64,000 nt of DNA, from positions 1 through 64,000 of the forward strand of contig CADCIH010000003.1 of assembly GCA_902801465.1 (NCBI GenBank). Direction: 5' to 3'. A program made the position numbers and the translations under genes. Below, in pieces: positions 1-64,000 of the stretch (positions are counted from its first letter, which is position 1; every line of letters begins with the position of its first letter). Origin of the DNA: an uncultured Bacteroidia bacterium. GTDB lineage: Bacteria; Bacteroidota; Bacteroidia; Bacteroidales; F082. The notes under the pieces were generated by a model, which searched no databases, was not told the DNA's origin, and saw nothing but the letters and a program-made list of their open reading frames with translations.

Positions 1-152
1 CCCAAAGCTTCCAAACCGCCTGGAAATTCAGGCATCTCATCGATTGGAGGTACCTCTTCGGGTGGTACCACAACATACTGCTTTGAAGAACCGCAACTAG
101 CGAGGAAAGCCAACGCCACACATAGTAGCATAATAAATTTTGCTTTTTTCAT
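1..152 (-). CDS. Lipoprotein, partial (N-terminus only), TonB-motif-like
   Basis: The reading frame starts at an ATG on the minus strand (150-152) and runs off the left edge, so only 50 residues are visible. It begins MKKAKF, has a hydrophobic segment and a lipobox LASC with the acylated Cys at residue 20, so it should be an outer- or inner-membrane lipoprotein. The mature part is Pro-rich and contains PEFPGG followed by AL. In Bacteroidota that motif is typical of the start of TonB C-terminal-like domains in energy-transducer and related periplasmic proteins. The function cannot be settled from this fragment. Confidence 0.75.
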   Translation of the reverse strand, partial: MKKAKFIMLLCVALAFLASCGSSKQYVVVPPEEVPPIDEMPEFPGGLEAL

Positions 153-191
153 ACTATTTGTTTTTGACGCTGTAAAGATAAGAAAAACTCT

Positions 192-216
192 TTACTATAA
201 TCTACTACAATCTTTG
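192..216. repeat. Dispersed motif TACTATAATYYACTA, copy 1
   Basis: An A+T-rich sequence TACTATAATCTACTACAATC is followed by TTTG. Close matches occur at 3575-3600 and 11052-11076. Each lies 60-400 bp upstream of a small accessory gene or cassette. Its role is unknown; it could be a regulator site or the remnant of a small mobile repeat. Confidence 0.4.
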
Positions 217-309
217 GTCAGCCGACAAAATGTTCGTTTCTTCGCCGCAATTTCTATTTACCTTTCCATCAATTAGAAGTTGCGCCCGACACGTATCAGG
301 GATAACACG

Positions 310-465
310 ATGAACATCAACGATTTCAAGAATCAAAGCGGAATGAAGATCCAAAATGGCTTGACGCTTTACTATTGCACAAAATGCGGAATGCCTTCTA
401 TTGCCAAACTTCCTACCAAATGTCCCATGGGTGGTTTTCATGTTTGGGCAAAATCCATGGGCTAA
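310..465 (+). CDS. Small zinc-ribbon-like protein, 51 aa
   Basis: This short ORF encodes 51 residues. The second half has CTKCG, later a CP and then GGFHVW, an arrangement (CxxC, then C, then H) able to bind one zinc ion. The ATG at 310 is preferred over the in-frame ATG at 280 because the extra N-terminus is basic and unlike the rest. A related YxC-type CTNCG ribbon is found in the 148-aa protein at 11129, so the two may be distantly related accessory proteins. No function is assigned. A near-consensus promoter box TACCTTTC lies at 259-266. Confidence 0.5.
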   Translation: MNINDFKNQSGMKIQNGLTLYYCTKCGMPSIAKLPTKCPMGGFHVWAKSMG

Positions 466-490
466 CATCAATAAACAATATTAAAATCAT

Positions 491-498
491 TACCTTTG
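491..498 (+). promoter_or_regulatory. Promoter -7 box (TACCTTTG)
   Basis: This is a perfect match to the Bacteroidota -7 consensus TAnnTTTG. It ends only 4 nt before the ATG at 503, which suggests a leaderless or nearly leaderless transcript. Confidence 0.65.
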
Positions 499-502
499 CA
501 GC

Positions 503-1792
503 ATGAACAGCCGCTTCGAGATCAACAAACGGAAGGAATACCAGGAGGGCCTGTTGGCCGCTTTCAGCGTGACGCTGCCCGACGACTTCAGGTCTGACTT
601 GGAGGAGTTGATGGCCGATAAGGAGGTGAGCGCCGCTACCAAGGAGACGGTACGGCTTTGGCGTGAGATCGTGGCTCCTTTCGGTAACACGCTGTCCTAC
701 ATCGTCAACAACCGGTTCATTCCAGAAGCGCTGCCGTCCATCGTCCAGGATGACTCCAACGACCACATCACGATGTTGGCCGAAGACGTGTTCGACATGC
801 TGCAAAGGTTGAACCGAGCCACCGCCAAGGCCTTTGTCGCCACGGTGAAAGGCAAGACCGGTTGCATCGAGAGCCTTTATGCCGCTTTGTTGGAAGGAGA
901 CAAGGAGACTTTCGTTCATTTGCTGAGCGATCGCCAGTGTGACGCCACTCCCTTAGCCCGCCTCTGCCGTTGCTGTTGGGACGATGTCCGCATGGGCACC
1001 ACCATCAAGGAAGACGAGCTTGCTCCCTATCTCGACTATATGTCGGAACTGCCCTGCGAGACCGACGACGACCACGCCTTGAATCAAGCCGTACAACAAG
1101 TCCAGCCCAGTTGGAAACGTTTGCAAGAAAGCGACGATGCCGACTTTGACCGAGATCTCGAACAGTATTTCAGGGATTGGCGCCAATTCTATGAGGCGCA
1201 TTTCAGGATGTGCGTGCATTTTTATCAGGACAACCGCACTGATTTCAAGCCTGACGAACAAAAGCTGTTCGACAGCATCTTGGAACAGCCCGATGTCCAG
1301 CTTTTGCTGAAGGAGTCGGCGCCTTGTATCCCCTGCGATGCCGACCCTGATGAAACGAAGCCCTTCACTCTACCGAGGGACTTTTTCGAATGGCCTCATG
1401 CCTCCATGATGCCCGTTGAGCACCTCTATATCAAGAAAGAAGTTGTCCAGCGAGGTGCTGCCACCTTTGTGGAGCTCATCAACTACCTGGCCGAGAACGG
1501 CTACATCGAGGACCATCCGGCAGTGAAGGCCTTGTTTGCCTACCGTTTGACGGGTCGTTGCCGTCCCGAAGGTACCTTGCAGCCAATCATCTGGCGCGGC
1601 AAGAACGGCAAGTCGTATGAGTTGATTTTCCTCATCCGCTACCTCTCCGACCGCGGCGACTACAAGAAGATGCGCCGTTTCTTCCAGGGCCCCGAGTGGG
1701 TGAAGGACCGCGACAGCAGCTACGCCATCGACGCCGACAGCAAGTTCAAGTTAAAGATAAAGGAGTTTTATCCTGGCACTTGCCCTTTTTAA
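503..1792 (+). CDS. Conserved hypothetical protein, 429 aa
   Basis: A soluble, acidic, largely helical protein with no signal peptide or membrane segment. The C-terminal third is the most distinctive: a PIIWRGKNGKSYEL segment, then a region rich in RYLSDRGDYKKM-type helices and aromatic residues. I recall C-terminal regions of this kind in Bacteroides/Prevotella proteins of unknown function (possibly DUF6043), but I cannot confirm the family. Codon use is G+C-rich like the core genes. No enzyme motif was recognised. The start is set by the only early ATG; the promoter box lies immediately upstream. Confidence 0.8.
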   Translation: MNSRFEINKRKEYQEGLLAAFSVTLPDDFRSDLEELMADKEVSAATKETVRLWREIVAPFGNTLSYIVNNRFIPEALPSIVQDDSNDHITMLAEDVFDMLQRLNRATAKAFVATVKGKTGCIESLYAALLEGDKETFVHLLSDRQCDATPLARLCRCCWDDVRMGTTIKEDELAPYLDYMSELPCETDDDHALNQAVQQVQPSWKRLQESDDADFDRDLEQYFRDWRQFYEAHFRMCVHFYQDNRTDFKPDEQKLFDSILEQPDVQLLLKESAPCIPCDADPDETKPFTLPRDFFEWPHASMMPVEHLYIKKEVVQRGAATFVELINYLAENGYIEDHPAVKALFAYRLTGRCRPEGTLQPIIWRGKNGKSYELIFLIRYLSDRGDYKKMRRFFQGPEWVKDRDSSYAIDADSKFKLKIKEFYPGTCPF

Positions 1793-1813
1793 ATTACCAT
1801 TCACCCTTTATTT

Positions 1814-1924
1814 CCCTAGAAAAACAACGGCAAAATGGCAATTATTCCATAGAAAAACAACGGTGAAATCGAAATATTCATTAGAAAAACAACGTGAAAG
1901 TATTGATAATTCCCTAGAAAAATG
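1814..1924. repeat. Four direct repeats, 32-33 bp period, upstream of ATPase gene
   Basis: The core TAGAAAAACAACG, preceded by CCN or CAT, recurs with starts at about 1814, 1847, 1879 and 1912. The fourth copy is truncated and runs directly into the -7 box at 1925. The spacing of roughly three helical turns places all copies on one face of the DNA, as expected for an operator or iteron array. A similar spacing (32 bp) with an unrelated sequence precedes the second ATPase gene at 9938. Confidence 0.8.
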
Positions 1925-1932
1925 TATTTTTG
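1925..1932 (+). promoter_or_regulatory. Promoter -7 box (TATTTTTG)
   Basis: Matches TAnnTTTG, 25 nt before the ATPase ATG and abutting the last copy of the repeat array. Occupation of the repeats would probably affect initiation. Confidence 0.7.
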
Positions 1933-1957
1933 CAACTTGAAATAAAGTTGTAACATC

Positions 1958-3388
1958 ATGTTAAAGAGAAAAATATCAGAGACTTTAAAGGCCTGGAAGG
2001 AAAAACCGAACCATAAACCTCTCGTCATCATGGGCATCCGACAATGCGGGAAGACCTACATTTCCCAACAATTTGCCCATGAGAATTACAAACACGTTGT
2101 CTATATCAACTTCATCAAACAAGAGGAAAGAAAAACCGCCTTTTATGGCTCAAAGGACGTGGACACCATCATCCTCAACCTTTCCGCACAGATGAGGGAC
2201 TCCCGTTTCGTTCCCGGCGAGACCTGCATCATCTTGGACGAAATACAAGATTGTCCCGAAGCCCGCACCTCCCTGAAATTTTTCAAAGAAGATGGCCGTT
2301 ACGACATCATCGCCACTGGTTCGCTGTTAGGCGTTCAAGGATATGGACAAGACAAAAAGCGAAGACGTGTAAGAAAACCCGTAAAACAAGAAAAAGGGAG
2401 CAACTCCGTTCCCGTTGGCTATGAGCAGATAGTGGAGATGTACCCGCTTGACTTTGAGGAATTTCTGTGGGCCAACAACATGAGCGAAGTAGTCATCAAC
2501 ACCCTGAAACGTTGTCTGGAAGAGGAATTACCCGTACCCGAAGGCATCCATGTGGCCATGAAAACGCTGTTGAACCGCTATGTCGCCGTCGGTGGTCTTC
2601 CAGATGCCGTGAATGCCCTTTTGGAGACCAACAACATGAACGAAGCGGATGCCGTCTGGCAAACCATTCTCAAGGAGTATCGTTCCGACATGGTGAAATA
2701 TGCCGACGAAAAGGACAAACCCCACATCCGTGCTTGTTTCAACGCTGTTCCCAAGCAACTCGCCAAAGAGAACAAGAAATTTCAGTATTCCAAGGTGGAA
2801 AGCGGAGGTCGCGGAGAGTATTACAAGGGATCTTTGCAATGGCTGGAAGACGCTGACATCATCCGTCGTTGCTATAACACAAGCATTACAGGACTCCCTT
2901 TAGAAGGAAATGCCATAGAAAACACCTTCAAGGTTTACACCACCGACATCGGGATTCTCGTCGCCATGTTGGGTCCTGCAGCACGCGTGGACATCCTTCA
3001 AGGCAACTTGGGAGATTTCAAGGGAGCTATCTATGAAAACCTGATGGCCGACACGCTGATTAAGAAAGGACAAAGCCTGTATTACTTTCAGAAAGACTCG
3101 GGGTTGGAGCTGGATTTTCTCGTCCGTTACAAAGGGGAATGTGTTCCCGTGGAGGTGAAAGCCCGTTCTGCCCGAGCCAAGAGCATCGCCACTGTCAGGA
3201 AACACCCCGAGAAATACGGAGTGAAGCATTTTGTCAAGTTCGGCGATTATAACATCGGACGCTATGGGGATTTGCTCACCCTCCCCACTTATATGCAGTT
3301 TCTTTTAGACCTTAAACCGGAAGAAGTAGTGTTGGAGGCAATAGATACAGACGAACTCACTCGTTTGGCGAAGGAGTTTCTAAAATAA
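1958..3388 (+). CDS. AAA-family ATPase with DUF4143-type C-terminus
   Basis: A 476-aa protein of the widespread AAA_14/DUF4143 family of unknown cellular role. The Walker A motif is GIRQCGKT (residues 26-33) and Walker B is IILDEIQD (about 91-98). An ATGSLLG sensor-like segment follows near residue 125. After a winged-helix-like middle, the C-terminal domain has LELDFLV and VPVEVKA (about 383-401), the D...ExK pattern of a PD-(D/E)XK nuclease-like fold. A lysine-rich insertion (KKRRRVRKPVK) lies after the sensor region. Relatives occur in variable numbers in Bacteroidota and archaeal genomes and are often acquired horizontally. It stands alone, driven by its own promoter with a repeat array. 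Confidence 0.9.
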   Translation: MLKRKISETLKAWKEKPNHKPLVIMGIRQCGKTYISQQFAHENYKHVVYINFIKQEERKTAFYGSKDVDTIILNLSAQMRDSRFVPGETCIILDEIQDCPEARTSLKFFKEDGRYDIIATGSLLGVQGYGQDKKRRRVRKPVKQEKGSNSVPVGYEQIVEMYPLDFEEFLWANNMSEVVINTLKRCLEEELPVPEGIHVAMKTLLNRYVAVGGLPDAVNALLETNNMNEADAVWQTILKEYRSDMVKYADEKDKPHIRACFNAVPKQLAKENKKFQYSKVESGGRGEYYKGSLQWLEDADIIRRCYNTSITGLPLEGNAIENTFKVYTTDIGILVAMLGPAARVDILQGNLGDFKGAIYENLMADTLIKKGQSLYYFQKDSGLELDFLVRYKGECVPVEVKARSARAKSIATVRKHPEKYGVKHFVKFGDYNIGRYGDLLTLPTYMQFLLDLKPEEVVLEAIDTDELTRLAKEFLK

Positions 3389-3488
3389 GCAAAGGTGGCA
3401 GTTGGCCAAATACCATTTCAACTAGTTCAAGCAACGCATCGAGGAGCTGTATCCCGAGGTGTTTGAAGTGAAGAAGTAAATTGAATTT
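3389..3488 (+). pseudogene. Possible gene remnant (17 codons plus stop)
   Basis: After the ATPase stop codon, 3430-3480 reads FKQRIEELYPEVFEVKK and a TAA stop, preceded in frame by a TAG. The composition is protein-like, so it may be the decayed 3' end of a lost gene. It is too short to identify. Confidence 0.25.
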
Positions 3489-3551
3489 TGCAGACTTTCG
3501 GGCCATAAGTCGGTTTTTTTATGCGTTAAGGCCCGAAAGTCTGCATTTTTT
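3489..3551. terminator. Perfect 16-bp inverted repeat followed by T-tract
   Basis: TGCAGACTTTCGGGCC (3489-3504) pairs perfectly with GGCCCGAAAGTCTGCA (3530-3545) across a 25-nt loop, then runs into TTTTTTT. It acts most plausibly as a transcription terminator separating the ATPase gene from the downstream cassette. The loop is long for a terminator. Confidence 0.65.
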
Positions 3552-3574
3552 TATTCAAAAAGGTCTTTCAACCC

Positions 3575-3600
3575 TTACTATAATCCACTACATTCCTTTG
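3575..3600. repeat. Dispersed motif TACTATAATYYACTA, copy 2
   Basis: TTACTATAATCCACTACATT followed by CCTTTG closely matches the copies at 192 and 11052. It sits between the terminator-like hairpin and the cassette promoter. Confidence 0.4.
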
Positions 3601-3646
3601 CCATCTATTGCGGACCTTTTATTTTCGCAAATAAAACTCACGAACA

Positions 3647-3777
3647 GAGCATTAGTCCGAAAAATGTTTATATTTGCATACGAGTTGGGGGAGACATCCT
3701 GACTCTGCAAGGAAGGCATTCCAAGTTCCTGCCTGTAAACATCGCCAAACAACACGGGGAACGAAGGACTAATGCTC
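3647..3777. promoter_or_regulatory. 12-bp inverted repeat flanking a promoter (possible invertible segment)
   Basis: GAGCATTAGTCC (3647-3658) and its exact reverse complement GGACTAATGCTC (3766-3777) enclose 107 bp containing the promoter box at 3669-3676. In Bacteroides, promoters between short inverted repeats are commonly flipped by site-specific recombinases. As drawn, the promoter points to the cassette (ON). Inverted, it would point to the terminator-like hairpin at 3489-3551. No recombinase gene is in the window, so inversion is an inference. Confidence 0.45.
3669..3676 (+). promoter_or_regulatory. Promoter -7 box (TATATTTG) of the seven-gene cassette
   Basis: A perfect TAnnTTTG match, about 300 nt upstream of the first gene (3983). 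It implies an unusually long structured leader. It lies inside the inverted-repeat-bounded segment. Confidence 0.65.
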
Positions 3778-3887
3778 GCCTTTGTTTTGGATTCAATAGG
3801 CCTTGGTGCCGACTTGATAAGAAACAAGCGTGGGATAGGGTTTCTTCGATCCGTTCCGTAAAGGTGTTTGGCGATACCTACAGGCAG
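3729..3887 (+). ncRNA. Structured 5' leader, long interrupted stem
   Basis: CTGCCTGTA (3729-3737) pairs with TACAGGCAG (3879-3887). After a 3x3 internal loop, ATCGCCAAACA (3741-3751) pairs with TGTTTGGCGAT (3865-3875). Further in, GGAACG (3758-3763) can pair with CGTTCC (3852-3857), and weaker pairs continue toward the apex. That is 26 perfectly paired bases closing a roughly 160-nt fold. It would lie in the transcript from the promoter at 3669. It could be a riboswitch-like attenuator, a small RNA, or a DNA-level structure. No U-tract follows it, so it is not a simple terminator. Confidence 0.5.
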
Positions 3888-3982
3888 ACGGCTTGACAGA
3901 ATCGAGTCTCACGCTTTTCCTGTATTATCACATTAAAGCCCGTTTTGGTGGGACAGGCGGGCAGAAAGAGAGCGAACCGACT

Positions 3983-4201
3983 ATGTTATTCAGAATCACA
4001 GTAAAGAACTCAAAACTGACTAACGGCATCCGTGTTGAAAAAGGAATGTCCGTTGATGTGGTCACTAACAGCATGAGCAATCCAGTATTGATCAATGGTG
4101 GTAAAGAGGTAGCGGATGCCTTCATGAGAATTTACGGAATTGATATTAAAAAAGCTGGTGCGTTGAGCATGGCTTGGCTGGATGTGGAAAGGATTGGATG
4201 A
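3983..4201 (+). CDS. Small conserved protein, 72 aa (DUF6140-like), first gene of the cassette
   Basis: A compact beta-rich protein: MLFRITVKN, then GIRVEKGMSVDVVT, NP..INGGKEVADAF and YGIDIKKAGAL. From memory this matches small gut-Bacteroidales proteins annotated DUF6140; the family name was not verified. The ATG at 3983 is chosen rather than an upstream TTG at 3893 because the extra 30 residues look random and lie in the structured leader. It is the first of seven same-strand genes ending at 8233. Function unknown. Confidence 0.75.
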   Translation: MLFRITVKNSKLTNGIRVEKGMSVDVVTNSMSNPVLINGGKEVADAFMRIYGIDIKKAGALSMAWLDVERIG

Positions 4202-4272
4202 AAGCTTGTTGTTTATAGTTAGAGAAGTCTAACAGGAATTGAGAAGTGTTTAACAAATTAAAATACTATAAT

Positions 4273-4629
4273 ATGACCTACGACAAAATCATGACTGCTT
4301 TATTGCTTGCTTATGAAGCTCATCCTGAAATGGATGTGGAAGAAATCATAGAACAAGTGGCCCGAGAAATGGATGCAAGTGAAAAGACCATGGAGAGCAT
4401 CAAGGCCACTTCTGAATTGCTTGACAAATTTGAAGAAAAGAAAAAGGCTCTTGAAGCCGCACACGAAGACGGCGAAACCACAAAGAAATGGATTCTTACC
4501 GAAACCGCGCGCATGACCGAAGGACGGACAGATAAAGAAAAGGAGAACTTGACCAAAGCCATTGTTGAAAAGGTTGAACTTGTCGTAAAGAATAGTCTTG
4601 CTGAAGAATCAAACAATGAGGAGAAATAG
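4273..4629 (+). CDS. Helical acidic protein, about 118 aa, cassette gene 2
   Basis: Starts MTYDKIMTALLLAYEAHPEMDVEEI and is almost wholly charged alpha-helix, with several predicted coiled-coil stretches and a KEKENLTKAIVEKVE tail. No signal peptide. ATG 4273 is preferred over the in-frame GTG at 4246, which adds nine lysine/tyrosine/asparagine-rich residues. The 2-nt gap to the next gene indicates co-translation. Similar proteins are known to me only as hypothetical proteins of gut Bacteroidales. Possible adaptor or substrate of the downstream AAA+ ATPase (inference). Confidence 0.75.
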   Translation: MTYDKIMTALLLAYEAHPEMDVEEIIEQVAREMDASEKTMESIKATSELLDKFEEKKKALEAAHEDGETTKKWILTETARMTEGRTDKEKENLTKAIVEKVELVVKNSLAEESNNEEK

Positions 4630-4631
4630 CC

Positions 4632-5315
4632 ATGGAAAACGAATATATCTATACCGAAGAGTTTCAGTCCTACGGTGACAATCTGAAAAATAGCTTAACT
4701 GAATATGCCACTTTGGAATCGACCCTGCTTGATGGTACTCCTGTCGAAGGTGAAGACAAAGCGACTCCACTGAGTTGTATGCAAGAGTTTCTTAATGCCG
4801 CGTTGATAGGCGACAAGGACACGGCGATGAAGAAACTTTTTGCCGCAGGTGTTGTAATGGCCAAAGATAAAGGGGTGTTGCCTTTTGAGTTGCCAAACGA
4901 TTCGCCGACAGGTGTCGCATCATTAGTTGACGATAGCCTAACTCGTGTAAAAGCTGCATATAAAGTGGCGACTGGCGAAATAACCCTCGAAGAAGTTGCT
5001 GATGCTTTGATTGATACGGTGACAGCACGTGCAATGGCTGTTGTAGACAAGGTGCTTGATGACCCGGAGGCAAGTGTTGAGGCGTTGTGTGATTTGGCTT
5101 CGGCCTATCCTCCTTTGGCTGCAGCTGTGCAATTTGCCAAGCCATATATTAAACAATTAGCAGATAGATTTGCACCAAAGGCAAAAGAATATGTCCATTC
5201 AGGGTTGAACTTCATTTCTCAATATGCCAAAAAATCAGCAAGGTCTATCATTGCAAAGGCTCGAGAGAATGGGGTTAAAGTAAAGAATCATTTGCTAAAT
5301 GCCATTATTGGATAA
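4632..5315 (+). CDS. Alanine-rich helical protein, 227 aa, cassette gene 3
   Basis: Acidic N-terminal 40 residues, then a long helical region. The segment DDSLTRVKAAYKVATGEI is followed by a VADALIDTVTARAMAVVDKVL helix region. The C-terminal 80 residues are amphipathic and basic (PYIKQLADRFAPKAKEYV and onward, ending LLNAIIG). There is no cleavable signal peptide. The Ala/Val-rich helices and the amphipathic basic tail would suit peripheral membrane association or a pore-like oligomer, but this is inference. I recall similarly built hypothetical proteins in Bacteroides islands. It overlaps nothing and is spaced 2 nt after gene 2. Confidence 0.75.
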   Translation: MENEYIYTEEFQSYGDNLKNSLTEYATLESTLLDGTPVEGEDKATPLSCMQEFLNAALIGDKDTAMKKLFAAGVVMAKDKGVLPFELPNDSPTGVASLVDDSLTRVKAAYKVATGEITLEEVADALIDTVTARAMAVVDKVLDDPEASVEALCDLASAYPPLAAAVQFAKPYIKQLADRFAPKAKEYVHSGLNFISQYAKKSARSIIAKARENGVKVKNHLLNAIIG

Positions 5316-5326
5316 AACTTCGGATT

Positions 5327-5899
5327 ATGATACTTGTACCTAAGGCGAAACCAGTAAGAATCAGAATCAAGTCGGGAGGGGAGGAACATTTTTCACTTGA
5401 TTCGCTGAAACGAAATTTCTCTGTGCTAGACTTATGGGAAGCAATGAAAGAGAAAAGACTTTCCCTGTGGTTGAGACAGCAGCGTGAAGACGAATTGGCA
5501 GCTGGCACTGAAGGGTTTTGTGAGATAAAAGAGCTGTCTGTTGATGATTATGTTCAATTTAGTAATTTGTTTTTTACAAATGAGACTTTTAAAGATGTTG
5601 AATCTCTACTGAAATTCTATAAAAACGCGGGACTCGTTGACGATTTTAATAATGCAATTTCGGAATTGTTTGGCATGATGAGTTTCGCGGAAGTCAAAAA
5701 AAGTTTTGAGTTATTCAGAGATAAGAAAGGTAACGATAATGAGGAATGGATTGACTTGTTTTTGCATAAGATTAATGAGTTGGAAATTACGGAGGAAATA
5801 GAGTGTCACGAAATCCTTTCAACTTTATATAATCAGCAGGGTGAGTTTAAAAAGATGAAATACCATCAAGAAAAAGCCAAAAAGCTTAAAACTATCTAA
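5327..5899 (+). CDS. Hypothetical protein, 190 aa, with FSLDSLKRNF-type N-terminal motif, cassette gene 4
   Basis: Residues 1-60 contain VRIRIKSGGEEHFSLDSL and a KRNFSVLDLWEAM segment ending in SLWLRQQ. This looks like a short 'LRENFDL...LxxGRLxxWL' helical motif that I associate with various bacterial regulatory or conflict-related proteins (recollection only). The C-terminal 120 residues are helical, with a TPR-like pair near the end (ILSTLYNQQGEFKKMKYHQE). The coding sequence is visibly A+T-richer than flanking core genes, suggesting transfer. It probably serves as a protein-interaction partner for the ATPase. Confidence 0.75.
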   Translation: MILVPKAKPVRIRIKSGGEEHFSLDSLKRNFSVLDLWEAMKEKRLSLWLRQQREDELAAGTEGFCEIKELSVDDYVQFSNLFFTNETFKDVESLLKFYKNAGLVDDFNNAISELFGMMSFAEVKKSFELFRDKKGNDNEEWIDLFLHKINELEITEEIECHEILSTLYNQQGEFKKMKYHQEKAKKLKTI

Positions 5900-5917
5900 C
5901 GTGAGTCAAATAATGAA

Positions 5918-7462
5918 ATGAATAATAAAGTAATTAACGATTTCAGAAAGATGATAGATGTAAATACACCTATCATTTGTATCCAGGATTACGATTTTGC
6001 CAGAATTGACGAACTCATTGAAATTGTTGTAGGACCCAAGAATGTGTATGAATGGAATCCTGCTACTGGCAGAACTGATTTTAAAAACAAAGGGTCAAAA
6101 GAGTATGAGCCGTTGGATGCTTTTCTGGATTTTTATGTAACTGAAGAACCTTTCAAGCCAATCGACAAATACCTTGTGTTAAAAGATGTGCAAGACTATG
6201 TGAACGAGCAGACAAGTGAGACCGGTTATCTTGACCCCATGAAAACCAAGATTAAGTCGCAACTTCAACTGATTGCCCAACGTAAGCTTTATGATCGCTC
6301 TTATAGCACTACAGTCATCATCGTGTCTTCATATATTCATCTTCCCCAAGAGCTTGACAAATACGCTTCCTATCTTGACATATCATTTCCTACTGATGAT
6401 GAAATCAAACAACTGATAGATTTGCATGTTAAAGTCAACGAATATAAGAATTATAATGGTAGTGATACAGAGAAGTTGCTGCCATCATTAAAAGGCTTGA
6501 CCTGTTTTGAGATTGACCGCATGTTGGATATGGCCATGAGTAGCAATGGAACTCTGACCGCCGAAGACCAACGCATGATTTTGCAACATAAGAAGCAAAT
6601 GGTCAAAAAATCAGGCTTGCTCGAACTCGTTGACACCCCTGCCAGCCTTGGCAGCATCGGAGGCATGGATGCTTTGAAGTCGTACCTACAACGGAAGGAA
6701 AAGGTTATCAAGAATTTAGGTGAAGCAATGAGCAAAGGGGTTGCGGTGCCTAAAGGCATTTTCATTGTGGGAATGCCCGGCTGTGGCAAATCTTTGTGCG
6801 CCAAGGCTTCAGCTGCTTTGTTCAACACACCTTTGCTGAAAATGGACATGGGAAGCATGATGGGCAAATATGTCGGTGAAAGCGAAGGCAATCTTCGCCG
6901 CGCCATTCAAATTGCCGAGGCTGCCGCACCGTGTGTTTTATGGATAGACGAGATTGAAAAGGCTTTTTCAGGCGTTGGTGGCAATAACGACATCATGACG
7001 CGAATGTTCGGCTATTTCCTTTCGTGGATGCAAGACAAGACGAGTAGTGTATATGTGATTGCCACGGCTAACAATGCAGACAATCTCCCTCCCGAATTAA
7101 AACGAAAAGGTCGTTTTGATGAGATTTTCTGTGTCAATTTGCCCAACGCCGAGGAACGCAAAGCCATTTTTGAAGTTCATTTGAAGAAAAAGAAAAAGGG
7201 AAACTTGAAACTGTCTGACAAACTAATTAAAGACACAGACGGATTCAACGGTGCTGATATTGAAGCCGTTGTGAACGAGGCAATGGAAGAAGTCTTTATT
7301 GATGAGAAGAAGGACTTGAATATAGATGTGCTTGAAACGATAGCGTCACAGACCATCAGCATTTCAAAGTCATGCAAGAAACAGATTGACAGCATGAAGA
7401 AAGTGTTTGAGGAAAGCAGTTTCAAGGATGCTACCTCGGGACAGATTACAAAATCAAAATGA
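5918..7462 (+). CDS. Ycf46-like AAA+ ATPase, 514 aa, cassette gene 5
   Basis: Residues 1-235 form a degenerate RecA/AAA-like N-domain in the order seen in Ycf46 proteins: TPIICIQDYDFARIDEL, VYEWNPATG, KYLVLKDVQDYV, TVIIVSSYIHLPQEL. Residues 240-470 are a canonical AAA+ module: Walker A GMPGCGKS (285-292), Walker B VLWIDEIEKAF (340-350), a pore-loop-like GKYVGES (316-322), sensor 1 TANN, and an arginine finger in KRKGRFDE (395-401). A helical lid with a lysine tract (KKKKKG) follows. It should be a hexameric ATP-driven remodeller. Ycf46 in cyanobacteria is linked to photosynthesis and CO2 uptake; its role in Bacteroidales is not established. Confidence 0.9.
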   Translation: MNNKVINDFRKMIDVNTPIICIQDYDFARIDELIEIVVGPKNVYEWNPATGRTDFKNKGSKEYEPLDAFLDFYVTEEPFKPIDKYLVLKDVQDYVNEQTSETGYLDPMKTKIKSQLQLIAQRKLYDRSYSTTVIIVSSYIHLPQELDKYASYLDISFPTDDEIKQLIDLHVKVNEYKNYNGSDTEKLLPSLKGLTCFEIDRMLDMAMSSNGTLTAEDQRMILQHKKQMVKKSGLLELVDTPASLGSIGGMDALKSYLQRKEKVIKNLGEAMSKGVAVPKGIFIVGMPGCGKSLCAKASAALFNTPLLKMDMGSMMGKYVGESEGNLRRAIQIAEAAAPCVLWIDEIEKAFSGVGGNNDIMTRMFGYFLSWMQDKTSSVYVIATANNADNLPPELKRKGRFDEIFCVNLPNAEERKAIFEVHLKKKKKGNLKLSDKLIKDTDGFNGADIEAVVNEAMEEVFIDEKKDLNIDVLETIASQTISISKSCKKQIDSMKKVFEESSFKDATSGQITKSK

Positions 7463-7501
7463 TAGAGTCTGAGATAATACTAAGGAAAACGGATTCTTGA
7501 T

Positions 7502-7876
7502 ATGGAAACCTTAGACACCCTCCGCCAAACCCTAGAAGCCTGCCAAGAGCGCTTCGACAACAAGATAAGCCCCGCTATGGAAGCAGCCGACAAAGCTGTG
7601 CAAGAGTATGGATTCAGCTCCTACATGGACTTGATGGCTGCGATGATGCGTTTATCTAAGACCATTGTTGCCGCCAGCAAGAAAATCAAGGAACTGTCGA
7701 TGATTGAGGAGGAGATAGAGGAGATGGACGACTTGCTGGAAGTCTACGAGCCTATTGTCAATGAGATGTTGCCCACTATTCAGAACGCCTTGATTGAAAC
7801 CCTACCTTCCGACACTTTCGACGATATGGATGAGGACAAAGGATTGGAAGGCTTGGTGAAATTCATAACAACATAA
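7502..7876 (+). CDS. Coiled-coil protein, 124 aa, cassette gene 6
   Basis: A wholly helical, acidic protein: METLDTLRQTLEACQERF, then a Met-rich stretch (YMDLMAAMMRLSK) and an IEEEIEEMDDLLE coiled coil. No motif of known function. It lies 39 nt after the ATPase and 6 nt before the next gene. Probably a small subunit or adaptor of the cassette; nothing in the sequence shows what it binds. Confidence 0.75.
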   Translation: METLDTLRQTLEACQERFDNKISPAMEAADKAVQEYGFSSYMDLMAAMMRLSKTIVAASKKIKELSMIEEEIEEMDDLLEVYEPIVNEMLPTIQNALIETLPSDTFDDMDEDKGLEGLVKFITT

Positions 7877-7882
7877 AACAAT

Positions 7883-8233
7883 ATGAGATCGTCTACATTG
7901 AACTTCACCCAGCCCGCCCGTCGCGTCTATACCGCCACCAAGAAGGCCGTCCAGCAATGCGGCCAGTTCAAGCGCATCGAGTGTAACGACCAGACCTTCA
8001 CAATCACGGCAAGGCATGGGATGAGTCTGCTTTCGCTGGGCGAGAACGTCACCATCCATGTGGTGGCCACAAGCGCACAGGAAACCGAGGTGAGGATAGA
8101 ATCGGCATCACGCATCTTCCTTAACTTCATCAACGGCGGCGTCAACAAGAAGAACGTCCAAAGCCTCGAAGACCACATTCGAAACGAGGTGTATAAGCTT
8201 TGCAGCGATGAGGAAATCAAGTTGCGGCGGTAA
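7883..8233 (+). CDS. Small beta-rich protein, 116 aa, cassette gene 7
   Basis: The pattern FKRIECNDQTFTITARHGMSLL-SLGENVTIHV...TEVRIES, then NGGVNKKNVQSLEDHI, resembles a class of small Bacteroidota proteins with an alternating-strand core ending in a helix (a PH-like or DUF1499-like fold is a guess). No signal peptide. It is the last gene of the cassette and ends 12 nt before the convergent AlbA-type gene. A 29-codon degraded copy of its 3' end lies at 9714-9803, on the far side of that gene. Confidence 0.75.
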   Translation: MRSSTLNFTQPARRVYTATKKAVQQCGQFKRIECNDQTFTITARHGMSLLSLGENVTIHVVATSAQETEVRIESASRIFLNFINGGVNKKNVQSLEDHIRNEVYKLCSDEEIKLRR

Positions 8234-8245
8234 GGCTCTTGATGC

Positions 8246-9616
8246 TTATCTTTTTATCACAACCCAACGACCTGCGCTTGTGTTGCCCTCGCGAAGCAAT
8301 ACTCCCATCTTTTGTAAGGTTGCCAGGTCTCGTTGCACAGTTCTATGAACTACCGACAAAACTACTGACATTTGCTTGCTGGAGATGAATGGATTTTTGT
8401 TTATCAAATCACATATTTTCTTCTGTCTTTCAGTTAGTTGTACTACCGACAAACTTACGACATCACTTACGACATTTTTTCGTCCACTTACGACATCATA
8501 TCCCCGTTGGAATGTCACCAAAGTGCCGCCGCAATGTGATTTCACCGTCGGCATCGGCAACCCCGCTTTTTCGAAACCCTCACGAATCTTCTTGTAGCCA
8601 CGTCCCCATGTGTCAATGAAACCCGCCTTGAACATGGTGTCAGCAATGTTCCGATTGCGTGGCTTGGAAGAGTGTTTGCCATAAAGTACCGTCTCGTCAT
8701 AGCCTTCTGGCAATTCTCCCTCATTCCAAATCTCCACATGGTCATTGTAGACATGCATCTGAATGTCTGGCCCTGTGTAATCCTTATGCGCGATTGAGTT
8801 GTATAGTATCTCTCTCAGTGCCTCTACTGGCACCTCCAGTTCCTCTTTCCGTTGCATACCGTCAAAGCGCACAGGCGAGGTCAAATACTTGGCTTTCAAA
8901 ACCTCAACCACACGATCTGCCATCTGTATGATGTTGCCCTCAATCACGTCCTGAATCAACAAGTCAGCCTCGTCAACACCAAAACGGCCAATCTTGAATC
9001 TTACGCTGGTGAAAAACTTTAGCGGGTCTTTGCCAAAAAGCAATAATGCGGCATTCTTCAAGTGCCCGTCCTCATCCAAAAGGTGCAAACTTGCCAGCAC
9101 ATCTTGGGTGGTTGCATTGCGTTCATCTTCCGGGATGCGGTTGGCATCAATACCCTTCCGAAGGAAATAATTGATGGCCTCACGGTCAATGTCGTCAAAA
9201 GTCGCGTTCTCATTGGCAACGTCATCCCACGACTTGCCCATCTTCTTCATGATAAACTGCTGAAGTGCAGCACCGTTCAGTTCCTGCATCGTGGAACCCG
9301 AACGATAGTAATATTTACCCTTAAAGCTGATAGGTACATTGCTTGGATTGACTATTAACTCGATATAATCCAACCCATTTCGTTCGTAAAGATTCACATC
9401 CACCACCAGTCCCATATAATTGACAATCTTGTTGGGAATGTCCTCAAGCAACTTTTTCGAATCATTCACTCCCACCACCTCGTGATTATCATCCACGCCA
9501 AAATACATCACAGCTCCCTGAGCATTCGCGAAGCCGCAAATCCATTTCAGGTATTCGTCCTTCCAAATGCTCTTAAACTCCACGTTCTGGCACTCCTTTG
9601 GTTTTATCTTGCCCAT
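8246..9616 (-). CDS. AlbA_2 (Schlafen-type) DNA-binding / HATPase-like regulator
   Basis: A 456-aa protein of the common RhbA-like 'ATP-binding protein' family. The N-terminus has EFKSIWKDEYLKWICGFANA and GVMYFGVDD-like AlbA_2/Schlafen core residues (about 10-110). The middle has ALREILYNSIAHKDY and VEIWNEGELPEG (about 265-310), matching the HATPase_c_4-type domain with its invariant N and H. The tail has a Val/Ser-rich linker and a winged helix (QKKICDLINKNPFISSKQM). Such proteins are thought to be transcriptional regulators in accessory DNA. It is transcribed toward the seven-gene cassette, stopping 12 nt from it. Confidence 0.88.
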   Translation of the reverse strand: MGKIKPKECQNVEFKSIWKDEYLKWICGFANAQGAVMYFGVDDNHEVVGVNDSKKLLEDIPNKIVNYMGLVVDVNLYERNGLDYIELIVNPSNVPISFKGKYYYRSGSTMQELNGAALQQFIMKKMGKSWDDVANENATFDDIDREAINYFLRKGIDANRIPEDERNATTQDVLASLHLLDEDGHLKNAALLLFGKDPLKFFTSVRFKIGRFGVDEADLLIQDVIEGNIIQMADRVVEVLKAKYLTSPVRFDGMQRKEELEVPVEALREILYNSIAHKDYTGPDIQMHVYNDHVEIWNEGELPEGYDETVLYGKHSSKPRNRNIADTMFKAGFIDTWGRGYKKIREGFEKAGLPMPTVKSHCGGTLVTFQRGYDVVSGRKNVVSDVVSLSVVQLTERQKKICDLINKNPFISSKQMSVVLSVVHRTVQRDLATLQKMGVLLREGNTSAGRWVVIKR

Positions 9617-9638
9617 GTCAAATCAATTTGAAACTGTG

Positions 9639-9646
9639 CAAAGGTA
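9639..9646 (-). promoter_or_regulatory. Promoter -7 box (TACCTTTG on minus strand)
   Basis: A perfect TAnnTTTG match 22 nt upstream of the AlbA-type gene start at 9616. Confidence 0.65.
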
Positions 9647-9713
9647 CAAATTTTTCAACATCCCGTGTACGGCGTTTGGTACTATGATTTGACGCAACTG
9701 CTTTGATTGCCTT

Positions 9714-9803
9714 ATGGACAAAACATCCAAAGCCTTGGAGAACTACATTCAAAACGAGGAGTATAAGCTTTGCAGCGATGAGGAAATCAAGTTGCTGCGG
9801 TAA
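9714..9803 (+). pseudogene. Truncated copy of the 3' end of cassette gene 7
   Basis: Reads MDKTSKALENYIQNEEYKLC followed by SDEEIKLLR and stop. The last 27 residues match the C-terminus of the protein at 7883-8233 at most positions, and the DNA matches over about 80 bp with roughly ten differences. The match ends at the TAA codon. The intact gene and this fragment bracket the AlbA-type gene, so a tandem duplication or insertion followed by decay created the arrangement. Confidence 0.8.
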
Positions 9804-9846
9804 GAGTTTTTCTTTTTGTAATTAGATGTATTCCATAAAAATCGCT

Positions 9847-9892
9847 ATTTTTTCGGAATTGATTCCGAAAAAATCATAATATTTTCGGAATT
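9847..9892. repeat. Palindrome plus third half-site upstream of second ATPase
   Basis: ATTTTTTCGGAAT (9847-9859) and ATTCCGAAAAAAT (9862-9874) form a perfect 13-bp inverted repeat with a 2-nt spacer. A third half-site ATTTTCGGAAT at 9881-9891 repeats the left arm 32 bp downstream. The array ends 15 nt before the -7 box. It looks like a repressor operator with dyad and direct symmetry, comparable in layout to the array at 1814-1924. Confidence 0.8.
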
Positions 9893-9906
9893 TAATACTT
9901 TTTGTG

Positions 9907-9914
9907 TATATTTG
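9907..9914 (+). promoter_or_regulatory. Promoter -7 box (TATATTTG)
   Basis: A perfect TAnnTTTG match 23 nt before the ATG at 9938 and just downstream of the palindromic array. Confidence 0.7.
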
Positions 9915-9937
9915 CAGCGGCATTTACACAAAGAGGT

Positions 9938-11059
9938 ATGATTAAACGTGAACTTGAGGACAAGGTCAAACAGAGATTGTTTACCGGAAAAGCCATTATC
10001 CTGATGGGCGCCCGTCAAGTGGGCAAAACCACTTTGTTGAAACAGCTTTTTGCTGGCAATGACGATGTTTATTGGATGAGCGGCGACGACAGCGATGTGA
10101 GAAGTCTGTTCGAGAATATTTCGGCGACCCGGCTGAAAGCTATTATGGGAAACAAACATGTTCTTGTCGTTGACGAGGCCCAACGCATCACCGATATAGG
10201 TATCAAGCTGAAACTGGTGACAGACCAAATACCCGACGTGCAGCTTGTCGCCACGGGAAGTTCCTCGTTCGATTTGGCCAATAAAGTCAACGAGCCTCTT
10301 ACAGGCCGTAAATGGGAGTATCGGATGTTCCCGCTCTCCTTCTCGGAGATGGTGGCGCATACCGGCCTGCTTGAGGAGAAAAGGATGCTTCCTCACCGGC
10401 TCGTTTATGGCAGTTATCCCGATGTGGTTACGCATCCTGGCGATGAGACCGTCATCCTTGACCAATTGGCGGAGAGTTATTTGTATAAAGACATCCTTGA
10501 GTTTGACAAGATACATAAACCTGACAAACTGATGAAATTGTTGCAGGCACTTGCTTGGCAGATAGGTTCAGAAGTCTCATACAACGAACTCGCCCAACTC
10601 TGTGGCCTTGACTCTAAAACAGTGGAGAGTTATGTAACCATACTGGAGCAAGCCTATATCATTTTTCGCCTTAGCTCTTTTAGTCGCAACCTTCGCAATG
10701 AGCTGAAGTACAGCCGTAAAATCTATTTTTACGACAACGGAATACGCAACTCGTTGATACACAATTTTACACAAATCGAAAGCAGAAGCGATGCGGGCGA
10801 ACTTTTCGAGAATTATATGGTCTCGGAACGAATGAAACACAAAGTCATAAACGACAATTATGCAGGATGTTGGTTTTGGCGTACCACAGCACAGAAAGAG
10901 GTGGATTACATTGAGGAGAAAGATGGACAGATCAATGCTTTTGAGTTCAAATGGAATCCAGCAAAAAAAGTTTCTGCTCCGCTATCGTTCAGAAACGCTT
11001 ATCCCGAAGCAATTTTCTCGGTAATCAACCGCGACAATCTCGAGGAATTCCTACTATAA
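9938..11059 (+). CDS. AAA_14/DUF4143 ATPase, 373 aa
   Basis: A second member of the family also seen at 1958, but shorter and clearly divergent. Walker A is GARQVGKT (24-31) and Walker B is VLVVDEAQ (about 81-88). ATGSSSFDLAN follows, then the characteristic FPLSFSEM and GSYPDVV. The middle YNELAQLCGLDSKTVESYV segment is a helix-turn-helix-like part. The C-terminal domain contains NELKYSRKIYFYDNG and KEVDYIEEKDGQINAFEFKW, the D...ExK pattern of a nuclease-like fold. ATG 9938 follows the promoter. The dispersed TACTATAAT motif overlaps its stop codon. Cellular role unknown. Confidence 0.9.
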   Translation: MIKRELEDKVKQRLFTGKAIILMGARQVGKTTLLKQLFAGNDDVYWMSGDDSDVRSLFENISATRLKAIMGNKHVLVVDEAQRITDIGIKLKLVTDQIPDVQLVATGSSSFDLANKVNEPLTGRKWEYRMFPLSFSEMVAHTGLLEEKRMLPHRLVYGSYPDVVTHPGDETVILDQLAESYLYKDILEFDKIHKPDKLMKLLQALAWQIGSEVSYNELAQLCGLDSKTVESYVTILEQAYIIFRLSSFSRNLRNELKYSRKIYFYDNGIRNSLIHNFTQIESRSDAGELFENYMVSERMKHKVINDNYAGCWFWRTTAQKEVDYIEEKDGQINAFEFKWNPAKKVSAPLSFRNAYPEAIFSVINRDNLEEFLL

Positions 11060-11076
11060 TTCACTATTTTCCATTG
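11052..11076. repeat. Dispersed motif TACTATAATYYACTA, copy 3
   Basis: TACTATAATTCACTATTTTC overlaps the ATPase stop codon (TAA 11057-11059) and lies 45 bp upstream of the next promoter box. It is less similar than copies 1 and 2. Confidence 0.3.
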
Positions 11077-11095
11077 CGCCTTGACAACGGTGCCA

Positions 11096-11103
11096 TATTT
11101 TTG
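11096..11103 (+). promoter_or_regulatory. Promoter -7 box (TATTTTTG)
   Basis: A perfect TAnnTTTG match 25 nt before the ATG at 11129. A TTGAC sequence lies at 11081-11085. Confidence 0.6.
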
Positions 11104-11128
11104 CCACCGCTATCAAAATCAACACACC

Positions 11129-11575
11129 ATGTACCGAGGACTGACGACTTTCAAATGCACCAATTGCGGACACATATTCAAGTCGCACAACATAGAGTAT
11201 AAGGCGACCTGGTTAAGCGTTCCTCAGCGTTGCCCCCAATGCGGAAGCGTCAGGACTATGCCGATTAATGACGTGGAGAGCACCTACAAGCCGCTTTGGG
11301 AGGAAATGGAAAAAATTGAAAAAGAAAAGGAAGAGAAACGTCTTCGGGCCGATGCCAAAAGAGAAGCAGAAGAGGAAGCTCAAAAGAAAAAACAAGCCAA
11401 GAAACGAAAACACCTGAGCCGCGGCCAGAAGGAAAAACTGGCCAAACAACACGAAAAGAAAGCGGCCAAACGCAATAAGCGCCAACAGCTAGCGGAACCC
11501 AAAAAGGAAGAGTTCGTCACCCTCGGAGCCACTTGGTTCCCGCCGGGGACGCCACTGAAGATTGACGAAGAGTGA
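11129..11575 (+). CDS. Zinc-ribbon protein with charged K/E/A tail, 148 aa
   Basis: The N-terminal 50 residues carry FKCTNCGHIF and RCPQCGS, a four-cysteine zinc ribbon. Residues 60-130 are an extremely charged Lys/Glu/Ala helix (EKEKEEKRLRADAKREAE and similar), probably a long single helix or coiled coil. The last 20 residues (FVTLGATWFPPGTPLKID) are an ordered hydrophobic end. ATG 11129 is supported by the promoter; the upstream in-frame TTG at 11081 would start before the transcript. A nucleic-acid or translation-related role would fit the composition but is not shown. Confidence 0.8.
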   Translation: MYRGLTTFKCTNCGHIFKSHNIEYKATWLSVPQRCPQCGSVRTMPINDVESTYKPLWEEMEKIEKEKEEKRLRADAKREAEEEAQKKKQAKKRKHLSRGQKEKLAKQHEKKAAKRNKRQQLAEPKKEEFVTLGATWFPPGTPLKIDEE

Positions 11576-11587
11576 TATACCAAAAAA

Positions 11588-11622
11588 AACGGAAAGAAAA
11601 AAACTTTCCGTTTTCCGTTTCC
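11588..11622. repeat. Heptad repeat hairpin (GGAAAAC type)
   Basis: AACGGAAAG pairs with CTTTCCGTT around an A-rich loop and is followed by TTCCGTTTCC. It sits between the zinc-ribbon gene and the 3' end of the tRNA and could terminate both convergent transcripts. Confidence 0.65.
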
Positions 11623-11625
11623 TTG

Positions 11626-11698
11626 TGGAGATTACCGGACTCGAACCGGCCACCTTCAGATTGCGAACCTGACGTTCTACCAGATGAACTAAATCCCC
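11626..11698 (-). tRNA. tRNA-Ala (anticodon CGC)
   Basis: The minus strand folds into a full 73-nt cloverleaf. The acceptor is GGGGATT/AATCTCC with the G3:U70 wobble that identifies alanine tRNA. The D-stem is GTTC/GAAC, the anticodon stem TCAGG/TCTGA with loop TTCGCAA (anticodon CGC, codon GCG), and the T-arm GCCGG-TTCGAGT-CCGGT. The discriminator is A73 and CCA is not encoded. Its 3' end faces the accessory island. Confidence 0.9.
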
Positions 11699-11727
11699 AT
11701 TTGAGGACGCAAAAATATGAAATAATT

Positions 11728-11757
11728 CGGAATTTGGAATGTGGAATGCAGAATTAT
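11728..11757. repeat. Degenerate heptad repeat (GGAATNN)
   Basis: About four 7-bp units with core GGAAT or AGAAT run into the promoter of the LicA-like gene. They share the 7-bp period of the other arrays in the window. Confidence 0.4.
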
Positions 11758-11760
11758 TTT

Positions 11761-11768
11761 TATTTTTG
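11761..11768 (+). promoter_or_regulatory. Promoter -7 box (TATTTTTG)
   Basis: A perfect TAnnTTTG match 36 nt before the ATG at 11804. Confidence 0.6.
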
Positions 11769-11803
11769 CAGCCAATAATATTTTGTTAAAAATTTTTAAA
11801 GAT

Positions 11804-12661
11804 ATGAACGTCGAAGAATATATCATCGCCCGAGTGAACGCATTGCTACATACGCAAGATGCTCAAATCGTCATGCGCCTCGAAGGGGGCATGAGTAACT
11901 ACACCTACGTGGTGGAAGCCCTCGGAAAGAAATACACCTACCGCGTCCCTGGTAAGTTCGCCGAAAAGTTCGTTGACCGCGTGGACGAATGGCATAACAT
12001 CCAAGAAGTGGACCGCCTCGGCCTCAACAACGTGACCACCTACGTGGAGATCCTCTCCGGCGAGAAACTGGCCGAGTACGTGGAAGGCACCATCATGAGC
12101 ACCACAGATGTGGTTTCCTACAACGAGATGTCGGTAAAAGCCCTGAAGAAGATCCATGGCAGCGACCTGAAATTCAAAGACTATAACGCCTTCGGCCGTC
12201 TCGACGACGACGAGCGCTATTGCCGTGAGACAGGCTTCACCCATCCCCAAGAGTACCTCGATTTAAGAGCCAAGTTGGAAGAACTGCGCAAGACCTATAA
12301 GAGCGTGAAAATGGTTCCCTGCCATTGCGACTACCAACCTACTAACCTCGTCATCAGCGGCGACAAGCTCTATGTACTCGATTGGGAGTTCGCCGGCATG
12401 AACGACCCCTTCTACGACATCGCCTGCTACGGCAACGCTGGTTTCGACAAAGCCCTGGCCCTGTTGGAATGCTACGTGGGACACAAACCCACCGACGATG
12501 AATTGCATCGTCTCTACTTCCACCGCGCCTTCCAATGCCTGCAATGGTACAACGTAGCCATCTTCAAAGATAGAGTCGGCCTGAGCAAAGACTTGAACAT
12601 GGACTTCAACGCCGTGGCATTGATGTTCCTCGGAATGGCGAAAGACTTATTGGAAAAATAA
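11804..12661 (+). CDS. LicA/choline-kinase-like phosphotransferase
   Basis: A 285-aa kinase of the APH/choline-kinase fold. GGMSNYTYVV and YTYRVPG form the nucleotide-binding N-lobe. The catalytic loop HCDYQPTNL (near residue 178) supplies the catalytic Asp and Asn. YVLDWEFAGMNDPFYDIA supplies the metal-binding Asp in place of DFG. The family phosphorylates choline, ethanolamine or thiamine-like small alcohols at the cytosolic face; the substrate here cannot be told. ATG 11804 follows the promoter. Two palindromic repeats separate it from the SufT-like gene downstream. Confidence 0.85.
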   Translation: MNVEEYIIARVNALLHTQDAQIVMRLEGGMSNYTYVVEALGKKYTYRVPGKFAEKFVDRVDEWHNIQEVDRLGLNNVTTYVEILSGEKLAEYVEGTIMSTTDVVSYNEMSVKALKKIHGSDLKFKDYNAFGRLDDDERYCRETGFTHPQEYLDLRAKLEELRKTYKSVKMVPCHCDYQPTNLVISGDKLYVLDWEFAGMNDPFYDIACYGNAGFDKALALLECYVGHKPTDDELHRLYFHRAFQCLQWYNVAIFKDRVGLSKDLNMDFNAVALMFLGMAKDLLEK

Positions 12662-12663
12662 CC

Positions 12664-12749
12664 CTCCGCACCCCATCGGGGTGCCATATCGGTAAAAAAA
12701 GAACAACCCCCATAACTCTCCGCACCCCATCGGGGTGCCATATCGGTAA
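12664..12749. repeat. Two direct copies of a REP-like palindromic element
   Basis: CTCCGCACCCCATCGGGGTG, then CCATATCGGTAA, occurs at 12664-12695 and 12718-12749. Its core GCACCCC-ATC-GGGGTGC forms a 7-bp hairpin. A third copy in opposite orientation lies in the suf operon at 13576-13603. No transposase is nearby. Confidence 0.85.
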
Positions 12750-12753
12750 GAAC

Positions 12754-13104
12754 ATGGAAGAAACCAACCCATTAAAAGAAACGGTCATCAGCGTGCTGAA
12801 AACCATCTACGACCCGGAAATCCCGATCGATATCTGGACCTTGCACCTGATTTATGGCGTCGACGTGGACGAAGAAGGCAACGTAAAGATTGTGATGACG
12901 GTAACCGCACCCAACTGCCCTGTGGCCGAAGTGCTTCCAGCCGAGGTTAAAAGCCGCATCGAGGCCATCATGGGCGTGAAATCCGTCGACGTAGAGCTGA
13001 CCTTCGATCCCGTGTGGGACATCAGCATGCTCTCCGACGAAGCCAAAGCTGAATTAGGTTTGGATGGCGATTACAATTACTCCGCCTCGGACTTTCTGTA
13101 TTAA
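12754..13104 (+). CDS. SufT-like DUF59 (MIP18 family) Fe-S assembly protein
   Basis: A 116-aa protein of the MIP18/DUF59 family. DPEIPIDIWTLHLIYGVDV near the N-terminus and TAPNCPVAEVLP with the conserved Cys-Pro are diagnostic. The C-terminal EAKAELGLDG tail is typical of Bacteroidota members. It assists Fe-S cluster maturation or transfer. It faces the sufBCDSE operon and shares the repeat hairpin at 13105-13164 with sufE as a convergent terminator, so its location next to suf supports the assignment. Confidence 0.88.
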   Translation: MEETNPLKETVISVLKTIYDPEIPIDIWTLHLIYGVDVDEEGNVKIVMTVTAPNCPVAEVLPAEVKSRIEAIMGVKSVDVELTFDPVWDISMLSDEAKAELGLDGDYNYSASDFLY

Positions 13105-13164
13105 ACGGAGAACGGAGAACGGAAAGTGGAAAGTTTTCCGTTTTCCGTTTTCCGTTTTCAGTTC
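13105..13164. repeat. Heptad repeat hairpin (GGAAAAC type) between convergent genes
   Basis: Tandem ACGGAGA/ACGGAAA units on the left and TTTTCCG units on the right fold into a long hairpin. The right end includes the sufE stop codon (TGA at 13158-13160, minus strand). A likely bidirectional terminator. Confidence 0.8.
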
Positions 13165-13571
13165 TTCAAGGCTTCGGCGTAAAGCATCATCTGCTTCAAC
13201 ATCGAGACCAGACCATTGGAACGGGTCGGGCTTAGATGCTCCTTTAGACCGATTTTATCAAGGAACGAGAGGTCGGCAGCCAAAATATCCTGCGGGGTCT
13301 GGCCGGAGAACACTTTGATTAATAAATAAATAATGCCTTTGGTGATGACCGCATCGCTGTCGGCGGTGAAATAGACCTTGCCGTCCTTGAGCTCGGCATG
13401 GAGCCAAACACGCGACTGGCATCCATTGATCAAATACTGGTCGTTACGGTATTGTTCGTCAATGATGGGGCACTCCTTCCCCATTTCGATCAGCATGGCG
13501 TAACGGTCCATCCAATCGTCAAACATCGAGAAATCCTCAACGATGCTATCTTGTATTTCTTTTATTGTCAT
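13158..13571 (-). CDS. sufE: Cysteine desulfuration protein SufE
   Basis: 137 aa. SufE stimulates SufS and accepts its persulfide sulfur. The conserved acceptor Cys lies in LINGCQSRVW (Cys51). FDDWMDRYAMLIEMG and SNGLVSML match the family. It is the last gene of the suf operon, 34 nt after sufS, with a REP-like element in the gap. The last codons and the stop overlap a heptad repeat. Confidence 0.92.
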   Translation of the reverse strand: MTIKEIQDSIVEDFSMFDDWMDRYAMLIEMGKECPIIDEQYRNDQYLINGCQSRVWLHAELKDGKVYFTADSDAVITKGIIYLLIKVFSGQTPQDILAADLSFLDKIGLKEHLSPTRSNGLVSMLKQMMLYAEALKN

Positions 13572-13575
13572 ATTC

Positions 13576-13603
13576 TACCGATATGGCACCCCGATGGGGT
13601 GCA
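13576..13603 (-). repeat. REP-like palindromic element, third copy
   Basis: TACCGATATGGCACCCCGAT followed by GGGGTGCA is the reverse complement of the copies at 12664 and 12718. It occupies almost the entire sufS-sufE intergenic gap, so it lies within the polycistronic transcript. Confidence 0.85.
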
Positions 13604-13604
13604 G

Positions 13605-14855
13605 TTACCTTAACATATTTGCCGCACGTGTCACTGCCTTCACCAAAACATCAACCTCTTCCAAGGTGTTATATAAAGCAAACGAGGCACGCACCGTGCC
13701 AGGGATGCCAAAACGGGTCATCACAGGCTCAGCGCAATGGTGACCAGTGCGGACGGCCACGCCCATCTTGTCAATAATCGTTCCAAGGTCGTATGGATGG
13801 ATGCCGTCGATGATGAAACTCACCAAACCACTGCGTTCAGGCGCTTGGCCGATGAAACGCATGCCCTCTATGGCGGAGAGCTTCTCCACAGCGGTCTTTA
13901 CCAGCAGGGTTTCATGTTCTTCCACCGCTTTGCGGTCTAGATTCTCTAGAAACTGTATGGCCGTCTCCAAACCCAAGGCGGCACCCACGTTGGGCGTACC
14001 AGCCTCAAACTTAAAGGGAAGCTTGTTGAACGTGGTCCTCTCAAAGCTTACCGTGTCCACCATCTCGCCTCCAAACTGGTAAGGGGACATCTTCTCCAGC
14101 CACTCGGTCTTGCCATACAAACAGCCGATGCCCATGGGAGCGTACATCTTATGGCCTGAAAACACAAAGAAGTCGCAGTCCAAGTCCTGCACATCAATAG
14201 GCAAGTGAGCAATCGATTGGGCACCATCGACCACCGTAATCGCACCATATTGGTGGGCCATACGAATCATCTCCTTCACGGGATTCACCGTTCCGAGGGT
14301 GTTCGACACATGGGCCATGGCCACAATCTGCGGACCTTGCTTCAACAAGTCTTCGTAGGCTTGCAGATCGAGCACACCGTTGTCGTCCATCGGAGCCACG
14401 AGAAGCTGTCCACCACATCGCTGCACCATCTGCTGCCAAGGGACAAGGTTGGAGTGGTGCTCCATGGCGGTAATTAGAACGGAAAACGGAAAACGGAAAA
14501 CGGAAAATGGCAAACTCTCCGTTTTCCGTTTTCCGTTTTCCGTTCCAAGCGACGTTGCCAACAAATTCAACGATTCGGTGGTTCCTCTCGTGAAAACGAT
14601 TTCATGGGTTTCCTTGGCGTTGATGAAACGAGCCACTGTCTGACGGGCGTGTTCGTAGGCCTCTGTGGCCATCTGGCTGAGGTAATGAACCCCACGATGG
14701 ATGTTGCAGTTCTCGTGCAGGTAATAGTCGCGCTCGCGCTCGATCACACAAAGGGGTTTCTGGGTGGTCGCAGCATTGTCGAGATACACCAATGGCTTGC
14801 CATAGACCTGTTGGTCCAAAACGGGGAACTGCTTTCTTATTTCGTTAATATCCAT
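13605..14855 (-). CDS. sufS: Cysteine desulfurase SufS with repeat-encoded insertion
   Basis: 416 aa, PLP-dependent class V aminotransferase fold. It releases sulfur from cysteine for Fe-S clusters. DNAATTQKP, the PLP lysine in FSGHKMYAPMG, and the catalytic Cys in RTGHHCAEP are present. Residues about 104-127 are foreign: they are encoded by a perfect heptad-repeat hairpin (14477-14546) and read TENGKRKTESLPFSVFRFPF before ITAMEHHSNLVPW resumes. In homologues this stretch is a short loop ending in GDE-I/V. The frame is kept and the active site is intact, so the enzyme may still work. Confidence 0.92.
   Translation of the reverse strand: MDINEIRKQFPVLDQQVYGKPLVYLDNAATTQKPLCVIERERDYYLHENCNIHRGVHYLSQMATEAYEHARQTVARFINAKETHEIVFTRGTTESLNLLATSLGTENGKRKTESLPFSVFRFPFSVLITAMEHHSNLVPWQQMVQRCGGQLLVAPMDDNGVLDLQAYEDLLKQGPQIVAMAHVSNTLGTVNPVKEMIRMAHQYGAITVVDGAQSIAHLPIDVQDLDCDFFVFSGHKMYAPMGIGCLYGKTEWLEKMSPYQFGGEMVDTVSFERTTFNKLPFKFEAGTPNVGAALGLETAIQFLENLDRKAVEEHETLLVKTAVEKLSAIEGMRFIGQAPERSGLVSFIIDGIHPYDLGTIIDKMGVAVRTGHHCAEPVMTRFGIPGTVRASFALYNTLEEVDVLVKAVTRAANMLR
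14477..14546. repeat. Heptad repeat palindrome inside sufS
   Basis: A perfect 28-bp inverted repeat (14477-14504 and 14518-14545) made of GGAAAAC units on one arm and GTTTTCC units on the other, with a 13-nt loop. It lies wholly within the sufS coding frame, preserves that frame and has no stop codon. Confidence 0.95.
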
Positions 14856-14863
14856 TTCAAATC

Positions 14864-14907
14864 CCCAAGGCGTCGCCTTGGGCTATTAGCTATTGCCCCT
14901 GCGGGGC
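14864..14907. repeat. REP-like double palindrome at sufS/sufD junction
   Basis: CCCAAGGCG-T-CGCCTTGGG (14864-14882) and GCCCC-TGC-GGGGC (14895-14907) are joined by TATTAGCTATT. The second palindrome encodes the last residues of SufD (APQG before the stop at 14890-14892). Confidence 0.85.
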
Positions 14908-15729
14908 GGTTAATCCTTTGGGGTTTTTGCAATGTAAAACGCAACGGTCGCAACTCGAGAGCTCACCACGCAGACGGCGTTTGATCATATCCTCGATGGT
15001 GTCGCGCAGACTGTCGATCTTAATGTGGTTGCTGACCTCAGCGGCAAAGGCATACATCAGCAACATTCGGGCATTGGCTTGGCTGATGCCGCGCTGCCGC
15101 ATATAGAACATGGCCTCCTGGTCGAGCTGTCCCGTAGAGGTGCCGTGGGAGCACTTCACGTCATCGGCGTAGATCTCCAAGAAAGGCTTGGTGTCGATCT
15201 TGGCGGTGGAAGTCAGGATGATGTTGGCGTTGTTCTGCTGGGCATCGGTCTTCTGCGCCCCGGGAGCCACATACACATGGCCATTGAACACGGCCGAGGC
15301 CTCATCGTCGATGATGCCCTTGAAGCGGGTGTCGCTTGTGCAATGCGGCACGTTGTGGTTGATCTTCAGGTAGTTCTCCACATGCTGTTTCCCGTCCACC
15401 AGATAGAGGCCGTACACCTGGGTCTCGCAGCCCTCGCCATCCACATCGACGGTGATGTTGTTGCGCAAGTCACCGGCATTGAAGCTGATGACCACGAAAT
15501 GCACCCTGCTGTCGCGTTCCTGATGGATGTGGATGTGGGTCTTCAAACCCGTCGTCTCATCGAGGTTTTGGATGCGGTACATCTCCAACGAGGCATTCTC
15601 CTTGACCACGATGTCGCAATGCTCCTCGTTGGCCTGGAGATGCTCGGTGTCGTCCGACAACACAAGCTGCCGATACTGCCCGCTTTCGACTACGATATTG
15701 TTTTCAAGAATGTCCATCTCAGCACGCAT
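14890..15729 (-). CDS. sufD: Fe-S assembly scaffold protein SufD, short form
   Basis: About 279 aa from ATG 15729, which overlaps the sufC stop (TAATG) and has AAGGAG upstream. A longer reading from 15753 is possible. It contains the beta-helix core of SufB/SufD and the conserved C-terminal pattern DVKCSHGTSTGQLDQEAMFY and RQRGISQANARMLL. It forms the SufBC2D scaffold complex. Typical SufD proteins are 400-450 aa, so about 150 N-terminal residues are missing; no frameshifted extra coding sequence is present because sufC lies directly upstream. The C-terminus is encoded by a REP element. Confidence 0.9.
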   Translation of the reverse strand: MRAEMDILENNIVVESGQYRQLVLSDDTEHLQANEEHCDIVVKENASLEMYRIQNLDETTGLKTHIHIHQERDSRVHFVVISFNAGDLRNNITVDVDGEGCETQVYGLYLVDGKQHVENYLKINHNVPHCTSDTRFKGIIDDEASAVFNGHVYVAPGAQKTDAQQNNANIILTSTAKIDTKPFLEIYADDVKCSHGTSTGQLDQEAMFYMRQRGISQANARMLLMYAFAAEVSNHIKIDSLRDTIEDMIKRRLRGELSSCDRCVLHCKNPKGLTAPQGQ

Positions 15730-16481
15730 TACAGGTTCATCTCCTTGATCCATTCGTAGCCCTTCTCCTCCAGCTCGATGGCGAGGTGCTTGCCGCCGGA
15801 TTTGACGATGCGGCCATCGTACATCACATGCACGAAGTCAGGCACGATATAGTCAAGCAGCCGCTGGTAGTGGGTGATCACCACGAAGGCGTTGTCTTCG
15901 TTGTGGAGCTGGTTGACGCCGTTGGCCACGATGCGCAGTGCGTCGATGTCGAGGCCCGAGTCGGTCTCATCGAGAATGGCGAGGCTGGGTTCCAGCATGG
16001 CCATCTGGAAGATCTCATTCTTCTTTTTCTCACCGCCAGAGTAACCCACGTTGACGAAGCGGTTCTGCAGCTTCTCGGTGATCTCCACCATGGCTTGCTT
16101 TTCCTTCATCATCTTCATGAACTCGATGGTCGACAGGGCCGGCAGGCCGAGGTATTCTCGTTTCGAGTTGATGGCGGTGCGCATGAAGTTCTGGATGCTC
16201 ACGCCGGGAATCTCCACGGGATACTGGAAGCTGAGGAAGATGCCCTCGTTGGCGCGGTCCTCCGGCGACATGCCGATGATGTTCTTGCCTTTGTACCAAA
16301 TCTCGCCATCCGTGATTTCATAGCCCTCACGGCCAGTGATGGCAGCGGCCAAGGTGCTCTTGCCTGTGCCGTTCGGACCCATGATGGCATGGATCTCACC
16401 TTCGTTGACGCCGAGATTCAATCCTTTCAGGATTTCCTTGCCTCCGATAGAAACATGTAAATTTTTGATATTTAGCAACAT
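15729..16481 (-). CDS. sufC: Fe-S assembly ATPase SufC
   Basis: 250 aa ABC-type ATPase of the SufBCD complex. Walker A is GPNGTGKST, the signature is YSGGEKKKNE and Walker B is LAILDETDSGLDIDALRIV, all typical of SufC. It is cytosolic and powers conformational change of the scaffold during cluster assembly. Its stop overlaps the sufD start, indicating translational coupling. Upstream, a heptad repeat fills the gap to sufB. Confidence 0.97.
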   Translation of the reverse strand: MLLNIKNLHVSIGGKEILKGLNLGVNEGEIHAIMGPNGTGKSTLAAAITGREGYEITDGEIWYKGKNIIGMSPEDRANEGIFLSFQYPVEIPGVSIQNFMRTAINSKREYLGLPALSTIEFMKMMKEKQAMVEITEKLQNRFVNVGYSGGEKKKNEIFQMAMLEPSLAILDETDSGLDIDALRIVANGVNQLHNEDNAFVVITHYQRLLDYIVPDFVHVMYDGRIVKSGGKHLAIELEEKGYEWIKEMNL

Positions 16482-16489
16482 GTTATTTT

Positions 16490-16529
16490 ATGTTTTAACT
16501 TTTATCTTTTAACTTTTATCTTTTATCTA
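16490..16529. repeat. Heptad repeat (AGATAAA type), sufB-sufC gap
   Basis: Read on the minus strand, AGATAAA and AGTTAAA units alternate over about 40 bp. The array begins with the TAG stop codon of sufB (16527-16529) and reaches almost to the sufC ATG. Confidence 0.8.
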
Positions 16530-17978
16530 CCCCACGCTTCCCTCTAATGTAATTGACAATAGTTTTTGCGCTTCGACGGCGAACTCCATAGGCAAGCGGT
16601 TTAAAACGTCCTTGGCGTAGCCGTTGACGATGAGGCCGATGGCCTTCTCGGTGGGGATGCCGCGTTGCTGGCAATAGAAGAGTTGGTCCTCGGAGATCTT
16701 GGAGGTGGTGGCCTCATGTTCGAGGATGCTCGACTCGTTGCCACATTGCACGTATGGCCATGTGTGCGCACCGCATTGGTCGCCCATCAACAGGGAGTCG
16801 CATTGCGAGTAGTTGCGTGAGTTGACAGCCTTCGGCGCCACCTTCACCAAGCCGCGGTAGCTGTTTTGGCTATGACCTGCGGAGATGCCCTTCGAGATGA
16901 TGGTGCTACGGGTGTTCTTGCCAAGATGGATCATCTTGGTGCCTGTGTCGGCCTGCTGGTAGTTGTTGGTGACTGCCACCGAATAGAACTCGCCGACGGA
17001 ATGGTCGCCCATCAGCACACAGCCCGGGTATTTCCAAGTGATGGCCGAACCTGTCTCCACCTGGGTCCACGAAATCTTGGAACGGTCGCCACGGCAGAGG
17101 CCTCGCTTCGTCACCAAGTTATACACGCCACCTCTACCCTCTTTGTCGCCAGGATACCAGTTTTGCACCGTGCTGTACTTCACTTCGGCATCGGTCTCGG
17201 CGATGATTTCCACAATGGCGGCATGAAGCTGGTTCTCGTCGCGCATCGGGGCGGTGCAGCCTTCCATGTAACTCACGTAAGCTCCTTCGTCGGCGACAAT
17301 CAAGGTACGCTCAAACTGTCCAGTATTTGCCGCATTAATGCGAAAATAAGTGGAGAGCTCAAGGGGACAATGTACGCCCTTGGGGATATAGCAGAACGAG
17401 CCGTCGCTGAACACGGCGGAGTTCAGGGCAGCAAAGAAATTGTCGGTATAAGGCACCACCTTGCCAAGGTATTTTCTCACGAGGTCAGGATGCTGCTTCA
17501 CGGCTTCGCTGAACGACATGAAGATGACGCCGTGCTTCGAGAGGGTCTCCTGAAAAGTGGTCTTCACCGAAGTGCTGTCCATGACGGCATCCACGGCGAC
17601 ACCGGAGAGCTTTTTCTGCTCATCCAGCGAGATACCCAGCTTGTCGAAGGTGGCCAACAACTCAGGATCGACCTCGTCAAGACTCTGCTTCTCCTGACGC
17701 TTACGTGGAGCGGCATAATAGATGATATCCTGATAGTCGATCTCCGGCAGGTCGAGATGCCCCCAATTAGGTTGCTTCAAGGTCAGCCAATGGCGAAAAG
17801 CCTTCAGGCGGAACTCCAACAGCCACTCCGGCTCCTCCTTCTTCTTGGAGATCAAGCGGATGATGTCCTCGTTCAATCCCTTCGGCACAAAATCGGTCTC
17901 GATATCAGTCACAAAGCCGAATTCATACTCCTTCTGAGTGACCTCTTCGATGATGTTTTCCTTTGGATTTGACTCCAT
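16527..17978 (-). CDS. sufB: Fe-S assembly scaffold protein SufB
   Basis: 483 aa, the full length expected. [15 protein letters not shown], the [20 protein letters not shown] stretch with its conserved Cys, and the C-terminal [16 protein letters not shown] are family hallmarks. It forms SufBC2D and is the first gene of sufBCDSE. The N-terminal 25 residues are acidic. The promoter box at 18015-18022 sits 37 nt upstream. Confidence 0.97.
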
Positions 17979-18014
17979 TTTTCTTTCTAATTAAGAATAA
18001 TTTTAAATAACGTG

Positions 18015-18022
18015 CAAAAATA
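18015..18022 (-). promoter_or_regulatory. Promoter -7 box (TATTTTTG, minus strand) of sufBCDSE
   Basis: A perfect TAnnTTTG match on the minus strand. A TTGT lies about 18 nt further upstream, close to the -33 spacing known for Bacteroidota. Confidence 0.65.
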
Positions 18023-18044
18023 ACCAATCTTTATGAATTGACAA

Positions 18045-19220
18045 TCAAAAAGAGCCCAATAATTCTTCGTGGCCCAAGGCGATCAAGGCTTTTTTGCAAA
18101 AACCGTTGCTCATCTTGTAGAGTTGAACAGAGCTATAGATGAGCATCACGGCGTCGGCAGAGAGGATTTCCGAAGCAAGATCGAGTTCCTCCGTGGTGTT
18201 GTGGTTGTCATCGTAATAGATGGTGCTGTTGTAATACCAATAGGGATATTCGGCAAACAGCGAGTCCATGGGGATTTGTCGGCAGATGTTCCAATAAAAA
18301 GAGTCGCCCACGGTGATCAGTTTCGGCTTGACGGCACCAACCACGGGACTGACACTGACATCCACGTAATGCTGGGGCAGTTTCTTGAGAGGCCAATAAA
18401 GATTGTAAAGCTCCTCCAAGTCGTAATCGGGTTTCTTATACGGCCCGACGAAAGGCTCGCCGATGACAAGCTGGTTCATCCGAATCCCCTGCTTTTCCTC
18501 AAGGTAATGGAAGATGCTGTCGGCGGCATAAACCGCGGCAATGTTGCTCCAATGGGTGCCTTTCTGTGGAAACAAAAGGAAATCGACTGTGTCTTTCATC
18601 TGCATGAACCATTGCTCCATGTTGATATGGTTGACACCCAACTGATTGAATCTTTCCTCAAAATAATCTCGTGCGACAAACTCAACCGCCCGTTCAGGCT
18701 CATCGTTCTCAGGCAGGTATTCGGAATATACCAAATCCTTCCCCGGTGCCATACACACGAACAAGGTGATGCCATGCTGCTCTAGGACATTCTGCAGATG
18801 ATAAATCAACAAAGCCTCGCGATTGAGGTCACGGGCCAAGGTAAGCGAGTCCTTGTGTTCCGAATAAGTCCCCCCATGATAATAATCCTCCACAAACCAA
18901 GGTTCGTAAAGCCAACCCTCCTTTCCTTCCACGATGCTGTATTTGACGTAGGTCTTCTTGTAAAAATCCCAAAGATATTGGTTGTAAATCCGCAATGTGT
19001 TGGGGCGATAACCATAATGATATTGCAGATAATTCTCAAGCTCACGCTGATACGCTCCAGAACGGCAACTTGCCAAGGTCAGCTGAGGAAAGGGCACCTC
19101 CTCGTGGACACCCGCCAAAGCCTTGACACGGGGCCAATTCAGATGTTCTTGCACCATGGGCAGAAAAGCCAACACTGCAAGGATACTGAACAACCATAAA
19201 GCGGTACGATGCGTTTTCAT
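18045..19220 (-). CDS. AlgX/AlgJ-like SGNH-fold protein, 391 aa
   Basis: Starts MKTHRTALWLFSILAVLAFL, a signal peptide or membrane anchor. ATG 19220 is chosen because the longer frame begins inside the promoter. GKEGWLYE, VCMAPGKDLVYSEYLP, the KGTHWSNIAAVYAADSI box and ITVGDSFYWNI match the AlgX/AlgJ/WssF group of periplasmic O-acetyl-group transferase or esterase domains: Ser in GDSF, His in GTHWS, and the preceding Asp/Lys. These normally work with an MBOAT protein on exopolysaccharide or peptidoglycan; none is nearby. Function is therefore likely envelope-glycan acetylation, partner unknown. Confidence 0.8.
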   Translation of the reverse strand: MKTHRTALWLFSILAVLAFLPMVQEHLNWPRVKALAGVHEEVPFPQLTLASCRSGAYQRELENYLQYHYGYRPNTLRIYNQYLWDFYKKTYVKYSIVEGKEGWLYEPWFVEDYYHGGTYSEHKDSLTLARDLNREALLIYHLQNVLEQHGITLFVCMAPGKDLVYSEYLPENDEPERAVEFVARDYFEERFNQLGVNHINMEQWFMQMKDTVDFLLFPQKGTHWSNIAAVYAADSIFHYLEEKQGIRMNQLVIGEPFVGPYKKPDYDLEELYNLYWPLKKLPQHYVDVSVSPVVGAVKPKLITVGDSFYWNICRQIPMDSLFAEYPYWYYNSTIYYDDNHNTTEELDLASEILSADAVMLIYSSVQLYKMSNGFCKKALIALGHEELLGSF

Positions 19221-19237
19221 CACGATGGATTTGAATG

Positions 19238-19245
19238 CAAAAGTA
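19238..19245 (-). promoter_or_regulatory. Promoter -7 box (TACTTTTG, minus strand)
   Basis: A perfect TAnnTTTG match 17 nt upstream of the AlgX-like start at 19220. It is divergent from the box at 19300. Confidence 0.65.
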
Positions 19246-19299
19246 TAAAAAAACAGCGGCAAGTATTGGAAATTTATATCAATTCCAAAGAAGAATTCT

Positions 19300-19307
19300 T
19301 ACATTTG
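19300..19307 (+). promoter_or_regulatory. Promoter -7 box (TACATTTG)
   Basis: A perfect TAnnTTTG match, 18 nt before the ATG at 19326, divergent from the AlgX-like gene promoter. Confidence 0.65.
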
Positions 19308-19325
19308 CAATTATTTTGTTTCTGG

Positions 19326-20525
19326 ATGTACAAAAAGATAAAGAACAAGTTTTTAAGAGTGTTTTTGGTGGTCCTTACCATTGTCTTAGGGCTCCCGATC
19401 GCCTATTGGCTACTCGTTTACCTCATGGCGCCGCGCTACCAGTTCAAGGCGGGTCAGCCTTTCCATGGGACCTATCTCTATAATCCTTATCAGAACATGG
19501 ATCCGGACCAGTGGAAGCAATACAACTTCCACTGTCATTCACGCAAATACATGGGCATCACCAACGGCAGGATGAGCAGTGAAGCCGACATCGACAGCAT
19601 GTACCAGACCTTGGGATACGACCATTACGGCATCTCCGACTACATGAGCATCAACCCTCATGGCAACGACCGTCCTGGCTACATCCCCGCCTATGAACAT
19701 GGCTACGGCTTCTTCCGAAAGACCCACCAACTCTGCATAGGGGCAAGAGAGGTGTGCATGATGGACTATCCTTTCATCCAGAGCCTCGACATGAAACAGC
19801 ACATGCTCAACGTGTTGCAACAACACACCCGTTTCGCCGTCCCAGCCCACGCCTCGTTCACTCGCGGTTACAAGGTGAGCGACATGCATTATCTTAGCGA
19901 CTACCGACTGCTTGAGATTGGCAACCCCTACGGATGCGCCATTGAGCACTGGGATGCAGCACTCTCCACGGGTCACCGTGTGTATGGCATCGGCGACGAC
20001 GACACCCACCATGTGCTGAACCCCAACGAGATAGGCCGCTATTTCACCATGATCAACACCCGCGACATGAACGCCGACAGCGTGTATGATGCTCTGGAAC
20101 GGGGATGTGCCTATACCGTCGATTTCCATTCCTACTACAACAAGCCCTTCGAACTGAAAGTGGAGAGGATGCATGAGTTGCCGCATCTTACCTGCTGCAA
20201 GCTGACAGGCGACACCCTTGTGGTGGAGACCAGCACCTACATCGAAATCGCTGAATTCATTGGACAGAACGGCGAAGTGCTTCAACACGGGGAAAACCTG
20301 AACCAGGCCGTCTATGTCATCCAACCTTCCGACACCTACGTCAGGGTCAAGCTACAACTCCCCCACCTGACATTCTTCTACCTCAACCCCATCACACGAC
20401 ACGTCACCCCCACCCCCATCGACCAAAGCACCGCTGAGATTAACTGGCCTCTGACGGTCATGTGTTACGTCGTTTACCTTATCATCATTATCGTATGCAT
20501 CAGGAGAATCATAAAAAGACACTGA
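19326..20525 (+). CDS. Membrane-anchored PHP-domain-like protein, 399 aa
   Basis: An N-terminal transmembrane helix (FLRVFLVVLTIVLGLPIAYW), an extracytoplasmic domain, and a C-terminal helix (TVMCYVVYLIIIIVCI). The domain has NFHCHSRKYMG, YDHYGISDY, AVPAHASFTRG and YGIGDDDTHHV, the spaced His/Asp motifs of the PHP metal-dependent phosphoesterase fold. A phosphoesterase acting at the envelope is likely; the substrate is unknown. ATG 19326 follows the promoter. The last 31 nt overlap the next gene, a membrane glycosyltransferase, suggesting coupled expression in one envelope function. Confidence 0.8.
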   Translation: MYKKIKNKFLRVFLVVLTIVLGLPIAYWLLVYLMAPRYQFKAGQPFHGTYLYNPYQNMDPDQWKQYNFHCHSRKYMGITNGRMSSEADIDSMYQTLGYDHYGISDYMSINPHGNDRPGYIPAYEHGYGFFRKTHQLCIGAREVCMMDYPFIQSLDMKQHMLNVLQQHTRFAVPAHASFTRGYKVSDMHYLSDYRLLEIGNPYGCAIEHWDAALSTGHRVYGIGDDDTHHVLNPNEIGRYFTMINTRDMNADSVYDALERGCAYTVDFHSYYNKPFELKVERMHELPHLTCCKLTGDTLVVETSTYIEIAEFIGQNGEVLQHGENLNQAVYVIQPSDTYVRVKLQLPHLTFFYLNPITRHVTPTPIDQSTAEINWPLTVMCYVVYLIIIIVCIRRIIKRH

Positions 20526-22033
20526 TCCTCCTGCTGGCGGTCAGCGCCGTGGTGCGTGCGCTACTGGCCGGATGGATTGAGCTTGGAACCGACGAGGCTT
20601 ACTACTGGACCTTCGCCAAGTACCCCGACTGGAGCCATTTCGACCATCCTGGCATGGTGGGTTGGGTGATGCAGCTCTTCACACTCAACCTGCTATTTCA
20701 GAGTGAGTTCTTCATACGACTTGCCTCCGTGGTGTTCATGACCCTCAATACTTGGATCATGTACCGCATCGGACGTGAACTCAAAGACGAACGCACAGGA
20801 TTATTGTCAGCCTTACTCTATACCGCCTCGGTATATGCCTTCGTCATCACCGGTGTCTTCATCCTCCCAGATACCCCACTAAGCCTCTTCTGGCTGTTAG
20901 CCTTCCTGATGCTCGTCAGATACCTGAAGAAGGGCCAAAACAAGCATCTGCTCTTTGCCGGGCTGTTCATCGGCCTCGCCATCCTCTCGAAATACACCGG
21001 CGCCTTACTTTGGTTCGGCTTCCTGCTTTACCTCCTTTGCTTCGACAGAAAACAGTTCAAGAACCCGGCGTTGTATCTCGCCCTTTTTATCACCGCCCTT
21101 TGCTGCCTGCCCGTATTGGTCTGGAATGTGCAAAACGACTTTGTCAGTTTCCGCTTCCACGGGAGCCGCGTGAGTTTCTTTGGCCCGCTTCATCCCGCTG
21201 GCTTTTTCACCGAACTGGGAGGCGAAATGGTTTACAACAACCCCGTCAACTACATCCTAGGCATCATCACCATCGTGGCAGCCGCCCGCAAGAGTCTATC
21301 CGTTGATTCCAAACCGCAGCGATTCATATTATTATCAGCCCTGCCTTTCATCGGCCTGTTTCTTTTGTCATCGCTCACCCGACCCACCCTTCCACATTGG
21401 TCAGGACCCGCCTACGTCATGCTTATCCCGCTGAGCGCCGTTTGGCTTTCCGGCATCGAACACCGCAAAGCGCGCAGGATCATAACGGCAGCCCTGGGTT
21501 TCCTGGCTTTGACAATAATAGTAGGTGTCGCTGAAATCAAGACTGGTTTCGTTCCCCTCGACCACCACACCGAACCCACAGAACTGGGTCGCGACGACAT
21601 CACCCTCGACGTGTACGGCTGGCGCCAAGCAAGCGAAAAGTTCGCCGAGATATACCATCGGGAAGTCGCCAAAGGCAACATGCGCCCCGACGACGCCATC
21701 ATAGGACATCAATGGTTCCCCACCGCCAGCTTCCACTATTATGTCGCCCGACCACTAGGCATCAACATGCTGGGTTACGGCACCCTGAAAGGCATCCACA
21801 AATACATGTGGATCAACGACGTGGATGGCGGATTTGAGAAAGGACGCAACTATTGGTATCTGGCCGACAGCCACTTCTTCTTAAACCCAGAGGAAATCTA
21901 TAAATACACCAACTTCTTGAATATCAAACAAATAGATATAATACCCATCGAACGGAACGGAAAAACGGTGAGAAACATCTACGTCTACGAATGTGAATCG
22001 CTTGTTTACATTCCCCAACTTCGCGATTATTAA
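20495..22033 (+). CDS. ArnT/PMT-like membrane glycosyltransferase (GT-C fold), 512 aa
   Basis: A multi-spanning protein with about ten hydrophobic helices. WIELGTDEAYYWTFAKYPDW carries the Asp/Glu pair in the first periplasmic loop that is catalytic in GT-C enzymes, and HFDHPGMVGW follows. A soluble C-terminal domain (about 350-512) ends with YVYECESLVYIP. It probably transfers a sugar from a polyprenyl-phosphate donor to a lipid or protein at the periplasmic face. ATG 20495 overlaps the PHP-like gene by 31 nt; an upstream in-frame alternative start at 20462 is less likely. Confidence 0.85.
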   Translation: MHQENHKKTLILLLAVSAVVRALLAGWIELGTDEAYYWTFAKYPDWSHFDHPGMVGWVMQLFTLNLLFQSEFFIRLASVVFMTLNTWIMYRIGRELKDERTGLLSALLYTASVYAFVITGVFILPDTPLSLFWLLAFLMLVRYLKKGQNKHLLFAGLFIGLAILSKYTGALLWFGFLLYLLCFDRKQFKNPALYLALFITALCCLPVLVWNVQNDFVSFRFHGSRVSFFGPLHPAGFFTELGGEMVYNNPVNYILGIITIVAAARKSLSVDSKPQRFILLSALPFIGLFLLSSLTRPTLPHWSGPAYVMLIPLSAVWLSGIEHRKARRIITAALGFLALTIIVGVAEIKTGFVPLDHHTEPTELGRDDITLDVYGWRQASEKFAEIYHREVAKGNMRPDDAIIGHQWFPTASFHYYVARPLGINMLGYGTLKGIHKYMWINDVDGGFEKGRNYWYLADSHFFLNPEEIYKYTNFLNIKQIDIIPIERNGKTVRNIYVYECESLVYIPQLRDY

Positions 22034-22050
22034 TCTTAAAAAATTGTAAT

Positions 22051-23268
22051 ATGGAAAAACTGCTTGACAAATTCTTACGTTACGTTGCTGTTGAGACGAC
22101 CTCAAACGAAGACTCCGAGAGCCAGCCTTCATCGGCAAAGGAACTCGACCTGTTGCGCATGCTCCGCGACGAATTAATCCAAATGGGCATCAAAGCTGAA
22201 CTCGATGAATACGGCTATGTGATGGCCACCATCCCGGCCAATACCCGTAAAAAAATTCCGGCCATCGGATTCATCGCTCACGTGGATACTGCTCCCGATG
22301 CCTCTGGCAAAGACATCAAACCTCAGATCATCCCCAATTGGGATGGCGAGGATATCGTCCTGAACAAAAAGAAAAACATCGTACTGAGCACCGCTGAGTT
22401 CCCTGAGATGCTTCAATACAAAGGCCAGACGATGATCACCACCGACGGAACCACCCTACTGGGTGCCGACGACAAGGCGGGCGTGGCCGAGATCATGTAT
22501 GCCGCACAATACATCATGGAACACCCTGAGTTCAAGCATGGCGAGATCAAGATCGGATTCACCCCCGACGAGGAAATCGGTCGCGGCGTGGTGAAGTTCG
22601 ACGTGAAGAAATTTGGTGCCCGTTATGCCTACACCATGGACGGTGGCGAGATTGGCGAGCTGGAATACGAGAACTTCAACGCCGCCGGAGCCAAGATCCA
22701 CATCCAAGGAAGCAACATACATCCTGGCTATGGCAAAGACAAGATGGTGAACTCCATGCTCATCGCCATGGAACTCGATTCCATGCTGCCCGTAGAACAA
22801 CGTCCGCGTTACACCCAAGGCTATGAAGGCTTCTTCCACCTCACCAGCATCAACGGCACCGTCGAGGAGACCACCATGTCGTACATCATCCGCGACCACG
22901 ACCGTGACAAGTTCGAGGAAAAGAAGGCCCTCATGACCGCCGTCGTCAAATACCTCAACCAAAAATACGGCAAGGTGGTGAAGCTGGAACTCAAACACCA
23001 ATACTACAACATGCGTCAAGAGGTAGAGCCTCACTTCTTCATCGTGGAGAAGGCCATCATAGCCATGGAGATGGCTGGTGTGAAGCCCAAGGTTCAGCCC
23101 ATCCGCGGCGGCACCGACGGCGCCAACCTCTCGTTCATGGGCTTGCCCTGCCCCAACATCTTCGCTGGCGGACACAACTTCCACGGAAAACTGGAATACG
23201 TGCCCCTCGAAAGCATGGTAAAAGCCTCTGAGGTAATCCTCAACATCATCAAACTATTCGCGGAATAA
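22051..23268 (+). CDS. pepT: Peptidase T (tripeptidase)
   Basis: 405 aa, M20B family zinc aminotripeptidase that removes N-terminal residues from tripeptides in the cytosol. Metal-site motifs are all present: FIAHVDTAPD, LGADDKAGVAE, FTPDEEIGRG, and the C-terminal GHNFHGKLEYVP. Length is normal. It ends at a heptad-repeat hairpin shared with secA. No clear promoter is visible in the 17-nt gap after the glycosyltransferase, so read-through is likely. Confidence 0.96.
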   Translation: MEKLLDKFLRYVAVETTSNEDSESQPSSAKELDLLRMLRDELIQMGIKAELDEYGYVMATIPANTRKKIPAIGFIAHVDTAPDASGKDIKPQIIPNWDGEDIVLNKKKNIVLSTAEFPEMLQYKGQTMITTDGTTLLGADDKAGVAEIMYAAQYIMEHPEFKHGEIKIGFTPDEEIGRGVVKFDVKKFGARYAYTMDGGEIGELEYENFNAAGAKIHIQGSNIHPGYGKDKMVNSMLIAMELDSMLPVEQRPRYTQGYEGFFHLTSINGTVEETTMSYIIRDHDRDKFEEKKALMTAVVKYLNQKYGKVVKLELKHQYYNMRQEVEPHFFIVEKAIIAMEMAGVKPKVQPIRGGTDGANLSFMGLPCPNIFAGGHNFHGKLEYVPLESMVKASEVILNIIKLFAE

Positions 23269-23334
23269 GCTAAAAACGGAGAACTGAAAACGGAAAACAT
23301 CAGTTCTCCGTTTTCCGTTTTCAGTTTTCAGCTT
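23269..23334. repeat. Heptad repeat hairpin between pepT and secA
   Basis: ACGGAGAACTGAAAACGGAA on the left arm pairs with TTCCGTTTTCAGTTTTCAG-type sequence on the right. The array supplies the secA stop codon (23321-23323) and its penultimate Asn. A probable bidirectional terminator. Confidence 0.8.
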
Positions 23335-26300
23335 CCATCCTGCCGTGGCAGTTCTTGTATTTCTTTCCTGAACCACACGGACAGGGATCGTTACGTCCCA
23401 CCTTTTTCTCCACACGGATCGGCTGGGTGATTTCACGCTGCTGGGTCTGGCTGTGCGACTGCGAGAGCAGGTCGTTGCGCTGGGCGCGGATTTGCGAGCG
23501 GTCGATGCCTCTGGCACGGCCTTCACGCACATTGCTGGCGTCCTGCACCGGAATGTCGGCACGCATCAAGAAGGAGATGACCTCTTCGTTGATCTTCTCG
23601 ATCATGGCGCTGAACAGGTTGTACGACTCAAGCTTGTAGATCACCAACGGGTCTTTCTGCTCGTAGGTGGCGTTCTGCACCGACTCTTTCAAGTCGTCGA
23701 GTTCACGCAGATGTTCCTTCCAAGCATTATCAATAAGACCTAAAGTGATGCTCTTCTCGATACAGAGGCTCACCTCACGAGCACCGTTTTCAACAGCTTT
23801 CTTGAGGTTGACGATGACATTCATGCCACGTTTGCCGTCGGTAATCGGAATGGCGATATTCTCGAAATGGGTCTCGCGCTCATACACGTTCTTGATGACC
23901 GGCATGGTCTTCTCGCCGATGATACGTGATTTCTCACGGTAGTGGTCCAGGGCGGCTTCGAAGATCTTCTCTGCGAGCTCATCAGTCTTGCTGCGTTCGA
24001 ACTCTTCTTCGTTGAAAGGCACGTCGATACCCATGGTGGAGAGCAGGTTCATCTTCAAACCTTCGTAATCCTTGTCTTCGCGGGCGTCGAGCAACAGCTT
24101 CTCACCGAGGTCGTACATCATATTATTAATATCGATGGAGAGACGTTCGCCGAACAAGGCGTGGTGACGTTTGCTGTAGATCACGGTACGCTGGGTGTTC
24201 ATCACGTCGTCGTACTCGAGCAGGTGCTTACGTACGCCGAAGTGGTTCTCTTCGACCTTCTTTTGGGCTTTCTCGATCTGTTTGGTGATCATCGGGTGCT
24301 GGATGACCTCGCCTTCCTTCAGGCCCATGCGGTCCATCAGAGGAGCGATACGCTCGGAGCCGAACATACGCATCAGGTCGTCCTCCAGTGAGACGTAGAA
24401 CTGTGAGCTACCCGGGTCGCCTTGACGGCCTGAACGGCCTCGCAGCTGACGGTCCACACGGCGTGAGTCATGACGCTCTGTGCCGATAATGGCCAGACCG
24501 CCTGCTTCCTTGACGCCAGGTCCCAGCTTGATATCGGTACCACGGCCTGCCATGTTGGTGGCGATGGTGACGGTGCCCGCCTGACCTGCTTCGCGGACGA
24601 TCTGCGCCTCGCGGAAGTGCAACTTGGCGTTCAACACATTGTGCGGGATGCCCTTGCGGGTCAGCATGCGGCTCAGCAACTCGGAGATTTCCACCGAGGT
24701 GGTGCCTACCAGCACCGGACGGCCTTCTTTGACCAGCTGTTGGATCTCCTCGATGACAGCATTATACTTCTCACGTTTGGTCTTGTAGATCATGTCCTCG
24801 TGGTCGATACGGGCGATGGGCCTGTTGGTCGGGATGACCACCACGTCGAGTTTGTAGATGTCCCAGAACTCGCCAGCTTCGGTCTCAGCGGTACCTGTCA
24901 TACCTGCCAGCTTGTGGTACATACGGAAGTAGTTCTGCAAGGTGATGGTGGCGTAGGTCTGGGTTGCAGCTTCCACCTTCACGTTTTCCTTGGCTTCCAC
25001 GGCTTGGTGCAGTCCATCGCTCCAACGACGGCCTTCCATCACACGGCCCGTCTGCTCATCCACGATCTTGACCTTGTTGTCCTGGATGATATAGTCCTTG
25101 TCCTTTTCGAACAATGTATAGGCTTTCAGCAGCTGGCGGACGGTATGCAGGCGCTCCGACTTCTCGGAGAAGTTGCGCATCAGCTCGGCCTTGCGGAGCA
25201 CCAACTCATCGGGAGTGAGCCCCATGTGTTCGAGCTCGGCGATCTCGGCACCCACGTCGGGCATCACGAAGAAGTCGGGGTTGTTGTAAGCAGCGCACAA
25301 GGCGTCGATGCCTTTCTCGGTGAGGTCCACGGTATTGAGTTTCTCGTCTATGACGAAATACAGCTCATCGTCGATTTCATGCATCCTCTCTCCACGGTTC
25401 TGCATATAGATGCCCTCGGTCTTCTGAAGGAGGGTCTTCATGCCTTCCTCACTGAGGAACTTGATCAATGCGTTGTTCTTAGGCAGACCACGGTAGGCGC
25501 GGAAGAGCAATTCTGCACCATGGTTCTTCTGTTCCTCGGTGGCGCTGGGGTTGGTGAGGATCTGCTTGGCTTCTGCGAGGATGGTGGTGACCAGGCGCTT
25601 CTGACTGTCGAACAGTCTGACCACATCGGGCTTCAGCTGGTCGAACTCCTGGAGGTCGCCGCGCGGTGTGGGACCGCTGATGATCAAGGGGGTACGGGCA
25701 TCATCGATCAACACGGAGTCGACCTCGTCGACGATGGCATAGTGATGTTTACGTTGCACCAGCTCGTCGGGATTGCCTGTCATGTTGTCACGCAGGTAGT
25801 CGAAGCCGAACTCGTTGTTGGTGCCATAGGTGATGTCACACATGTAGGCGTGGCGGCGTGCGGCGGAGTTAGGCTCGTGCTTGTCGATGCAATCCACGGT
25901 CAGTCCGAGGAACTCATACATGGCACCCATCCACTCCGAGTCACGTTTTGCCAGGTAGTCGTTCACGGTGACCACATGGACGCCTTTGCCGGCGAGGGCG
26001 TTCAGATAGACGGGGAGAGTAGCCACAAGGGTCTTACCCTCACCAGTGGCCATCTCAGCGATCTTGCCTTGGTGCAGCACGATACCGCCGATGATCTGGC
26101 AGTCGTAATGCACCATATCCCAGGTGACCATGTTGCCGCCAGCCATCCAGCTGTTCTTGAAATAGGCCTTGTCGCCCTCGATGGTGACATGCTCGTATTT
26201 GGCGGCCAAGTCACGGTCGAGGTCGGTAGCCTGAACCACCACGGTCTCATGCTCGCAGAAGTATTTGGCTGCGGCCTTCACCACGGCGAATGCCTGAGGC

Positions 26301-26620
26301 AAGATCTCGTCCAAAGCTTCCTCGATCTTCTCGAGTTCGCGTTTTTCGAGCTTGTCAACCTCGGTATAGATCCTTTCCTTCTCATCGGGATCCATGTCGG
26401 GATCGGCATCGACCTTTGCCTTGAGTTGAGCTATCTCAGCAACCTCAGCAGCGGTTTTGTTCTTGATGTATTCCTGGAATTCCACCGTCTTGTGACGGAT
26501 GGAGTCGATATCGAGCTTTACGATTTCCTCGTAGGCTTGGAGTGTCTTTTGGAGTATGGGCTGCAGGGCCTTGTTATCGCGTGAGGCCTTGTCGCCGAAG
26601 AGCTTCTTGAAAAATCCCAT
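23321..26620 (-). CDS. secA: Preprotein translocase ATPase SecA
   Basis: 1099 aa, against about 900 in E. coli. It drives Sec-dependent export. Walker A ATGEGKT is at about residue 191, some 90 residues later than in E. coli, because of the N-terminal insertion typical of Bacteroidota Sec[26 protein letters not shown] and the [14 protein letters not shown] helicase motif are intact. The C-terminus is the zinc-binding SecB/ribosome tail ([16 protein letters not shown]). The last residues run into a heptad repeat. The opposite strand holds a 704-codon open frame that is a shadow. Confidence 0.98.
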
Positions 26621-26682
26621 TTATTTTGAATTATGAATTTACAATTTAGAATTAAGAGTGAGCTTGTTAGGCAAAAAACGTG

Positions 26683-26690
26683 CAAAGTTA
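26683..26690 (-). promoter_or_regulatory. Promoter -7 box (TAACTTTG, minus strand) of secA
   Basis: A perfect TAnnTTTG match 62 nt upstream of the secA start. The leader contains degenerate AATTNNG heptads (26627-26658). Confidence 0.65.
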
Positions 26691-26733
26691 CGGATTTTCC
26701 TTTTGATTAGGAAATTATATGTCAAAAAGTCAG

Positions 26734-28026
26734 TTATTTATAAAGCCTCGTGACGTGCTTGCCTAGGGTCTGGTCAGGACTGGGTGCGGGAGCCATGCCG
26801 ATTTTGGTTTCAGGAAGGATGATGAAATATTCAGGGAAGGTGCGCACCTGGTATCGTTCCAACAAAAGGATGTCATTGCCCAAGTTAAGCAAAGGCCAGT
26901 CGTAACGGTGCTCCTTGAAGCGGCGTTGGTGAAGCGCGATTTGGTCCTTAGTGGAAACCGTGATAATCTGTACGCTGTCCTGCCACTGGTGATGCAACTC
27001 GTCCAAAGCCTGAAACTGATGCGCCACTGTGTTTGAAATTCCGTCAACAAATTGCAATACTATCATTGAATTTTTATAATCCGATAGTTTTACGTTCGAC
27101 CCATTGGCATTTTCCAATGTGAAGTCGGGAGCGTCGGCACCTTGGGCGAAACGGTCGAAACGTTCCAATGTATTGGCAACCAAGGCCTTGGTGGCCATTG
27201 ACTTGCTCTGCTTGCTGATGGACTGAAGCTGCGACTTCACCCAGCTGCGGCTTTGGTAGTCCTCGTAATAAAGGCTTCGCAACTGATAGATGTTCACCAT
27301 ATCTGCCAGTTCGGGATTGCGGGCGGCGAATTCCTTGGTCAGGGTGTAATTTTTGAACAAGTCTTTGAACAGGTCCATATAAGGCAGGCAGTCGTATAAC
27401 ACGGGCTTGCCGTCGTAATACTCTTGAATCACCTTTTTGCCTCCATCGGCGTTGAGGGCCATCTGTATCGACGCAATCTTATATTTGTTGGCTTGCAGCA
27501 CGTATGGGTCGGTGACGTGTAACTCACGGTCGATGGTAGTCCGGATGGAGTCGAGATAGCGTGACTGACGACGATGATAGATCTGGTCAAAATAGTTGAG
27601 CACATAATCGTCGATGATCATCTCTGAAAGCACCAATTCACGGTAACGTCCCTTGTCGGTAGCGCTCTTGACCCTAAGTGTAGGCTGGGGCTGTTCAAAA
27701 TACGAAAGAGAGGGGTCGGGGTCGGGCACAACGACACCCACATCGTAGGAAGCTCCGGGAGAGACAACGAAGTCAACGCTTTCCAGACCGACATAAATAG
27801 CAGCGGGCATGATGCGTTCCACTTCACCTTCGAGGATAAAATACCCTTGCTCATTGGAATAGGTCTCGGCGATGGCGGTCTCGTGCATGTTAAGCAGGTC
27901 GTCGCACACCATCAGGCGAATCAACGCCTCCGGCTTGTTGACACGGCCATTAACAGTGACGTTCTGCGCCAACAACAATCCCAAAGGAGAAAATAATAAA
28001 AATAATATTATAGAAACATGCTTCAT
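26734..28026 (-). CDS. Exported thioredoxin-fold protein lacking the CxxC motif, 430 aa
   Basis: A signal peptide (MKHVSIILFLLFSPLGLLLA, then Q) precedes an N-terminal DUF4369-like beta domain (residues 25-100) and a long helical middle. The C-terminal TlpA/AhpC-type thioredoxin domain has APDFTLENANGSNVKLSDY. Where redox-active relatives have WCGPC, this protein reads FVDGISNTVA, so no active-site cysteines remain. It is likely a non-redox structural or binding protein in the periplasm. ATG 28026 is chosen because the longer frame starts in coaD sequence and would spoil the signal peptide. Confidence 0.82.
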   Translation of the reverse strand: MKHVSIILFLLFSPLGLLLAQNVTVNGRVNKPEALIRLMVCDDLLNMHETAIAETYSNEQGYFILEGEVERIMPAAIYVGLESVDFVVSPGASYDVGVVVPDPDPSLSYFEQPQPTLRVKSATDKGRYRELVLSEMIIDDYVLNYFDQIYHRRQSRYLDSIRTTIDRELHVTDPYVLQANKYKIASIQMALNADGGKKVIQEYYDGKPVLYDCLPYMDLFKDLFKNYTLTKEFAARNPELADMVNIYQLRSLYYEDYQSRSWVKSQLQSISKQSKSMATKALVANTLERFDRFAQGADAPDFTLENANGSNVKLSDYKNSMIVLQFVDGISNTVAHQFQALDELHHQWQDSVQIITVSTKDQIALHQRRFKEHRYDWPLLNLGNDILLLERYQVRTFPEYFIILPETKIGMAPAPSPDQTLGKHVTRLYK

Positions 28027-28045
28027 TATTCTACTACCACAGCAC

Positions 28046-28082
28046 CCTTCTGCCTTCTTACTTCTCACTTCTTACTTCTTCC
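28046..28082. repeat. Heptad repeat (GTAAGAA type) at coaD 3' end
   Basis: On the minus strand, GGAAGAA, GTAAGAA, GTGAGAA, GTAAGAA and GGCAGAA follow one another. They encode the C-terminus of CoaD (EEVRSEK) and its TAA stop (28058-28060). Confidence 0.75.
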
Positions 28083-28537
28083 AAATCCACCTCTTCCGGT
28101 ACAAACTTAGAGGTATCCCCACCGTTTTTATAGATGTCGCGCACCACGCTGGAGCTCACGCCTACCAGTTCGCTTTCGGTGAGCAGGAACACGGTCTCGA
28201 GTTCGGGATGGAGACGTTTGTTGGCATGACAGATCATGTTTTCGTACTCGAAGTCGGAGCCGCTGCGGAGACCGCGGATGATGAAACGCGCCCCCACCTT
28301 CTTGCAGAAGTCAGCAGTCAAGCCGTCGTAGCTCTCCACGATGACATTGGGATAGTCGGCAAACACGGCTTTGCACCATTTGATGCGGTTCTCAAGGGAG
28401 AAGGTGGTGCGTTTTTCCATGTTGACGCCCACAGCGACATAGATGACGTCGAACATCGGCAAGGCTCTCAGCACGATGGAGCGATGGCCAAGTGTGATGG
28501 GATCGAAAGATCCGGGGAAGACTGCGATTCGTTTCAT
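28058..28537 (-). CDS. coaD: Phosphopantetheine adenylyltransferase CoaD
   Basis: 159 aa. It makes dephospho-CoA from 4'-phosphopantetheine and ATP. FPGSFDPITLGH contains the HxGH-type nucleotidyltransferase motif, and RFIIRGLRSGSDFEYE and ESELVGVSSSVVRDI are family signatures. The extreme C-terminus is repeat-encoded. It lies between the Nudix gene and the thioredoxin-fold gene on the same strand. Confidence 0.96.
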   Translation of the reverse strand: MKRIAVFPGSFDPITLGHRSIVLRALPMFDVIYVAVGVNMEKRTTFSLENRIKWCKAVFADYPNVIVESYDGLTADFCKKVGARFIIRGLRSGSDFEYENMICHANKRLHPELETVFLLTESELVGVSSSVVRDIYKNGGDTSKFVPEEVDLEEVRSEK

Positions 28538-28570
28538 AGATAAAAGATAAGAGATAAAAGATAAAAGTTA
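28538..28570. repeat. Heptad repeat (AGATAAA type) between Nudix gene and coaD
   Basis: TAGATAAAAGATAAGAGATA and two further units fill the gap immediately upstream of the coaD ATG, on the plus-strand reading. Confidence 0.8.
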
Positions 28571-28573
28571 TTT

Positions 28574-28615
28574 TTCAGTTTTCAGTTTTCCACTTTCCGT
28601 TTTCAGTTTTCAGTT
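28574..28615. repeat. Heptad repeat (GGAAAAC/TGAAAAC type) at Nudix gene 3' end
   Basis: Read on the minus strand, units such as ACTGAAA, ACGGAAA and GTGGAAA encode the last residues LKTENGKWKTEN of the Nudix protein and the TGA stop. The array abuts the AGATAAA array. Confidence 0.85.
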
Positions 28616-29216
28616 CCTCGCCTAGGGTGTCTGCGATGGAGCGGTAGGTGTTTTTCAAAAACCATTCCAAGTCGTATTCACTGAGGAAAGTGACTTCAGT
28701 GATGTCCTCGTCGGTTTGAGGACTGGTATGGTCGGGGTCGGAGGTATTCATAAGGAACCAGTAGGTGGGCTTGAGGCGCCATTCGTCCTCGTAGAGGTAA
28801 CAATGCCATGAAGTAGGCAGTTGGCGGATGATGTTCAAACCGGTAAGCCCCGTCTCCTCCTCTACCTCACGCAGGGCGGCGGTGGCGGCATCCTCACCCT
28901 CTTCGATATGTCCTTTGGGCAGGTCGGGGATGCCGTGCCGCTCGATAGCGGCAAACTGGCCGTCGGCCAGCACCACGCCGCCCGCCGCAGGAGCCAAGCG
29001 GAAAGTCCTGACCAAAGCCGCCGAGAGCACCTCCGGACTTAGGCCGTCGATGGTGACATCCTCAGTGAGGTTCACAACGAGCCACTGACGAAGAAAGTTA
29101 TGGATTTTTTCAACTTCATACGACTCTAATTGTGTGGAAGTTACATCTAAATCCAATTCTTTTTCCTCGATATTTGGAAAAATCAGCGCCCTTTGTTCGT
29201 AGAATATTTTGTACAT
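28575..29216 (-). CDS. Nudix hydrolase, 213 aa
   Basis: A complete Nudix box GHIEEGEDAATAALREVEEE-TGL occupies the middle of the protein, preceded by GIPDLPKG. The N-terminal 60 residues are family-unusual. The substrate (a nucleoside diphosphate derivative) cannot be deduced. ATG 29216 (MYKIFYEQ) is used since it lies a normal distance from the promoter box; the upstream ATG at 29228 is possible. The C-terminal 13 residues come from heptad repeats. It is divergent from pyrE. Confidence 0.88.
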   Translation of the reverse strand: MYKIFYEQRALIFPNIEEKELDLDVTSTQLESYEVEKIHNFLRQWLVVNLTEDVTIDGLSPEVLSAALVRTFRLAPAAGGVVLADGQFAAIERHGIPDLPKGHIEEGEDAATAALREVEEETGLTGLNIIRQLPTSWHCYLYEDEWRLKPTYWFLMNTSDPDHTSPQTDEDITEVTFLSEYDLEWFLKNTYRSIADTLGEELKTENGKWKTEN

Positions 29217-29219
29217 TTG
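29212..29219 (+). promoter_or_regulatory. Promoter -7 box (TACATTTG) of pyrE
   Basis: A perfect TAnnTTTG match 42 nt before the pyrE ATG. It overlaps the start codon of the divergent Nudix gene. Confidence 0.6.
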
Positions 29220-29245
29220 TAACCTCAATAACGTATTTCAACCCG

Positions 29246-29253
29246 CAAAATTA
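29246..29253 (-). promoter_or_regulatory. Promoter -7 box (TAATTTTG, minus strand) of the Nudix gene
   Basis: A perfect TAnnTTTG match 29 nt upstream of the Nudix ATG. The two divergent transcription units overlap here. Confidence 0.6.
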
Positions 29254-29261
29254 TACAATTT

Positions 29262-29909
29262 ATGAAATATGACGACTCCGCGCTGATTTTAGCGACGCAT
29301 CTTTTACAAATCAAAGCCGTAAAACTTAGTCCCAAACAACCCTTCACCTGGGCATCGGGGTTGCACAGCCCTATCTATTGCGACAACCGTGTCACTCTGT
29401 CGTATCCCATGGTAAGGACCTTTATCCGCCAGCAGTTTGTGGAACAGATGATGCTGCACTATGGCAAACCTGACGTCATCGCCGGTGTCGCCACCGGAGG
29501 CATCGCCCAAGGCGCTTTGGTGGCCCAAGAGCTGGGACTGCCTTTCTGCTATGTGCGTTCCGAGAAAAAATCGCACGGCATGCAAAATCAGATCGAAGGC
29601 ATCATCGAGTCTGGCCAGTCGGTAATCGTCATCGAGGACTTGGTATCCACTGGCAAGTCGAGCCTTCTTGCTGTCGACGCCTTGCGCGAAGTCGGAGCCA
29701 ACGCGAAAGGCATGCTGGCCATCTTCACCTACCAACTGCCAGTTGCCGAGGAGAACTTCAAGGCAAAGGAATGCTCCCTGTACACCCTCACCAACTACGA
29801 GACCTTGATCTACAAGGCCATCGAAGAAAAATACATCAGCGAGGAAGATCAACATTCGCTACTGGAATGGCGGAAGGATCCGCAGGCATGGAGCGATAAG
29901 CAAAGATAA
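29262..29909 (+). CDS. pyrE: Orotate phosphoribosyltransferase
   Basis: 215 aa. Joins orotate and PRPP to make OMP in pyrimidine synthesis. GLHSPIYCDNR and the PRPP-binding motif VIVIEDLVSTGKSS are present, together with YVRSEKKSHGMQNQIEG, the flexible catalytic loop. Its TAA stop lies in the first unit of the AGATAAA array. Promoter as noted; monocistronic. Confidence 0.96.
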   Translation: MKYDDSALILATHLLQIKAVKLSPKQPFTWASGLHSPIYCDNRVTLSYPMVRTFIRQQFVEQMMLHYGKPDVIAGVATGGIAQGALVAQELGLPFCYVRSEKKSHGMQNQIEGIIESGQSVIVIEDLVSTGKSSLLAVDALREVGANAKGMLAIFTYQLPVAEENFKAKECSLYTLTNYETLIYKAIEEKYISEEDQHSLLEWRKDPQAWSDKQR

Positions 29910-29940
29910 AAGATAAAAGATAAAAGATAAAAGATAAAAG
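29904..29940. repeat. Heptad repeat (AGATAAA x5) at pyrE 3' end
   Basis: Five perfect tandem AGATAAA units. The first supplies the last Arg codon (AGA) and TAA stop of pyrE. Confidence 0.9.
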
Positions 29941-29950
29941 TGGAAAGTTT

Positions 29951-30688
29951 TCATTTAATGAAAACGATCTCTTTTACGTCGTAAACGAATTTGTTCCCTG
30001 ATGGGTCTAGAGTATCTAGACGGCCAAAGGCATCAATTCCTGTGATGTATCTTCTCACTTTTTTTCCCGCGACTTCGTAATCTGCCCAAACTTGATATCG
30101 GTAAAGCCGTTTCAGGTATTCTTTCTTAATCTCTACAACACCCTCTTCAGTCCGAAGCATCTCCACCCGTCGTCCAACGGCTTCCACAAGCTGATGCAAC
30201 AAAGGCTCCAACTCGATGTCACGGCCAAGTATCTTTTTTATTGAGACTGGATGCGTCGGCCAGTCTTTAAATTGCATCTGATTGACATTCAGACCAATAC
30301 CAATCACCGACACACCCATCATGGAGCCATGGATGGTGCTGTTGATCAGGATGCCGGCGAGCTTTTTCCCTTCCACGACGAGGTCGTTCGGCCATTTCAC
30401 TTGAGCCTTTACGGGAAGCACCGCGTCGAGTACGTCAAGCAAGCCCAGAGGCACAGCCTGCGACAACAGAAACTGGTCGGCAGCTTCGAGGAACGACATG
30501 TCAAGCCCGATACTGAAGGTGAGATTCAAGCCTGGGGCACTCTCCCAGCTATTGGAACCCATCCCCTTGCCGGCCGACTGTTCATCGGCAAAAACCACGC
30601 AGGAGACGCGCTCTTGTTCGGGCGTCTCCTGCAAGTAGGCATTGGTCGATCCGACCTTTTCGAGATGGATATACCGGAAAGGCATCAT
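29951..30688 (-). CDS. birA: Biotin-[acetyl-CoA-carboxylase] ligase (BirA catalytic type)
   Basis: 245 aa. GSTNAYL, the biotinyl-AMP loop in ADEQSAGKGMGSNSWES (family GRGRxGR/W degenerate to GKGMGSNSW), KWPNDLVVEGKKLAGIL and IGIGLNVN are diagnostic. It lacks the N-terminal helix-turn-helix, so it is an enzyme and not a repressor. ATG 30688 overlaps the stop of the upstream T9SS gene (ATGA). The longer N-terminus in the same frame lies within that gene and is rejected. Confidence 0.92.
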   Translation of the reverse strand: MMPFRYIHLEKVGSTNAYLQETPEQERVSCVVFADEQSAGKGMGSNSWESAPGLNLTFSIGLDMSFLEAADQFLLSQAVPLGLLDVLDAVLPVKAQVKWPNDLVVEGKKLAGILINSTIHGSMMGVSVIGIGLNVNQMQFKDWPTHPVSIKKILGRDIELEPLLHQLVEAVGRRVEMLRTEEGVVEIKKEYLKRLYRYQVWADYEVAGKKVRRYITGIDAFGRLDTLDPSGNKFVYDVKEIVFIK

Positions 30689-32307
30689 CTTACAACGACT
30701 CTGCAAACCTGGTCTCCGGCTTTGATGGCATATACACCACTGCCGAAAGGCTTGAGGTCCAGTTGAAGTTCCCCTTCGCACGCCCCTCTATAGACGCATT
30801 GTCCTGCCATGTTATACACGGCGATTTCCTGTTGACCAGCTGTCGTCAAGGTGACCATGCCATCAGTAGGGTTGGGATACAGACTTGAAACCGCAGTATT
30901 GTGCTCTTCAGCGCCAGTATACACCTCATAGGAGAACTCATTGCTCACGCTGTATCCAAACGACTTGCCCGAGAAGAGGGTCTCACTGCCAGCCTTCAGG
31001 CCATAGATACCGGTACCGGTGAGTCCGTTGCCGCCTGCATCGTAAATGGTTAAGTCATAGCAGCCATCGGCAGTAAGTTCAAGGACCTCGTTATACACAT
31101 GGTTGGCTTGATCGTATGGACCGCCTTCTTGGACAACGTTGCCTGTAGCCAGGTTAGTCACCTTCCAAGTGGTCTCTTCCGGATTCTCGTCGGTACGGAT
31201 AGTCAATTTCATCTGGACCTGCGAATTGGCGGGGGAGCCTTTGACGTTGGTCGAGACCTCGTTGTTCAAGGGACCTTCATCATCACCGCCGTTGACGCTG
31301 GCGATTCTCACCGCAAAATCGTTGTTCTCCTCCACGGCAAATCCAACCTCGCCCAACTCAACCTCGGTGCTCTCGAAAAGGCCCAAGTTTCCAGTCCAGT
31401 CGAAGGTTTTCTCAATCTTGCCGTTGACTACGACTTCCAGCACTGCGCTGGTGAGGGTTTGGCTGCCGTTGTTGACCAGGGTCACCACTGGTTCTGCCAC
31501 ACCACTGCAGTTCATGGTTTTCAGATTGCCGATGCTGGTGAGGGAAGCCTCGTTGGTGAAATAAGGCTCTATCGTCTCGCTCGACTTGCAGGCCTGAACC
31601 ACATCTTTGTTACTGGTGTTCTGAATCCACGCAATGGCATCGATCATGTTGACGTCATACACGTTGGCCATCTCCCAAGAGAAGGTATAAGCGAAATAGT
31701 CGCCTGCCGACACGCTACCCAAGGCAACACCTCCTGCGGTGGGAAGAAGTTTCTTCATCACGCTGTAGAAGTCGCGTTCTCCATTGGATCCTGGTGCCGA
31801 GGTGTAATGAATCTCCTTTTCAATGACACCAACATGCAGGTTAAGAGGACCCGTGACATCTTCCAAAGCGCGACCCATCACGTGGACCACGACCGTGTTG
31901 TCTATAATTTCATAGCTCAGGCGCATCTCGTATGGCGAGGTGATGGGAAGCCAGTTGTTGACCATACTCTGGTTTAGATTGCCGGGATTACCCGCAAAAC
32001 GTCCACCATCGACAACGGTATGGGGCACTGATGTCACATTATAGTAACCTTTACGGGCATTGTTGTCGACTTGGTTGTGAAGATACATCGGGTCGTTGGC
32101 ACCTGGCCAGTTCATGTGGTACTTGATGGCCACGACGTGGTCGGAATTGTTGTTGATGAGCGCATCCAGGCCCGGGTTGTAAGCAGCGCAGGGACCGCAA
32201 CTGGTGTTGGTGAAGCATTCAAACAGCAGAATACGCTCGGTCTGGGCGTTCAGCCTCAAGGCAAAAAGCATCAACAAGGATGCAATGACGATGGTAATCT
32301 TTTTCAT
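30685..32307 (-). CDS. Omp28-related T9SS-sorted thioredoxin-like protein, 540 aa
   Basis: Signal peptide (MKKITIVIASLLMLF...), then an Omp28/thioredoxin-like domain with FTNTSCGPCAAYNPG (Cys37 and Cys40, CGPC). A middle region with Ig-like strands follows, then a C-terminal T9SS type A sorting domain (SSLYPNPTDGMVTL and VYNMAGQCVYRG to the end). Exported by Sec and then across the outer membrane by T9SS. It overlaps birA by 4 nt. The substrate of the disulfide site is unknown. Confidence 0.9.
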   Translation of the reverse strand: MKKITIVIASLLMLFALRLNAQTERILLFECFTNTSCGPCAAYNPGLDALINNNSDHVVAIKYHMNWPGANDPMYLHNQVDNNARKGYYNVTSVPHTVVDGGRFAGNPGNLNQSMVNNWLPITSPYEMRLSYEIIDNTVVVHVMGRALEDVTGPLNLHVGVIEKEIHYTSAPGSNGERDFYSVMKKLLPTAGGVALGSVSAGDYFAYTFSWEMANVYDVNMIDAIAWIQNTSNKDVVQACKSSETIEPYFTNEASLTSIGNLKTMNCSGVAEPVVTLVNNGSQTLTSAVLEVVVNGKIEKTFDWTGNLGLFESTEVELGEVGFAVEENNDFAVRIASVNGGDDEGPLNNEVSTNVKGSPANSQVQMKLTIRTDENPEETTWKVTNLATGNVVQEGGPYDQANHVYNEVLELTADGCYDLTIYDAGGNGLTGTGIYGLKAGSETLFSGKSFGYSVSNEFSYEVYTGAEEHNTAVSSLYPNPTDGMVTLTTAGQQEIAVYNMAGQCVYRGACEGELQLDLKPFGSGVYAIKAGDQVCRVVVR

Positions 32308-32333
32308 GGTGAATATTATTTGAATAATTGGCG

Positions 32334-32341
32334 CAAAATTA
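32334..32341 (-). promoter_or_regulatory. Promoter -7 box (TAATTTTG, minus strand)
   Basis: A perfect TAnnTTTG match 26 nt upstream of the Omp28-like gene, divergent from the next. Confidence 0.65.
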
Positions 32342-32352
32342 AAAATTTTTCA

Positions 32353-32360
32353 TATCTTTG
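32353..32360 (+). promoter_or_regulatory. Promoter -7 box (TATCTTTG)
   Basis: A perfect TAnnTTTG match 36 nt before the ATG at 32397; it faces away from the previous box with 11 bp between them. Confidence 0.65.
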
Positions 32361-32396
32361 CAAGTTGGTTATGACATAAAATTAAAATCAATCAAT

Positions 32397-33110
32397 ATGA
32401 AAAAAACATTCTTTACCTTAGTGCTATTAGCCGTCATGGGTGTCATGTCGGCACAAACCATGCAGTTCGAACACAACGGCGAGGTTTGCCAAAACGGTCA
32501 ACAGATCATCGCCACATTTGAAGAATTCGAGTATGTTGCCCACTTGCACATCCGCAACCTCACCGACAACGACCAGCTCATCGTTGCTGAACAGATTGTC
32601 GTCGAAAGCGTGGATGGAGCCATGGCTTATATGTGCTGGGAAAATTGTCTGGCTCCTGGCGACACCCTCGTTGACGGTCCCGTCCTCGTCCCTGCCCAGT
32701 CCTTGTCAGATAACGAGCTTTCATGCCACGTCATGTTCGACGGAGAAGAAAACGGAGTGATGAAAGTGGCTTATTCCGCCTACGACCGCGCCAACCCTGA
32801 AGAACGCATCACTGTCACCGTGCTCTTCGGCCATAACGCCAACACTGAGGAACACGTCTTCAGTCTTGGCCAAGCCTATCCGAACCCCGCCAGCACTCAG
32901 GTTCACTTCGACTACAAATGCGATGGCAACTCCAACGTGAACGCAGTGGTCTACAACCTCCTGGGTCAGGAAGTCAAGGTTCAGAACGTCAATGGCAGCC
33001 ATGGCCGTATCAACATCGCTGTTGACGACCTCCAGCCCGGCATCTATTTCTGCAGCATTCAGGTCAACAACGCCACCGTCAAGACCGAGAAGTTCATCGT
33101 GAAACGCTAA
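32397..33110 (+). CDS. T9SS type A sorting-domain protein, 237 aa
   Basis: Signal peptide MKKTFFTLVLLAVMGVMSAQ, a beta-sandwich-like domain (residues 25-150) containing ENCLAPGDTLVDGPV, and a C-terminal T9SS sorting domain: LGQAYPNPASTQVHFDY, then VYNLLGQEVK and ending VKTEKFIVKR. A small secreted or surface protein of unknown function. Three nucleotides separate it from folE, so it heads a folE-containing transcript. Confidence 0.88.
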   Translation: MKKTFFTLVLLAVMGVMSAQTMQFEHNGEVCQNGQQIIATFEEFEYVAHLHIRNLTDNDQLIVAEQIVVESVDGAMAYMCWENCLAPGDTLVDGPVLVPAQSLSDNELSCHVMFDGEENGVMKVAYSAYDRANPEERITVTVLFGHNANTEEHVFSLGQAYPNPASTQVHFDYKCDGNSNVNAVVYNLLGQEVKVQNVNGSHGRINIAVDDLQPGIYFCSIQVNNATVKTEKFIVKR

Positions 33111-33112
33111 GC

Positions 33113-33703
33113 ATGATTACCGAAGAACAAGCAAAACAGAACATCCGGGAACTGTTGGAATACATTGGCGACGACCCTGACCGCGAAGGGTTGAAGGCCA
33201 CACCCGACCGAATTCTCCGGATGTTCAAGGAGATGTTTCGCGGTTACGACCCGGCACAAAAACCGGTGATCACCACCTTCCCCAACGGACAGGACGGCAT
33301 CATCTATGACAACATGGTCATCGACAACGGGCCATTCTACTCCGTTTGCGAGCACCACTGCCGCACCTTCTTTGGCGAATATTGGTTCGCCTACATCCCC
33401 AACAAACACGGACGCATCCTCGGTCTCTCCAAAATCGGGCGTGTCATCGACTACTGCTCCTCGAAGCTTCAGGTGCAGGAACGACTGGTGCAAGAGGTCG
33501 TGGAAGTACTCACCGAAGCCTTGGGAGAAGAGAACCCGCCACGCGGCATGGCCCTCATGATGAAGGGACGCCACATGTGCAAGGAAAGCCGAGGCGCCCG
33601 CAAGGAAGGATACATGATCTCCACCTATCTCACCGGAGTGTTCAAGTCGGACCTCCGCGTCAGAAACGAATTCATGTCCTATATCAAAGAATGGCGCCCA
33701 TGA
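33113..33703 (+). CDS. folE: GTP cyclohydrolase I
   Basis: 196 aa. Converts GTP to 7,8-dihydroneopterin triphosphate for folate. The zinc ligands are in VCEHHCRTFFGE and in the MMKGRHMCKESRG segment, and RILGLSKIGRVIDYCSSKLQ is the signature. Length and motifs are typical of the type I enzyme. It overlaps the following lipoprotein gene by four nucleotides. Confidence 0.97.
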   Translation: MITEEQAKQNIRELLEYIGDDPDREGLKATPDRILRMFKEMFRGYDPAQKPVITTFPNGQDGIIYDNMVIDNGPFYSVCEHHCRTFFGEYWFAYIPNKHGRILGLSKIGRVIDYCSSKLQVQERLVQEVVEVLTEALGEENPPRGMALMMKGRHMCKESRGARKEGYMISTYLTGVFKSDLRVRNEFMSYIKEWRP

Positions 33704-34491
33704 GAAAAGCCCTCACACTGCTCAGCCTCGTCATGCTGACCATCATGTTCAGCTGCACCACGCCAGCCGGCGTCGATGTCACCGAGTATTTCGAAGTGGA
33801 AAGAAACTATTACCGTCTCGAAATAAGCGATGGCATGAAAGTCACCATCACCGACGATGTCGACGAGATCGTCATCACCGCCGACGAGAACGTCATGGCC
33901 AAGATCGACGTCAAGTTCACCTCTGGCACGCTTCGCATCCATAGGAGAGACTTCTCCGTGGCTTACATCAACTATGCTGAGGTGCTGGTGCCCTACAACC
34001 CCGACCTGAAAGAGGTCAAGGTGAGCTACGACTCGGAACTCCACGCCGATCCAGACTATGGACTCCAGGCCGACGAAGTGCTTGTGAAAGTCGAAAGCCG
34101 CTCCAAGTTTTACGGTTATGTCTGCGCCCACGAGCTCGACCTTGACATCATCGACTATTCGTATGCCGACATCACTTTCGATGTTTACGACAACATCGAC
34201 TTGAGGATGGAAGACCATTCCGACGCCGACCTCGACGGCTACGCCAACACCGCTCATCTGGTCATGAAAAACCATTCCGAACTTAAGAAGCATTGGAATG
34301 CCGAGTTCTTCGCCTTCATGTGCGATGTCTGCTATGGCACCATGGATGACCACTGCATTGCCCACATCGATGCAGAGAGCGAGATCAACATGGGTCTATC
34401 CAACTACAGTTTTCTTTACTTCACCAGCGATCCCTACCTGGGAGAGAGCTATGTCGACGACACGTCAGACATACTCTATGACGGGTATTGA
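33700..34491 (+). CDS. Lipoprotein with GIN/DUF2807-like beta-helix domain, 263 aa
   Basis: ATG overlaps the folE stop (ATGA). The lipobox LTIMFSC (Cys19) follows a short signal peptide. The mature protein is a repetitive beta structure: YRLEISDGMKVTITDD, VLVPYNPDLKEVKVSYDSEL, then ladders rich in Asp/His/Tyr, matching head-GIN-domain/DUF2807 putative autotransporter-adhesin-like proteins common in Bacteroidota. Probably an outer-membrane lipoprotein of unknown role. Confidence 0.8.
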   Translation: MRKALTLLSLVMLTIMFSCTTPAGVDVTEYFEVERNYYRLEISDGMKVTITDDVDEIVITADENVMAKIDVKFTSGTLRIHRRDFSVAYINYAEVLVPYNPDLKEVKVSYDSELHADPDYGLQADEVLVKVESRSKFYGYVCAHELDLDIIDYSYADITFDVYDNIDLRMEDHSDADLDGYANTAHLVMKNHSELKKHWNAEFFAFMCDVCYGTMDDHCIAHIDAESEINMGLSNYSFLYFTSDPYLGESYVDDTSDILYDGY

Positions 34492-34501
34492 GAATTCGGT
34501 G

Positions 34502-36067
34502 TTATTCCACCGTCCAATTCCCAATTGGTTCAGAGTCCAGCGTTCCCTTCTTCTGCGCCCATTCTATAAATAAGGTGCGAAGGTCCTCGTCGCTGTTCCA
34601 AAGGCGGTGTGCTGCAATGTCGTCTTGCGCCCAGCCACAGCCGTTCACGAAATGGTTGCCGCCTCCCATGGAACGATATGAGTTAAGCACCACACGATAG
34701 GTCTTTTCGGGATCGAACGTCGTGCCGTCAGCCATACTGACGATAGTGACACGTTCGCCGTAAGGCTTGTCTTTCTCGATCCTATAGATGATTCCTGCGG
34801 CTGAGTCGAAGTTATAGATGGTGTTGCGTATCTCGAAAGAATATTCAAGATGAGCCTTGATATCCCTACCGGTCATTTCCATCACTGCGAGAGAGTTCTC
34901 AAAGGGATACCATTTGAAGAAGTCGGCCACAGTCAGCATGCCAGGTTCCAACTCGAAGCGGCGGTTGAGCGGCGCTGCCAGGGAGATGTCGGCAGGCATG
35001 CCGTTAGCAGCCACCACATCGAGTTGGCAACGGTGGATTTCGTCAACCCAAAGGCACGAGCCGTTGAACACGTCGTTAGGCGAGATGGCGGTTGGCAAAA
35101 AGGCCACCTCCTCATTCTGATAGGCCTCGGCACGGTCGAGATAAGGCTGAATCATCGCCAGGTATTCAGGGTCTTCCTCTTGATCCACGGTAGGAAGCAA
35201 TCCCACCGTGATCTCAGGCTTGCCGTTTCTGGTAAGTCTCACATCAGCCTGAGCCAGGCTTGCTCCTCTGGTTCCCGAGTTGAGAACATACACCGTGTCG
35301 CCATTGATGTTAAGAACTTTCTCGGCTCTGGAACGATGGTCATGACCGAAGAAAATCAGATCGAAGCCTGGGACGTTCTGCGCAATCCATTTGGTGGCAT
35401 TCTCGCGGCCCAACGGCGAATCTTCAGGCAAGTTCTGTTCCTGAGGTTCCCATCCCGAGTGGAAGAGACCCACCATCAGGTCGGGCTTCTCTTTTTCACG
35501 AATCTGTCTCACCCAATAGGCTGCCGAAGCCTCCGCTTGTTCGAAACGCAATCCCGGACGCAGCCGGTCAGGAACCCAAGTCACCACATAAGGCGTAAGC
35601 AACCCCAGCACGGCGATCTTGAATCCGTCGCGTTTCAGAATGACATAAGGCTGCCAATACGGTTTACCTGTGGACTCGTCGATGACGTTGGCACACACCA
35701 CAGGCATCTTTACCTCAGAAAAGAAACGGTCAAAGACGGTCTTTCCAGCCTCGACATCATGGTTTCCCACCCCGATGACGTCGTATGGGAAGAAATTGAG
35801 TGTGGCAGACACCAGATTAGGATGTTCGGCATCACGGTTCGAGCAATATTGATATGGTGTGCCCTGTAGATTATCACCATTGTCGAGAAGGATAAGATGG
35901 TCACCCATTTCGCTTTTCATCTGTCGCAGAACGGCGGCATCATTGGCGAATTCCAGATAGGCGCCATGTGTGTCGGTGGTTTCCAAAATGGTCAAATGCG
36001 TCTCCTTCGGGTTGCATGATGCGGTCATCAAGGCTAAAAAAAACATAGCAAAAGAGGTGTTTTTCAT
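34502..36067 (-). CDS. Lipoprotein 5'-nucleotidase / metallophosphoesterase (UshA-like)
   Basis: 521 aa. Signal with lipobox LMTASC. The two-domain UshA architecture is complete: metal-site motifs TTDTHGAY, DNGDNLQGT, GVGNHDVE, LFHSGWE and FFGHDHRS in residues 25-290, then a 5'-nucleotidase C-terminal domain with ANGMPADI, FKWYPFENSLAVMEMTG and NSYRSMGGGNHF. It should hydrolyse nucleotides or cyclic nucleotides in the periplasm. ATG 36067 is used; the longer frame contains the divergent promoter. Confidence 0.9.
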   Translation of the reverse strand: MKNTSFAMFFLALMTASCNPKETHLTILETTDTHGAYLEFANDAAVLRQMKSEMGDHLILLDNGDNLQGTPYQYCSNRDAEHPNLVSATLNFFPYDVIGVGNHDVEAGKTVFDRFFSEVKMPVVCANVIDESTGKPYWQPYVILKRDGFKIAVLGLLTPYVVTWVPDRLRPGLRFEQAEASAAYWVRQIREKEKPDLMVGLFHSGWEPQEQNLPEDSPLGRENATKWIAQNVPGFDLIFFGHDHRSRAEKVLNINGDTVYVLNSGTRGASLAQADVRLTRNGKPEITVGLLPTVDQEEDPEYLAMIQPYLDRAEAYQNEEVAFLPTAISPNDVFNGSCLWVDEIHRCQLDVVAANGMPADISLAAPLNRRFELEPGMLTVADFFKWYPFENSLAVMEMTGRDIKAHLEYSFEIRNTIYNFDSAAGIIYRIEKDKPYGERVTIVSMADGTTFDPEKTYRVVLNSYRSMGGGNHFVNGCGWAQDDIAAHRLWNSDEDLRTLFIEWAQKKGTLDSEPIGNWTVE

Positions 36068-36108
36068 GTCGGTGAACTTTTTTTTCAAAAAAATAAGGAA
36101 TGAAGCCA

Positions 36109-36116
36109 CAAAATTA
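36109..36116 (-). promoter_or_regulatory. Promoter -7 box (TAATTTTG, minus strand)
   Basis: A perfect TAnnTTTG match for the 5'-nucleotidase gene, one base away from the divergent box at 36118. Confidence 0.65.
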
Positions 36117-36117
36117 G

Positions 36118-36125
36118 TATTTTTG
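36118..36125 (+). promoter_or_regulatory. Promoter -7 box (TATTTTTG)
   Basis: A perfect TAnnTTTG match 27 nt before the ATG of the zapB-like gene. It is nearly back-to-back with the minus-strand box, so polymerases at the two promoters should exclude each other. Confidence 0.65.
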
Positions 36126-36152
36126 CAGTACAATTCCAAGTCTGAATAGAAA

Positions 36153-36449
36153 ATGGCTGAAATGAGCATCATATTGTCCGAGATCGAGGTCAAGGTGAGG
36201 AAACTCATCGATGCGAAGAATCAGCTCATTGAGGAAAACAGGCTGTTGGTCAACGAGAACAAGGCGCTTCGCGAAGAAAACGAAGCATTTGTCCGCGCTG
36301 GTCAGGAGTTGCAGGATAAACTAAACAAAACAACAATTGTTAACGCACTCGGTAGCAACGAGGAAGAGATAAAAGAAGGTAGGAAGCTCATCAGGGAACT
36401 CATCAAGGAGATTGACCAGTGCGTTTCGATTCTGAATTCCAAGGAGTAA
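36153..36449 (+). CDS. ZapB-like coiled-coil cell-division protein, 98 aa
   Basis: Almost pure coiled coil (VKVRKLIDAKNQLIEENRLL, ENKALREENEAFV), as in small ZapB-like partners of ZapA in Bacteroidota. It lies 21 nt before zapA on the same transcript. A cytosolic role at the division ring is inferred from structure and neighbour; sequence similarity to enterobacterial ZapB is not testable here. Confidence 0.75.
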   Translation: MAEMSIILSEIEVKVRKLIDAKNQLIEENRLLVNENKALREENEAFVRAGQELQDKLNKTTIVNALGSNEEEIKEGRKLIRELIKEIDQCVSILNSKE

Positions 36450-36470
36450 GTCAGATAAAATAGTCAGCCG

Positions 36471-36755
36471 ATGGAAGAGATTACGATCAACATAGTCATA
36501 GCAGATAAGTCATACAAGCTGACTGTGGCCCGTGCTGACGAGGGCAAGGTGCGGAAGGCAGCCGCCTTGATCAACGAACGGATCAAGTCCTACTCTTCGC
36601 ATTATGCTTTCAAAGACATGCAAGATCTCTTGGCGATGACCGCCTTGCAGTTTGCCACCTCCACGGTAAAATACGAATCGGAGCGCGCTTACATGGATCA
36701 GGATTTGGGGCAAAAGCTCAACGAACTGAATTCCCTACTGAGCGAACAACTGTAA
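36471..36755 (+). CDS. zapA: Cell division protein ZapA
   Basis: 94 aa, typical length. INIVIADKSYKLTV forms the FtsZ-binding head and VRKAAALINERIKSY leads into the coiled-coil tail (MTALQFATSTVKYESE). Promotes FtsZ bundling at the division site. It is followed by the 6S RNA candidate and rny, an order reminiscent of the zapA-ssrS linkage in enterobacteria. Confidence 0.9.
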   Translation: MEEITINIVIADKSYKLTVARADEGKVRKAAALINERIKSYSSHYAFKDMQDLLAMTALQFATSTVKYESERAYMDQDLGQKLNELNSLLSEQL

Positions 36756-36774
36756 AAAGGTTCTTTGAAGATTT

Positions 36775-36973
36775 GGATTCTGTCTGCCCGAACGCATCAG
36801 GTAAACTCAACATTAAAAACAATCAACATCGGTCGGCTCGTGTCCTGTAAAAACAGGCCTCATCCTCTTCGGAGGAGCACTTCGGTGCCGGTGGACGTTT
36901 GCGCAGCGCGGCGGCCACAAGCGTGTCTTATAGGGTTTATTCTTATCCCTAAGGACAGACAGGATCCTTTTTT
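36775..36973 (+). ncRNA. ssrS: 6S RNA candidate downstream of zapA
   Basis: GGATTCTGTCTGCCC (36775-36789) pairs with GGACAGACAGGATCC (36953-36967) as a closing stem, directly followed by TTTTTT, so a discrete roughly 200-nt RNA ends here. Inside are small hairpins: CCTGT-AAAA-ACAGG (36845-36858), TCCTC-TTCG-GAGGA and GCAC-TTCG-GTGC. The G+C-rich arms are non-coding in character. Its place after zapA mirrors 6S RNA in many bacteria. The UUCG hairpins are not part of the classic rod shape, so another structured RNA cannot be excluded. Confidence 0.6.
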
Positions 36974-37012
36974 CCACTCTCACTCAATGCTTTCGGGTAA
37001 AACCGAAGTAAA

Positions 37013-38572
37013 ATGTTATTACTCAGTATTTTAAACATTATCATCCCCGTCGCAGCCCTGGTAGTGGGGCTTGCCCTAGGATATCTCGTCACAGCCACAC
37101 TTCTCAAGAAGGCGGTGACCAAGGAAGCAGACGCCTATCTCGAAGAGGCCAAGGAGAAAGCTGAAGTCATCAAAAAGGAGCGCATCCTTCAAGCCAAGGA
37201 GAAATTCCTTCAGATGAAAGACGAACATGAGAAGGCTTGCAACGAGCGCAAACGCGAGCTTCAGAAAACGGAAACCAAAGTAAGCCAGATGCAGCAGCAG
37301 GCCAACCAGAAGATGGAAGAGGTCCAGCGCAAGGCCAAGGAAGTACAGACTCTTCAAGAGAAGCTGACCTCACAACAGGAATCCATCAGCAAGCGCAAGG
37401 CTGAACTCGACCGCATCGTGGAAGAAGAGTCGAAGAAGTTGGAGACCATCTCTGGACTGTCGGTCAAGGAAGCCAAGGAACAACTCATCGAACTGGTCAG
37501 GGACGACGCCAAGGCAGAAGCCATGGTCTATGTGAAAGAGATCACCGAAGACGCCAAGATGACCGCCCAGCAAGAAGCCAAGAAGATCGTCTTGGAGACC
37601 ATCCAACGCACTGCCGCTGAGACCGCCATTGAGAACACCGTGAGCGTGGCCACTATCGAGAATGACGACATGAAGGCCCGCATCATCGGTCGTGAAGGCC
37701 GCAACATCCGCGCCCTCGAAGCCCTCACCGGCGTCGAGATCATCATCGATGACACTCCTGGAGCCATCCTGCTCTCAGGCTTCGACCCCATCCGCCGCGA
37801 AATCGCCCGTCTGTCGCTCCAGAAACTCATCACCGACGGCCGCATCCACCCCGCACGTATCGAGGAAGTGGTCCACAAGGTGGAGAAACAGGTGGAACAA
37901 GAGATCATCGAGACCGGCAAACGCACCGTCATCGACCTGGGTATCCACAACATGGCCGCCGACCTCATCAAGATGATCGGCCGCATGAAATACCGTTCAT
38001 CTTACGGCCAGAACCTGCTCCAGCACTCTGTCGAGGTGGCCAAGCTCTGCGCCACCATGGCCGCTGAGCTGGGACTGAACCCCAAGACCGCCAAACGCGC
38101 CGGTCTGCTCCACGACCTCGGCAAGGTGGCTGAAAACGAAGAGGAGCTGCCACACGCCATCCTAGGCATGAAGGTCGCCGAGAAGTTCAAGGAAAAACCC
38201 GATGTGTGCAACGCCATCGGCGCCCACCACGACGAGATCGAGATGGACACCCTCATCGCCCCCATAGTGCAGGTGTGCGATGCCATCTCAGGCGCCCGTC
38301 CCGGTGCTCGCCGCGAAGTGGTGGAAGCCTACATCCAACGTCTCAACAAATTGGAAGAGATGGCCATGAGCTACCCGGGCGTGGTCAAGACCTACGCCAT
38401 CCAGGCTGGCCGCGAACTGCGCGTCATCGTGGGCGCCGACAAGGTGAGCGACCAAGATGCCGACCGCATCGCATACGATCTCTCAAAACAGATCCAAAAC
38501 GAAATGACCTATCCAGGCCAAATCAAGATTACCGTCATCAGAGAGACACGCGCCGTCAGCTACGCAAAATAA
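37013..38572 (+). CDS. rny: Ribonuclease Y
   Basis: 519 aa. N-terminal transmembrane helix ([18 protein letters not shown]), a coiled coil (residues 35-200), a KH domain ([20 protein letters not shown]) and an HD domain ([36 protein letters not shown]). Endonuclease initiating mRNA decay at the membrane. The ATG at 37013 follows the 6S candidate by 39 nt. A terminator-like hairpin lies after the stop. Confidence 0.97.
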
Positions 38573-38592
38573 TTTTTGCGAGTTTTTGAAAC

Positions 38593-38641
38593 ATCCTCTT
38601 TTGTGACACTACTTAGTAGTGCTATGAAAGAGGATTTTTTA
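38593..38641 (+). terminator. Hairpin with T-tract overlapping the DUF2851 start codon
   Basis: ATCCTCTTT (38593-38601) pairs with AAAGAGGAT (38627-38635), enclosing a second hairpin CACTAC-TTA-GTAGTG (38607-38621), and is followed by TTTTTT. It looks like an intrinsic terminator for rny, but its 3' arm and U-tract are codons 2-6 of the next gene. Confidence 0.6.
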
Positions 38642-39877
38642 TATTATCTTTGGGAAAACCGGCTGCTCACCGGCACCCTGACCACCTCACAAGGAGAGCT
38701 TGTGGAAGTGGTCAATCCAGGCTATCGCAACAACGACTCGGGGCCCGACTTCCTGGAGGCAAGAGTCAAGGTCGGAGGACAGCTGTGGGCTGGACATGTG
38801 GAAATCCACGTGAAAACAAGCGACTGGAGACGACATGGACATCAAGACGACAAAGCTTACCGCAATGTCGTTCTGCATGTGGTATATTGTCACGACGAGA
38901 TGGTGAACGACATTCCCGTGATGGAACTGAAAGGCCATTTCGATGTAGCATTGTACCACCAATACCATGAGCTTGTAAACGCACAACGTTGGATCGCTTG
39001 CGAGCGGCAACTCCATGAGGTGCTGCCTTTCACCAAGAACACCTGGCTCGAGCGAATGGCCGTCGAACGACTTCAAGAGAAAGCCCAAAAGGTTGATAGG
39101 TTACTGACAGCCAATAAGTTCGATTGGGAAGAAACGCTCTACCGTCTACTGCTACGTTCCTTTGGGATGAAGGTCAACAACGACGCCTTCGAGACCCTGG
39201 CTTCCCTCCTTCCCTTCAAGACCCTGTTGAAACATGCAGACCAGCTCACACAACTTGAAGCCATGCTGTTGGGCTGCGCAGGATTCCTGACGATTGAGAG
39301 TGAAGAGGATTACCCATTGCTACTCAAGCGCGAGTTCGAGGTGATGCGAACCAAATTCAACCTCCTCAGCATGCCCGTGGAACGATGGAAGTTCATGCGG
39401 ATGCGGCCTGTGAACTTCCCTACGGTGCGCCTGGCACAGCTGGCACAGATGATCCACCGGCAGGGTCCGCTCTTCTCCAAAATCAAAGAGGCGGCAACCA
39501 CCGGAGAGGCCAAGGCCTTGTTCGAAGTACAAGCATCGGCTTATTGGGACACCCACTACCGTTTTTCCGTCATGGGTCCCACACACCCCAAACGTCTCGG
39601 CGACAGCACCGCCGACGTGCTCATGATCAACGCCGTGGTACCCCTGCTCTTCTGCTATGGACGATTCCACAAGGACGAGCGTTACTGCGAAAAGGCACTA
39701 CGTTTTCTGGAATACACGGACGCAGAAGACAACGCCATTGTACGGCATTACGCCGACCGCGGCATGCCCCCGGGAAACGCCATGCAATCCCAAGCTTTGC
39801 TTCATCTCAACAGATACTACTGCAAACGGAAACGCTGCCTCGAGTGCAGTATCGGGAATAATTTGCTAAGGCTGTAA
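38624..39877 (+). CDS. DUF2851 family protein, 417 aa
   Basis: MKEDFLYYLWENRLL and NPGYRNNDSGPDFLEARVKVG, GHVEIHVKTSDW, and the cysteines near the C-terminus (CKRKRCLECSIGN) match DUF2851, a conserved soluble Bacteroidota family of unknown function. There is no signal peptide. ATG 38624 lies between the hairpin arms of the terminator-like structure. A possible promoter TAATTTTTG (one extra T) sits at about 38571. Confidence 0.88.
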   Translation: MKEDFLYYLWENRLLTGTLTTSQGELVEVVNPGYRNNDSGPDFLEARVKVGGQLWAGHVEIHVKTSDWRRHGHQDDKAYRNVVLHVVYCHDEMVNDIPVMELKGHFDVALYHQYHELVNAQRWIACERQLHEVLPFTKNTWLERMAVERLQEKAQKVDRLLTANKFDWEETLYRLLLRSFGMKVNNDAFETLASLLPFKTLLKHADQLTQLEAMLLGCAGFLTIESEEDYPLLLKREFEVMRTKFNLLSMPVERWKFMRMRPVNFPTVRLAQLAQMIHRQGPLFSKIKEAATTGEAKALFEVQASAYWDTHYRFSVMGPTHPKRLGDSTADVLMINAVVPLLFCYGRFHKDERYCEKALRFLEYTDAEDNAIVRHYADRGMPPGNAMQSQALLHLNRYYCKRKRCLECSIGNNLLRL

Positions 39878-39896
39878 TAACGTATCGTTTTTTTCA

Positions 39897-39904
39897 TAAC
39901 TTTG
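39897..39904 (+). promoter_or_regulatory. Promoter -7 box (TAACTTTG)
   Basis: A perfect TAnnTTTG match 22 nt before the ATG of the OPT transporter gene. Confidence 0.65.
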
Positions 39905-39926
39905 CACCTTATTCAAAAAAGTAATT

Positions 39927-41930
39927 ATGGAAAACGATCAATTCAAACTGCCTGAGAACGCACAAAGAGAGCTAAAGCCGGGCGAAGAGTACGAACCCAT
40001 TCTTTCCAAAAACAAAAAATACCAGGAGATCACCGTATGGTCGGTATGCATCGGCTTGGTGATGACCATCCTGTTCTCGGCTGCCGCCGCCTACCTCGGC
40101 CTGAAAGTCGGACAGGTGTTCGAAGCCGCCATCCCCATCGCCATCATCGCCATCGGCCTCACGGGACTGGCAAGGAAGAACGACGCCCTGTCGCAGAACG
40201 TCATCATCCAGAGCATCGGAGGATGCTCGGGCGGCGTGGTGGCTGGAGCCATCTTCACCCTGCCCGCACTCTACATCCTGCAAGGCAAGGGCTATCATAT
40301 CGAGATCAACTTCTGGCAGGTGTTCATCGCCTCGTTGCTGGGCGGCATCCTGGGCATCCTGTTCCTCATCCCCTTCCGCAAGTATTTCGTGAAGGAACAG
40401 CACGGCAAGTTCCCCTTCCCCGAGGCCACAGCAACCACCCAGGTGCTGGTCAGCGGACAAAAGAAGGGCAAGGACTCCCTCCTGCTCGTCGTCAGCGGTT
40501 TGATTGGCGGTCTGTACGACTTCATCGTGTCGACCTTCGGATGGTGGTCGGAGACCATCACCACCCGTATGATGGGCTGGGGCATGGCCTTGGCCGACAA
40601 AGCCAAACTGATGCTTAAGATCAACACTGGAGCGGCCGTGCTCGGTCTGGGTTACATCATCGGTCTGAAATACGCATTCATCATCTGCTGCGGCTCCATG
40701 CTGGTATGGTTCATCATCATCCCCGGCATGAACCTCATCTGGGGCGACCAGGTCATCGACCTGATGAACTCCGGTGTCACCGCCACCCTCGGTTCGATGG
40801 CTCCTGAGGAAATCTTCAAGAACTACGCACGCCATATCGGCATCGGCGGCATCGCCATGGCCGGCATCATCAGCATCATCAAGTCGTGGAAGGTCATCAA
40901 ATCGTCGGTGAGTCTCGCCGCCAACGAGTTCAAGGGCAAAAAAGGCAATGCCGAACCCGTCGACCGCACCCAACAGGACATCCCAATGAAGACCGTGGTC
41001 ATCGGCATCGTAGCCGTGTTGATCGTTACCTTCCTGTTCTTCTGGTTCGGTGTGGTGCACAACTTCGGGCATGCCCTGATTGGCATCCTGGTCGTGGCCG
41101 TGATCGCCTTCCTGTTCACCACCGTGGCCGCCAATGCCATCGCCATCGTGGGCAGCAACCCCGTGAGCGGCATGACGCTGATGACCTTGATCCTGGCTTC
41201 ACTGGTGATGGTCGCCGCGGGACTGAGCGGTCCCGAAGGCATGACCGCCACCTTGATCATCGGAGGTGTGGTCTGTACCGCCCTGGCCGTGGCCGGAGCA
41301 TTCATCACCGACCTGAAGGTAGGTTACTGGATTGGAACGACACCCAAGAAACAAGAAATCTGGAAGTTCGTCGGCGTGGCCGTGGCCGCCGCCACCGTGG
41401 CTGGCGTGATCATGGTGCTGAACAAGGCCTACGGTTTTGTGGGCGACGGTGCCCTAGTGGCTCCCCAAGCCAACGCCATGAGTGCCGTCATCGAACCCAT
41501 GATGTCGGGTGGCAACGCTCCCTGGCTGCTTTATGGCATCGGCGCCGCCATTGCCTTGATCCTCAACTTCTGCAAGGTGCCGGCCCTGCCGTTCGCCTTG
41601 GGCATGTTCATCCCCATCGACCTGAACATTCCCTTGCTCATCGGTGGTACCGTGGCTTGGTTTGTGAGCAGCCGCTCCAAGGACCAGAAACTCAACGACG
41701 CCCGCTACAACCGCGGCACCCTCATCGCCTCAGGCTTCATCGCCGGTGGCGCCTTGATGGGCGTGGTGAGCGCCATCCTGAAGTTCTGTAATGTGAACGC
41801 CACCGCTGTCACCGCCGACGGCACTCCGTTCGCCGAACTGCCCATTGCCGGACTCATCGCATTGTTGATGTACATCGCAATCATCATTTATATGGTATGG
41901 GATTCGAAAAGAGCTAAAGTGGAAGAATGA
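39927..41930 (+). CDS. OPT family oligopeptide transporter
   Basis: 667 aa inner-membrane protein with about 15 hydrophobic helices. AAYLGLKVGQVFEAAIPIAI, QSIGGCSGGVVAGAIFTLPA, PFPEATATTQVLV and GSNPVSGMTLMTL are typical OPT-family segments. Proton-coupled uptake of small peptides is the usual role; some members move metal chelates. Its stop overlaps the start of a secreted C10 protease gene (ATGA), coupling peptide import to extracellular proteolysis. Confidence 0.93.
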   Translation: MENDQFKLPENAQRELKPGEEYEPILSKNKKYQEITVWSVCIGLVMTILFSAAAAYLGLKVGQVFEAAIPIAIIAIGLTGLARKNDALSQNVIIQSIGGCSGGVVAGAIFTLPALYILQGKGYHIEINFWQVFIASLLGGILGILFLIPFRKYFVKEQHGKFPFPEATATTQVLVSGQKKGKDSLLLVVSGLIGGLYDFIVSTFGWWSETITTRMMGWGMALADKAKLMLKINTGAAVLGLGYIIGLKYAFIICCGSMLVWFIIIPGMNLIWGDQVIDLMNSGVTATLGSMAPEEIFKNYARHIGIGGIAMAGIISIIKSWKVIKSSVSLAANEFKGKKGNAEPVDRTQQDIPMKTVVIGIVAVLIVTFLFFWFGVVHNFGHALIGILVVAVIAFLFTTVAANAIAIVGSNPVSGMTLMTLILASLVMVAAGLSGPEGMTATLIIGGVVCTALAVAGAFITDLKVGYWIGTTPKKQEIWKFVGVAVAAATVAGVIMVLNKAYGFVGDGALVAPQANAMSAVIEPMMSGGNAPWLLYGIGAAIALILNFCKVPALPFALGMFIPIDLNIPLLIGGTVAWFVSSRSKDQKLNDARYNRGTLIASGFIAGGALMGVVSAILKFCNVNATAVTADGTPFAELPIAGLIALLMYIAIIIYMVWDSKRAKVEE

Positions 41931-44900
41931 AAAAGTTATTAATCATTGTGGCCATGCTGGTAACCCTGCCGGCATTCGCAAAACATGTTGACCCTGAGAC
42001 CGCCAAGAAAGCGGCCGCGACATTTCTGAATAACAACGGCGCCAAGGCCACTCAACTGACCGACCTTTCCAAGGCCGCAGGCTTCCAAAACCTTTACATC
42101 TTCAACGCCGAGCCTGGCTTTGTGGTAATGGCGGCGGACGATTGCGTAAAACCCATTCTGGGGTATTCGCTGACAGGAGTTTTTGATACTGAAGACATGC
42201 CTGAGAATGTCCGTTGGTGGCTGCAAGGGTATAACGACGAGATTCAACTTGCCATAGAGGACGGAATGAAAACTACCACAGAAGTCAGCAACTTATGGAA
42301 AGATTTGACGGCAGGCAAAGGGAACGTAGCCATGGCAACTGAAGTGGTAACTCCGTTGATACAAACCAAGTGGAATCAAGGCAAGTATTACAACGCACTT
42401 TGTCCAGCAGTCAGTGACGGCCCCGAAGGCCTTGCTTACACCGGGTGCGTGGCAACCTCCATGGCTCAGGTAATGAAATATTGGGAGCATCCCAAAACAG
42501 GTACCGGTTCCTATTCCTACACGTGGAATGAGCAAACTTTAAGCGCCAGTTTTGAGACCGAATACGATTGGGACAACATGATGGTCTACTATGGATACTA
42601 CTATGCTAACGGAACAGACCCCTATGCCAATGCAGTAGCCGCGCCATCCAATCAAGAGATTACTGCAGTGGCCACTTTGATGTCCCATTGCGGCGTCTCG
42701 GTGGACATGAACTACGGAGGCAACAGCACTAATGGCAGTTCCGCATCCACTATGCGTGTGGCAGATGCCCTGAGAAACTATTTCAACTACAGTCCAACTG
42801 TTTGTTTCAAGGAAAAGGACAATTATACCGATTCCCAATGGGAGAAGATAGTGAAAGCGGAATTGGATGCCCATCGCCCATTAGAGTATTGTGGTTCAGA
42901 CCCCAACAGCCCAGGCGGTCACGCTTTTGTTTGCGACGGGTACAACGACGACGGTTATTTCCATTTCAACTGGGGATGGTCGGGAAAGTTCGACGGCTAT
43001 TTTTTGCTTTCCAACCTTGACACCGGGGCCAACAACCAATCAGGATCGGGCAATGGCGTTTACACAAGGGCTCAAGGTGCCGTTTTCGGCGTTGAACCTG
43101 CCAGCACGTTAAGCGCTCCTTCCCTCACAGCAAACACCCACGAAGGTATCGCCACCCTGTCATGGAATCCTATTGAGGGAGCGATTTCTTACAGCGTGTT
43201 CAAAGACAATGAATGCATTATCGAAAACCAGAGCAGTACCACCTATTCCGACGGCGATCTTTCTTTTGGCGTGGATTATGAGTATTATGTCAGGGCTTTC
43301 AACGGAAGTGTTTACTCGAACCCATCCAATTCCGTCACCGTCAACTCAAAATACCGCAATATCACTCCTTCCAACCTGACAGCCTCACTCAACGAAGGCA
43401 ACGTATCTCTCAACTGGACGGGATATGACGGCGGAGCATCAACCGACCTCCATTATGGAATAGAGTATGGAGGATATGTTTATGGTAGTAGTGATTCCGA
43501 GAACTATTGGGGACAAAAATTCCCATCGGCCACCCTTGTGACTTTGGGAGGAATGATGATAGAAAAGGTTTCCATTTACCTTTATTATTCTGGAGAGTAC
43601 ACATTGAGTCTTTATAGTGGAGGTGTTGAAGGAACCTCTTCATGTAACCTATCGTACACAAAAGCTAGTAATGGTTTTCAATGGACCGACTTCAGATTAC
43701 CTGAACCTATCTCCATTGACATCACCAAAGACTTATGGGTAGTGTTTCATTGTTCTACACCTAATAAACCCGCCACATTGGGTGATTATGATGGAGAAGG
43801 AGCCGAGAATGCCAGTTATTTTTCATCCTCATTGGCAACACTACCAAACTACTCTCTTCAAGACAAATCGTGGATGATCAGGACCTACATCACCGACGGC
43901 ACTTTCACCTACAATCTTTATGACGGTGAAGTCAAGGTTAACGGAGATGTGCCGATTAATGGCACAAGCTATACTATTCCGCAACCCTCCAACGGCATTC
44001 ACCAATACACGGTTAAGACCGCGTATTTCAATGGTGAGTCCAATGCCTCCAACAACGCTGGCATCACCATGGGCAATGCCTCACTCTCCTCTTTGGACCT
44101 TAGCAGTAACGATGCCATGATCCTCACCGAGGGAAGCATCCTCACCGTCAACGAAACACTAAACAACCCCGACCCCGCCAACCTCGTCATCGAGGACGGC
44201 GCCCAACTCATCCACCCCACCAGCGAAGTGAAGGCCACACTGAAAAAGACCATCAACGCTTTCACCACAAACAAAGACGGTTGGTATACCATCGCATCAC
44301 CAGTTGACGAATTGGGAGTCAGCCTAGCTACCACTGGCGACTATGACCTCTACGCCTACGACGAAAAGAATATGCTTTGGCTCAACCAAGAAAACACCGC
44401 CAACAACATCACACAATTCGCTGAAGGCCAAGGCTTCCTCTATGCCAATGCAGCCATCCAATCACTCAGCTTTGCCGGCGACATGAGAGCCACCGACGCA
44501 ACCGTGTCAGTACCATTGAGCTACCAAAGCGACAACACGAGCCTGAAAGGCTTCAACCTCGTCGGCAACCCCTTCACCCGCAGCCTACAAGCTGGCGACA
44601 TCAAGATAGGCAACACCACCCTCTCCACCTATTATGTGGTGGAAGGCGGCTCCGAACTGGAAACCCGTGCCATCGCCACAACTCCCATCAAACCAGGACA
44701 GGGCTTTCTGGTACAAGCCAGTGCCGAGGGACAAGATCTGGTGTTCAACCCCTCATCCAAAGACGGGTCAACAGAACCCGGCTTCATCAGCATCAAGACT
44801 GACAGCCGAGGTTTCTCCGACAGGATCTATGTGCAAATCGGCGAAGGCAACACCCTACATAAGATGTCACTCAACAACGCCACACCTAGATTGAGCGCCC

Positions 44901-45328
44901 TAATCGACAACGACGAGTACGCCTCTGTCACCCTGGAAGACGCCACAGGTGCAGTGCCGCTCATGTTCCGCCCCGACGAAGATGGACTTCACACCCTGAC
45001 CTTCGAACTCTACAACCTCCAGTCGGACTACCTCCACCTCATCGACCATATCGCCGGAGCCGACATCGACCTGAACGCCATCACAAGTTACTCCTTCGAG
45101 GCAAAAGTCACCGACTATCCTTCAAGGTTCCAACTGGTGTTCAGCGAAGACGCCAACCCACACCATTACTTCTACGGTCATGACTTCATCGACGGAAAGA
45201 CCCAAATCCTCGATATCACAGGTCGTGTCGTCGCCACCGACTGCAGCACAACATTGGTTCCTGGCATCTATTTGCTGCGCACCATTAACGGCAAAGACAT
45301 CAAAACCGAGAAAATCATCATCAAATAA
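41927..45328 (+). CDS. C10 (streptopain-like) protease with T9SS sorting domain, 1133 aa
   Basis: Signal peptide MKKLLIIVAMLVTLPAFA; a SpeB-type propeptide (about 20-135, GFVVMAADDCVKPILGYS); then a C10 catalytic domain with Cys174 in TGCVATSMAQVMKYW and His332 in GGHAFVCDGYNDDGYFHFNW. A fibronectin III-like domain (about 395-465) and further beta domains follow, with a C-terminal T9SS type A sorting domain (ITGRVVATDCSTTLVPGIYL and onward, ending IKTEKIIIK). It should be a surface or secreted cysteine protease. Both catalytic residues are intact. Confidence 0.93.
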   Translation: MKKLLIIVAMLVTLPAFAKHVDPETAKKAAATFLNNNGAKATQLTDLSKAAGFQNLYIFNAEPGFVVMAADDCVKPILGYSLTGVFDTEDMPENVRWWLQGYNDEIQLAIEDGMKTTTEVSNLWKDLTAGKGNVAMATEVVTPLIQTKWNQGKYYNALCPAVSDGPEGLAYTGCVATSMAQVMKYWEHPKTGTGSYSYTWNEQTLSASFETEYDWDNMMVYYGYYYANGTDPYANAVAAPSNQEITAVATLMSHCGVSVDMNYGGNSTNGSSASTMRVADALRNYFNYSPTVCFKEKDNYTDSQWEKIVKAELDAHRPLEYCGSDPNSPGGHAFVCDGYNDDGYFHFNWGWSGKFDGYFLLSNLDTGANNQSGSGNGVYTRAQGAVFGVEPASTLSAPSLTANTHEGIATLSWNPIEGAISYSVFKDNECIIENQSSTTYSDGDLSFGVDYEYYVRAFNGSVYSNPSNSVTVNSKYRNITPSNLTASLNEGNVSLNWTGYDGGASTDLHYGIEYGGYVYGSSDSENYWGQKFPSATLVTLGGMMIEKVSIYLYYSGEYTLSLYSGGVEGTSSCNLSYTKASNGFQWTDFRLPEPISIDITKDLWVVFHCSTPNKPATLGDYDGEGAENASYFSSSLATLPNYSLQDKSWMIRTYITDGTFTYNLYDGEVKVNGDVPINGTSYTIPQPSNGIHQYTVKTAYFNGESNASNNAGITMGNASLSSLDLSSNDAMILTEGSILTVNETLNNPDPANLVIEDGAQLIHPTSEVKATLKKTINAFTTNKDGWYTIASPVDELGVSLATTGDYDLYAYDEKNMLWLNQENTANNITQFAEGQGFLYANAAIQSLSFAGDMRATDATVSVPLSYQSDNTSLKGFNLVGNPFTRSLQAGDIKIGNTTLSTYYVVEGGSELETRAIATTPIKPGQGFLVQASAEGQDLVFNPSSKDGSTEPGFISIKTDSRGFSDRIYVQIGEGNTLHKMSLNNATPRLSALIDNDEYASVTLEDATGAVPLMFRPDEDGLHTLTFELYNLQSDYLHLIDHIAGADIDLNAITSYSFEAKVTDYPSRFQLVFSEDANPHHYFYGHDFIDGKTQILDITGRVVATDCSTTLVPGIYLLRTINGKDIKTEKIIIK

Positions 45329-45334
45329 CAGACT

Positions 45335-46042
45335 ATGAAATACAACAGAGTTCTTCTAAAACTAAGCGGCGAAGCCCTCATGGGCAGCCAACAATATGGC
45401 ATCGACCCGCAACGACTCAACGAATATGCCGATGAGATCATCGAAGCCGCCAAGACTGGCGTTCAGATCGGCATCGTCATCGGCGGAGGCAACATCTTCC
45501 GTGGACTGCAAGGCGCTTCCAAAGGCATGGACCGCATCCAAGGCGACTACATGGGCATGCTAGCCACCGTCATCAACTCGATGGCAATGCAAAGCACCCT
45601 CCAAGGCAAAGGCCAAAAAGCCACCTTGCTCTCAGGCTTATATATCGACCGCATCGCCGACACCATGAGCTCCGCCAAAGCCATCCGCCTGCTCGAAGAA
45701 GGCCACATCGTCATCATGGGCGCCGGCACTGGCAACCCCTTCTTCACCACCGACACCGGCAGCGCCCTCCGCGCCGTGGAGATCAAAGCCGACATCATCC
45801 TCAAAGGCACCCGCGTGGATGGCATCTATACCGCCGACCCCGAGAAAGACCCCACCGCCACCAAGTTCGACCATATCACCTACGACGAAGCCTACCAACG
45901 CAACCTCAAAGTGATGGACATGACCGCCTTCACCATGTGCAAGGAAAACGACATGCCCATGTATGTGTTCGACATGAACACGAAAGGAAATCTGCTCAAG
46001 GTCCTCAAGGGAGAAGAGATCGGAACTTTGGTAACGAAATAA
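45335..46042 (+). CDS. pyrH: UMP kinase
   Basis: 235 aa. Amino-acid-kinase-fold UMP kinase: LLKLSGEALMG, VIGGGNIFRG, GAGTGNPFFTTDTGSALRA and KGTRVDGIYTADPEKDP are diagnostic. Phosphorylates UMP to UDP in the cytosol. Six nucleotides follow the protease stop. It is followed by heptad repeats, then the second glycosyltransferase, and then frr, recalling the common pyrH-frr pairing with an inserted gene. Confidence 0.97.
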   Translation: MKYNRVLLKLSGEALMGSQQYGIDPQRLNEYADEIIEAAKTGVQIGIVIGGGNIFRGLQGASKGMDRIQGDYMGMLATVINSMAMQSTLQGKGQKATLLSGLYIDRIADTMSSAKAIRLLEEGHIVIMGAGTGNPFFTTDTGSALRAVEIKADIILKGTRVDGIYTADPEKDPTATKFDHITYDEAYQRNLKVMDMTAFTMCKENDMPMYVFDMNTKGNLLKVLKGEEIGTLVTK

Positions 46043-46077
46043 CGGAAAACGGAAAGTGGAAAACGGAAAACGGAAAG
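46041..46077. repeat. Heptad repeat (GGAAAAC type) between pyrH and GT gene
   Basis: Five GGAAAAC/GGAAAGT units directly follow the pyrH stop. The only early start codon of the next gene, GTG 46056, is inside the array. Confidence 0.8.
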
Positions 46078-47960
46078 ATAGGAAGCATCATCTTCGGGCG
46101 ACGAGAAACAAAACCAGCCTCAAGTTGGATTACGTCCTATTGGGCGTAATCCTCCTTGTAGCTGCGGTGTTGCGTCTTTGGAAACTCGGACAGGTACCTT
46201 TCATGCACGACGAGTTCAGCGCGCTTTTCAGGTTGAGGTTCGACAACTTCCATGACCTCATCCAATATGGCGTCACCGAAGGCGACTCGCATCCGGCTGG
46301 TGTGCAGGTATTCCTCTATTATTGGACCAAACTGGTCGGCTGGAACGAGATGTGGGTAAAGCTCCCCTTCGCTCTCATGGGCATCGCTTCCGTCTTTCTG
46401 ATCTATGTCATCGGCAAGCAATGGTTCAACCGCAAGACCGGTCTGCTGGCCGCGGCCTTCTTTGCCGTTAGCCAACTCACCGTATTCTACAGCCAACTGG
46501 CACGTCCCTACGCCCCGGGACTTTTCTTCGTGCTGCTGATGACTTTCTTTTGGAACAAGATCCTTTTCGGTCCAAAGAAACCTTCTGCCGGCATCTGCAT
46601 CGGCTTCGCTGTCAGTGCCTGCTTGGCTGCTTTGGCGCACAACTTCTCGGCAGCACAGGCAGGATTGATTTTTCTCACGGGCTTGTTCTTCCTGAAGAAA
46701 GAACGCCGCCTCGCCTATTGGCTCGGCGGCATCGGCGCCGTAGTCCTCTACGCCCCGCATCTCCCCGTATTCTATTACCAGACCTTCGTCAACGGCGGCA
46801 TCGGCGGCTGGCTCGCCAAACCCAAGAGCACCTTCATCATCGACTTCCTGCAGTACACAACGAACTACGCCCCCCTCTTCATGTTTGCCATGGGCGTTGT
46901 CATCATCCTTCCCTTCCTTCTGCAGAAACCCGAAAAACGAGCCTACCCTGTCCGCTGGGCAGCCGTCGTTTGGTTCGTGGTCAACTTCGCTGTTGCCTTC
47001 ATTTATTCACTGCTCCGCGAACCCATCATCCAATATAGCACCCTCATCTTCTGCTACCCCTTCCTCGTGCTCATGCTCCTTTCGTTCCACCGAAACAACA
47101 GCATGACCATGACACAGACCGTGATCGCCGTACTGGCCATCCTCTTCATCGGAGCCAGCTCGCTCATCACCAACCGTCAACACTACGACTTGATGTACCA
47201 TCAAGGTTACGACCAGATCGCCCAACGGATGCAAGAGGACAATGATGGCAATACAGACATCCGTTTCGCCACCGCCACCCTCAAGACCCAGTTCCCGGAG
47301 TTCTATCAAGCCCAGACCACAGTGACCCAACGCGCCATCTTCGACGAGGAGAACAACAACGTTGGCGAATTCCGCCTATGGCTGGATTCGAACGACACCG
47401 AGATGCTAGGGTTCGGATGGACCGATTACGTCAGTCCTGCATGGGAAACGCAAGCCGTAGCCTGTTATCCTTGGATGGTTCACGAAGACACATGGTTCAC
47501 TTCCCGTTATCTGACTCTGTCACGCGACTCCGTGCCTGGAGCGATCCGGCTCCTGACGCCTTTGACAGAAAAACCCTATGTTTTCGAGCAGTTTGAATGG
47601 GGAGTTCCACAATATATCTATGGCGACTCTCTCGACAAAGAAACCGACCTCGTCGGCGTTACAGCCACAGTTGAATCTACCGACACCATCGCAGGCTGTG
47701 TCCTCGTCATGGAAATCCACGATGCCGCAAGCGATTCCTTGTTGTTCTGGTACGGTGGCAACAACAGCGACCTGTTGCTACCCGGAACCAACCATCTGGC
47801 CACCGCCGTCAGGTTCAACAGCGAAGACTTTCCTGCCCAGGGAAAAGTCATCAAAACATATATCTGGAACCAGAAGCGAGGCACGATAGTTGCAAAACGG
47901 TTCGACTACTATTGCACCCGGTACAATCCTCGTTTGGCAGGTTTGTATCAACCATTGTAA
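46056..47960 (+). CDS. Membrane glycosyltransferase (GT-C, PMT/ArnT-like), 634 aa
   Basis: Multi-spanning protein: LDYVLLGVILLVAAVLRLW, then PFMHDEFSALFRLRFDN with the catalytic Asp-Glu, and about ten more helices. The C-terminal 240 residues form a soluble periplasmic domain. Likely uses a polyprenyl-phosphate sugar. The start is uncertain: the frame opens after TAA 46032-46034, GTG 46056 is within the heptad repeat (giving MENGKRKD) and the next candidate is TTG 46125 just before the first helix. It sits between pyrH and frr, which are neighbours in many genomes. Confidence 0.85.
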   Translation: MENGKRKDRKHHLRATRNKTSLKLDYVLLGVILLVAAVLRLWKLGQVPFMHDEFSALFRLRFDNFHDLIQYGVTEGDSHPAGVQVFLYYWTKLVGWNEMWVKLPFALMGIASVFLIYVIGKQWFNRKTGLLAAAFFAVSQLTVFYSQLARPYAPGLFFVLLMTFFWNKILFGPKKPSAGICIGFAVSACLAALAHNFSAAQAGLIFLTGLFFLKKERRLAYWLGGIGAVVLYAPHLPVFYYQTFVNGGIGGWLAKPKSTFIIDFLQYTTNYAPLFMFAMGVVIILPFLLQKPEKRAYPVRWAAVVWFVVNFAVAFIYSLLREPIIQYSTLIFCYPFLVLMLLSFHRNNSMTMTQTVIAVLAILFIGASSLITNRQHYDLMYHQGYDQIAQRMQEDNDGNTDIRFATATLKTQFPEFYQAQTTVTQRAIFDEENNNVGEFRLWLDSNDTEMLGFGWTDYVSPAWETQAVACYPWMVHEDTWFTSRYLTLSRDSVPGAIRLLTPLTEKPYVFEQFEWGVPQYIYGDSLDKETDLVGVTATVESTDTIAGCVLVMEIHDAASDSLLFWYGGNNSDLLLPGTNHLATAVRFNSEDFPAQGKVIKTYIWNQKRGTIVAKRFDYYCTRYNPRLAGLYQPL

Positions 47961-47969
47961 AAAAATATT

Positions 47970-47977
47970 TAACTTTG
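47970..47977 (+). promoter_or_regulatory. Promoter -7 box (TAACTTTG) of frr
   Basis: A perfect TAnnTTTG match 19 nt before the frr ATG. Confidence 0.65.
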
Positions 47978-47996
47978 CAGACAAATCATAAAAGCT

Positions 47997-48560
47997 ATGA
48001 CAGACGAATCCCAATTTGTATTAGACGAAGCCACTGAGAGCATGGACAACACCATCAAGCACCTGGAGCATGAGTTTCAGGGCATCAGGGCAGGCAAAGC
48101 CAGTCCAGCCATGCTGAACGGCGTAATGGTTGAATATTATGGTGCCACTGTGCCCATCGAGCAAACCGCCAACATCGGCTGCCCTGATGCACGCATGATC
48201 GTGGTGGTACCGTTCGACAAGAGCGCACTCGGCAACATCGCCAAGGCCATCCTTAACGCCAATCTGGGTTTCAACCCGATGAACAACGGCGAGTTGCTTC
48301 GTATCAGCGTGCCTCCGTTGACCGAGGAACGCCGCCGCGAGCTGGTGAAACGCACCAAGAACGCCGCCGAAGAAGCCAAGGTGGGCATCCGCAGCATACG
48401 TCGCAGCGCCAACGATGAAGCCAAGAAACTCGAGAAAGACACCATCTCCGAGGACGAGTCAAAACTCCTTCAGGAAGAGATTCAGAAACTCACCGACAAG
48501 TATATCAAGAAGATTGACGATCTGACCGAGCTTAAGTCCAAGGACATACTTACGGTTTAA
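47997..48560 (+). CDS. frr: Ribosome recycling factor
   Basis: 187 aa, standard length. HLEHEFQGIRAGKASPAMLNG, IRISVPPLTEERRRELVK-type segment (here LLRISVPPLTEERRRELVKR) and the C-terminal helix pattern are diagnostic. Splits post-termination ribosomes with EF-G. Own promoter and an AATTAAG-repeat terminator after it. Confidence 0.97.
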   Translation: MTDESQFVLDEATESMDNTIKHLEHEFQGIRAGKASPAMLNGVMVEYYGATVPIEQTANIGCPDARMIVVVPFDKSALGNIAKAILNANLGFNPMNNGELLRISVPPLTEERRRELVKRTKNAAEEAKVGIRSIRRSANDEAKKLEKDTISEDESKLLQEEIQKLTDKYIKKIDDLTELKSKDILTV

Positions 48561-48624
48561 TTAAGAATTAAGAATTAAGAATTAAGAATTTAGAGGGAGT
48601 TGTAGCATTCGCTCCCTCTAAATT
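48561..48624. terminator. AATTAAG heptad array plus 13-bp hairpin between frr and ddl
   Basis: Four AATTAAG-type units follow the frr stop. AATTTAGAGGGAG (48587-48599) then pairs with CTCCCTCTAAATT (48612-48624). It serves both convergent genes. Confidence 0.75.
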
Positions 48625-48639
48625 CTAAATTCTTAATTA

Positions 48640-49617
48640 TTATTTATTCAGGGCTTCCTCTATCGCCATCCCGAACAACTGCTCTAGCGTCAGGCCAAAG
48701 CATCGTGCCTGCGATGGGATGATGCTTGCGTCCGACATGCCCGGGACGATGTTCGCTTCAATGAAGAACACACCTTCGTTGCTGACTATGTAGTCCATGC
48801 GGACAAAGCCCTTGCATTCCAGCTTCTCGTACAGCATGGCCGTCGTGGCTTTGATTTCAATCTCGATTTCCTCATCCACCTGGGCAGGCGTTATTTCATC
48901 GCACTTCCCAGCAGTGTATTTTGCCTCATAGTCGAAGAACTCATTCTTACTGCAAATCTCAGTGAGCGGAAACACCATCATTCTTCCTTTGTGGCACATG
49001 GCGCCACACCCGAACTCACGTCCATCGACGAACTTCTCGCACATCACCTGACGACCGGCGGCTCTCGCCGTAAAGATGGCAGGGACCAATTCCTCAGCGG
49101 TCTTCACCTTGCTCACCCCAACGCTGGAGCCATTGCAAGTCGGCTTGACAAACAAAGGCAACCCCAACTGCTTGATGATGGCTTCGGCATCATATTTCTC
49201 GCCTTCATTGATGAGCACGGAAGGAGCGACATTGACGCCATAGGATGCCACCAGACGTTTGCAAAAGTCCTTGTGGAAGGTAAGGGCACACGTCGTCAAA
49301 GGTGAGGATGTGCACGGAATACCGAGCAGCTCAAGATAACCCGACAACGGGCCGTTCTCACCCGGCTCGCCATGAACGGCATTGAAGACCACGTCGAATT
49401 TCGTTCTGTGGCCACCTACCGAAATGGAAAAATCATTCTTGTCAACATCAACTCTGGTACCATCTTTCAAAAGGCCATACCAACCCTTCTTCGAGACCAC
49501 AATAATCTTTGAATTATACAGTTCAGGATTCAGATTCTGTTTCACCACCTGAGCACTCTTGACGGAAATCTCAAATTCACCGGAATCTCCGCCACAAACT
49601 ATCGCTACATTCTTCAT
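48640..49617 (-). CDS. ddl: D-alanine--D-alanine ligase
   Basis: 325 aa ATP-grasp enzyme making the D-Ala-D-Ala dipeptide of peptidoglycan. VCGGDSGEFEISVKSA, AVHGEPGENGPLSGYLE, FVKPTCNGSSVGVSK and FFIEANIVPGM are family signatures. It is divergent from the PASTA-domain gene at 49660. Confidence 0.96.
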   Translation of the reverse strand: MKNVAIVCGGDSGEFEISVKSAQVVKQNLNPELYNSKIIVVSKKGWYGLLKDGTRVDVDKNDFSISVGGHRTKFDVVFNAVHGEPGENGPLSGYLELLGIPCTSSPLTTCALTFHKDFCKRLVASYGVNVAPSVLINEGEKYDAEAIIKQLGLPLFVKPTCNGSSVGVSKVKTAEELVPAIFTARAAGRQVMCEKFVDGREFGCGAMCHKGRMMVFPLTEICSKNEFFDYEAKYTAGKCDEITPAQVDEEIEIEIKATTAMLYEKLECKGFVRMDYIVSNEGVFFIEANIVPGMSDASIIPSQARCFGLTLEQLFGMAIEEALNK

Positions 49618-49634
49618 GTTAGAAAAATAATTAT

Positions 49635-49642
49635 TAAATTTG
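49635..49642 (+). promoter_or_regulatory. Promoter -7 box (TAAATTTG)
   Basis: A perfect TAnnTTTG match 17 nt before the ATG at 49660. Confidence 0.6.
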
Positions 49643-49659
49643 CCGCTAAATTAGTAAAT

Positions 49660-50562
49660 ATGGGAAAACTATCGTTTCTAAAACAAAAGAAATTCTATAT
49701 CAATCTGCTATTGATTGTGGTTCTGAGTTTTGTGCTCTTGTGGCTGACCATCAAGATGCTCAATATCTATACCCGTCACGGAAAGGTGTTTGAGATGCCC
49801 GACTTCAGCGGAATGACTACCCCCGAGGTGGAACGCGCCTATGGAAAGGACTACAATTTCATCCTTATCGACAGCATCTATTCCAAGACCCAGGCTCCCG
49901 GAACCATTGTCCAGCAGGACCCCTTGCCAGGATCAAAGGTAAAGCATGGCCGCAACGTTTATTATATCATCGTCGCCATCGAACCCGAACGCACCAACAT
50001 GCCCAACCTGAACAACCTATCCCTCCGACAAGCGCTTGTTTTGCTTGAATCGAGCGGCCTAGAAGTGAAAGAGCTCATCTATGTGGATCACTTCGCCCGT
50101 AACGCCATCTGCGAGCAACGCTATGACGGCGGCATCATCAAACCGGGTACGGAACTCATCAAAGGCAGTAAGATCACTTTGTATGTCGGCCTTGGCCCTG
50201 ACGACAAGAAAGCCAAACTACCGTCGCTTTATGGAATATCGGCCCAAGAAGTGCAACGCACACTCAACATGGCAGGACTCAATCTTGGCAACGAGTACTT
50301 CGAAGACAATGACAGCATTCAATATATGAAGGTGTGCCGCATGGACCCACCTCAGGCCAAAGGCTTCGTCAAACCCGGCACCTTCGTCAACGTTTGGTAC
50401 AAGTCAAGCCGCAGCTTCAACTTCGACAAAGAACAGGCTAAGGTCCTTAGCGAGGACTCCGCCAGATACAACGCCGAGAACACACCTGTCATCGACACTA
50501 TCATCATTTCAAACGACACCCTAACCAACGACCCTGAAGAAGAATATGAAGACGATTTCTAA
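49660..50562 (+). CDS. Membrane-anchored PASTA-domain protein, 300 aa
   Basis: An N-terminal transmembrane helix (FYINLLLIVVLSFVLLWLTI) and three PASTA domains in the periplasm: VFEMPDFSGMTTPEVERA, TNMPNLNNLSLRQALVLLES and AKLPSLYGISAQEVQRTL. PASTA repeats usually bind peptidoglycan fragments. There is no kinase domain. The last 40 residues are acidic. It overlaps the next T9SS gene by 17 nt, and is part of an operon with rluD; ddl is divergent. Confidence 0.9.
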   Translation: MGKLSFLKQKKFYINLLLIVVLSFVLLWLTIKMLNIYTRHGKVFEMPDFSGMTTPEVERAYGKDYNFILIDSIYSKTQAPGTIVQQDPLPGSKVKHGRNVYYIIVAIEPERTNMPNLNNLSLRQALVLLESSGLEVKELIYVDHFARNAICEQRYDGGIIKPGTELIKGSKITLYVGLGPDDKKAKLPSLYGISAQEVQRTLNMAGLNLGNEYFEDNDSIQYMKVCRMDPPQAKGFVKPGTFVNVWYKSSRSFNFDKEQAKVLSEDSARYNAENTPVIDTIIISNDTLTNDPEEEYEDDF

Positions 50563-52414
50563 AATGACGGGCTGGATACTAGCCTTGTGCCTCATCCCCA
50601 CACTGGTCACAGCCCAAGAAGTAATCACCGGTTTCAACCACGGAATCACGCCACCAACCAAAACGCGTGAAGCCACCGCTTTGACACTGCCTTTCCTCGA
50701 CGACTTCTCCAACTCCAGGGTCTATCCCGACAGCACTCTGTGGGCCGACTTCAACGTCTATGTCAACTCAGGGTTTCCTCTCAATTCCGTCACCCGTCAC
50801 GGAGCCACCTTCGATGTGCTCGACGCTCAAGGACGCGTTTACGACTATGCCATCAGCAATCCCTTCATTGCAGAACACCTCACCTCCAACCCCATCAGAC
50901 TCGACTCGGTGTTCAATCCCGAGCCCCATGCCTTGACCCCTGCCGACTCGCTTTACTTCAGCTTCTTCTACCAACCTCAAGGCAACGGCAACGCGCCTGA
51001 AGCACAGGATTCACTTGTACTCGAGTTCGGCGTGATCGAAGGCATCGACACATTGTGGCACCACGTATGGAGCACTCCGGGACAAACCTTGGCACACTTC
51101 CTGGCAGAGAACGACAGCGTCTTCTTCAAACAAATCATGATCCCCATTACCGACACCGCTTTCTTTAAGCCCGCCTTCTGCTTCCGATTCTACAACTACG
51201 CCAGCATCGCCAACAATGCACAACCCACCAGCCGAGGCAATGAGGACAACTGGAATATCGACTTCGTTTATCTCGACAGAGGTCGAAGCATCGCCAACCC
51301 CTCATATCCCAAGGTAAGCATCACCAGCGAAGGTCCCTCGTTCCTCACCCGTTACCGCTGCATGCCATATAAACACTACTGCGCCAACCCGACAGCTAGC
51401 ATCATCGAGAAATTCGGGATGAAAGTCTCCAACCTCGACAGCCAAGCCCATCAACTCATGCACCAATATACCGTCGAACAAGTGGGAGGCGGACAGTTTT
51501 ACGAGAACGTGAGTCACCGGCCCTTCAACGTCCCCGCCATGACGTTCAGCCAACCCGACTCCGCCATGGTTGCAGCACTGTTCGCCATAGATTATGAGAA
51601 AGATACCACCTCGTTTATCATACGGCAGTATATCAGCGACTCCACTTGCAACCCTCCTTTGGTTGACTCGCTGGTATATACCCAAGGATTCTACAACTAC
51701 TTCGCCTATGACGACGGCATCCCCGAACTGGGATTCGGTGTAGAGCCCTCCCCAGGAGGCGCCTTCGCAGTGAGATTTGAGCTTAACGAACTCGACACTA
51801 TTTGCGGCGTCCAAATCCTAATCAACCACACCCTCAACGACGCCAACAACCAGTATTTCGACATCGTGGTATGGAAAGACAACAATGGCAAACCCGGCGA
51901 CGAAGTGTATCGTCTTGCCGGACGAAAACCTATTTGGGAAGACCAGATCTATAAATTCGCCTACTACAAGTTCGACCAACTCGTCCGTCTCAACGGCGTG
52001 TTTTACATCGGCATCGTGCAACAAGGAAACGGTCTCCTCAACGTGGGCTTCGATGCCTCAAACGACAACTCGCAATACAATTTCATCAATGTGACCGGGT
52101 CGTGGCAGCCTAGCAGCAAGGCAGGCTCCATCATGCTCCGCCCCGTGGTCGGTGCCGGCTATTACATTGGTGTCGATGAAATCGAAGACTCCAACATAGC
52201 CGTTTATCCCAACCCCGCCTCCAACACGCTCCACGTTTCAGGACTCAGCATAGGTGCATCCATGGCCGTCTTCGACATCACCGGACGGCAGGTCACCCCG
52301 ACTTCATACGCCGACGAAATCAACGTCAGTGAGCTTCACGATGGATTGTACCTCTTGACAATCACCCAAAGCGACGGCAGCATCATCACCCGTAAATTCA
52401 TGGTCAGCAAATGA
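50546..52414 (+). CDS. T9SS type A sorting-domain protein, 622 aa
   Basis: Signal peptide (MKTISKMTGWILALCLIPTLVTA) followed by a large beta-rich ectodomain (LPFLDDFSNSRVYPDSTLWAD resembles a jelly-roll or LamG-like start) and a C-terminal sorting domain: NIAVYPNPASNTLHVSGLS, then VFDITGRQVTP and ending IITRKFMVSK. A secreted or surface protein of unknown function. Starts inside the PASTA gene and its stop overlaps rluD (ATGA), so the three are translationally linked. Confidence 0.85.
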   Translation: MKTISKMTGWILALCLIPTLVTAQEVITGFNHGITPPTKTREATALTLPFLDDFSNSRVYPDSTLWADFNVYVNSGFPLNSVTRHGATFDVLDAQGRVYDYAISNPFIAEHLTSNPIRLDSVFNPEPHALTPADSLYFSFFYQPQGNGNAPEAQDSLVLEFGVIEGIDTLWHHVWSTPGQTLAHFLAENDSVFFKQIMIPITDTAFFKPAFCFRFYNYASIANNAQPTSRGNEDNWNIDFVYLDRGRSIANPSYPKVSITSEGPSFLTRYRCMPYKHYCANPTASIIEKFGMKVSNLDSQAHQLMHQYTVEQVGGGQFYENVSHRPFNVPAMTFSQPDSAMVAALFAIDYEKDTTSFIIRQYISDSTCNPPLVDSLVYTQGFYNYFAYDDGIPELGFGVEPSPGGAFAVRFELNELDTICGVQILINHTLNDANNQYFDIVVWKDNNGKPGDEVYRLAGRKPIWEDQIYKFAYYKFDQLVRLNGVFYIGIVQQGNGLLNVGFDASNDNSQYNFINVTGSWQPSSKAGSIMLRPVVGAGYYIGVDEIEDSNIAVYPNPASNTLHVSGLSIGASMAVFDITGRQVTPTSYADEINVSELHDGLYLLTITQSDGSIITRKFMVSK

Positions 52415-53457
52415 GCGAGCAACTTCTTGAAGACCTCCTGGAAAACGAGAACACCGAAGAGGAAAGCGGTGAGCTATACGAGCATATCCGTATCGTGGTA
52501 GACAAAGGCCAGGCCCAGGAGCGCATCGACACCTTCCTGACCAACCACATCCAGAACATCTCGCGCAACCGCGTGCAGAACGCTGCCAAGGCAGGCAACA
52601 TCCTCGTCAACGAAAAGGCAGTGAAGTCGAACTACAAGGTAAAGCCTGGCGACGTCATCTCCATCGTATTCAGCTACCCACCCCGCGAGGTCAACATCAC
52701 GCCCCAGGAAACACCTTTGAATATCGTCTATGAAGACTCCGACCTCATCGTCATCAACAAACAGGCGGGATTGGTAGTCCACCCTGGCCATGGCAACTTC
52801 GAGGGAACCCTGCTTCACGGATTGGCATGGCATTTCCAACAAACCAACCAACCTGTGGAGAACAAGTTCGGGTATCTGGTACACCGCATCGACAAGGACA
52901 CTACCGGACTGATGATCGTTGCCAAAAACGAGACCGCACAAGCCATCCTCGCCCATCAGTTCTTCGAACACTCAATCCACCGCCGTTACCACGCCTTGGT
53001 TTGGGGCGACTTCACTGAAGACGAAGGACGCATCGAAGGCAACATCGGCCGCAGCCCCACCGACCGCCGCAAGATGATGGTCTATCCCAACGGCGACCAT
53101 GGAAAAGAAGCCGTCACCCACTGGAAAGTGCTGGAACGCTTCGGCTACGTCACCTTGAACGAATACCGCCTTGAGACAGGACGCACACACCAAATCCGCG
53201 TCCACTCACAATATATCGGCCACCCTCTCTTCAACGACGCTACCTACGGCGGAGACCAAATCCTCAAAGGCACTACCTTCTCAAAGTACCGCCAGTTTAT
53301 CGAAAACTGTTTCAAGCTGATGCCTCGTCACGCCCTTCACGCCAAGGAACTGGGATTTGTCCACCCCACCACAAAAAAAGAGATGCTCTTCACCAGCGAA
53401 CTGCCTGACGACATGAGCGCCGTGCTCGACAAGTGGAGAAAGTATGGGAGGAGTTAA
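52411..53457 (+). CDS. rluD: RluA/RluD-family 23S rRNA pseudouridine synthase
   Basis: 348 aa. An N-terminal S4 RNA-binding domain (ERIDTFLTNHIQNISRNRV, then KAGNILVNEKAVKSNYKV) and the catalytic Asp in YLVHRIDKDTTGLMIVAKN. ETGRTHQIRVHSQYIGHPL is the second motif. Probably RluD (large subunit helix 69), though RluC cannot be excluded from sequence alone. ATGA overlap with the upstream T9SS gene. Confidence 0.9.
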   Translation: MSEQLLEDLLENENTEEESGELYEHIRIVVDKGQAQERIDTFLTNHIQNISRNRVQNAAKAGNILVNEKAVKSNYKVKPGDVISIVFSYPPREVNITPQETPLNIVYEDSDLIVINKQAGLVVHPGHGNFEGTLLHGLAWHFQQTNQPVENKFGYLVHRIDKDTTGLMIVAKNETAQAILAHQFFEHSIHRRYHALVWGDFTEDEGRIEGNIGRSPTDRRKMMVYPNGDHGKEAVTHWKVLERFGYVTLNEYRLETGRTHQIRVHSQYIGHPLFNDATYGGDQILKGTTFSKYRQFIENCFKLMPRHALHAKELGFVHPTTKKEMLFTSELPDDMSAVLDKWRKYGRS

Positions 53458-53503
53458 GATAAAAGATAAAAGATAAAAGTTAAGAGATAAAAGTTAGGAG
53501 ATA
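53455..53503. repeat. Heptad repeat (AGATAAA type) between rluD and hldD
   Basis: AGATAAA x3, then AGTTAAG, AGATAAA and AGTTAGG, just after the rluD stop. The convergent hldD gene ends inside it; its last residues LTFIS and the TAA are repeat-encoded. Confidence 0.85.
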
Positions 53504-54439
53504 GTCGACGTAGGATTTAATACCGTCCTCAAGGGTGGTGAAAGGCTCATCATATCCGGCATTCCTTAATTTAGTCATATTGGCTTCGGTGAAATATTGG
53601 TATTTGTCACGGATATTCAACGGCGTGTCGATAAACTCAATGTCGGTTTCAACACCCATGGCTTTGAAGGTGTTGTCAGCAAGATCATAAAACGAGCGCG
53701 CTTTGCCCGTGCCGACATTATATAGGCCGCTCTCGGGCTTGTGTTGCATCAGCCAGAGAATCACCTTGGCCACGTCTTTCACGTACACAAAGTCACGAAG
53801 CTGCTGCCCATCCTTGTAATTGGGATTATGTGAGCGGAACAGTTTCACTTTTCCAGTCTCATTAATCTGGCGAAAAGCGTGCAAAATCACCGAAGCCATC
53901 TTCCCCTTGTGAAACTCATTGGGGCCATATACATTGAAGAACTTCAGCCCCGCCCAAAACGGAGGCTGTTCGGTCTGACCAAGGATGAATTTGTCAATCT
54001 CATTCTTGGACCGGCCATAAGGGTTCAGTGGCTTTAAATTACAAACAATGTCATGCCGGTCGTCATACCCCAGCTCACCCATGCCATAGGTCGCCGCCGA
54101 TGAAGCATAAATCAAAGGAATCTGATATTCAACACAGGCTCTCCAAATCCCTAAAGTGTAATCCACGTTCAACTTTTGGAACACGTTGTAATCAAATTCC
54201 GTGGTATCGGTTCGTGCCCCTAGATGAATAATAAATTCAATATTTTTATTGTTGTTTTTAAACCATTCAAAAAAGGTGTCACGGTCAACCAATTCGACAA
54301 AAGAGAGGTCTTTATAGTTGTTTTTCCGCTCGACCCTTGAAAAATCGTCCACCAGCACTAAATCGTTGAAACCGTTATGGTTCAGCATCTCAGCTACATT
54401 GCTGGCGATAAAACCCGCTGCGCCTGTGACAACAATCAT
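53480..54439 (-). CDS. hldD: ADP-L-glycero-D-manno-heptose-6-epimerase
   Basis: 319 aa short-chain dehydrogenase-type epimerase for LPS inner-core heptose. TGAAGFIASNVAE (NAD(P)-binding), HLGARTDTTE, the YASSAATYG catalytic Ser region and PYGRSKNEID with the Tyr/Lys pair are all present. Last of a three-gene minus-strand operon (M23 peptidase, MerR regulator, hldD) with gaps of only 3-4 nt. Confidence 0.92.
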   Translation of the reverse strand: MIVVTGAAGFIASNVAEMLNHNGFNDLVLVDDFSRVERKNNYKDLSFVELVDRDTFFEWFKNNNKNIEFIIHLGARTDTTEFDYNVFQKLNVDYTLGIWRACVEYQIPLIYASSAATYGMGELGYDDRHDIVCNLKPLNPYGRSKNEIDKFILGQTEQPPFWAGLKFFNVYGPNEFHKGKMASVILHAFRQINETGKVKLFRSHNPNYKDGQQLRDFVYVKDVAKVILWLMQHKPESGLYNVGTGKARSFYDLADNTFKAMGVETDIEFIDTPLNIRDKYQYFTEANMTKLRNAGYDEPFTTLEDGIKSYVDYLLTFIS

Positions 54440-54443
54440 ATCT

Positions 54444-54791
54444 TCAACCTTTTATCTTCTCTCCCAATGCTTTATCGATATCCAGCAGAAACTTCCTGGT
54501 TTTATCCAGCGTCTCGAGCATCAGCACCCTTTCCTCATATTCGGAGAACTTCTCCTTCAACGCCTGCTTGGCACCTGCGAGGGTATAGCCTTTTACCTTG
54601 GTAAGATGATAGATCATGTGGACATAGCGGACATCACGCTGGGTAAAGAGTCGGTTGCCTTTCTTGTTTTTACGGGGACGAAGCACGTCGAACTCGTTTT
54701 CCCAATAACGGATCATTGAAGTGTTCACGCCAAACATCTTGGCCACTTCGCCGATGCTGTAATAATACTTTCCAGTGTTGTTCTCTTCCAT
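54444..54791 (-). CDS. MerR-family transcriptional regulator, 115 aa
   Basis: YYYSIGEVAKMFGVNTSMIRYWENEF is split here as an HTH (YSIGEVAKMFGVNTSMIR) and wing (NEFDVLRPRKNKKGNRLF), followed by a helical dimerisation region. It is the short MerR type common in Bacteroidota operons. No metal-binding cysteines. The effector is unknown. Located between the M23 peptidase gene and hldD. Confidence 0.88.
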   Translation of the reverse strand: MEENNTGKYYYSIGEVAKMFGVNTSMIRYWENEFDVLRPRKNKKGNRLFTQRDVRYVHMIYHLTKVKGYTLAGAKQALKEKFSEYEERVLMLETLDKTRKFLLDIDKALGEKIKG

Positions 54792-54794
54792 AGC

Positions 54795-55778
54795 TTAATC
54801 CATTGTTAATGAAGGCAATTCCGCCTGTTCCAAAATCTTTTCGTATTGTTCGGGCGAGAGGTCGTTAAAGAAGAAATGAAGCGGATCAACCGCCTCGTCG
54901 TTCTTAAGCACCTCATAATGAAGGTGAGGTCCTGTCGCTTTACCCGTGCTGCCTACGTAACCAACCAATTGACCGCGTTTCACCTTCTGCCCTTTCTTCA
55001 CTGCAAATTTCTGAAGGTGAGCGTATCTTGTCTTGTAACCGTAGCCATGATCAATGGTAACGATGTTGCCATAGCCCCAATAGTTGCTTTCCACATCCAC
55101 CACCTCGCCATCGCCCGAGACATAGACCTCAGTGCCAGGCGATGCTGCGAAGTCCATGCCGCTATGATATTTGGTCACCTTATAGATAGGGTCGGTACGA
55201 TAACCGAAATACGAGGAGATTTGTTTGATGTCAGACTCTTTGACGGGGATGATGGCGGGGATGCATGCCAACATCTCAGATTTTTTCCTTGCCATCTCAA
55301 ACACCTTGTCGTATGATACCGACTGATAATAGAGCTGGCTTGCAACGCTATCAAGTTTCATGGATACACGTTTCACAAGATCGCTGTTCTTGTAGCCGAG
55401 AAGGTCTTCATAACGCTCTTTCATGGTGAACCCCGACTTGCGCACCGTGGTCGGGATGGGATCCGCTTCGAAGATCACACGATACACGTCATTGTCACGT
55501 TCTTGCAACTCCTCCGCAAGGATCTCCATGTTTTCCAGCCGATCATCAAGAATCTCGTACTGAAGCTTAAGATACTCAATCTCACGAGCTTGCATCCTCT
55601 CTTTCGGCGAGCCGAAGAAGAAAAAGATCACCAACACGATGAGGAAAGCGAATACGATGGTCGTAATCAAAAACACCACAACACGTCCCACCTTATTGAC
55701 CATCGGTTCGACAAAACGGTCGAAATTCAGGGTCTTTGGGTTGAAAATATATTTAAAATCTCTCTTTCGTCTAGCCAT
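54795..55778 (-). CDS. Membrane-anchored M23 peptidase (LytM), 327 aa
   Basis: A cytosolic basic N-terminus, one transmembrane helix (GRVVVFLITTIVFAFLIVLV), a coiled coil (EIEYLKLQYEILDDRLENM), then an M23 domain with the zinc motif YHSGMDFAAS, a YGNIVTIDHGYGYKTRYAHL stretch and GPHLHYEV. Predicted peptidoglycan endopeptidase or its regulator. ATG 55778 is used: the longer frame starts inside the -7 box at 55796-55803. Confidence 0.92.
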   Translation of the reverse strand: MARRKRDFKYIFNPKTLNFDRFVEPMVNKVGRVVVFLITTIVFAFLIVLVIFFFFGSPKERMQAREIEYLKLQYEILDDRLENMEILAEELQERDNDVYRVIFEADPIPTTVRKSGFTMKERYEDLLGYKNSDLVKRVSMKLDSVASQLYYQSVSYDKVFEMARKKSEMLACIPAIIPVKESDIKQISSYFGYRTDPIYKVTKYHSGMDFAASPGTEVYVSGDGEVVDVESNYWGYGNIVTIDHGYGYKTRYAHLQKFAVKKGQKVKRGQLVGYVGSTGKATGPHLHYEVLKNDEAVDPLHFFFNDLSPEQYEKILEQAELPSLTMD

Positions 55779-55795
55779 TTTACTGGAATCTTGCA

Positions 55796-55803
55796 CAAAA
55801 TTA
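55796..55803 (-). promoter_or_regulatory. Promoter -7 box (TAATTTTG, minus strand)
   Basis: A perfect TAnnTTTG match 17 nt upstream of the M23 peptidase ATG; divergent from the alaS promoter. Confidence 0.65.
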
Positions 55804-55814
55804 CAAAAAAAGCC

Positions 55815-55822
55815 TAACTTTG
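55815..55822 (+). promoter_or_regulatory. Promoter -7 box (TAACTTTG) of alaS
   Basis: A perfect TAnnTTTG match 25 nt before the alaS ATG; 11 bp separate it from the minus-strand box. Confidence 0.65.
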
Positions 55823-55847
55823 CATGTTTTTTTGAAAACTAATTCCA

Positions 55848-58457
55848 ATGAACGCATACGAAATCAGAAACAGTTTCCTGGACTTCTTCCGTTCCAAGGA
55901 ACACGCTATAGTGCCATCAGCACCGATTGTGGTCAAAAACGACCCTACCTTGATGTTTACCAACGCCGGAATGAACCAATTCAAGGACATTTTCTTGGGC
56001 AACCAACCCGCCAAGTGGAACCGTGCCGCCGATACGCAAAAATGTCTTCGCGTATCAGGCAAACACAACGACTTGGAGGAGGTGGGGCACGACACCTATC
56101 ACCACACCATGTTTGAGATGCTTGGCAACTGGTCGTTTGGCGACTACTTCAAGAAAGAAGCCATCGCCTATGCCTGGGAGTATCTCACCGAGGTGGTGAA
56201 GATCGACAAGGACAAACTCTACGTCACTGTTTTTGGCGGCGACGAGAAGGACGGGCAGCCTGCTGACATGGAAGCCTACGGCTACTGGAAGGAACACGTC
56301 ACCGAAGACCGTATCCTTTATGGCAACAAAAAGGACAACTTTTGGGAGATGGGTGAGACTGGCCCTTGCGGCCCTTGTTCCGAGATCCACATCGACCTCC
56401 GCGACGAAGAGGCACGAAAGAAGGTCTCCGGACGCGACCTCGTCAACAAGGACGACCCGCAAGTGATTGAGATATGGAACCTGGTGTTCATGCAATACAA
56501 CCGCATGGCCGACGGTCATCTCGTGGAGCTTCCCGCCAAGCACGTCGACACCGGAATGGGTTTCGAACGCCTGGTGCGTGTCATCCAAGGCAAGACCTCC
56601 AACTACGATACCGACGTCTTCCAACCCATTATCCAAGCCATCGCCAAGATGTCAGGCATCGAATACGGCAAGGCCGAGAAGACCGATGTGGCCATGCGTG
56701 TCATCGCCGACCACCTAAGAGCGGTGAGCTTCGCCATCGCCGACGGACAGCTTCCATCGAATAACGGTGCAGGCTATGTCATCCGCCGTGTGCTACGCCG
56801 AGCCGTTCGCTATGGCTTCACCTTCCTCGGCTTCGAGGAGCCCTTCGTCTGCAACCTGCTGCCCATCCTCGTGCAACAGATGGAACACAACTACCCCGAG
56901 ATCAAGTCGCAACAAGAACTGGTCAGCAAGGTCATCCGCGAAGAAGAAGCCTCATTCCTCCGCACCCTCGCACAAGGCATCAAACGCTTCGAGGGCTACG
57001 TGGAACAGCATCCCGGTCAGGACATCGACGGTGGCTTCGCTTTTGAGCTCTTCGACACCTACGGCTTCCCTATCGACTTGACCCATCTGATGGCAGGTGA
57101 AAAAGGCATTAACGTGGATATGGAAGGATTCAAGGCTAACCTCGAGGAGCAAAAAAACCGCTCACGCAAAGCCGCGGAGAAAGCCAATGGCGACTGGGTG
57201 GTAGTCAACGCTTCAGAACAACCCACAGAGTTTGTCGGATACACCGAAAACACCTGTGAGAGCCACATCCTGCGTTTCCGCGAAGTGGTGGCCAAGAAAC
57301 AAAAACACTTCGAAATCGTCCTTGACAAGACTCCGTTCTACGCCGAAATGGGCGGTGAAGTGGGCGATACCGGTACCCTGAGTTCCGACGATGAAACCAT
57401 CCGCATTATTAATACGGTGAAGGAAAACAACCTCGTCATCCATATCACCGAGCAGCTGCCCCAGAATCCCGAGACCGTGTTCACCGCCGCCATTGACAGT
57501 GAACGCCGTCAGCGCATCGCCAACAACCATAGCGCCACTCACTTGATGCACGCTGCCTTGAGGCAAGTGCTCGGCACACATGTCGAACAGAAAGGTTCTT
57601 TGGTCGACGACCAACGTCTGCGTTTCGACTTCAGCCACTTCGCCAAGATGACTCCCGAAGAAATCCGCCAGGTGGAAAGAATCGTCAACACAAAGATCCG
57701 TGAGAACATCCCGAACGTGACCTACGCTGAGATGCCGATTGAAGAAGCCAAGGCCATGGGAGCCACTGCGTTGTTTGGCGAGAAATACGGCGACAAAGTA
57801 CGTGTGGTAGTGTTCGACAAGGACTATTCCATGGAACTTTGCGGCGGTTGCCATACCTCTGCCACAGGCAACATCGGCATGTTCAAGATCGTGTCGGAAG
57901 GCGCCATAGCCGCTGGCATCCGTCGTATCGAAGCCATCACCGGAGAGGCTGTCGAGCATTATCTAGATGAGCAACTCGACCTCATCGGACAACTCAGAGA
58001 GACTGTCAAGTCGAACGATCTAGTGAAAGGCGTGGCCTCACTCAGCGAACAGAACGCCGCCTTGCGCAAAGAGGTGGAGCGCCTCATGCAGGAACAGGCC
58101 CGCGGCACCGCTGAACGATTGCTTTCCAGCGCCACAGTCCACAATGACTGCAAGCTGGTAACGGCCACGTTGAACTGCACTGGCGACCAATTGCGCAACA
58201 TCGCCACCATACTCAAACAACTCGACAGCAGCACCATCGCCATCATCGGCTCGGTGGTGGAAGGCAAACCCGCACTCTGTCTGATGCTTCCACAGTCCTA
58301 TGCTGAAGCCAAAGGCCTTGACGCCACCAAACTCATCCGAGAGGTGGCTAAGGAAATCCAAGGTGGCGGCGGTGGACAGCCCACCCTCTGTGTGGCAGGT
58401 GGACGAAACGCCGACGGTCTTCCCAGGGCAATGGAACTGCTGAAAGAAAAGATCTGA
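55848..58457 (+). CDS. alaS: Alanine--tRNA ligase
   Basis: 869 aa, full length. The class II core (FTNAGMNQFKDIFLG, HHTMFEMLGNWSFGDYFK), the tRNA-recognition domain, the editing domain (HSATHLMHAAL, CGGCHTSATG) and the C-Ala domain with GGGGGQPTLC-type end (here QGGGGGQPTLCVAGG) are all present. The tRNA-Ala(CGC) gene in the window is one of its substrates. Confidence 0.98.
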   Translation: MNAYEIRNSFLDFFRSKEHAIVPSAPIVVKNDPTLMFTNAGMNQFKDIFLGNQPAKWNRAADTQKCLRVSGKHNDLEEVGHDTYHHTMFEMLGNWSFGDYFKKEAIAYAWEYLTEVVKIDKDKLYVTVFGGDEKDGQPADMEAYGYWKEHVTEDRILYGNKKDNFWEMGETGPCGPCSEIHIDLRDEEARKKVSGRDLVNKDDPQVIEIWNLVFMQYNRMADGHLVELPAKHVDTGMGFERLVRVIQGKTSNYDTDVFQPIIQAIAKMSGIEYGKAEKTDVAMRVIADHLRAVSFAIADGQLPSNNGAGYVIRRVLRRAVRYGFTFLGFEEPFVCNLLPILVQQMEHNYPEIKSQQELVSKVIREEEASFLRTLAQGIKRFEGYVEQHPGQDIDGGFAFELFDTYGFPIDLTHLMAGEKGINVDMEGFKANLEEQKNRSRKAAEKANGDWVVVNASEQPTEFVGYTENTCESHILRFREVVAKKQKHFEIVLDKTPFYAEMGGEVGDTGTLSSDDETIRIINTVKENNLVIHITEQLPQNPETVFTAAIDSERRQRIANNHSATHLMHAALRQVLGTHVEQKGSLVDDQRLRFDFSHFAKMTPEEIRQVERIVNTKIRENIPNVTYAEMPIEEAKAMGATALFGEKYGDKVRVVVFDKDYSMELCGGCHTSATGNIGMFKIVSEGAIAAGIRRIEAITGEAVEHYLDEQLDLIGQLRETVKSNDLVKGVASLSEQNAALRKEVERLMQEQARGTAERLLSSATVHNDCKLVTATLNCTGDQLRNIATILKQLDSSTIAIIGSVVEGKPALCLMLPQSYAEAKGLDATKLIREVAKEIQGGGGGQPTLCVAGGRNADGLPRAMELLKEKI

Positions 58458-58469
58458 CGACAGCCTGAA

Positions 58470-59048
58470 TCACTGCTGTTTCAAAAACGCTATCAGCTTC
58501 TGCGTGGCACGACCACGATGGCTGATAGCGTTTTTCACTTCATGGCCAAGCTCGGCAAAAGTCTTGTCATAGCCATCAGGCTGGAAGATGGGATCATAAC
58601 CAAACCCCTCTACGCCACGCTGCTCCTCCGTGATCTGTCCGTCGCAACGACCTTCAAAGTAATAGGATTTGCCGTCGAGATTCAGTGCGATACAGGTGCG
58701 AAAAGCCGCCTTGCGGTTCGTTTGGCCTTTCATGGCCATAAGCATCTTGTCGACATTGTCCTGATAGCTGCAATGCTCGCCGGCATAACGTGCCGAATAC
58801 ACGCCAGGAGCGCCCCCCAGAGCTTCCACCTCTAGACCGGTGTCGTCGGCAAAGCAATTCACATGGTATTTGTTGGTGACAAAGTCAGCCTTGATCTTTG
58901 CATTGCCTTCGATGGTATCAGCATCCTCTACGATTTCCTCATGACAACCGATCTCATCCAGGCTCAGGACATCGTAAAGGCCTTCCATGATTTCGCGCAT
59001 CTCACGCAATTTATTCTTGTTGTTGGTGGCAAAGACAATCTGTTTCAT
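58470..59048 (-). CDS. rdgB: XTP/dITP pyrophosphatase (RdgB/HAM1)
   Basis: 192 aa. [12 protein letters not shown] and [20 protein letters not shown] are the HAM1 signatures, with [21 protein letters not shown]. Removes non-canonical purine nucleotides. The ATG overlaps the ung stop (ATGA), so two nucleotide/DNA-hygiene genes are coupled. Confidence 0.95.
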
Positions 59049-59722
59049 AAGCTCCAGTCAATAGGTTCTATTCCGTTTTGTTTTAGATAGTTGTTTGTTT
59101 GTGAAAAATGATGGCACCCAAAGAAGCCTCTACTTGCCGAAAGCGGCGAGGGATGCACCGAGGTAAGAATAAGGTGTTTCGAAGGGTCGATCATCGAACG
59201 TTTGGCGATGGCGTAGTTTCCCCAAAGGATAAACACCAGATGCTCTCGTTGTTCCGATAGGGCACGAATGGCGGCATCGGTAAACTGTTCCCAGCCATGG
59301 CGGGAATGCGAGGCGGCCTGACCGGCACGCACGGTGAGCGAAGCGTTGAGCAGCAGCACCCCTTCCCTAGCCCATTTCTCGAGGTTGCCAGAGTGAGCGA
59401 TGGGAATGCCCAGATCGTTGTTCAACTCTTTGAAAATATTCTGCAACGAAGGCGGAAAAGGCACTCCATCGGGGACTGAGAACGAGAGTCCATGCGCCTG
59501 GCCTGGCCCATGATACGGGTCCTGACCCAGAATCACCACCTTCACCTTGTCAAACGGTGTAAGGTTAAAGGCATTGAAGATCAATGGGCCTGGGGGATAC
59601 ACGGCATATTGCCGTTTCTCGCTAACCAGAAACGACTTGAGTTCAGCGAAGTAAGGAGCCTCGAACTGGGGACGAAGCACCTGATACCAGCTTTCATCAA
59701 TGACAGGACGTTTTACTTCCAT
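59045..59722 (-). CDS. ung: Uracil-DNA glycosylase
   Basis: 225 aa. Family 1 [23 protein letters not shown] holds the catalytic Asp; [16 protein letters not shown] and [18 protein letters not shown] supply the second motif. Excises uracil from DNA. No perfect -7 box upstream. First gene of the ung-rdgB pair. Confidence 0.96.
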
Positions 59723-59797
59723 GAGGTCAATTTTTTCTGCAAAGATGGTAATAAATCCGATAAAAATTCGTTAATTTGCAAAATAATTCCCAATAAG

Positions 59798-59923
59798 ATG
59801 AAGAGAATCGCCATTGTGTTGTTAACCCTCCTTGTCGCGACCATCGCGATGTCGTCATGCAAATCATCAAGCTGTGCGGCTTACGGCGAGACGGGCAAGT
59901 ACCAAATTGAAACCCGCTATTGA
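59798..59923 (+). CDS. Small lipoprotein, 41 aa
   Basis: MKRIAIVLLTLLVATIAMSS is a signal with a Cys at residue 21 in an AMSSC lipobox; the mature tail is 20 residues with another Cys (KSSSCAAYG...). Such tiny lipoproteins are common in Bacteroidota and unannotated. Its stop codon TGA overlaps a TTG start for the following gene. Function unknown. Confidence 0.65.
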   Translation: MKRIAIVLLTLLVATIAMSSCKSSSCAAYGETGKYQIETRY

Positions 59924-60696
59924 AATTCCAACGCTTTCTCATTGCGGTCACGTTTGCTTTGACGCCCGTCATCCTTGACGCGCAGGAGATTGCTATTGGC
60001 AACGATGACAGTCGTCCCTTGGAGGAGCGTGTCATCTATAACAGAGAATCCACCCTGCATGCCACTATCCACACCCAGGGTCTGGGAGTGGGCTACAAGC
60101 ATGGTATCATCAGGGGCATTCACAAAACCACTTATTGGGATTTTGAGGTCTCCTACCTTCGATCCCAAAAACAAATCAGGCTGATGAACTATTTCAGTCC
60201 AGCTTCGTTTGTCTATGGCAAACTAAACGATGTCTTGACTCTCAGGGCTGGATATGAAGTGGAACGCAGGATCTACGGCAAGCCATATTGGGGCGGCGTA
60301 GAGTTGCGCTGGCTCTATGAAGCAGGCGCTTCATTGGCGCTTTTAAAGCCTTATTACTACTCCGTGGTCATAGCCAAGCCCACCTCGGCGGGTATTTATG
60401 AAGAAGTCATTGACTACCAGACCTTCGACAACAAAGACCAATGGATTAATATTATTGGGCAAGCCCCCTTTAAGCAGGGGCTTAATGAGATCAAGCTCAG
60501 GCCTGGTGTCTATGCCAAAGGCGGCATGGCGTTTGAGATTGGCACCAGCAGACTCCGCGCACAAACAATCGAAGTCGGTGCCATGGTCGAATACTATCCA
60601 CAGGGCATACCTCTGATGGCAGAGAATCCAACCTCATATCTCATCCCGACGCTCTACCTCTCGTACAGTTGGGGATCAAGATACAACAAATACTAA
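59920..60696 (+). CDS. Outer-membrane beta-barrel-like protein, 258 aa, TTG start
   Basis: TTG 59920 overlaps the TGA stop of the preceding small lipoprotein (TTGA) and gives a clean signal peptide (MKFQRFLIAVTFALTPVILDAQ). The body is amphipathic beta-strand (QGLGVGYKHGI, VLTLRAGYEVERRIYGK, WGGVELRWLYEAGAS, LIPTLYLSYSWG) with an aromatic end typical of beta barrels. An ATG is not available near this position. Unknown function. It ends at a strong terminator. Confidence 0.8.
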   Translation: MKFQRFLIAVTFALTPVILDAQEIAIGNDDSRPLEERVIYNRESTLHATIHTQGLGVGYKHGIIRGIHKTTYWDFEVSYLRSQKQIRLMNYFSPASFVYGKLNDVLTLRAGYEVERRIYGKPYWGGVELRWLYEAGASLALLKPYYYSVVIAKPTSAGIYEEVIDYQTFDNKDQWINIIGQAPFKQGLNEIKLRPGVYAKGGMAFEIGTSRLRAQTIEVGAMVEYYPQGIPLMAENPTSYLIPTLYLSYSWGSRYNKY

Positions 60697-60700
60697 AAAA

Positions 60701-60736
60701 AGGAGGCTTTCTTGTTAGAAAGCCTCCTTTTTTTTA
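60701..60736. terminator. Strong bidirectional intrinsic terminator
   Basis: AGGAGGCTTTCT (60701-60712) pairs with AGAAAGCCTCCT (60717-60728) across a 4-nt loop, flanked by A7 and T8 tracts. It serves the convergent genes ending at 60696 and 60754. Confidence 0.92.
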
Positions 60737-60753
60737 ACTACCTTGTCAGGTGC

Positions 60754-63708
60754 TTAGAACACCATGAACTTCACGCTTGAGGTGTTGTTGCCGGCGTTGA
60801 GGCGCAGCACATAGGCACCCTTGGCGAGATCTTCCATTGAGATGTTCACTTCGTGTTTGCCTTCGCTGTAGTTGCCAAGGCTTTCCACTTTGACTTGACG
60901 GCCGCTCATGTCATAGACTTGATAGCTGACAGAAGCGTTGCCTTTGAGTTCGAAACTGACCTTGGCCATGTCTTTGACAGGATTGGGGTACATGTTCACC
61001 TTGCTTTCGCTGAGGACAGCGGGAGTCTCGGGAACGCTGGTACCGCTTCCCTGACGATAGGTCTCGCAGCGGAACAGGCCTCTGCCGTAGGTGGCGGCAT
61101 AAATCACACCCTGGTTATTGGTGCCAGGATACTCGGTCACGTAAGGAACGTCATCGATAATGGTAGTGACAAACTCAGAGTCTTTGGCGATGAGTTGCTG
61201 TCTGAGGTCGAGGACCGGGACATCGCCCATGTTGTCGGAAACGAGTGTCCAGACAGGTGATGAGGATCCGATATTGGTGGTCCTATAGACGCCGTGGTCG
61301 GTACCGATCAGCACATGGCCTTCAGCGGCGCCATCGTAAGTGCTGGTATAGACGCTTGAATAGACAGGCATCTTAGGCAGGTTACCTTGTTTCTCGGCGA
61401 AGGTAGGAGTCTCGGCAAGGGCGTTGTTTGAATACAGCACATAGTTGTCGTTGCCATAGTTACCCAAGGTGACAACCAGCTTGTTGGCATTGCCGGAATA
61501 GAAAGCAATGCTGGTCACGCATTGACCTGTAACGGGAAGTTCGACAGGAGTCATCACGGGAGCGAAGTTGGCTGAATCCGGATGAGCGGTGTAGGCATCA
61601 ACAGCTTGTCTCAGGTTTTCGATACGATAGAGACCATTGGCCAAAGTGCCGATATAGAGGACATCACCATCAGCACTGAAGTTCATGCAGGTAGGATAAC
61701 CGGTGACATTGGCGATCTTGAACCATTGGGTGACTTGGCTGAATTGAAGAGCGTTCACAGCATAGTAAATTTCGTAGTTTGAGCCACTCTTGAGAGAAGG
61801 AACGACCATCTTGGTGCTGACGGGGTCATGGACCAGGATAGAGTCGCTATCGGCGGGAGTAATTGTATCATAATGCATGGCTACCGGCAGGGTGTAATCG
61901 AAAGGATAACCTCCGTTGTCGCTGAAGCACTGAACCACGTCGCCGGCATTGTAGTCTTGACGGCACTTGAACCAGACTTCATTGGTGTTGTTCGGGTCGT
62001 CGAAGCATTCCCAGTAAGCCATAGGCATGCGATAGCCAGTATAGCTGGGAGTCAGGTTGGCGGTGAAGTTGGCGAAGTCATAGTTATTACCACCGTCTTC
62101 GGTACGCCAGATGGCACCATCGAGAGTGGTAGCGAAGATAGCCTTAGGCTGAATGAGTGACACTGCACAGAAGCCAGCGTTGTATGATTCATCGAAAGTG
62201 CCATAGAGAGCGCCAGTGAGAGAGGGCAGCAGCAACTCGCCTGTAAGCATGTTGTTAAAATCTTCATCACCTTCAATCAAGACCGGGCCATGGTCGAGAA
62301 TACCACCAACAACGCGGGTGTTTTTGCCCGAAGGGGCGACAGCGAGGCAGCGGGTGGTGATATAACCTCTGTTGCAGTTGGCAAAGGAGAGGTAAGTGTT
62401 GTCGATCTTTTGGGCTTTGAAGATGCCGCCATCAGTACCGATGTAGCCTTCGTTAGGATTGCGGGGAGAGAACACCATGGCATTGATACCAGTATGGAGG
62501 CTGCCGGCGCTGGAGAGCTGAAGGGCCATGTAATAGCCGTTAGCTTGGCTGGTAGGTCTTTCAAGGAGCCACAAGTTGTAACCCAACACATAGAGACGTT
62601 CAGGATTCTGAGGATCGACCACAAGACCGTGGTTGTACAAGCCTCTTCCGCTGAAGACCTGGTGGCCTTGAGCCTCGGTAACGGCGGGAAGGATAATGTT
62701 CCAGGTCTCACCACCGTTTTCACTGAGATAGATCGAGGTGTGGTTGCCACTGGTATTGCCGGAGTTGCTAATAGCTGCGACATAGATCACTTGAGGATCT
62801 GACGGAGCGATGGCGATTTCAAGCAAGCCTGCGGTGGCAATGCTGTCGATGCCATTTTCACCGACGATATTGGAGTTACCGGTGGCTGACTTGCATGCCA
62901 TATTGTCAACAGTACCAATATAGAGTTTTCCTTCGATGGTAGCCACGACGGTGTGGTTGGAACCAACTTCCACCTTCACAGCGTTGCCGGTCAAATCTTG
63001 GCCATTACTCTTGGCGTATTTCCAGCTGCCGTCTTGGAGGTATCTCAGACCATCGCTTGTGGCAACGATCACGTTATTACCATCAACAGCAACGTCGTTA
63101 ATGTAAGCCCATTCGCTTGTAGGATCGGTGTTGTCGGCAGGTGCGGTACCTTCAACGAGGGTCATCGTTCTGTCGGCGGGGTTGACCTTGTAAAGGCCCG
63201 TGCCAATAAAGCTGTTCTCATAGTTGATATTGGCCAAACCGTTGTGGTCGTATGCAACGCCACAGTCGCCAGTACCGACATAGATAGTGCCGTTCTCAGC
63301 TTGAGCCATGCTGCTGACCATCAGGTTTTCACCAACCTGATGCCATGAAATGCCATGGTTCCAAGTCCAGAACACACCACCGCCCATAGAGCCGATGTAA
63401 ACAGCATTGGGATTCTGGTTGTCGTAAATAACTGAAGTGGTGCGACCACCTGCGTTATCGGGGCCCATGGCCTTCCAATACACAAGGTCGCCGTCTTTTG
63501 TGCTGTTCTCAACTTTCTTGCTGGCAGCAATCAGCCAAGCCGGATCAATCATGCCGGTTTGCTGGTTGACACGCATGGTGCTGAGGTAGGCCTCAGCGCT
63601 GTTGGCTTTTGCACGCGGTACATAATGTCCACCTTGATCAGCCATGACAGACTGACCGAAGATCATGATTACCAAAAGTAAACTGAAAGGTAAAAATCTT
63701 TTCTTCAT
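60754..63708 (-). CDS. Large T9SS-sorted beta-propeller (BNR/sortilin-like) protein, 984 aa
   Basis: Signal peptide (MKKRFLPFSLLLVIMIFGQS). The body has repeated propeller blades with Asp-box-like turns: AVYIGSMGGGVFWTWNHGIS, SENGGETWNIILP, GGIFKAQKI, DGAIWRTEDGGNNYDFANF. C-terminal T9SS type A sorting domain: KVNMYPNPVKDMAKVSFELK, then VYDMSGRQVKVESLG. A secreted or surface protein, perhaps glycan-binding or hydrolytic like sialidase-fold proteins, but no catalytic residues can be named. ATG 63708 follows the promoter at 63751. Confidence 0.88.
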   Translation of the reverse strand: MKKRFLPFSLLLVIMIFGQSVMADQGGHYVPRAKANSAEAYLSTMRVNQQTGMIDPAWLIAASKKVENSTKDGDLVYWKAMGPDNAGGRTTSVIYDNQNPNAVYIGSMGGGVFWTWNHGISWHQVGENLMVSSMAQAENGTIYVGTGDCGVAYDHNGLANINYENSFIGTGLYKVNPADRTMTLVEGTAPADNTDPTSEWAYINDVAVDGNNVIVATSDGLRYLQDGSWKYAKSNGQDLTGNAVKVEVGSNHTVVATIEGKLYIGTVDNMACKSATGNSNIVGENGIDSIATAGLLEIAIAPSDPQVIYVAAISNSGNTSGNHTSIYLSENGGETWNIILPAVTEAQGHQVFSGRGLYNHGLVVDPQNPERLYVLGYNLWLLERPTSQANGYYMALQLSSAGSLHTGINAMVFSPRNPNEGYIGTDGGIFKAQKIDNTYLSFANCNRGYITTRCLAVAPSGKNTRVVGGILDHGPVLIEGDEDFNNMLTGELLLPSLTGALYGTFDESYNAGFCAVSLIQPKAIFATTLDGAIWRTEDGGNNYDFANFTANLTPSYTGYRMPMAYWECFDDPNNTNEVWFKCRQDYNAGDVVQCFSDNGGYPFDYTLPVAMHYDTITPADSDSILVHDPVSTKMVVPSLKSGSNYEIYYAVNALQFSQVTQWFKIANVTGYPTCMNFSADGDVLYIGTLANGLYRIENLRQAVDAYTAHPDSANFAPVMTPVELPVTGQCVTSIAFYSGNANKLVVTLGNYGNDNYVLYSNNALAETPTFAEKQGNLPKMPVYSSVYTSTYDGAAEGHVLIGTDHGVYRTTNIGSSSPVWTLVSDNMGDVPVLDLRQQLIAKDSEFVTTIIDDVPYVTEYPGTNNQGVIYAATYGRGLFRCETYRQGSGTSVPETPAVLSESKVNMYPNPVKDMAKVSFELKGNASVSYQVYDMSGRQVKVESLGNYSEGKHEVNISMEDLAKGAYVLRLNAGNNTSSVKFMVF

Positions 63709-63750
63709 ATTACGAAATTTTGATTGTATTTCCTTATTAGTAATAGTTTG

Positions 63751-63758
63751 CAAATATA
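63751..63758 (-). promoter_or_regulatory. Promoter -7 box (TATATTTG, minus strand)
   Basis: A perfect TAnnTTTG match 42 nt upstream of the 63708 start. Confidence 0.65.
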
Positions 63759-63843
63759 AAACATTCTTCCAAAGAAAAATAATTTTGGAAGTTTTTTTTT
63801 GAAAAAAAATCGGAAATACAACCGAAACTCGCTGTAAAACAGG

Positions 63844-64000
63844 TTAAAAGGCAATCATTGATTCTGTCTGGAGCCAACCTATGCTACCATCGGCGATACG
63901 GATTTTATTCCAGCCGTTCATCGTGTCCAAAATACGCACTTTAGTGCCTTCATGAAGGACGAAAAGGTCAATTCCAGCCTCACTCGGAGTGCTCTTCACG
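63844..64000 (-). CDS. SH3-domain protein, C-terminal part (BatE-like), partial
   Basis: The last 52 codons of a gene that enters from the right edge: VKSTPSEAGIDLFVLHEG, then TKVRILDTMNGWNKIRIADG and SIGWLQTESMIAF. This is a bacterial SH3 domain. In Bacteroidales this wording (PS..G..LFVLHEGTKV, GWLQ..) is typical of the C-terminus of BatE, a TPR plus SH3 protein of the Bat aerotolerance cluster. The N-terminal TPR region is outside the window, so the name is provisional. Confidence 0.7.
   Translation of the reverse strand, partial: VKSTPSEAGIDLFVLHEGTKVRILDTMNGWNKIRIADGSIGWLQTESMIAF

Follow-up and report, generated by a model that had tools for sequence, protein, structure and literature searches.

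A heptad-repeat palindrome in frame within sufS and the repeated occupation of the same SufS loop by unrelated dispersed repeats

How does the coding sequence of an essential-type enzyme come to hold a palindrome built from seven-nucleotide repeats, and does that palindrome belong to the gene or to a repeat family dispersed through the genome? The question is raised by the window analysed here, a stretch of 64,000 nucleotides from an uncultured gut bacterium of the Bacteroidia (genome G000), whose minus strand carries sufB, sufC, sufD, sufS and a sufE-like gene, and in which heptad arrays of similar type are found both between genes and inside sufS (Table 1).

Table 1. Position of the suf genes, the heptad arrays and the parts of the sufS palindrome in the window
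Feature	Position	Strand	Remarks
sufS, cysteine desulfurase, 416 aa	13605..14855	-	TIGR01979 SufS family, 562 bits, cut-off 475
sufE-like gene after sufS	13158..13571	-	best NCBIfam match SufE PRK09296, 103 bits, below cut-off of 160
Palindromic array, GGAAAAC heptad family	13103..13163		intergenic, between convergent ORF 12754-13104 (+) and sufE-like gene
Palindromic array, GGAAAAC heptad family	23278..23331		3' end of 1099-codon open stretch, convergent gap
AACGGAA tandem array	46041..46076		gap between ORFs 45335-46042 and 46056-47960, both +
Palindrome left arm, + strand	14477..14504		GGAAAAC heptads, perfect 28 bp
Palindrome spacer	14505..14517		between the two arms
Palindrome right arm	14518..14545		GTTTTCC heptads, perfect 28 bp

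The sufS insert is a 67-bp palindrome of GGAAAAC/GTTTTCC heptads, read in frame and covering about residues 104-126 of the protein. A sequence-only reading of the window had described a perfect 28-bp inverted repeat that keeps the frame and resembles the intergenic arrays nearby, and both points hold: the perfect arms lie within longer ones of 31 nt (14474-14504 and 14518-14548), matching at 97% around a spacer of 13 nt, the ORF is open throughout, and the first and third arrays of Table 1 are of similar type. GGAAAAC contains no stop codon in any of the six frames and, since its period is 7, its repeat gives one peptide cycle in every frame, GKRKTEN in one direction and FSVFRFP in the other. 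Other heptad words, including TTTTATC, TTTTCAG, AATTAAG and similar, occur in the window at 16486-16525, 28538-28615, 29902-29940, 48559-48594 and 53456-53493, one of these arrays being situated in the gap between sufB and sufC.

The word is also abundant outside the window. The pattern GGAAAACGGAAAACGGAAAAC, with up to three mismatches, has 350 (overlapping) matches in G000 against none for the reversed control pattern, and 464 kb of this genome contains 59 period-7 segments, forming 49 array loci, against none in one mononucleotide shuffle. An assembly error would have explained the insert away, and several genomes are indeed incomplete or contaminated, such as G020 with its two sufS copies. 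Such an error is very unlikely, because the separate genome G008 carries the same insert; with the frame kept in the loops read and parallels in Mur ligase and ValS, the probability of an assembly or binning artefact is negligible, and the palindrome in sufS is confirmed as a real observation.

The enzyme that bears the insert retains the invariant residues of the alignments, among them H133, K236 and C374, which have a catalytic role in E. coli SufS; structures of its H123A and C364A variants are among the solved matches listed. Outside the loop, dN/dS is 0.03-0.07 in all eight pairs computed, and the core with its invariant residues is, judging from these comparisons, under strong purifying selection. 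No near relative seems to back up SufS in G000, since one full-length enzyme was the only such match when 30 of 116 candidates were scored, the other 20 matches being short repeat translations; SufS is presumably essential in this genome.

Modelling with the insert in place gave an AlphaFold2 structure (32 sequences) with a pLDDT of 89.8 and a query TM of 0.90-0.95 against solved SufS (50 structures listed). The insert is placed between the helix 92-111 and the strand 125-129, and residues 108-119, within it, are the sole run with pLDDT below 50. The repeat is thereby predicted to occupy a floppy surface loop, with the core fold kept. The model of a relative with a CTCTCAA-coded loop (L127) has a pLDDT of 91.2, with loop blocks at 53-77. 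The sequence-only reading held that the palindrome adds about 23 residues, which is right for the length encoded by the repeat but not for the net gain of only about 14: the loops of the repeat-free G110 and G069 are 14 residues shorter than that of G000, and the standard 'GD' loop of the genus is 12 residues shorter, so that native loop residues have been replaced. The effect of the insert on SufS is most likely near neutral.

Alignment with relatives places the insert in G000 and, reversed, in G008, and finds it missing from G110 and G069. Of the 99 genomes of the genus, 91 yielded sufS, giving 94 sequences for comparison. The GD form accounts for 50 loops, is kept in 49 of the 91 genomes and never holds a repeat motif (0 of 50), whereas 36 of the 44 non-GD loops, from 35 genomes, contain a recognised dispersed repeat motif, the motifs and thresholds having been chosen after the loops had been read. 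Five of the remaining non-GD loops are short and plain (G033, G069, G110 and two copies in G116) and three are longer with no repeat assigned (G029, G067 and G088). At least six repeat groups, counted as unrelated, occupy this loop: GGAAAAC-like, CTCTCAA-like and CTTCAAA heptads, the CGTC repeat (its reverse motif allowed 8 mismatches in 23, and G004 and G013 were placed by that motif alone), GAGACGCAT-like palindromes and CCCCC hairpins. A seventh group, GGTGAGCCTGTCGAACC, is nested within the CTCTCAA arrays of G019 and G092, and an apparent flank of the CGTC repeat, judged by eye, comes after a CCCCC hairpin in G022 and G071. CTCTCAA is the commonest occupant. The CTCTCAA, TCTCACC and CTTCAAA words are stop-free in the direction used in sufS and have stops in all frames of the other; in sufS they are oriented in the stop-free direction only, and the reading frame is intact in the loops read. 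Outside the genus, where the best 80 of 587 relatives were used, the same measure gave a length of 19-20 residues for 77 of 78 loops, the exception being L166 with 30. The L004 stretch is contained letter for letter in L126, from a Bacteroidales MAG of yak reticulum, and that of L057 in L127, from an uncultured Bacteroidales MAG.

In this genus, dispersed repeats of unrelated groups occupy one SufS loop repeatedly and in frame. The scale of this had not been foreseen by the earlier reading, with unrelated families in the same loop genus-wide, other proteins hit and native residues replaced. The probable explanation is that dispersed, stop-free repeats colonise permissive surface loops and that the palindrome in sufS represents one copy, in coding position, of a heptad-palindrome repeat dispersed through the genome. 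It could instead be that the hairpin or its peptide is selected, either tuning suf expression through an mRNA hairpin or attenuation before sufE or giving a useful loop, and is re-acquired for that reason. The palindrome folds as RNA into a very stable hairpin (-66 kcal/mol, z -8.6), a terminator-like site is predicted at it on the coding strand of sufS, with which a regulatory effect would fit, and repeats recur at this one site in 35 genomes. However, the occupants have neither sequence, length nor folding in common, those built from CTCTCAA, TCTCACC and CTTCAAA being one-direction arrays; more than half of the genomes retain the GD loop; charged (TENGKRKTE), hydrophobic (FSVFRFPFSV) and STLNSQL peptides all occur; and similar kinds of repeat are found in Mur ligase, ValS and other unrelated genes. 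Selection of the hairpin or peptide is therefore an unlikely cause of the pattern. Rfam matches at the palindrome (E down to 3.6e-5, far under the gathering scores) are to eukaryotic and viral miRNA and snoRNA hairpin models, and were taken as chance hairpin matches.

Occupation of the loop has changed often. On a codon tree built without the loop, the repeat family changes at least 28-32 times and presence or absence 14-16 times, as counted on about 200 of 1000 bootstrap trees with classes assigned by hand (G029 as CTCTCAA) and on 90 of the 94 rows (dropped were two duplicates, a partial row and one that could not be parsed). The corresponding numbers from a quick protein tree with 91 rows were 32 and 15. 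These parsimony counts were rejected as numbers of insertions, as loop alleles seem to have been exchanged: CTCTCAA loops that are almost identical recur in scattered species (G021, G091, G102, G066, G111 and G003), which suggests such exchange between species. The sister of G000 on the sufS tree, G110 (support 100/95), is missing the palindrome.

For three of the families, presence in the loop was compared with abundance in the genome. Matches to the GGAAAAC 21-mer on both strands number 428 in G008, 350 in G000, 138 in G020, 117 in G088, 60 in G010 and 52 in G110, with 21 or fewer in each of the remaining 93 genomes; G020, G088 and G110 are rich in GGAAAAC and have none in sufS. The GAGACGCAT palindrome is most frequent in its three sufS carriers (G016 39, G105 31 and G032 30), followed by G028 with 28, and the sufS carriers of the CGTC repeat have 61, 46, 36, 29, 27, 27, 17 and 4 copies, the top non-carriers having 51 and 44. 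Copy number was higher in genomes carrying the family in sufS for all three families (Mann-Whitney, carriers against rest: GGAAAAC p 0.0012, 3 carriers; GAGACGCAT p 0.0005, 3 carriers; CGTC p 0.00013, 8 carriers), in tests of 91 genomes with the sufS copies subtracted, kinship ignored and the variant carriers G075, G004 and G013 counted as non-carriers. Carriers with low copy number also exist (G074 with 18 hits, G104 with 4). The tests cover these three families; for TCTCAAC the reversed-pattern control is uninformative, since reversal gives almost the same cycle. The reversed control word of GGAAAAC (CAAAAGG units) has 117 matches in G009 and the forward word none, so another heptad word is abundant in that genome.

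Comparison of G000 with G008 shows how the element itself may have behaved. Their palindromes differ at 10 of 67 positions as they lie and at 1 when one of them is turned round, and the 16-mer AAATGGCAAACTCTCC (14505-14520) has a single exact copy in G000 and another in G008, the two being opposite in orientation relative to the gene, with no exact copy in five other genomes and copies with 1-2 mismatches in all seven. The 60-bp flanks differ at 13 and 11 sites, and the synonymous distance across sufS is about 1.0. Because the palindrome is flipped and near-identical amid diverged flanks and a diverged gene, either the element was gained by two lineages, each in its own orientation, or a copy inherited by both was inverted in one and has since been conserved to an unusual degree. 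The earlier claim that the repeat family is mobile or expanding is borne out as regards gain and expansion, the insert being absent from the nearest relative G110 and reversed in G008 and the family far commoner in G000 and G008 than in most relatives; enzyme-driven movement did not find the same support.

Arm polarity is fixed in G000. In the sample of this genome, 15 neighbouring arm pairs run from purine to pyrimidine and none in the opposite sense, 11 of the 15 share a complementary 9-mer, and 12 further neighbour pairs are like-strand pieces. This polarity would fit either a process that copies terminator-like units whole or fold-back synthesis that starts only from purine arrays.

Identical insert edges in G000 and G008, with opposite orientation and far greater likeness than the flanks, together with the presence of several families at one site, would also be expected if an enzyme or a feature of replication directed repeats to the sufS position and to a Mur ligase loop. 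Against such direction, no common landing motif was seen in the loops by eye, several families at one site are hard to explain by a single enzyme, and heptads are found in many other genes; it is improbable as the general cause, even if the frequent hits on the SufS and Mur ligase loops could reflect targeting and not just tolerance.

The distribution of arrays over the genome was studied in 464 kb of G000 (19% of 2.46 Mb) and by pattern counts. Arrays of stop-free words lie inside coding ORFs in 10 of 32 cases and arrays of words with a stop in 0 of 17 (Fisher p 0.009), a difference that is to some extent inherent in the comparison. With another, simple gene caller, 16 of the 49 arrays fall within genes, all of them of stop-free words and none of words with a stop in this sample. 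Divergent gaps are under-represented among the 33 arrays outside genes (1 array, with 48 of the 233 gaps divergent; p 0.014) and convergent gaps over-represented (10 arrays, with 30 of the 233 gaps convergent; p 0.016). At 17 loci around the best G000 matches, two of them the window arrays, 11 open frames were read and 10 scanned by Pfam, which revealed arrays inside proteins with Mur ligase domains, a DcuC-type carrier, RNase H1 (in the linker), an ETF domain, a C69 peptidase and ValS. A DUF4292 protein has its array in the N-terminal part, and in further open frames the array precedes the likely start, or there is no family match. In the DUF4292 protein (L103, G000:C4), heptad arms code most of the N-terminal stretch ahead of 'TLLLVFLAFSCSPKKK', and repeat DNA may form part of its lipoprotein signal peptide.

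The Mur ligase, by reading MurE-like in G000, provides a second recurrent site: 12 of 30 genomes have heptads at one loop, 17 have 8 native residues there and G004 is unassigned, the words by eye being GGAAAAC, GGAAAGT, CAACTGC, CAACTCC, CTCTCAA and one composite. Among 27 ValS sequences aligned at the site of the array, G000 and G088 have two arms around a native-like segment, and their right arms, although equal in length, are written in different words (TTTCCGT against TTTCCAC). The segment between the arms in these two genomes (L226 and L227) is unlike the other aligned sequences, which hints that it was swapped along with the arms. That one Mur ligase loop holds GGAAAAC, GGAAAGT or CTCTCAA depending on the species, and one ValS arm either of two words, is the basis for a more speculative reading of low probability, that a dedicated directional process writes a genome-specific 7-nt word as purine-arm-first hairpins, with the word later changed in place and essential proteins carrying the current word.

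It has been proposed that heptamers, the commonest long simple repeats in many bacteria, arise by polymerase slippage (PMC4679880, in the portion accessible), and unit numbers vary here too, as would follow if chance heptad seeds had been extended in place with no dispersal. Slippage, however, makes neither inverted arms nor one word repeated in hundreds of locations, the word is specific to a genome, and the CGTC, GAGACGCAT and CCCCC palindromes of the same loop are not tandem repeats, so that this origin is very unlikely.

The colonisation of permissive loops by dispersed, stop-free repeats would proceed as follows. Repeats would land or be copied at many places in the genome, the survivors being stop-free, frame-keeping copies in a permissive loop, and the SufS loop would trap whichever repeat is active in the lineage, its alleles later being replaced, nested and probably exchanged between species. 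With less confidence, the heptad palindrome may be spread by copying or strand switching, as a unit whose purine arm always leads, and may do so independently of the one Y1 transposase detected in the genome. The genus offers a replicated natural experiment, in which the loop of an essential-type enzyme has been rewritten by unrelated repeats in about 35 of 91 genomes, with the Mur ligase as a further case; the question of whether selfish repeats supply protein sequence therefore becomes directly testable, and the sites are defined at which the spread, word and orientation of a heptad repeat can be followed.

Part of this is known from other systems. Rickettsia palindromic elements (RPE) are dispersed palindromic repeats found in frame in conserved genes, with 19 reading frames described, an RPE-bearing Gmk reported active with altered substrate affinity, and sizes of 105-146 bp with 12-bp terminal inverted repeats (Delihas 2007, PMC2229807, as far as the available text goes). 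The comparison with RPE drawn by the sequence-only reading is sound, the sufS palindrome being a copy of a dispersed family, in frame, in an essential-type enzyme, with other in-frame copies in conserved genes (Mur ligase, ValS, the RNase H1 linker and others). It differs from RPE as described in being a 67-bp palindrome of tandem heptads, and in that unrelated families succeed each other at one loop. GTAG/CGTC-tagged REPs are short palindromes that also occur inside known genes, in dimers or groups coding 20-30 residues, and different REPs lie at about the same recB site in two Xanthomonas species (PMC3733652, accessible part). A CGTC-type repeat, absent from the window but present in sufS of about ten relatives within the genus, resembles these intragenic CGTC-tagged REPs, CGTC standing at one end of CGTCATTGCGAGGAACGAAGCAA. 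Unlike REPs, the 67-bp palindrome of the window is built as a heptad array and contains neither the GTAG nor the CGTC tag; the CGTC in its left flank consists of native codons and is present in the insert-free G069.

Dispersed heptamers have been reported as GGGAATC in Xanthomonas and GGGGAYT in Nostoc (PMC4692102) and as TAACTGA in Beggiatoaceae (PMC4679880), and the G000 arrays are like them in having tandem 7-nt units at many sites and genome-specific words. Where the published heptamers are direct arrays over-represented in non-coding DNA, according to the sections of both papers that are available, the G000 heptads form inverted pairs of fixed polarity (15 against 0), with 16 of 49 arrays inside genes and 33 outside gene calls. 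Long inverted repeats in functional protein genes are described for Nematomorpha mitochondria, both arms coding conserved protein (PMC6649704, in part); the sufS arms differ in coding a replaceable loop and belonging to a dispersed family. Coding RPE and REPs, dispersed heptamers and different REPs at one site (recB) are thus known already, whereas a coding insert made of a heptad palindrome, and the capture of a single enzyme loop by several repeat families in succession genus-wide, seem to be new. A search of open literature turned up no report of heptad palindromes lying in frame in Bacteroidales, nor of DUF559 associated with palindromes, a result that does not prove absence.

A RAYT was considered as the mover of the heptads and set aside, since the sole Y1 transposase detected in G000 (Y1_Tnp; L125, G000:C1:251819-252163) is surrounded by palindromes of CCCAGGGCGTTGCCCTGGG type, by reading another family. 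GTAG REPs are characterised by a Y1 tyrosine transposase with the same repeat on its flanks, an arrangement not seen for the heptads. A palindrome similar to this type lies in the sufD-sufS gap of the window (14864-14908), where it matches Rfam Acido-Lenti-1 with 31.5 bits, below the gathering score of 37.

A different association was seen for the CCCCC hairpins. In valS of G022 (L249/L293, G022:C80), a DUF559 domain (PF04480, 115.5 bits) is inserted in frame at a ValS loop where the other aligned sequences are short, with CCCCCTC-type hairpins at its DNA edges. Across nine strong DUF559 loci (L292-L297, L299, L300 and L302, three weak matches having been left out), 13 strict CCCCC-type hairpins occur in the 7.8 kb beside the domain, at five of the nine loci and with 6 of the 13 in one array, compared with 0 in the remaining 17.4 kb of these loci and 3 in 52.4 kb from loci elsewhere in the genus. 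By analogy with RAYT and REP, a partnership between DUF559 and these palindromes is possible.
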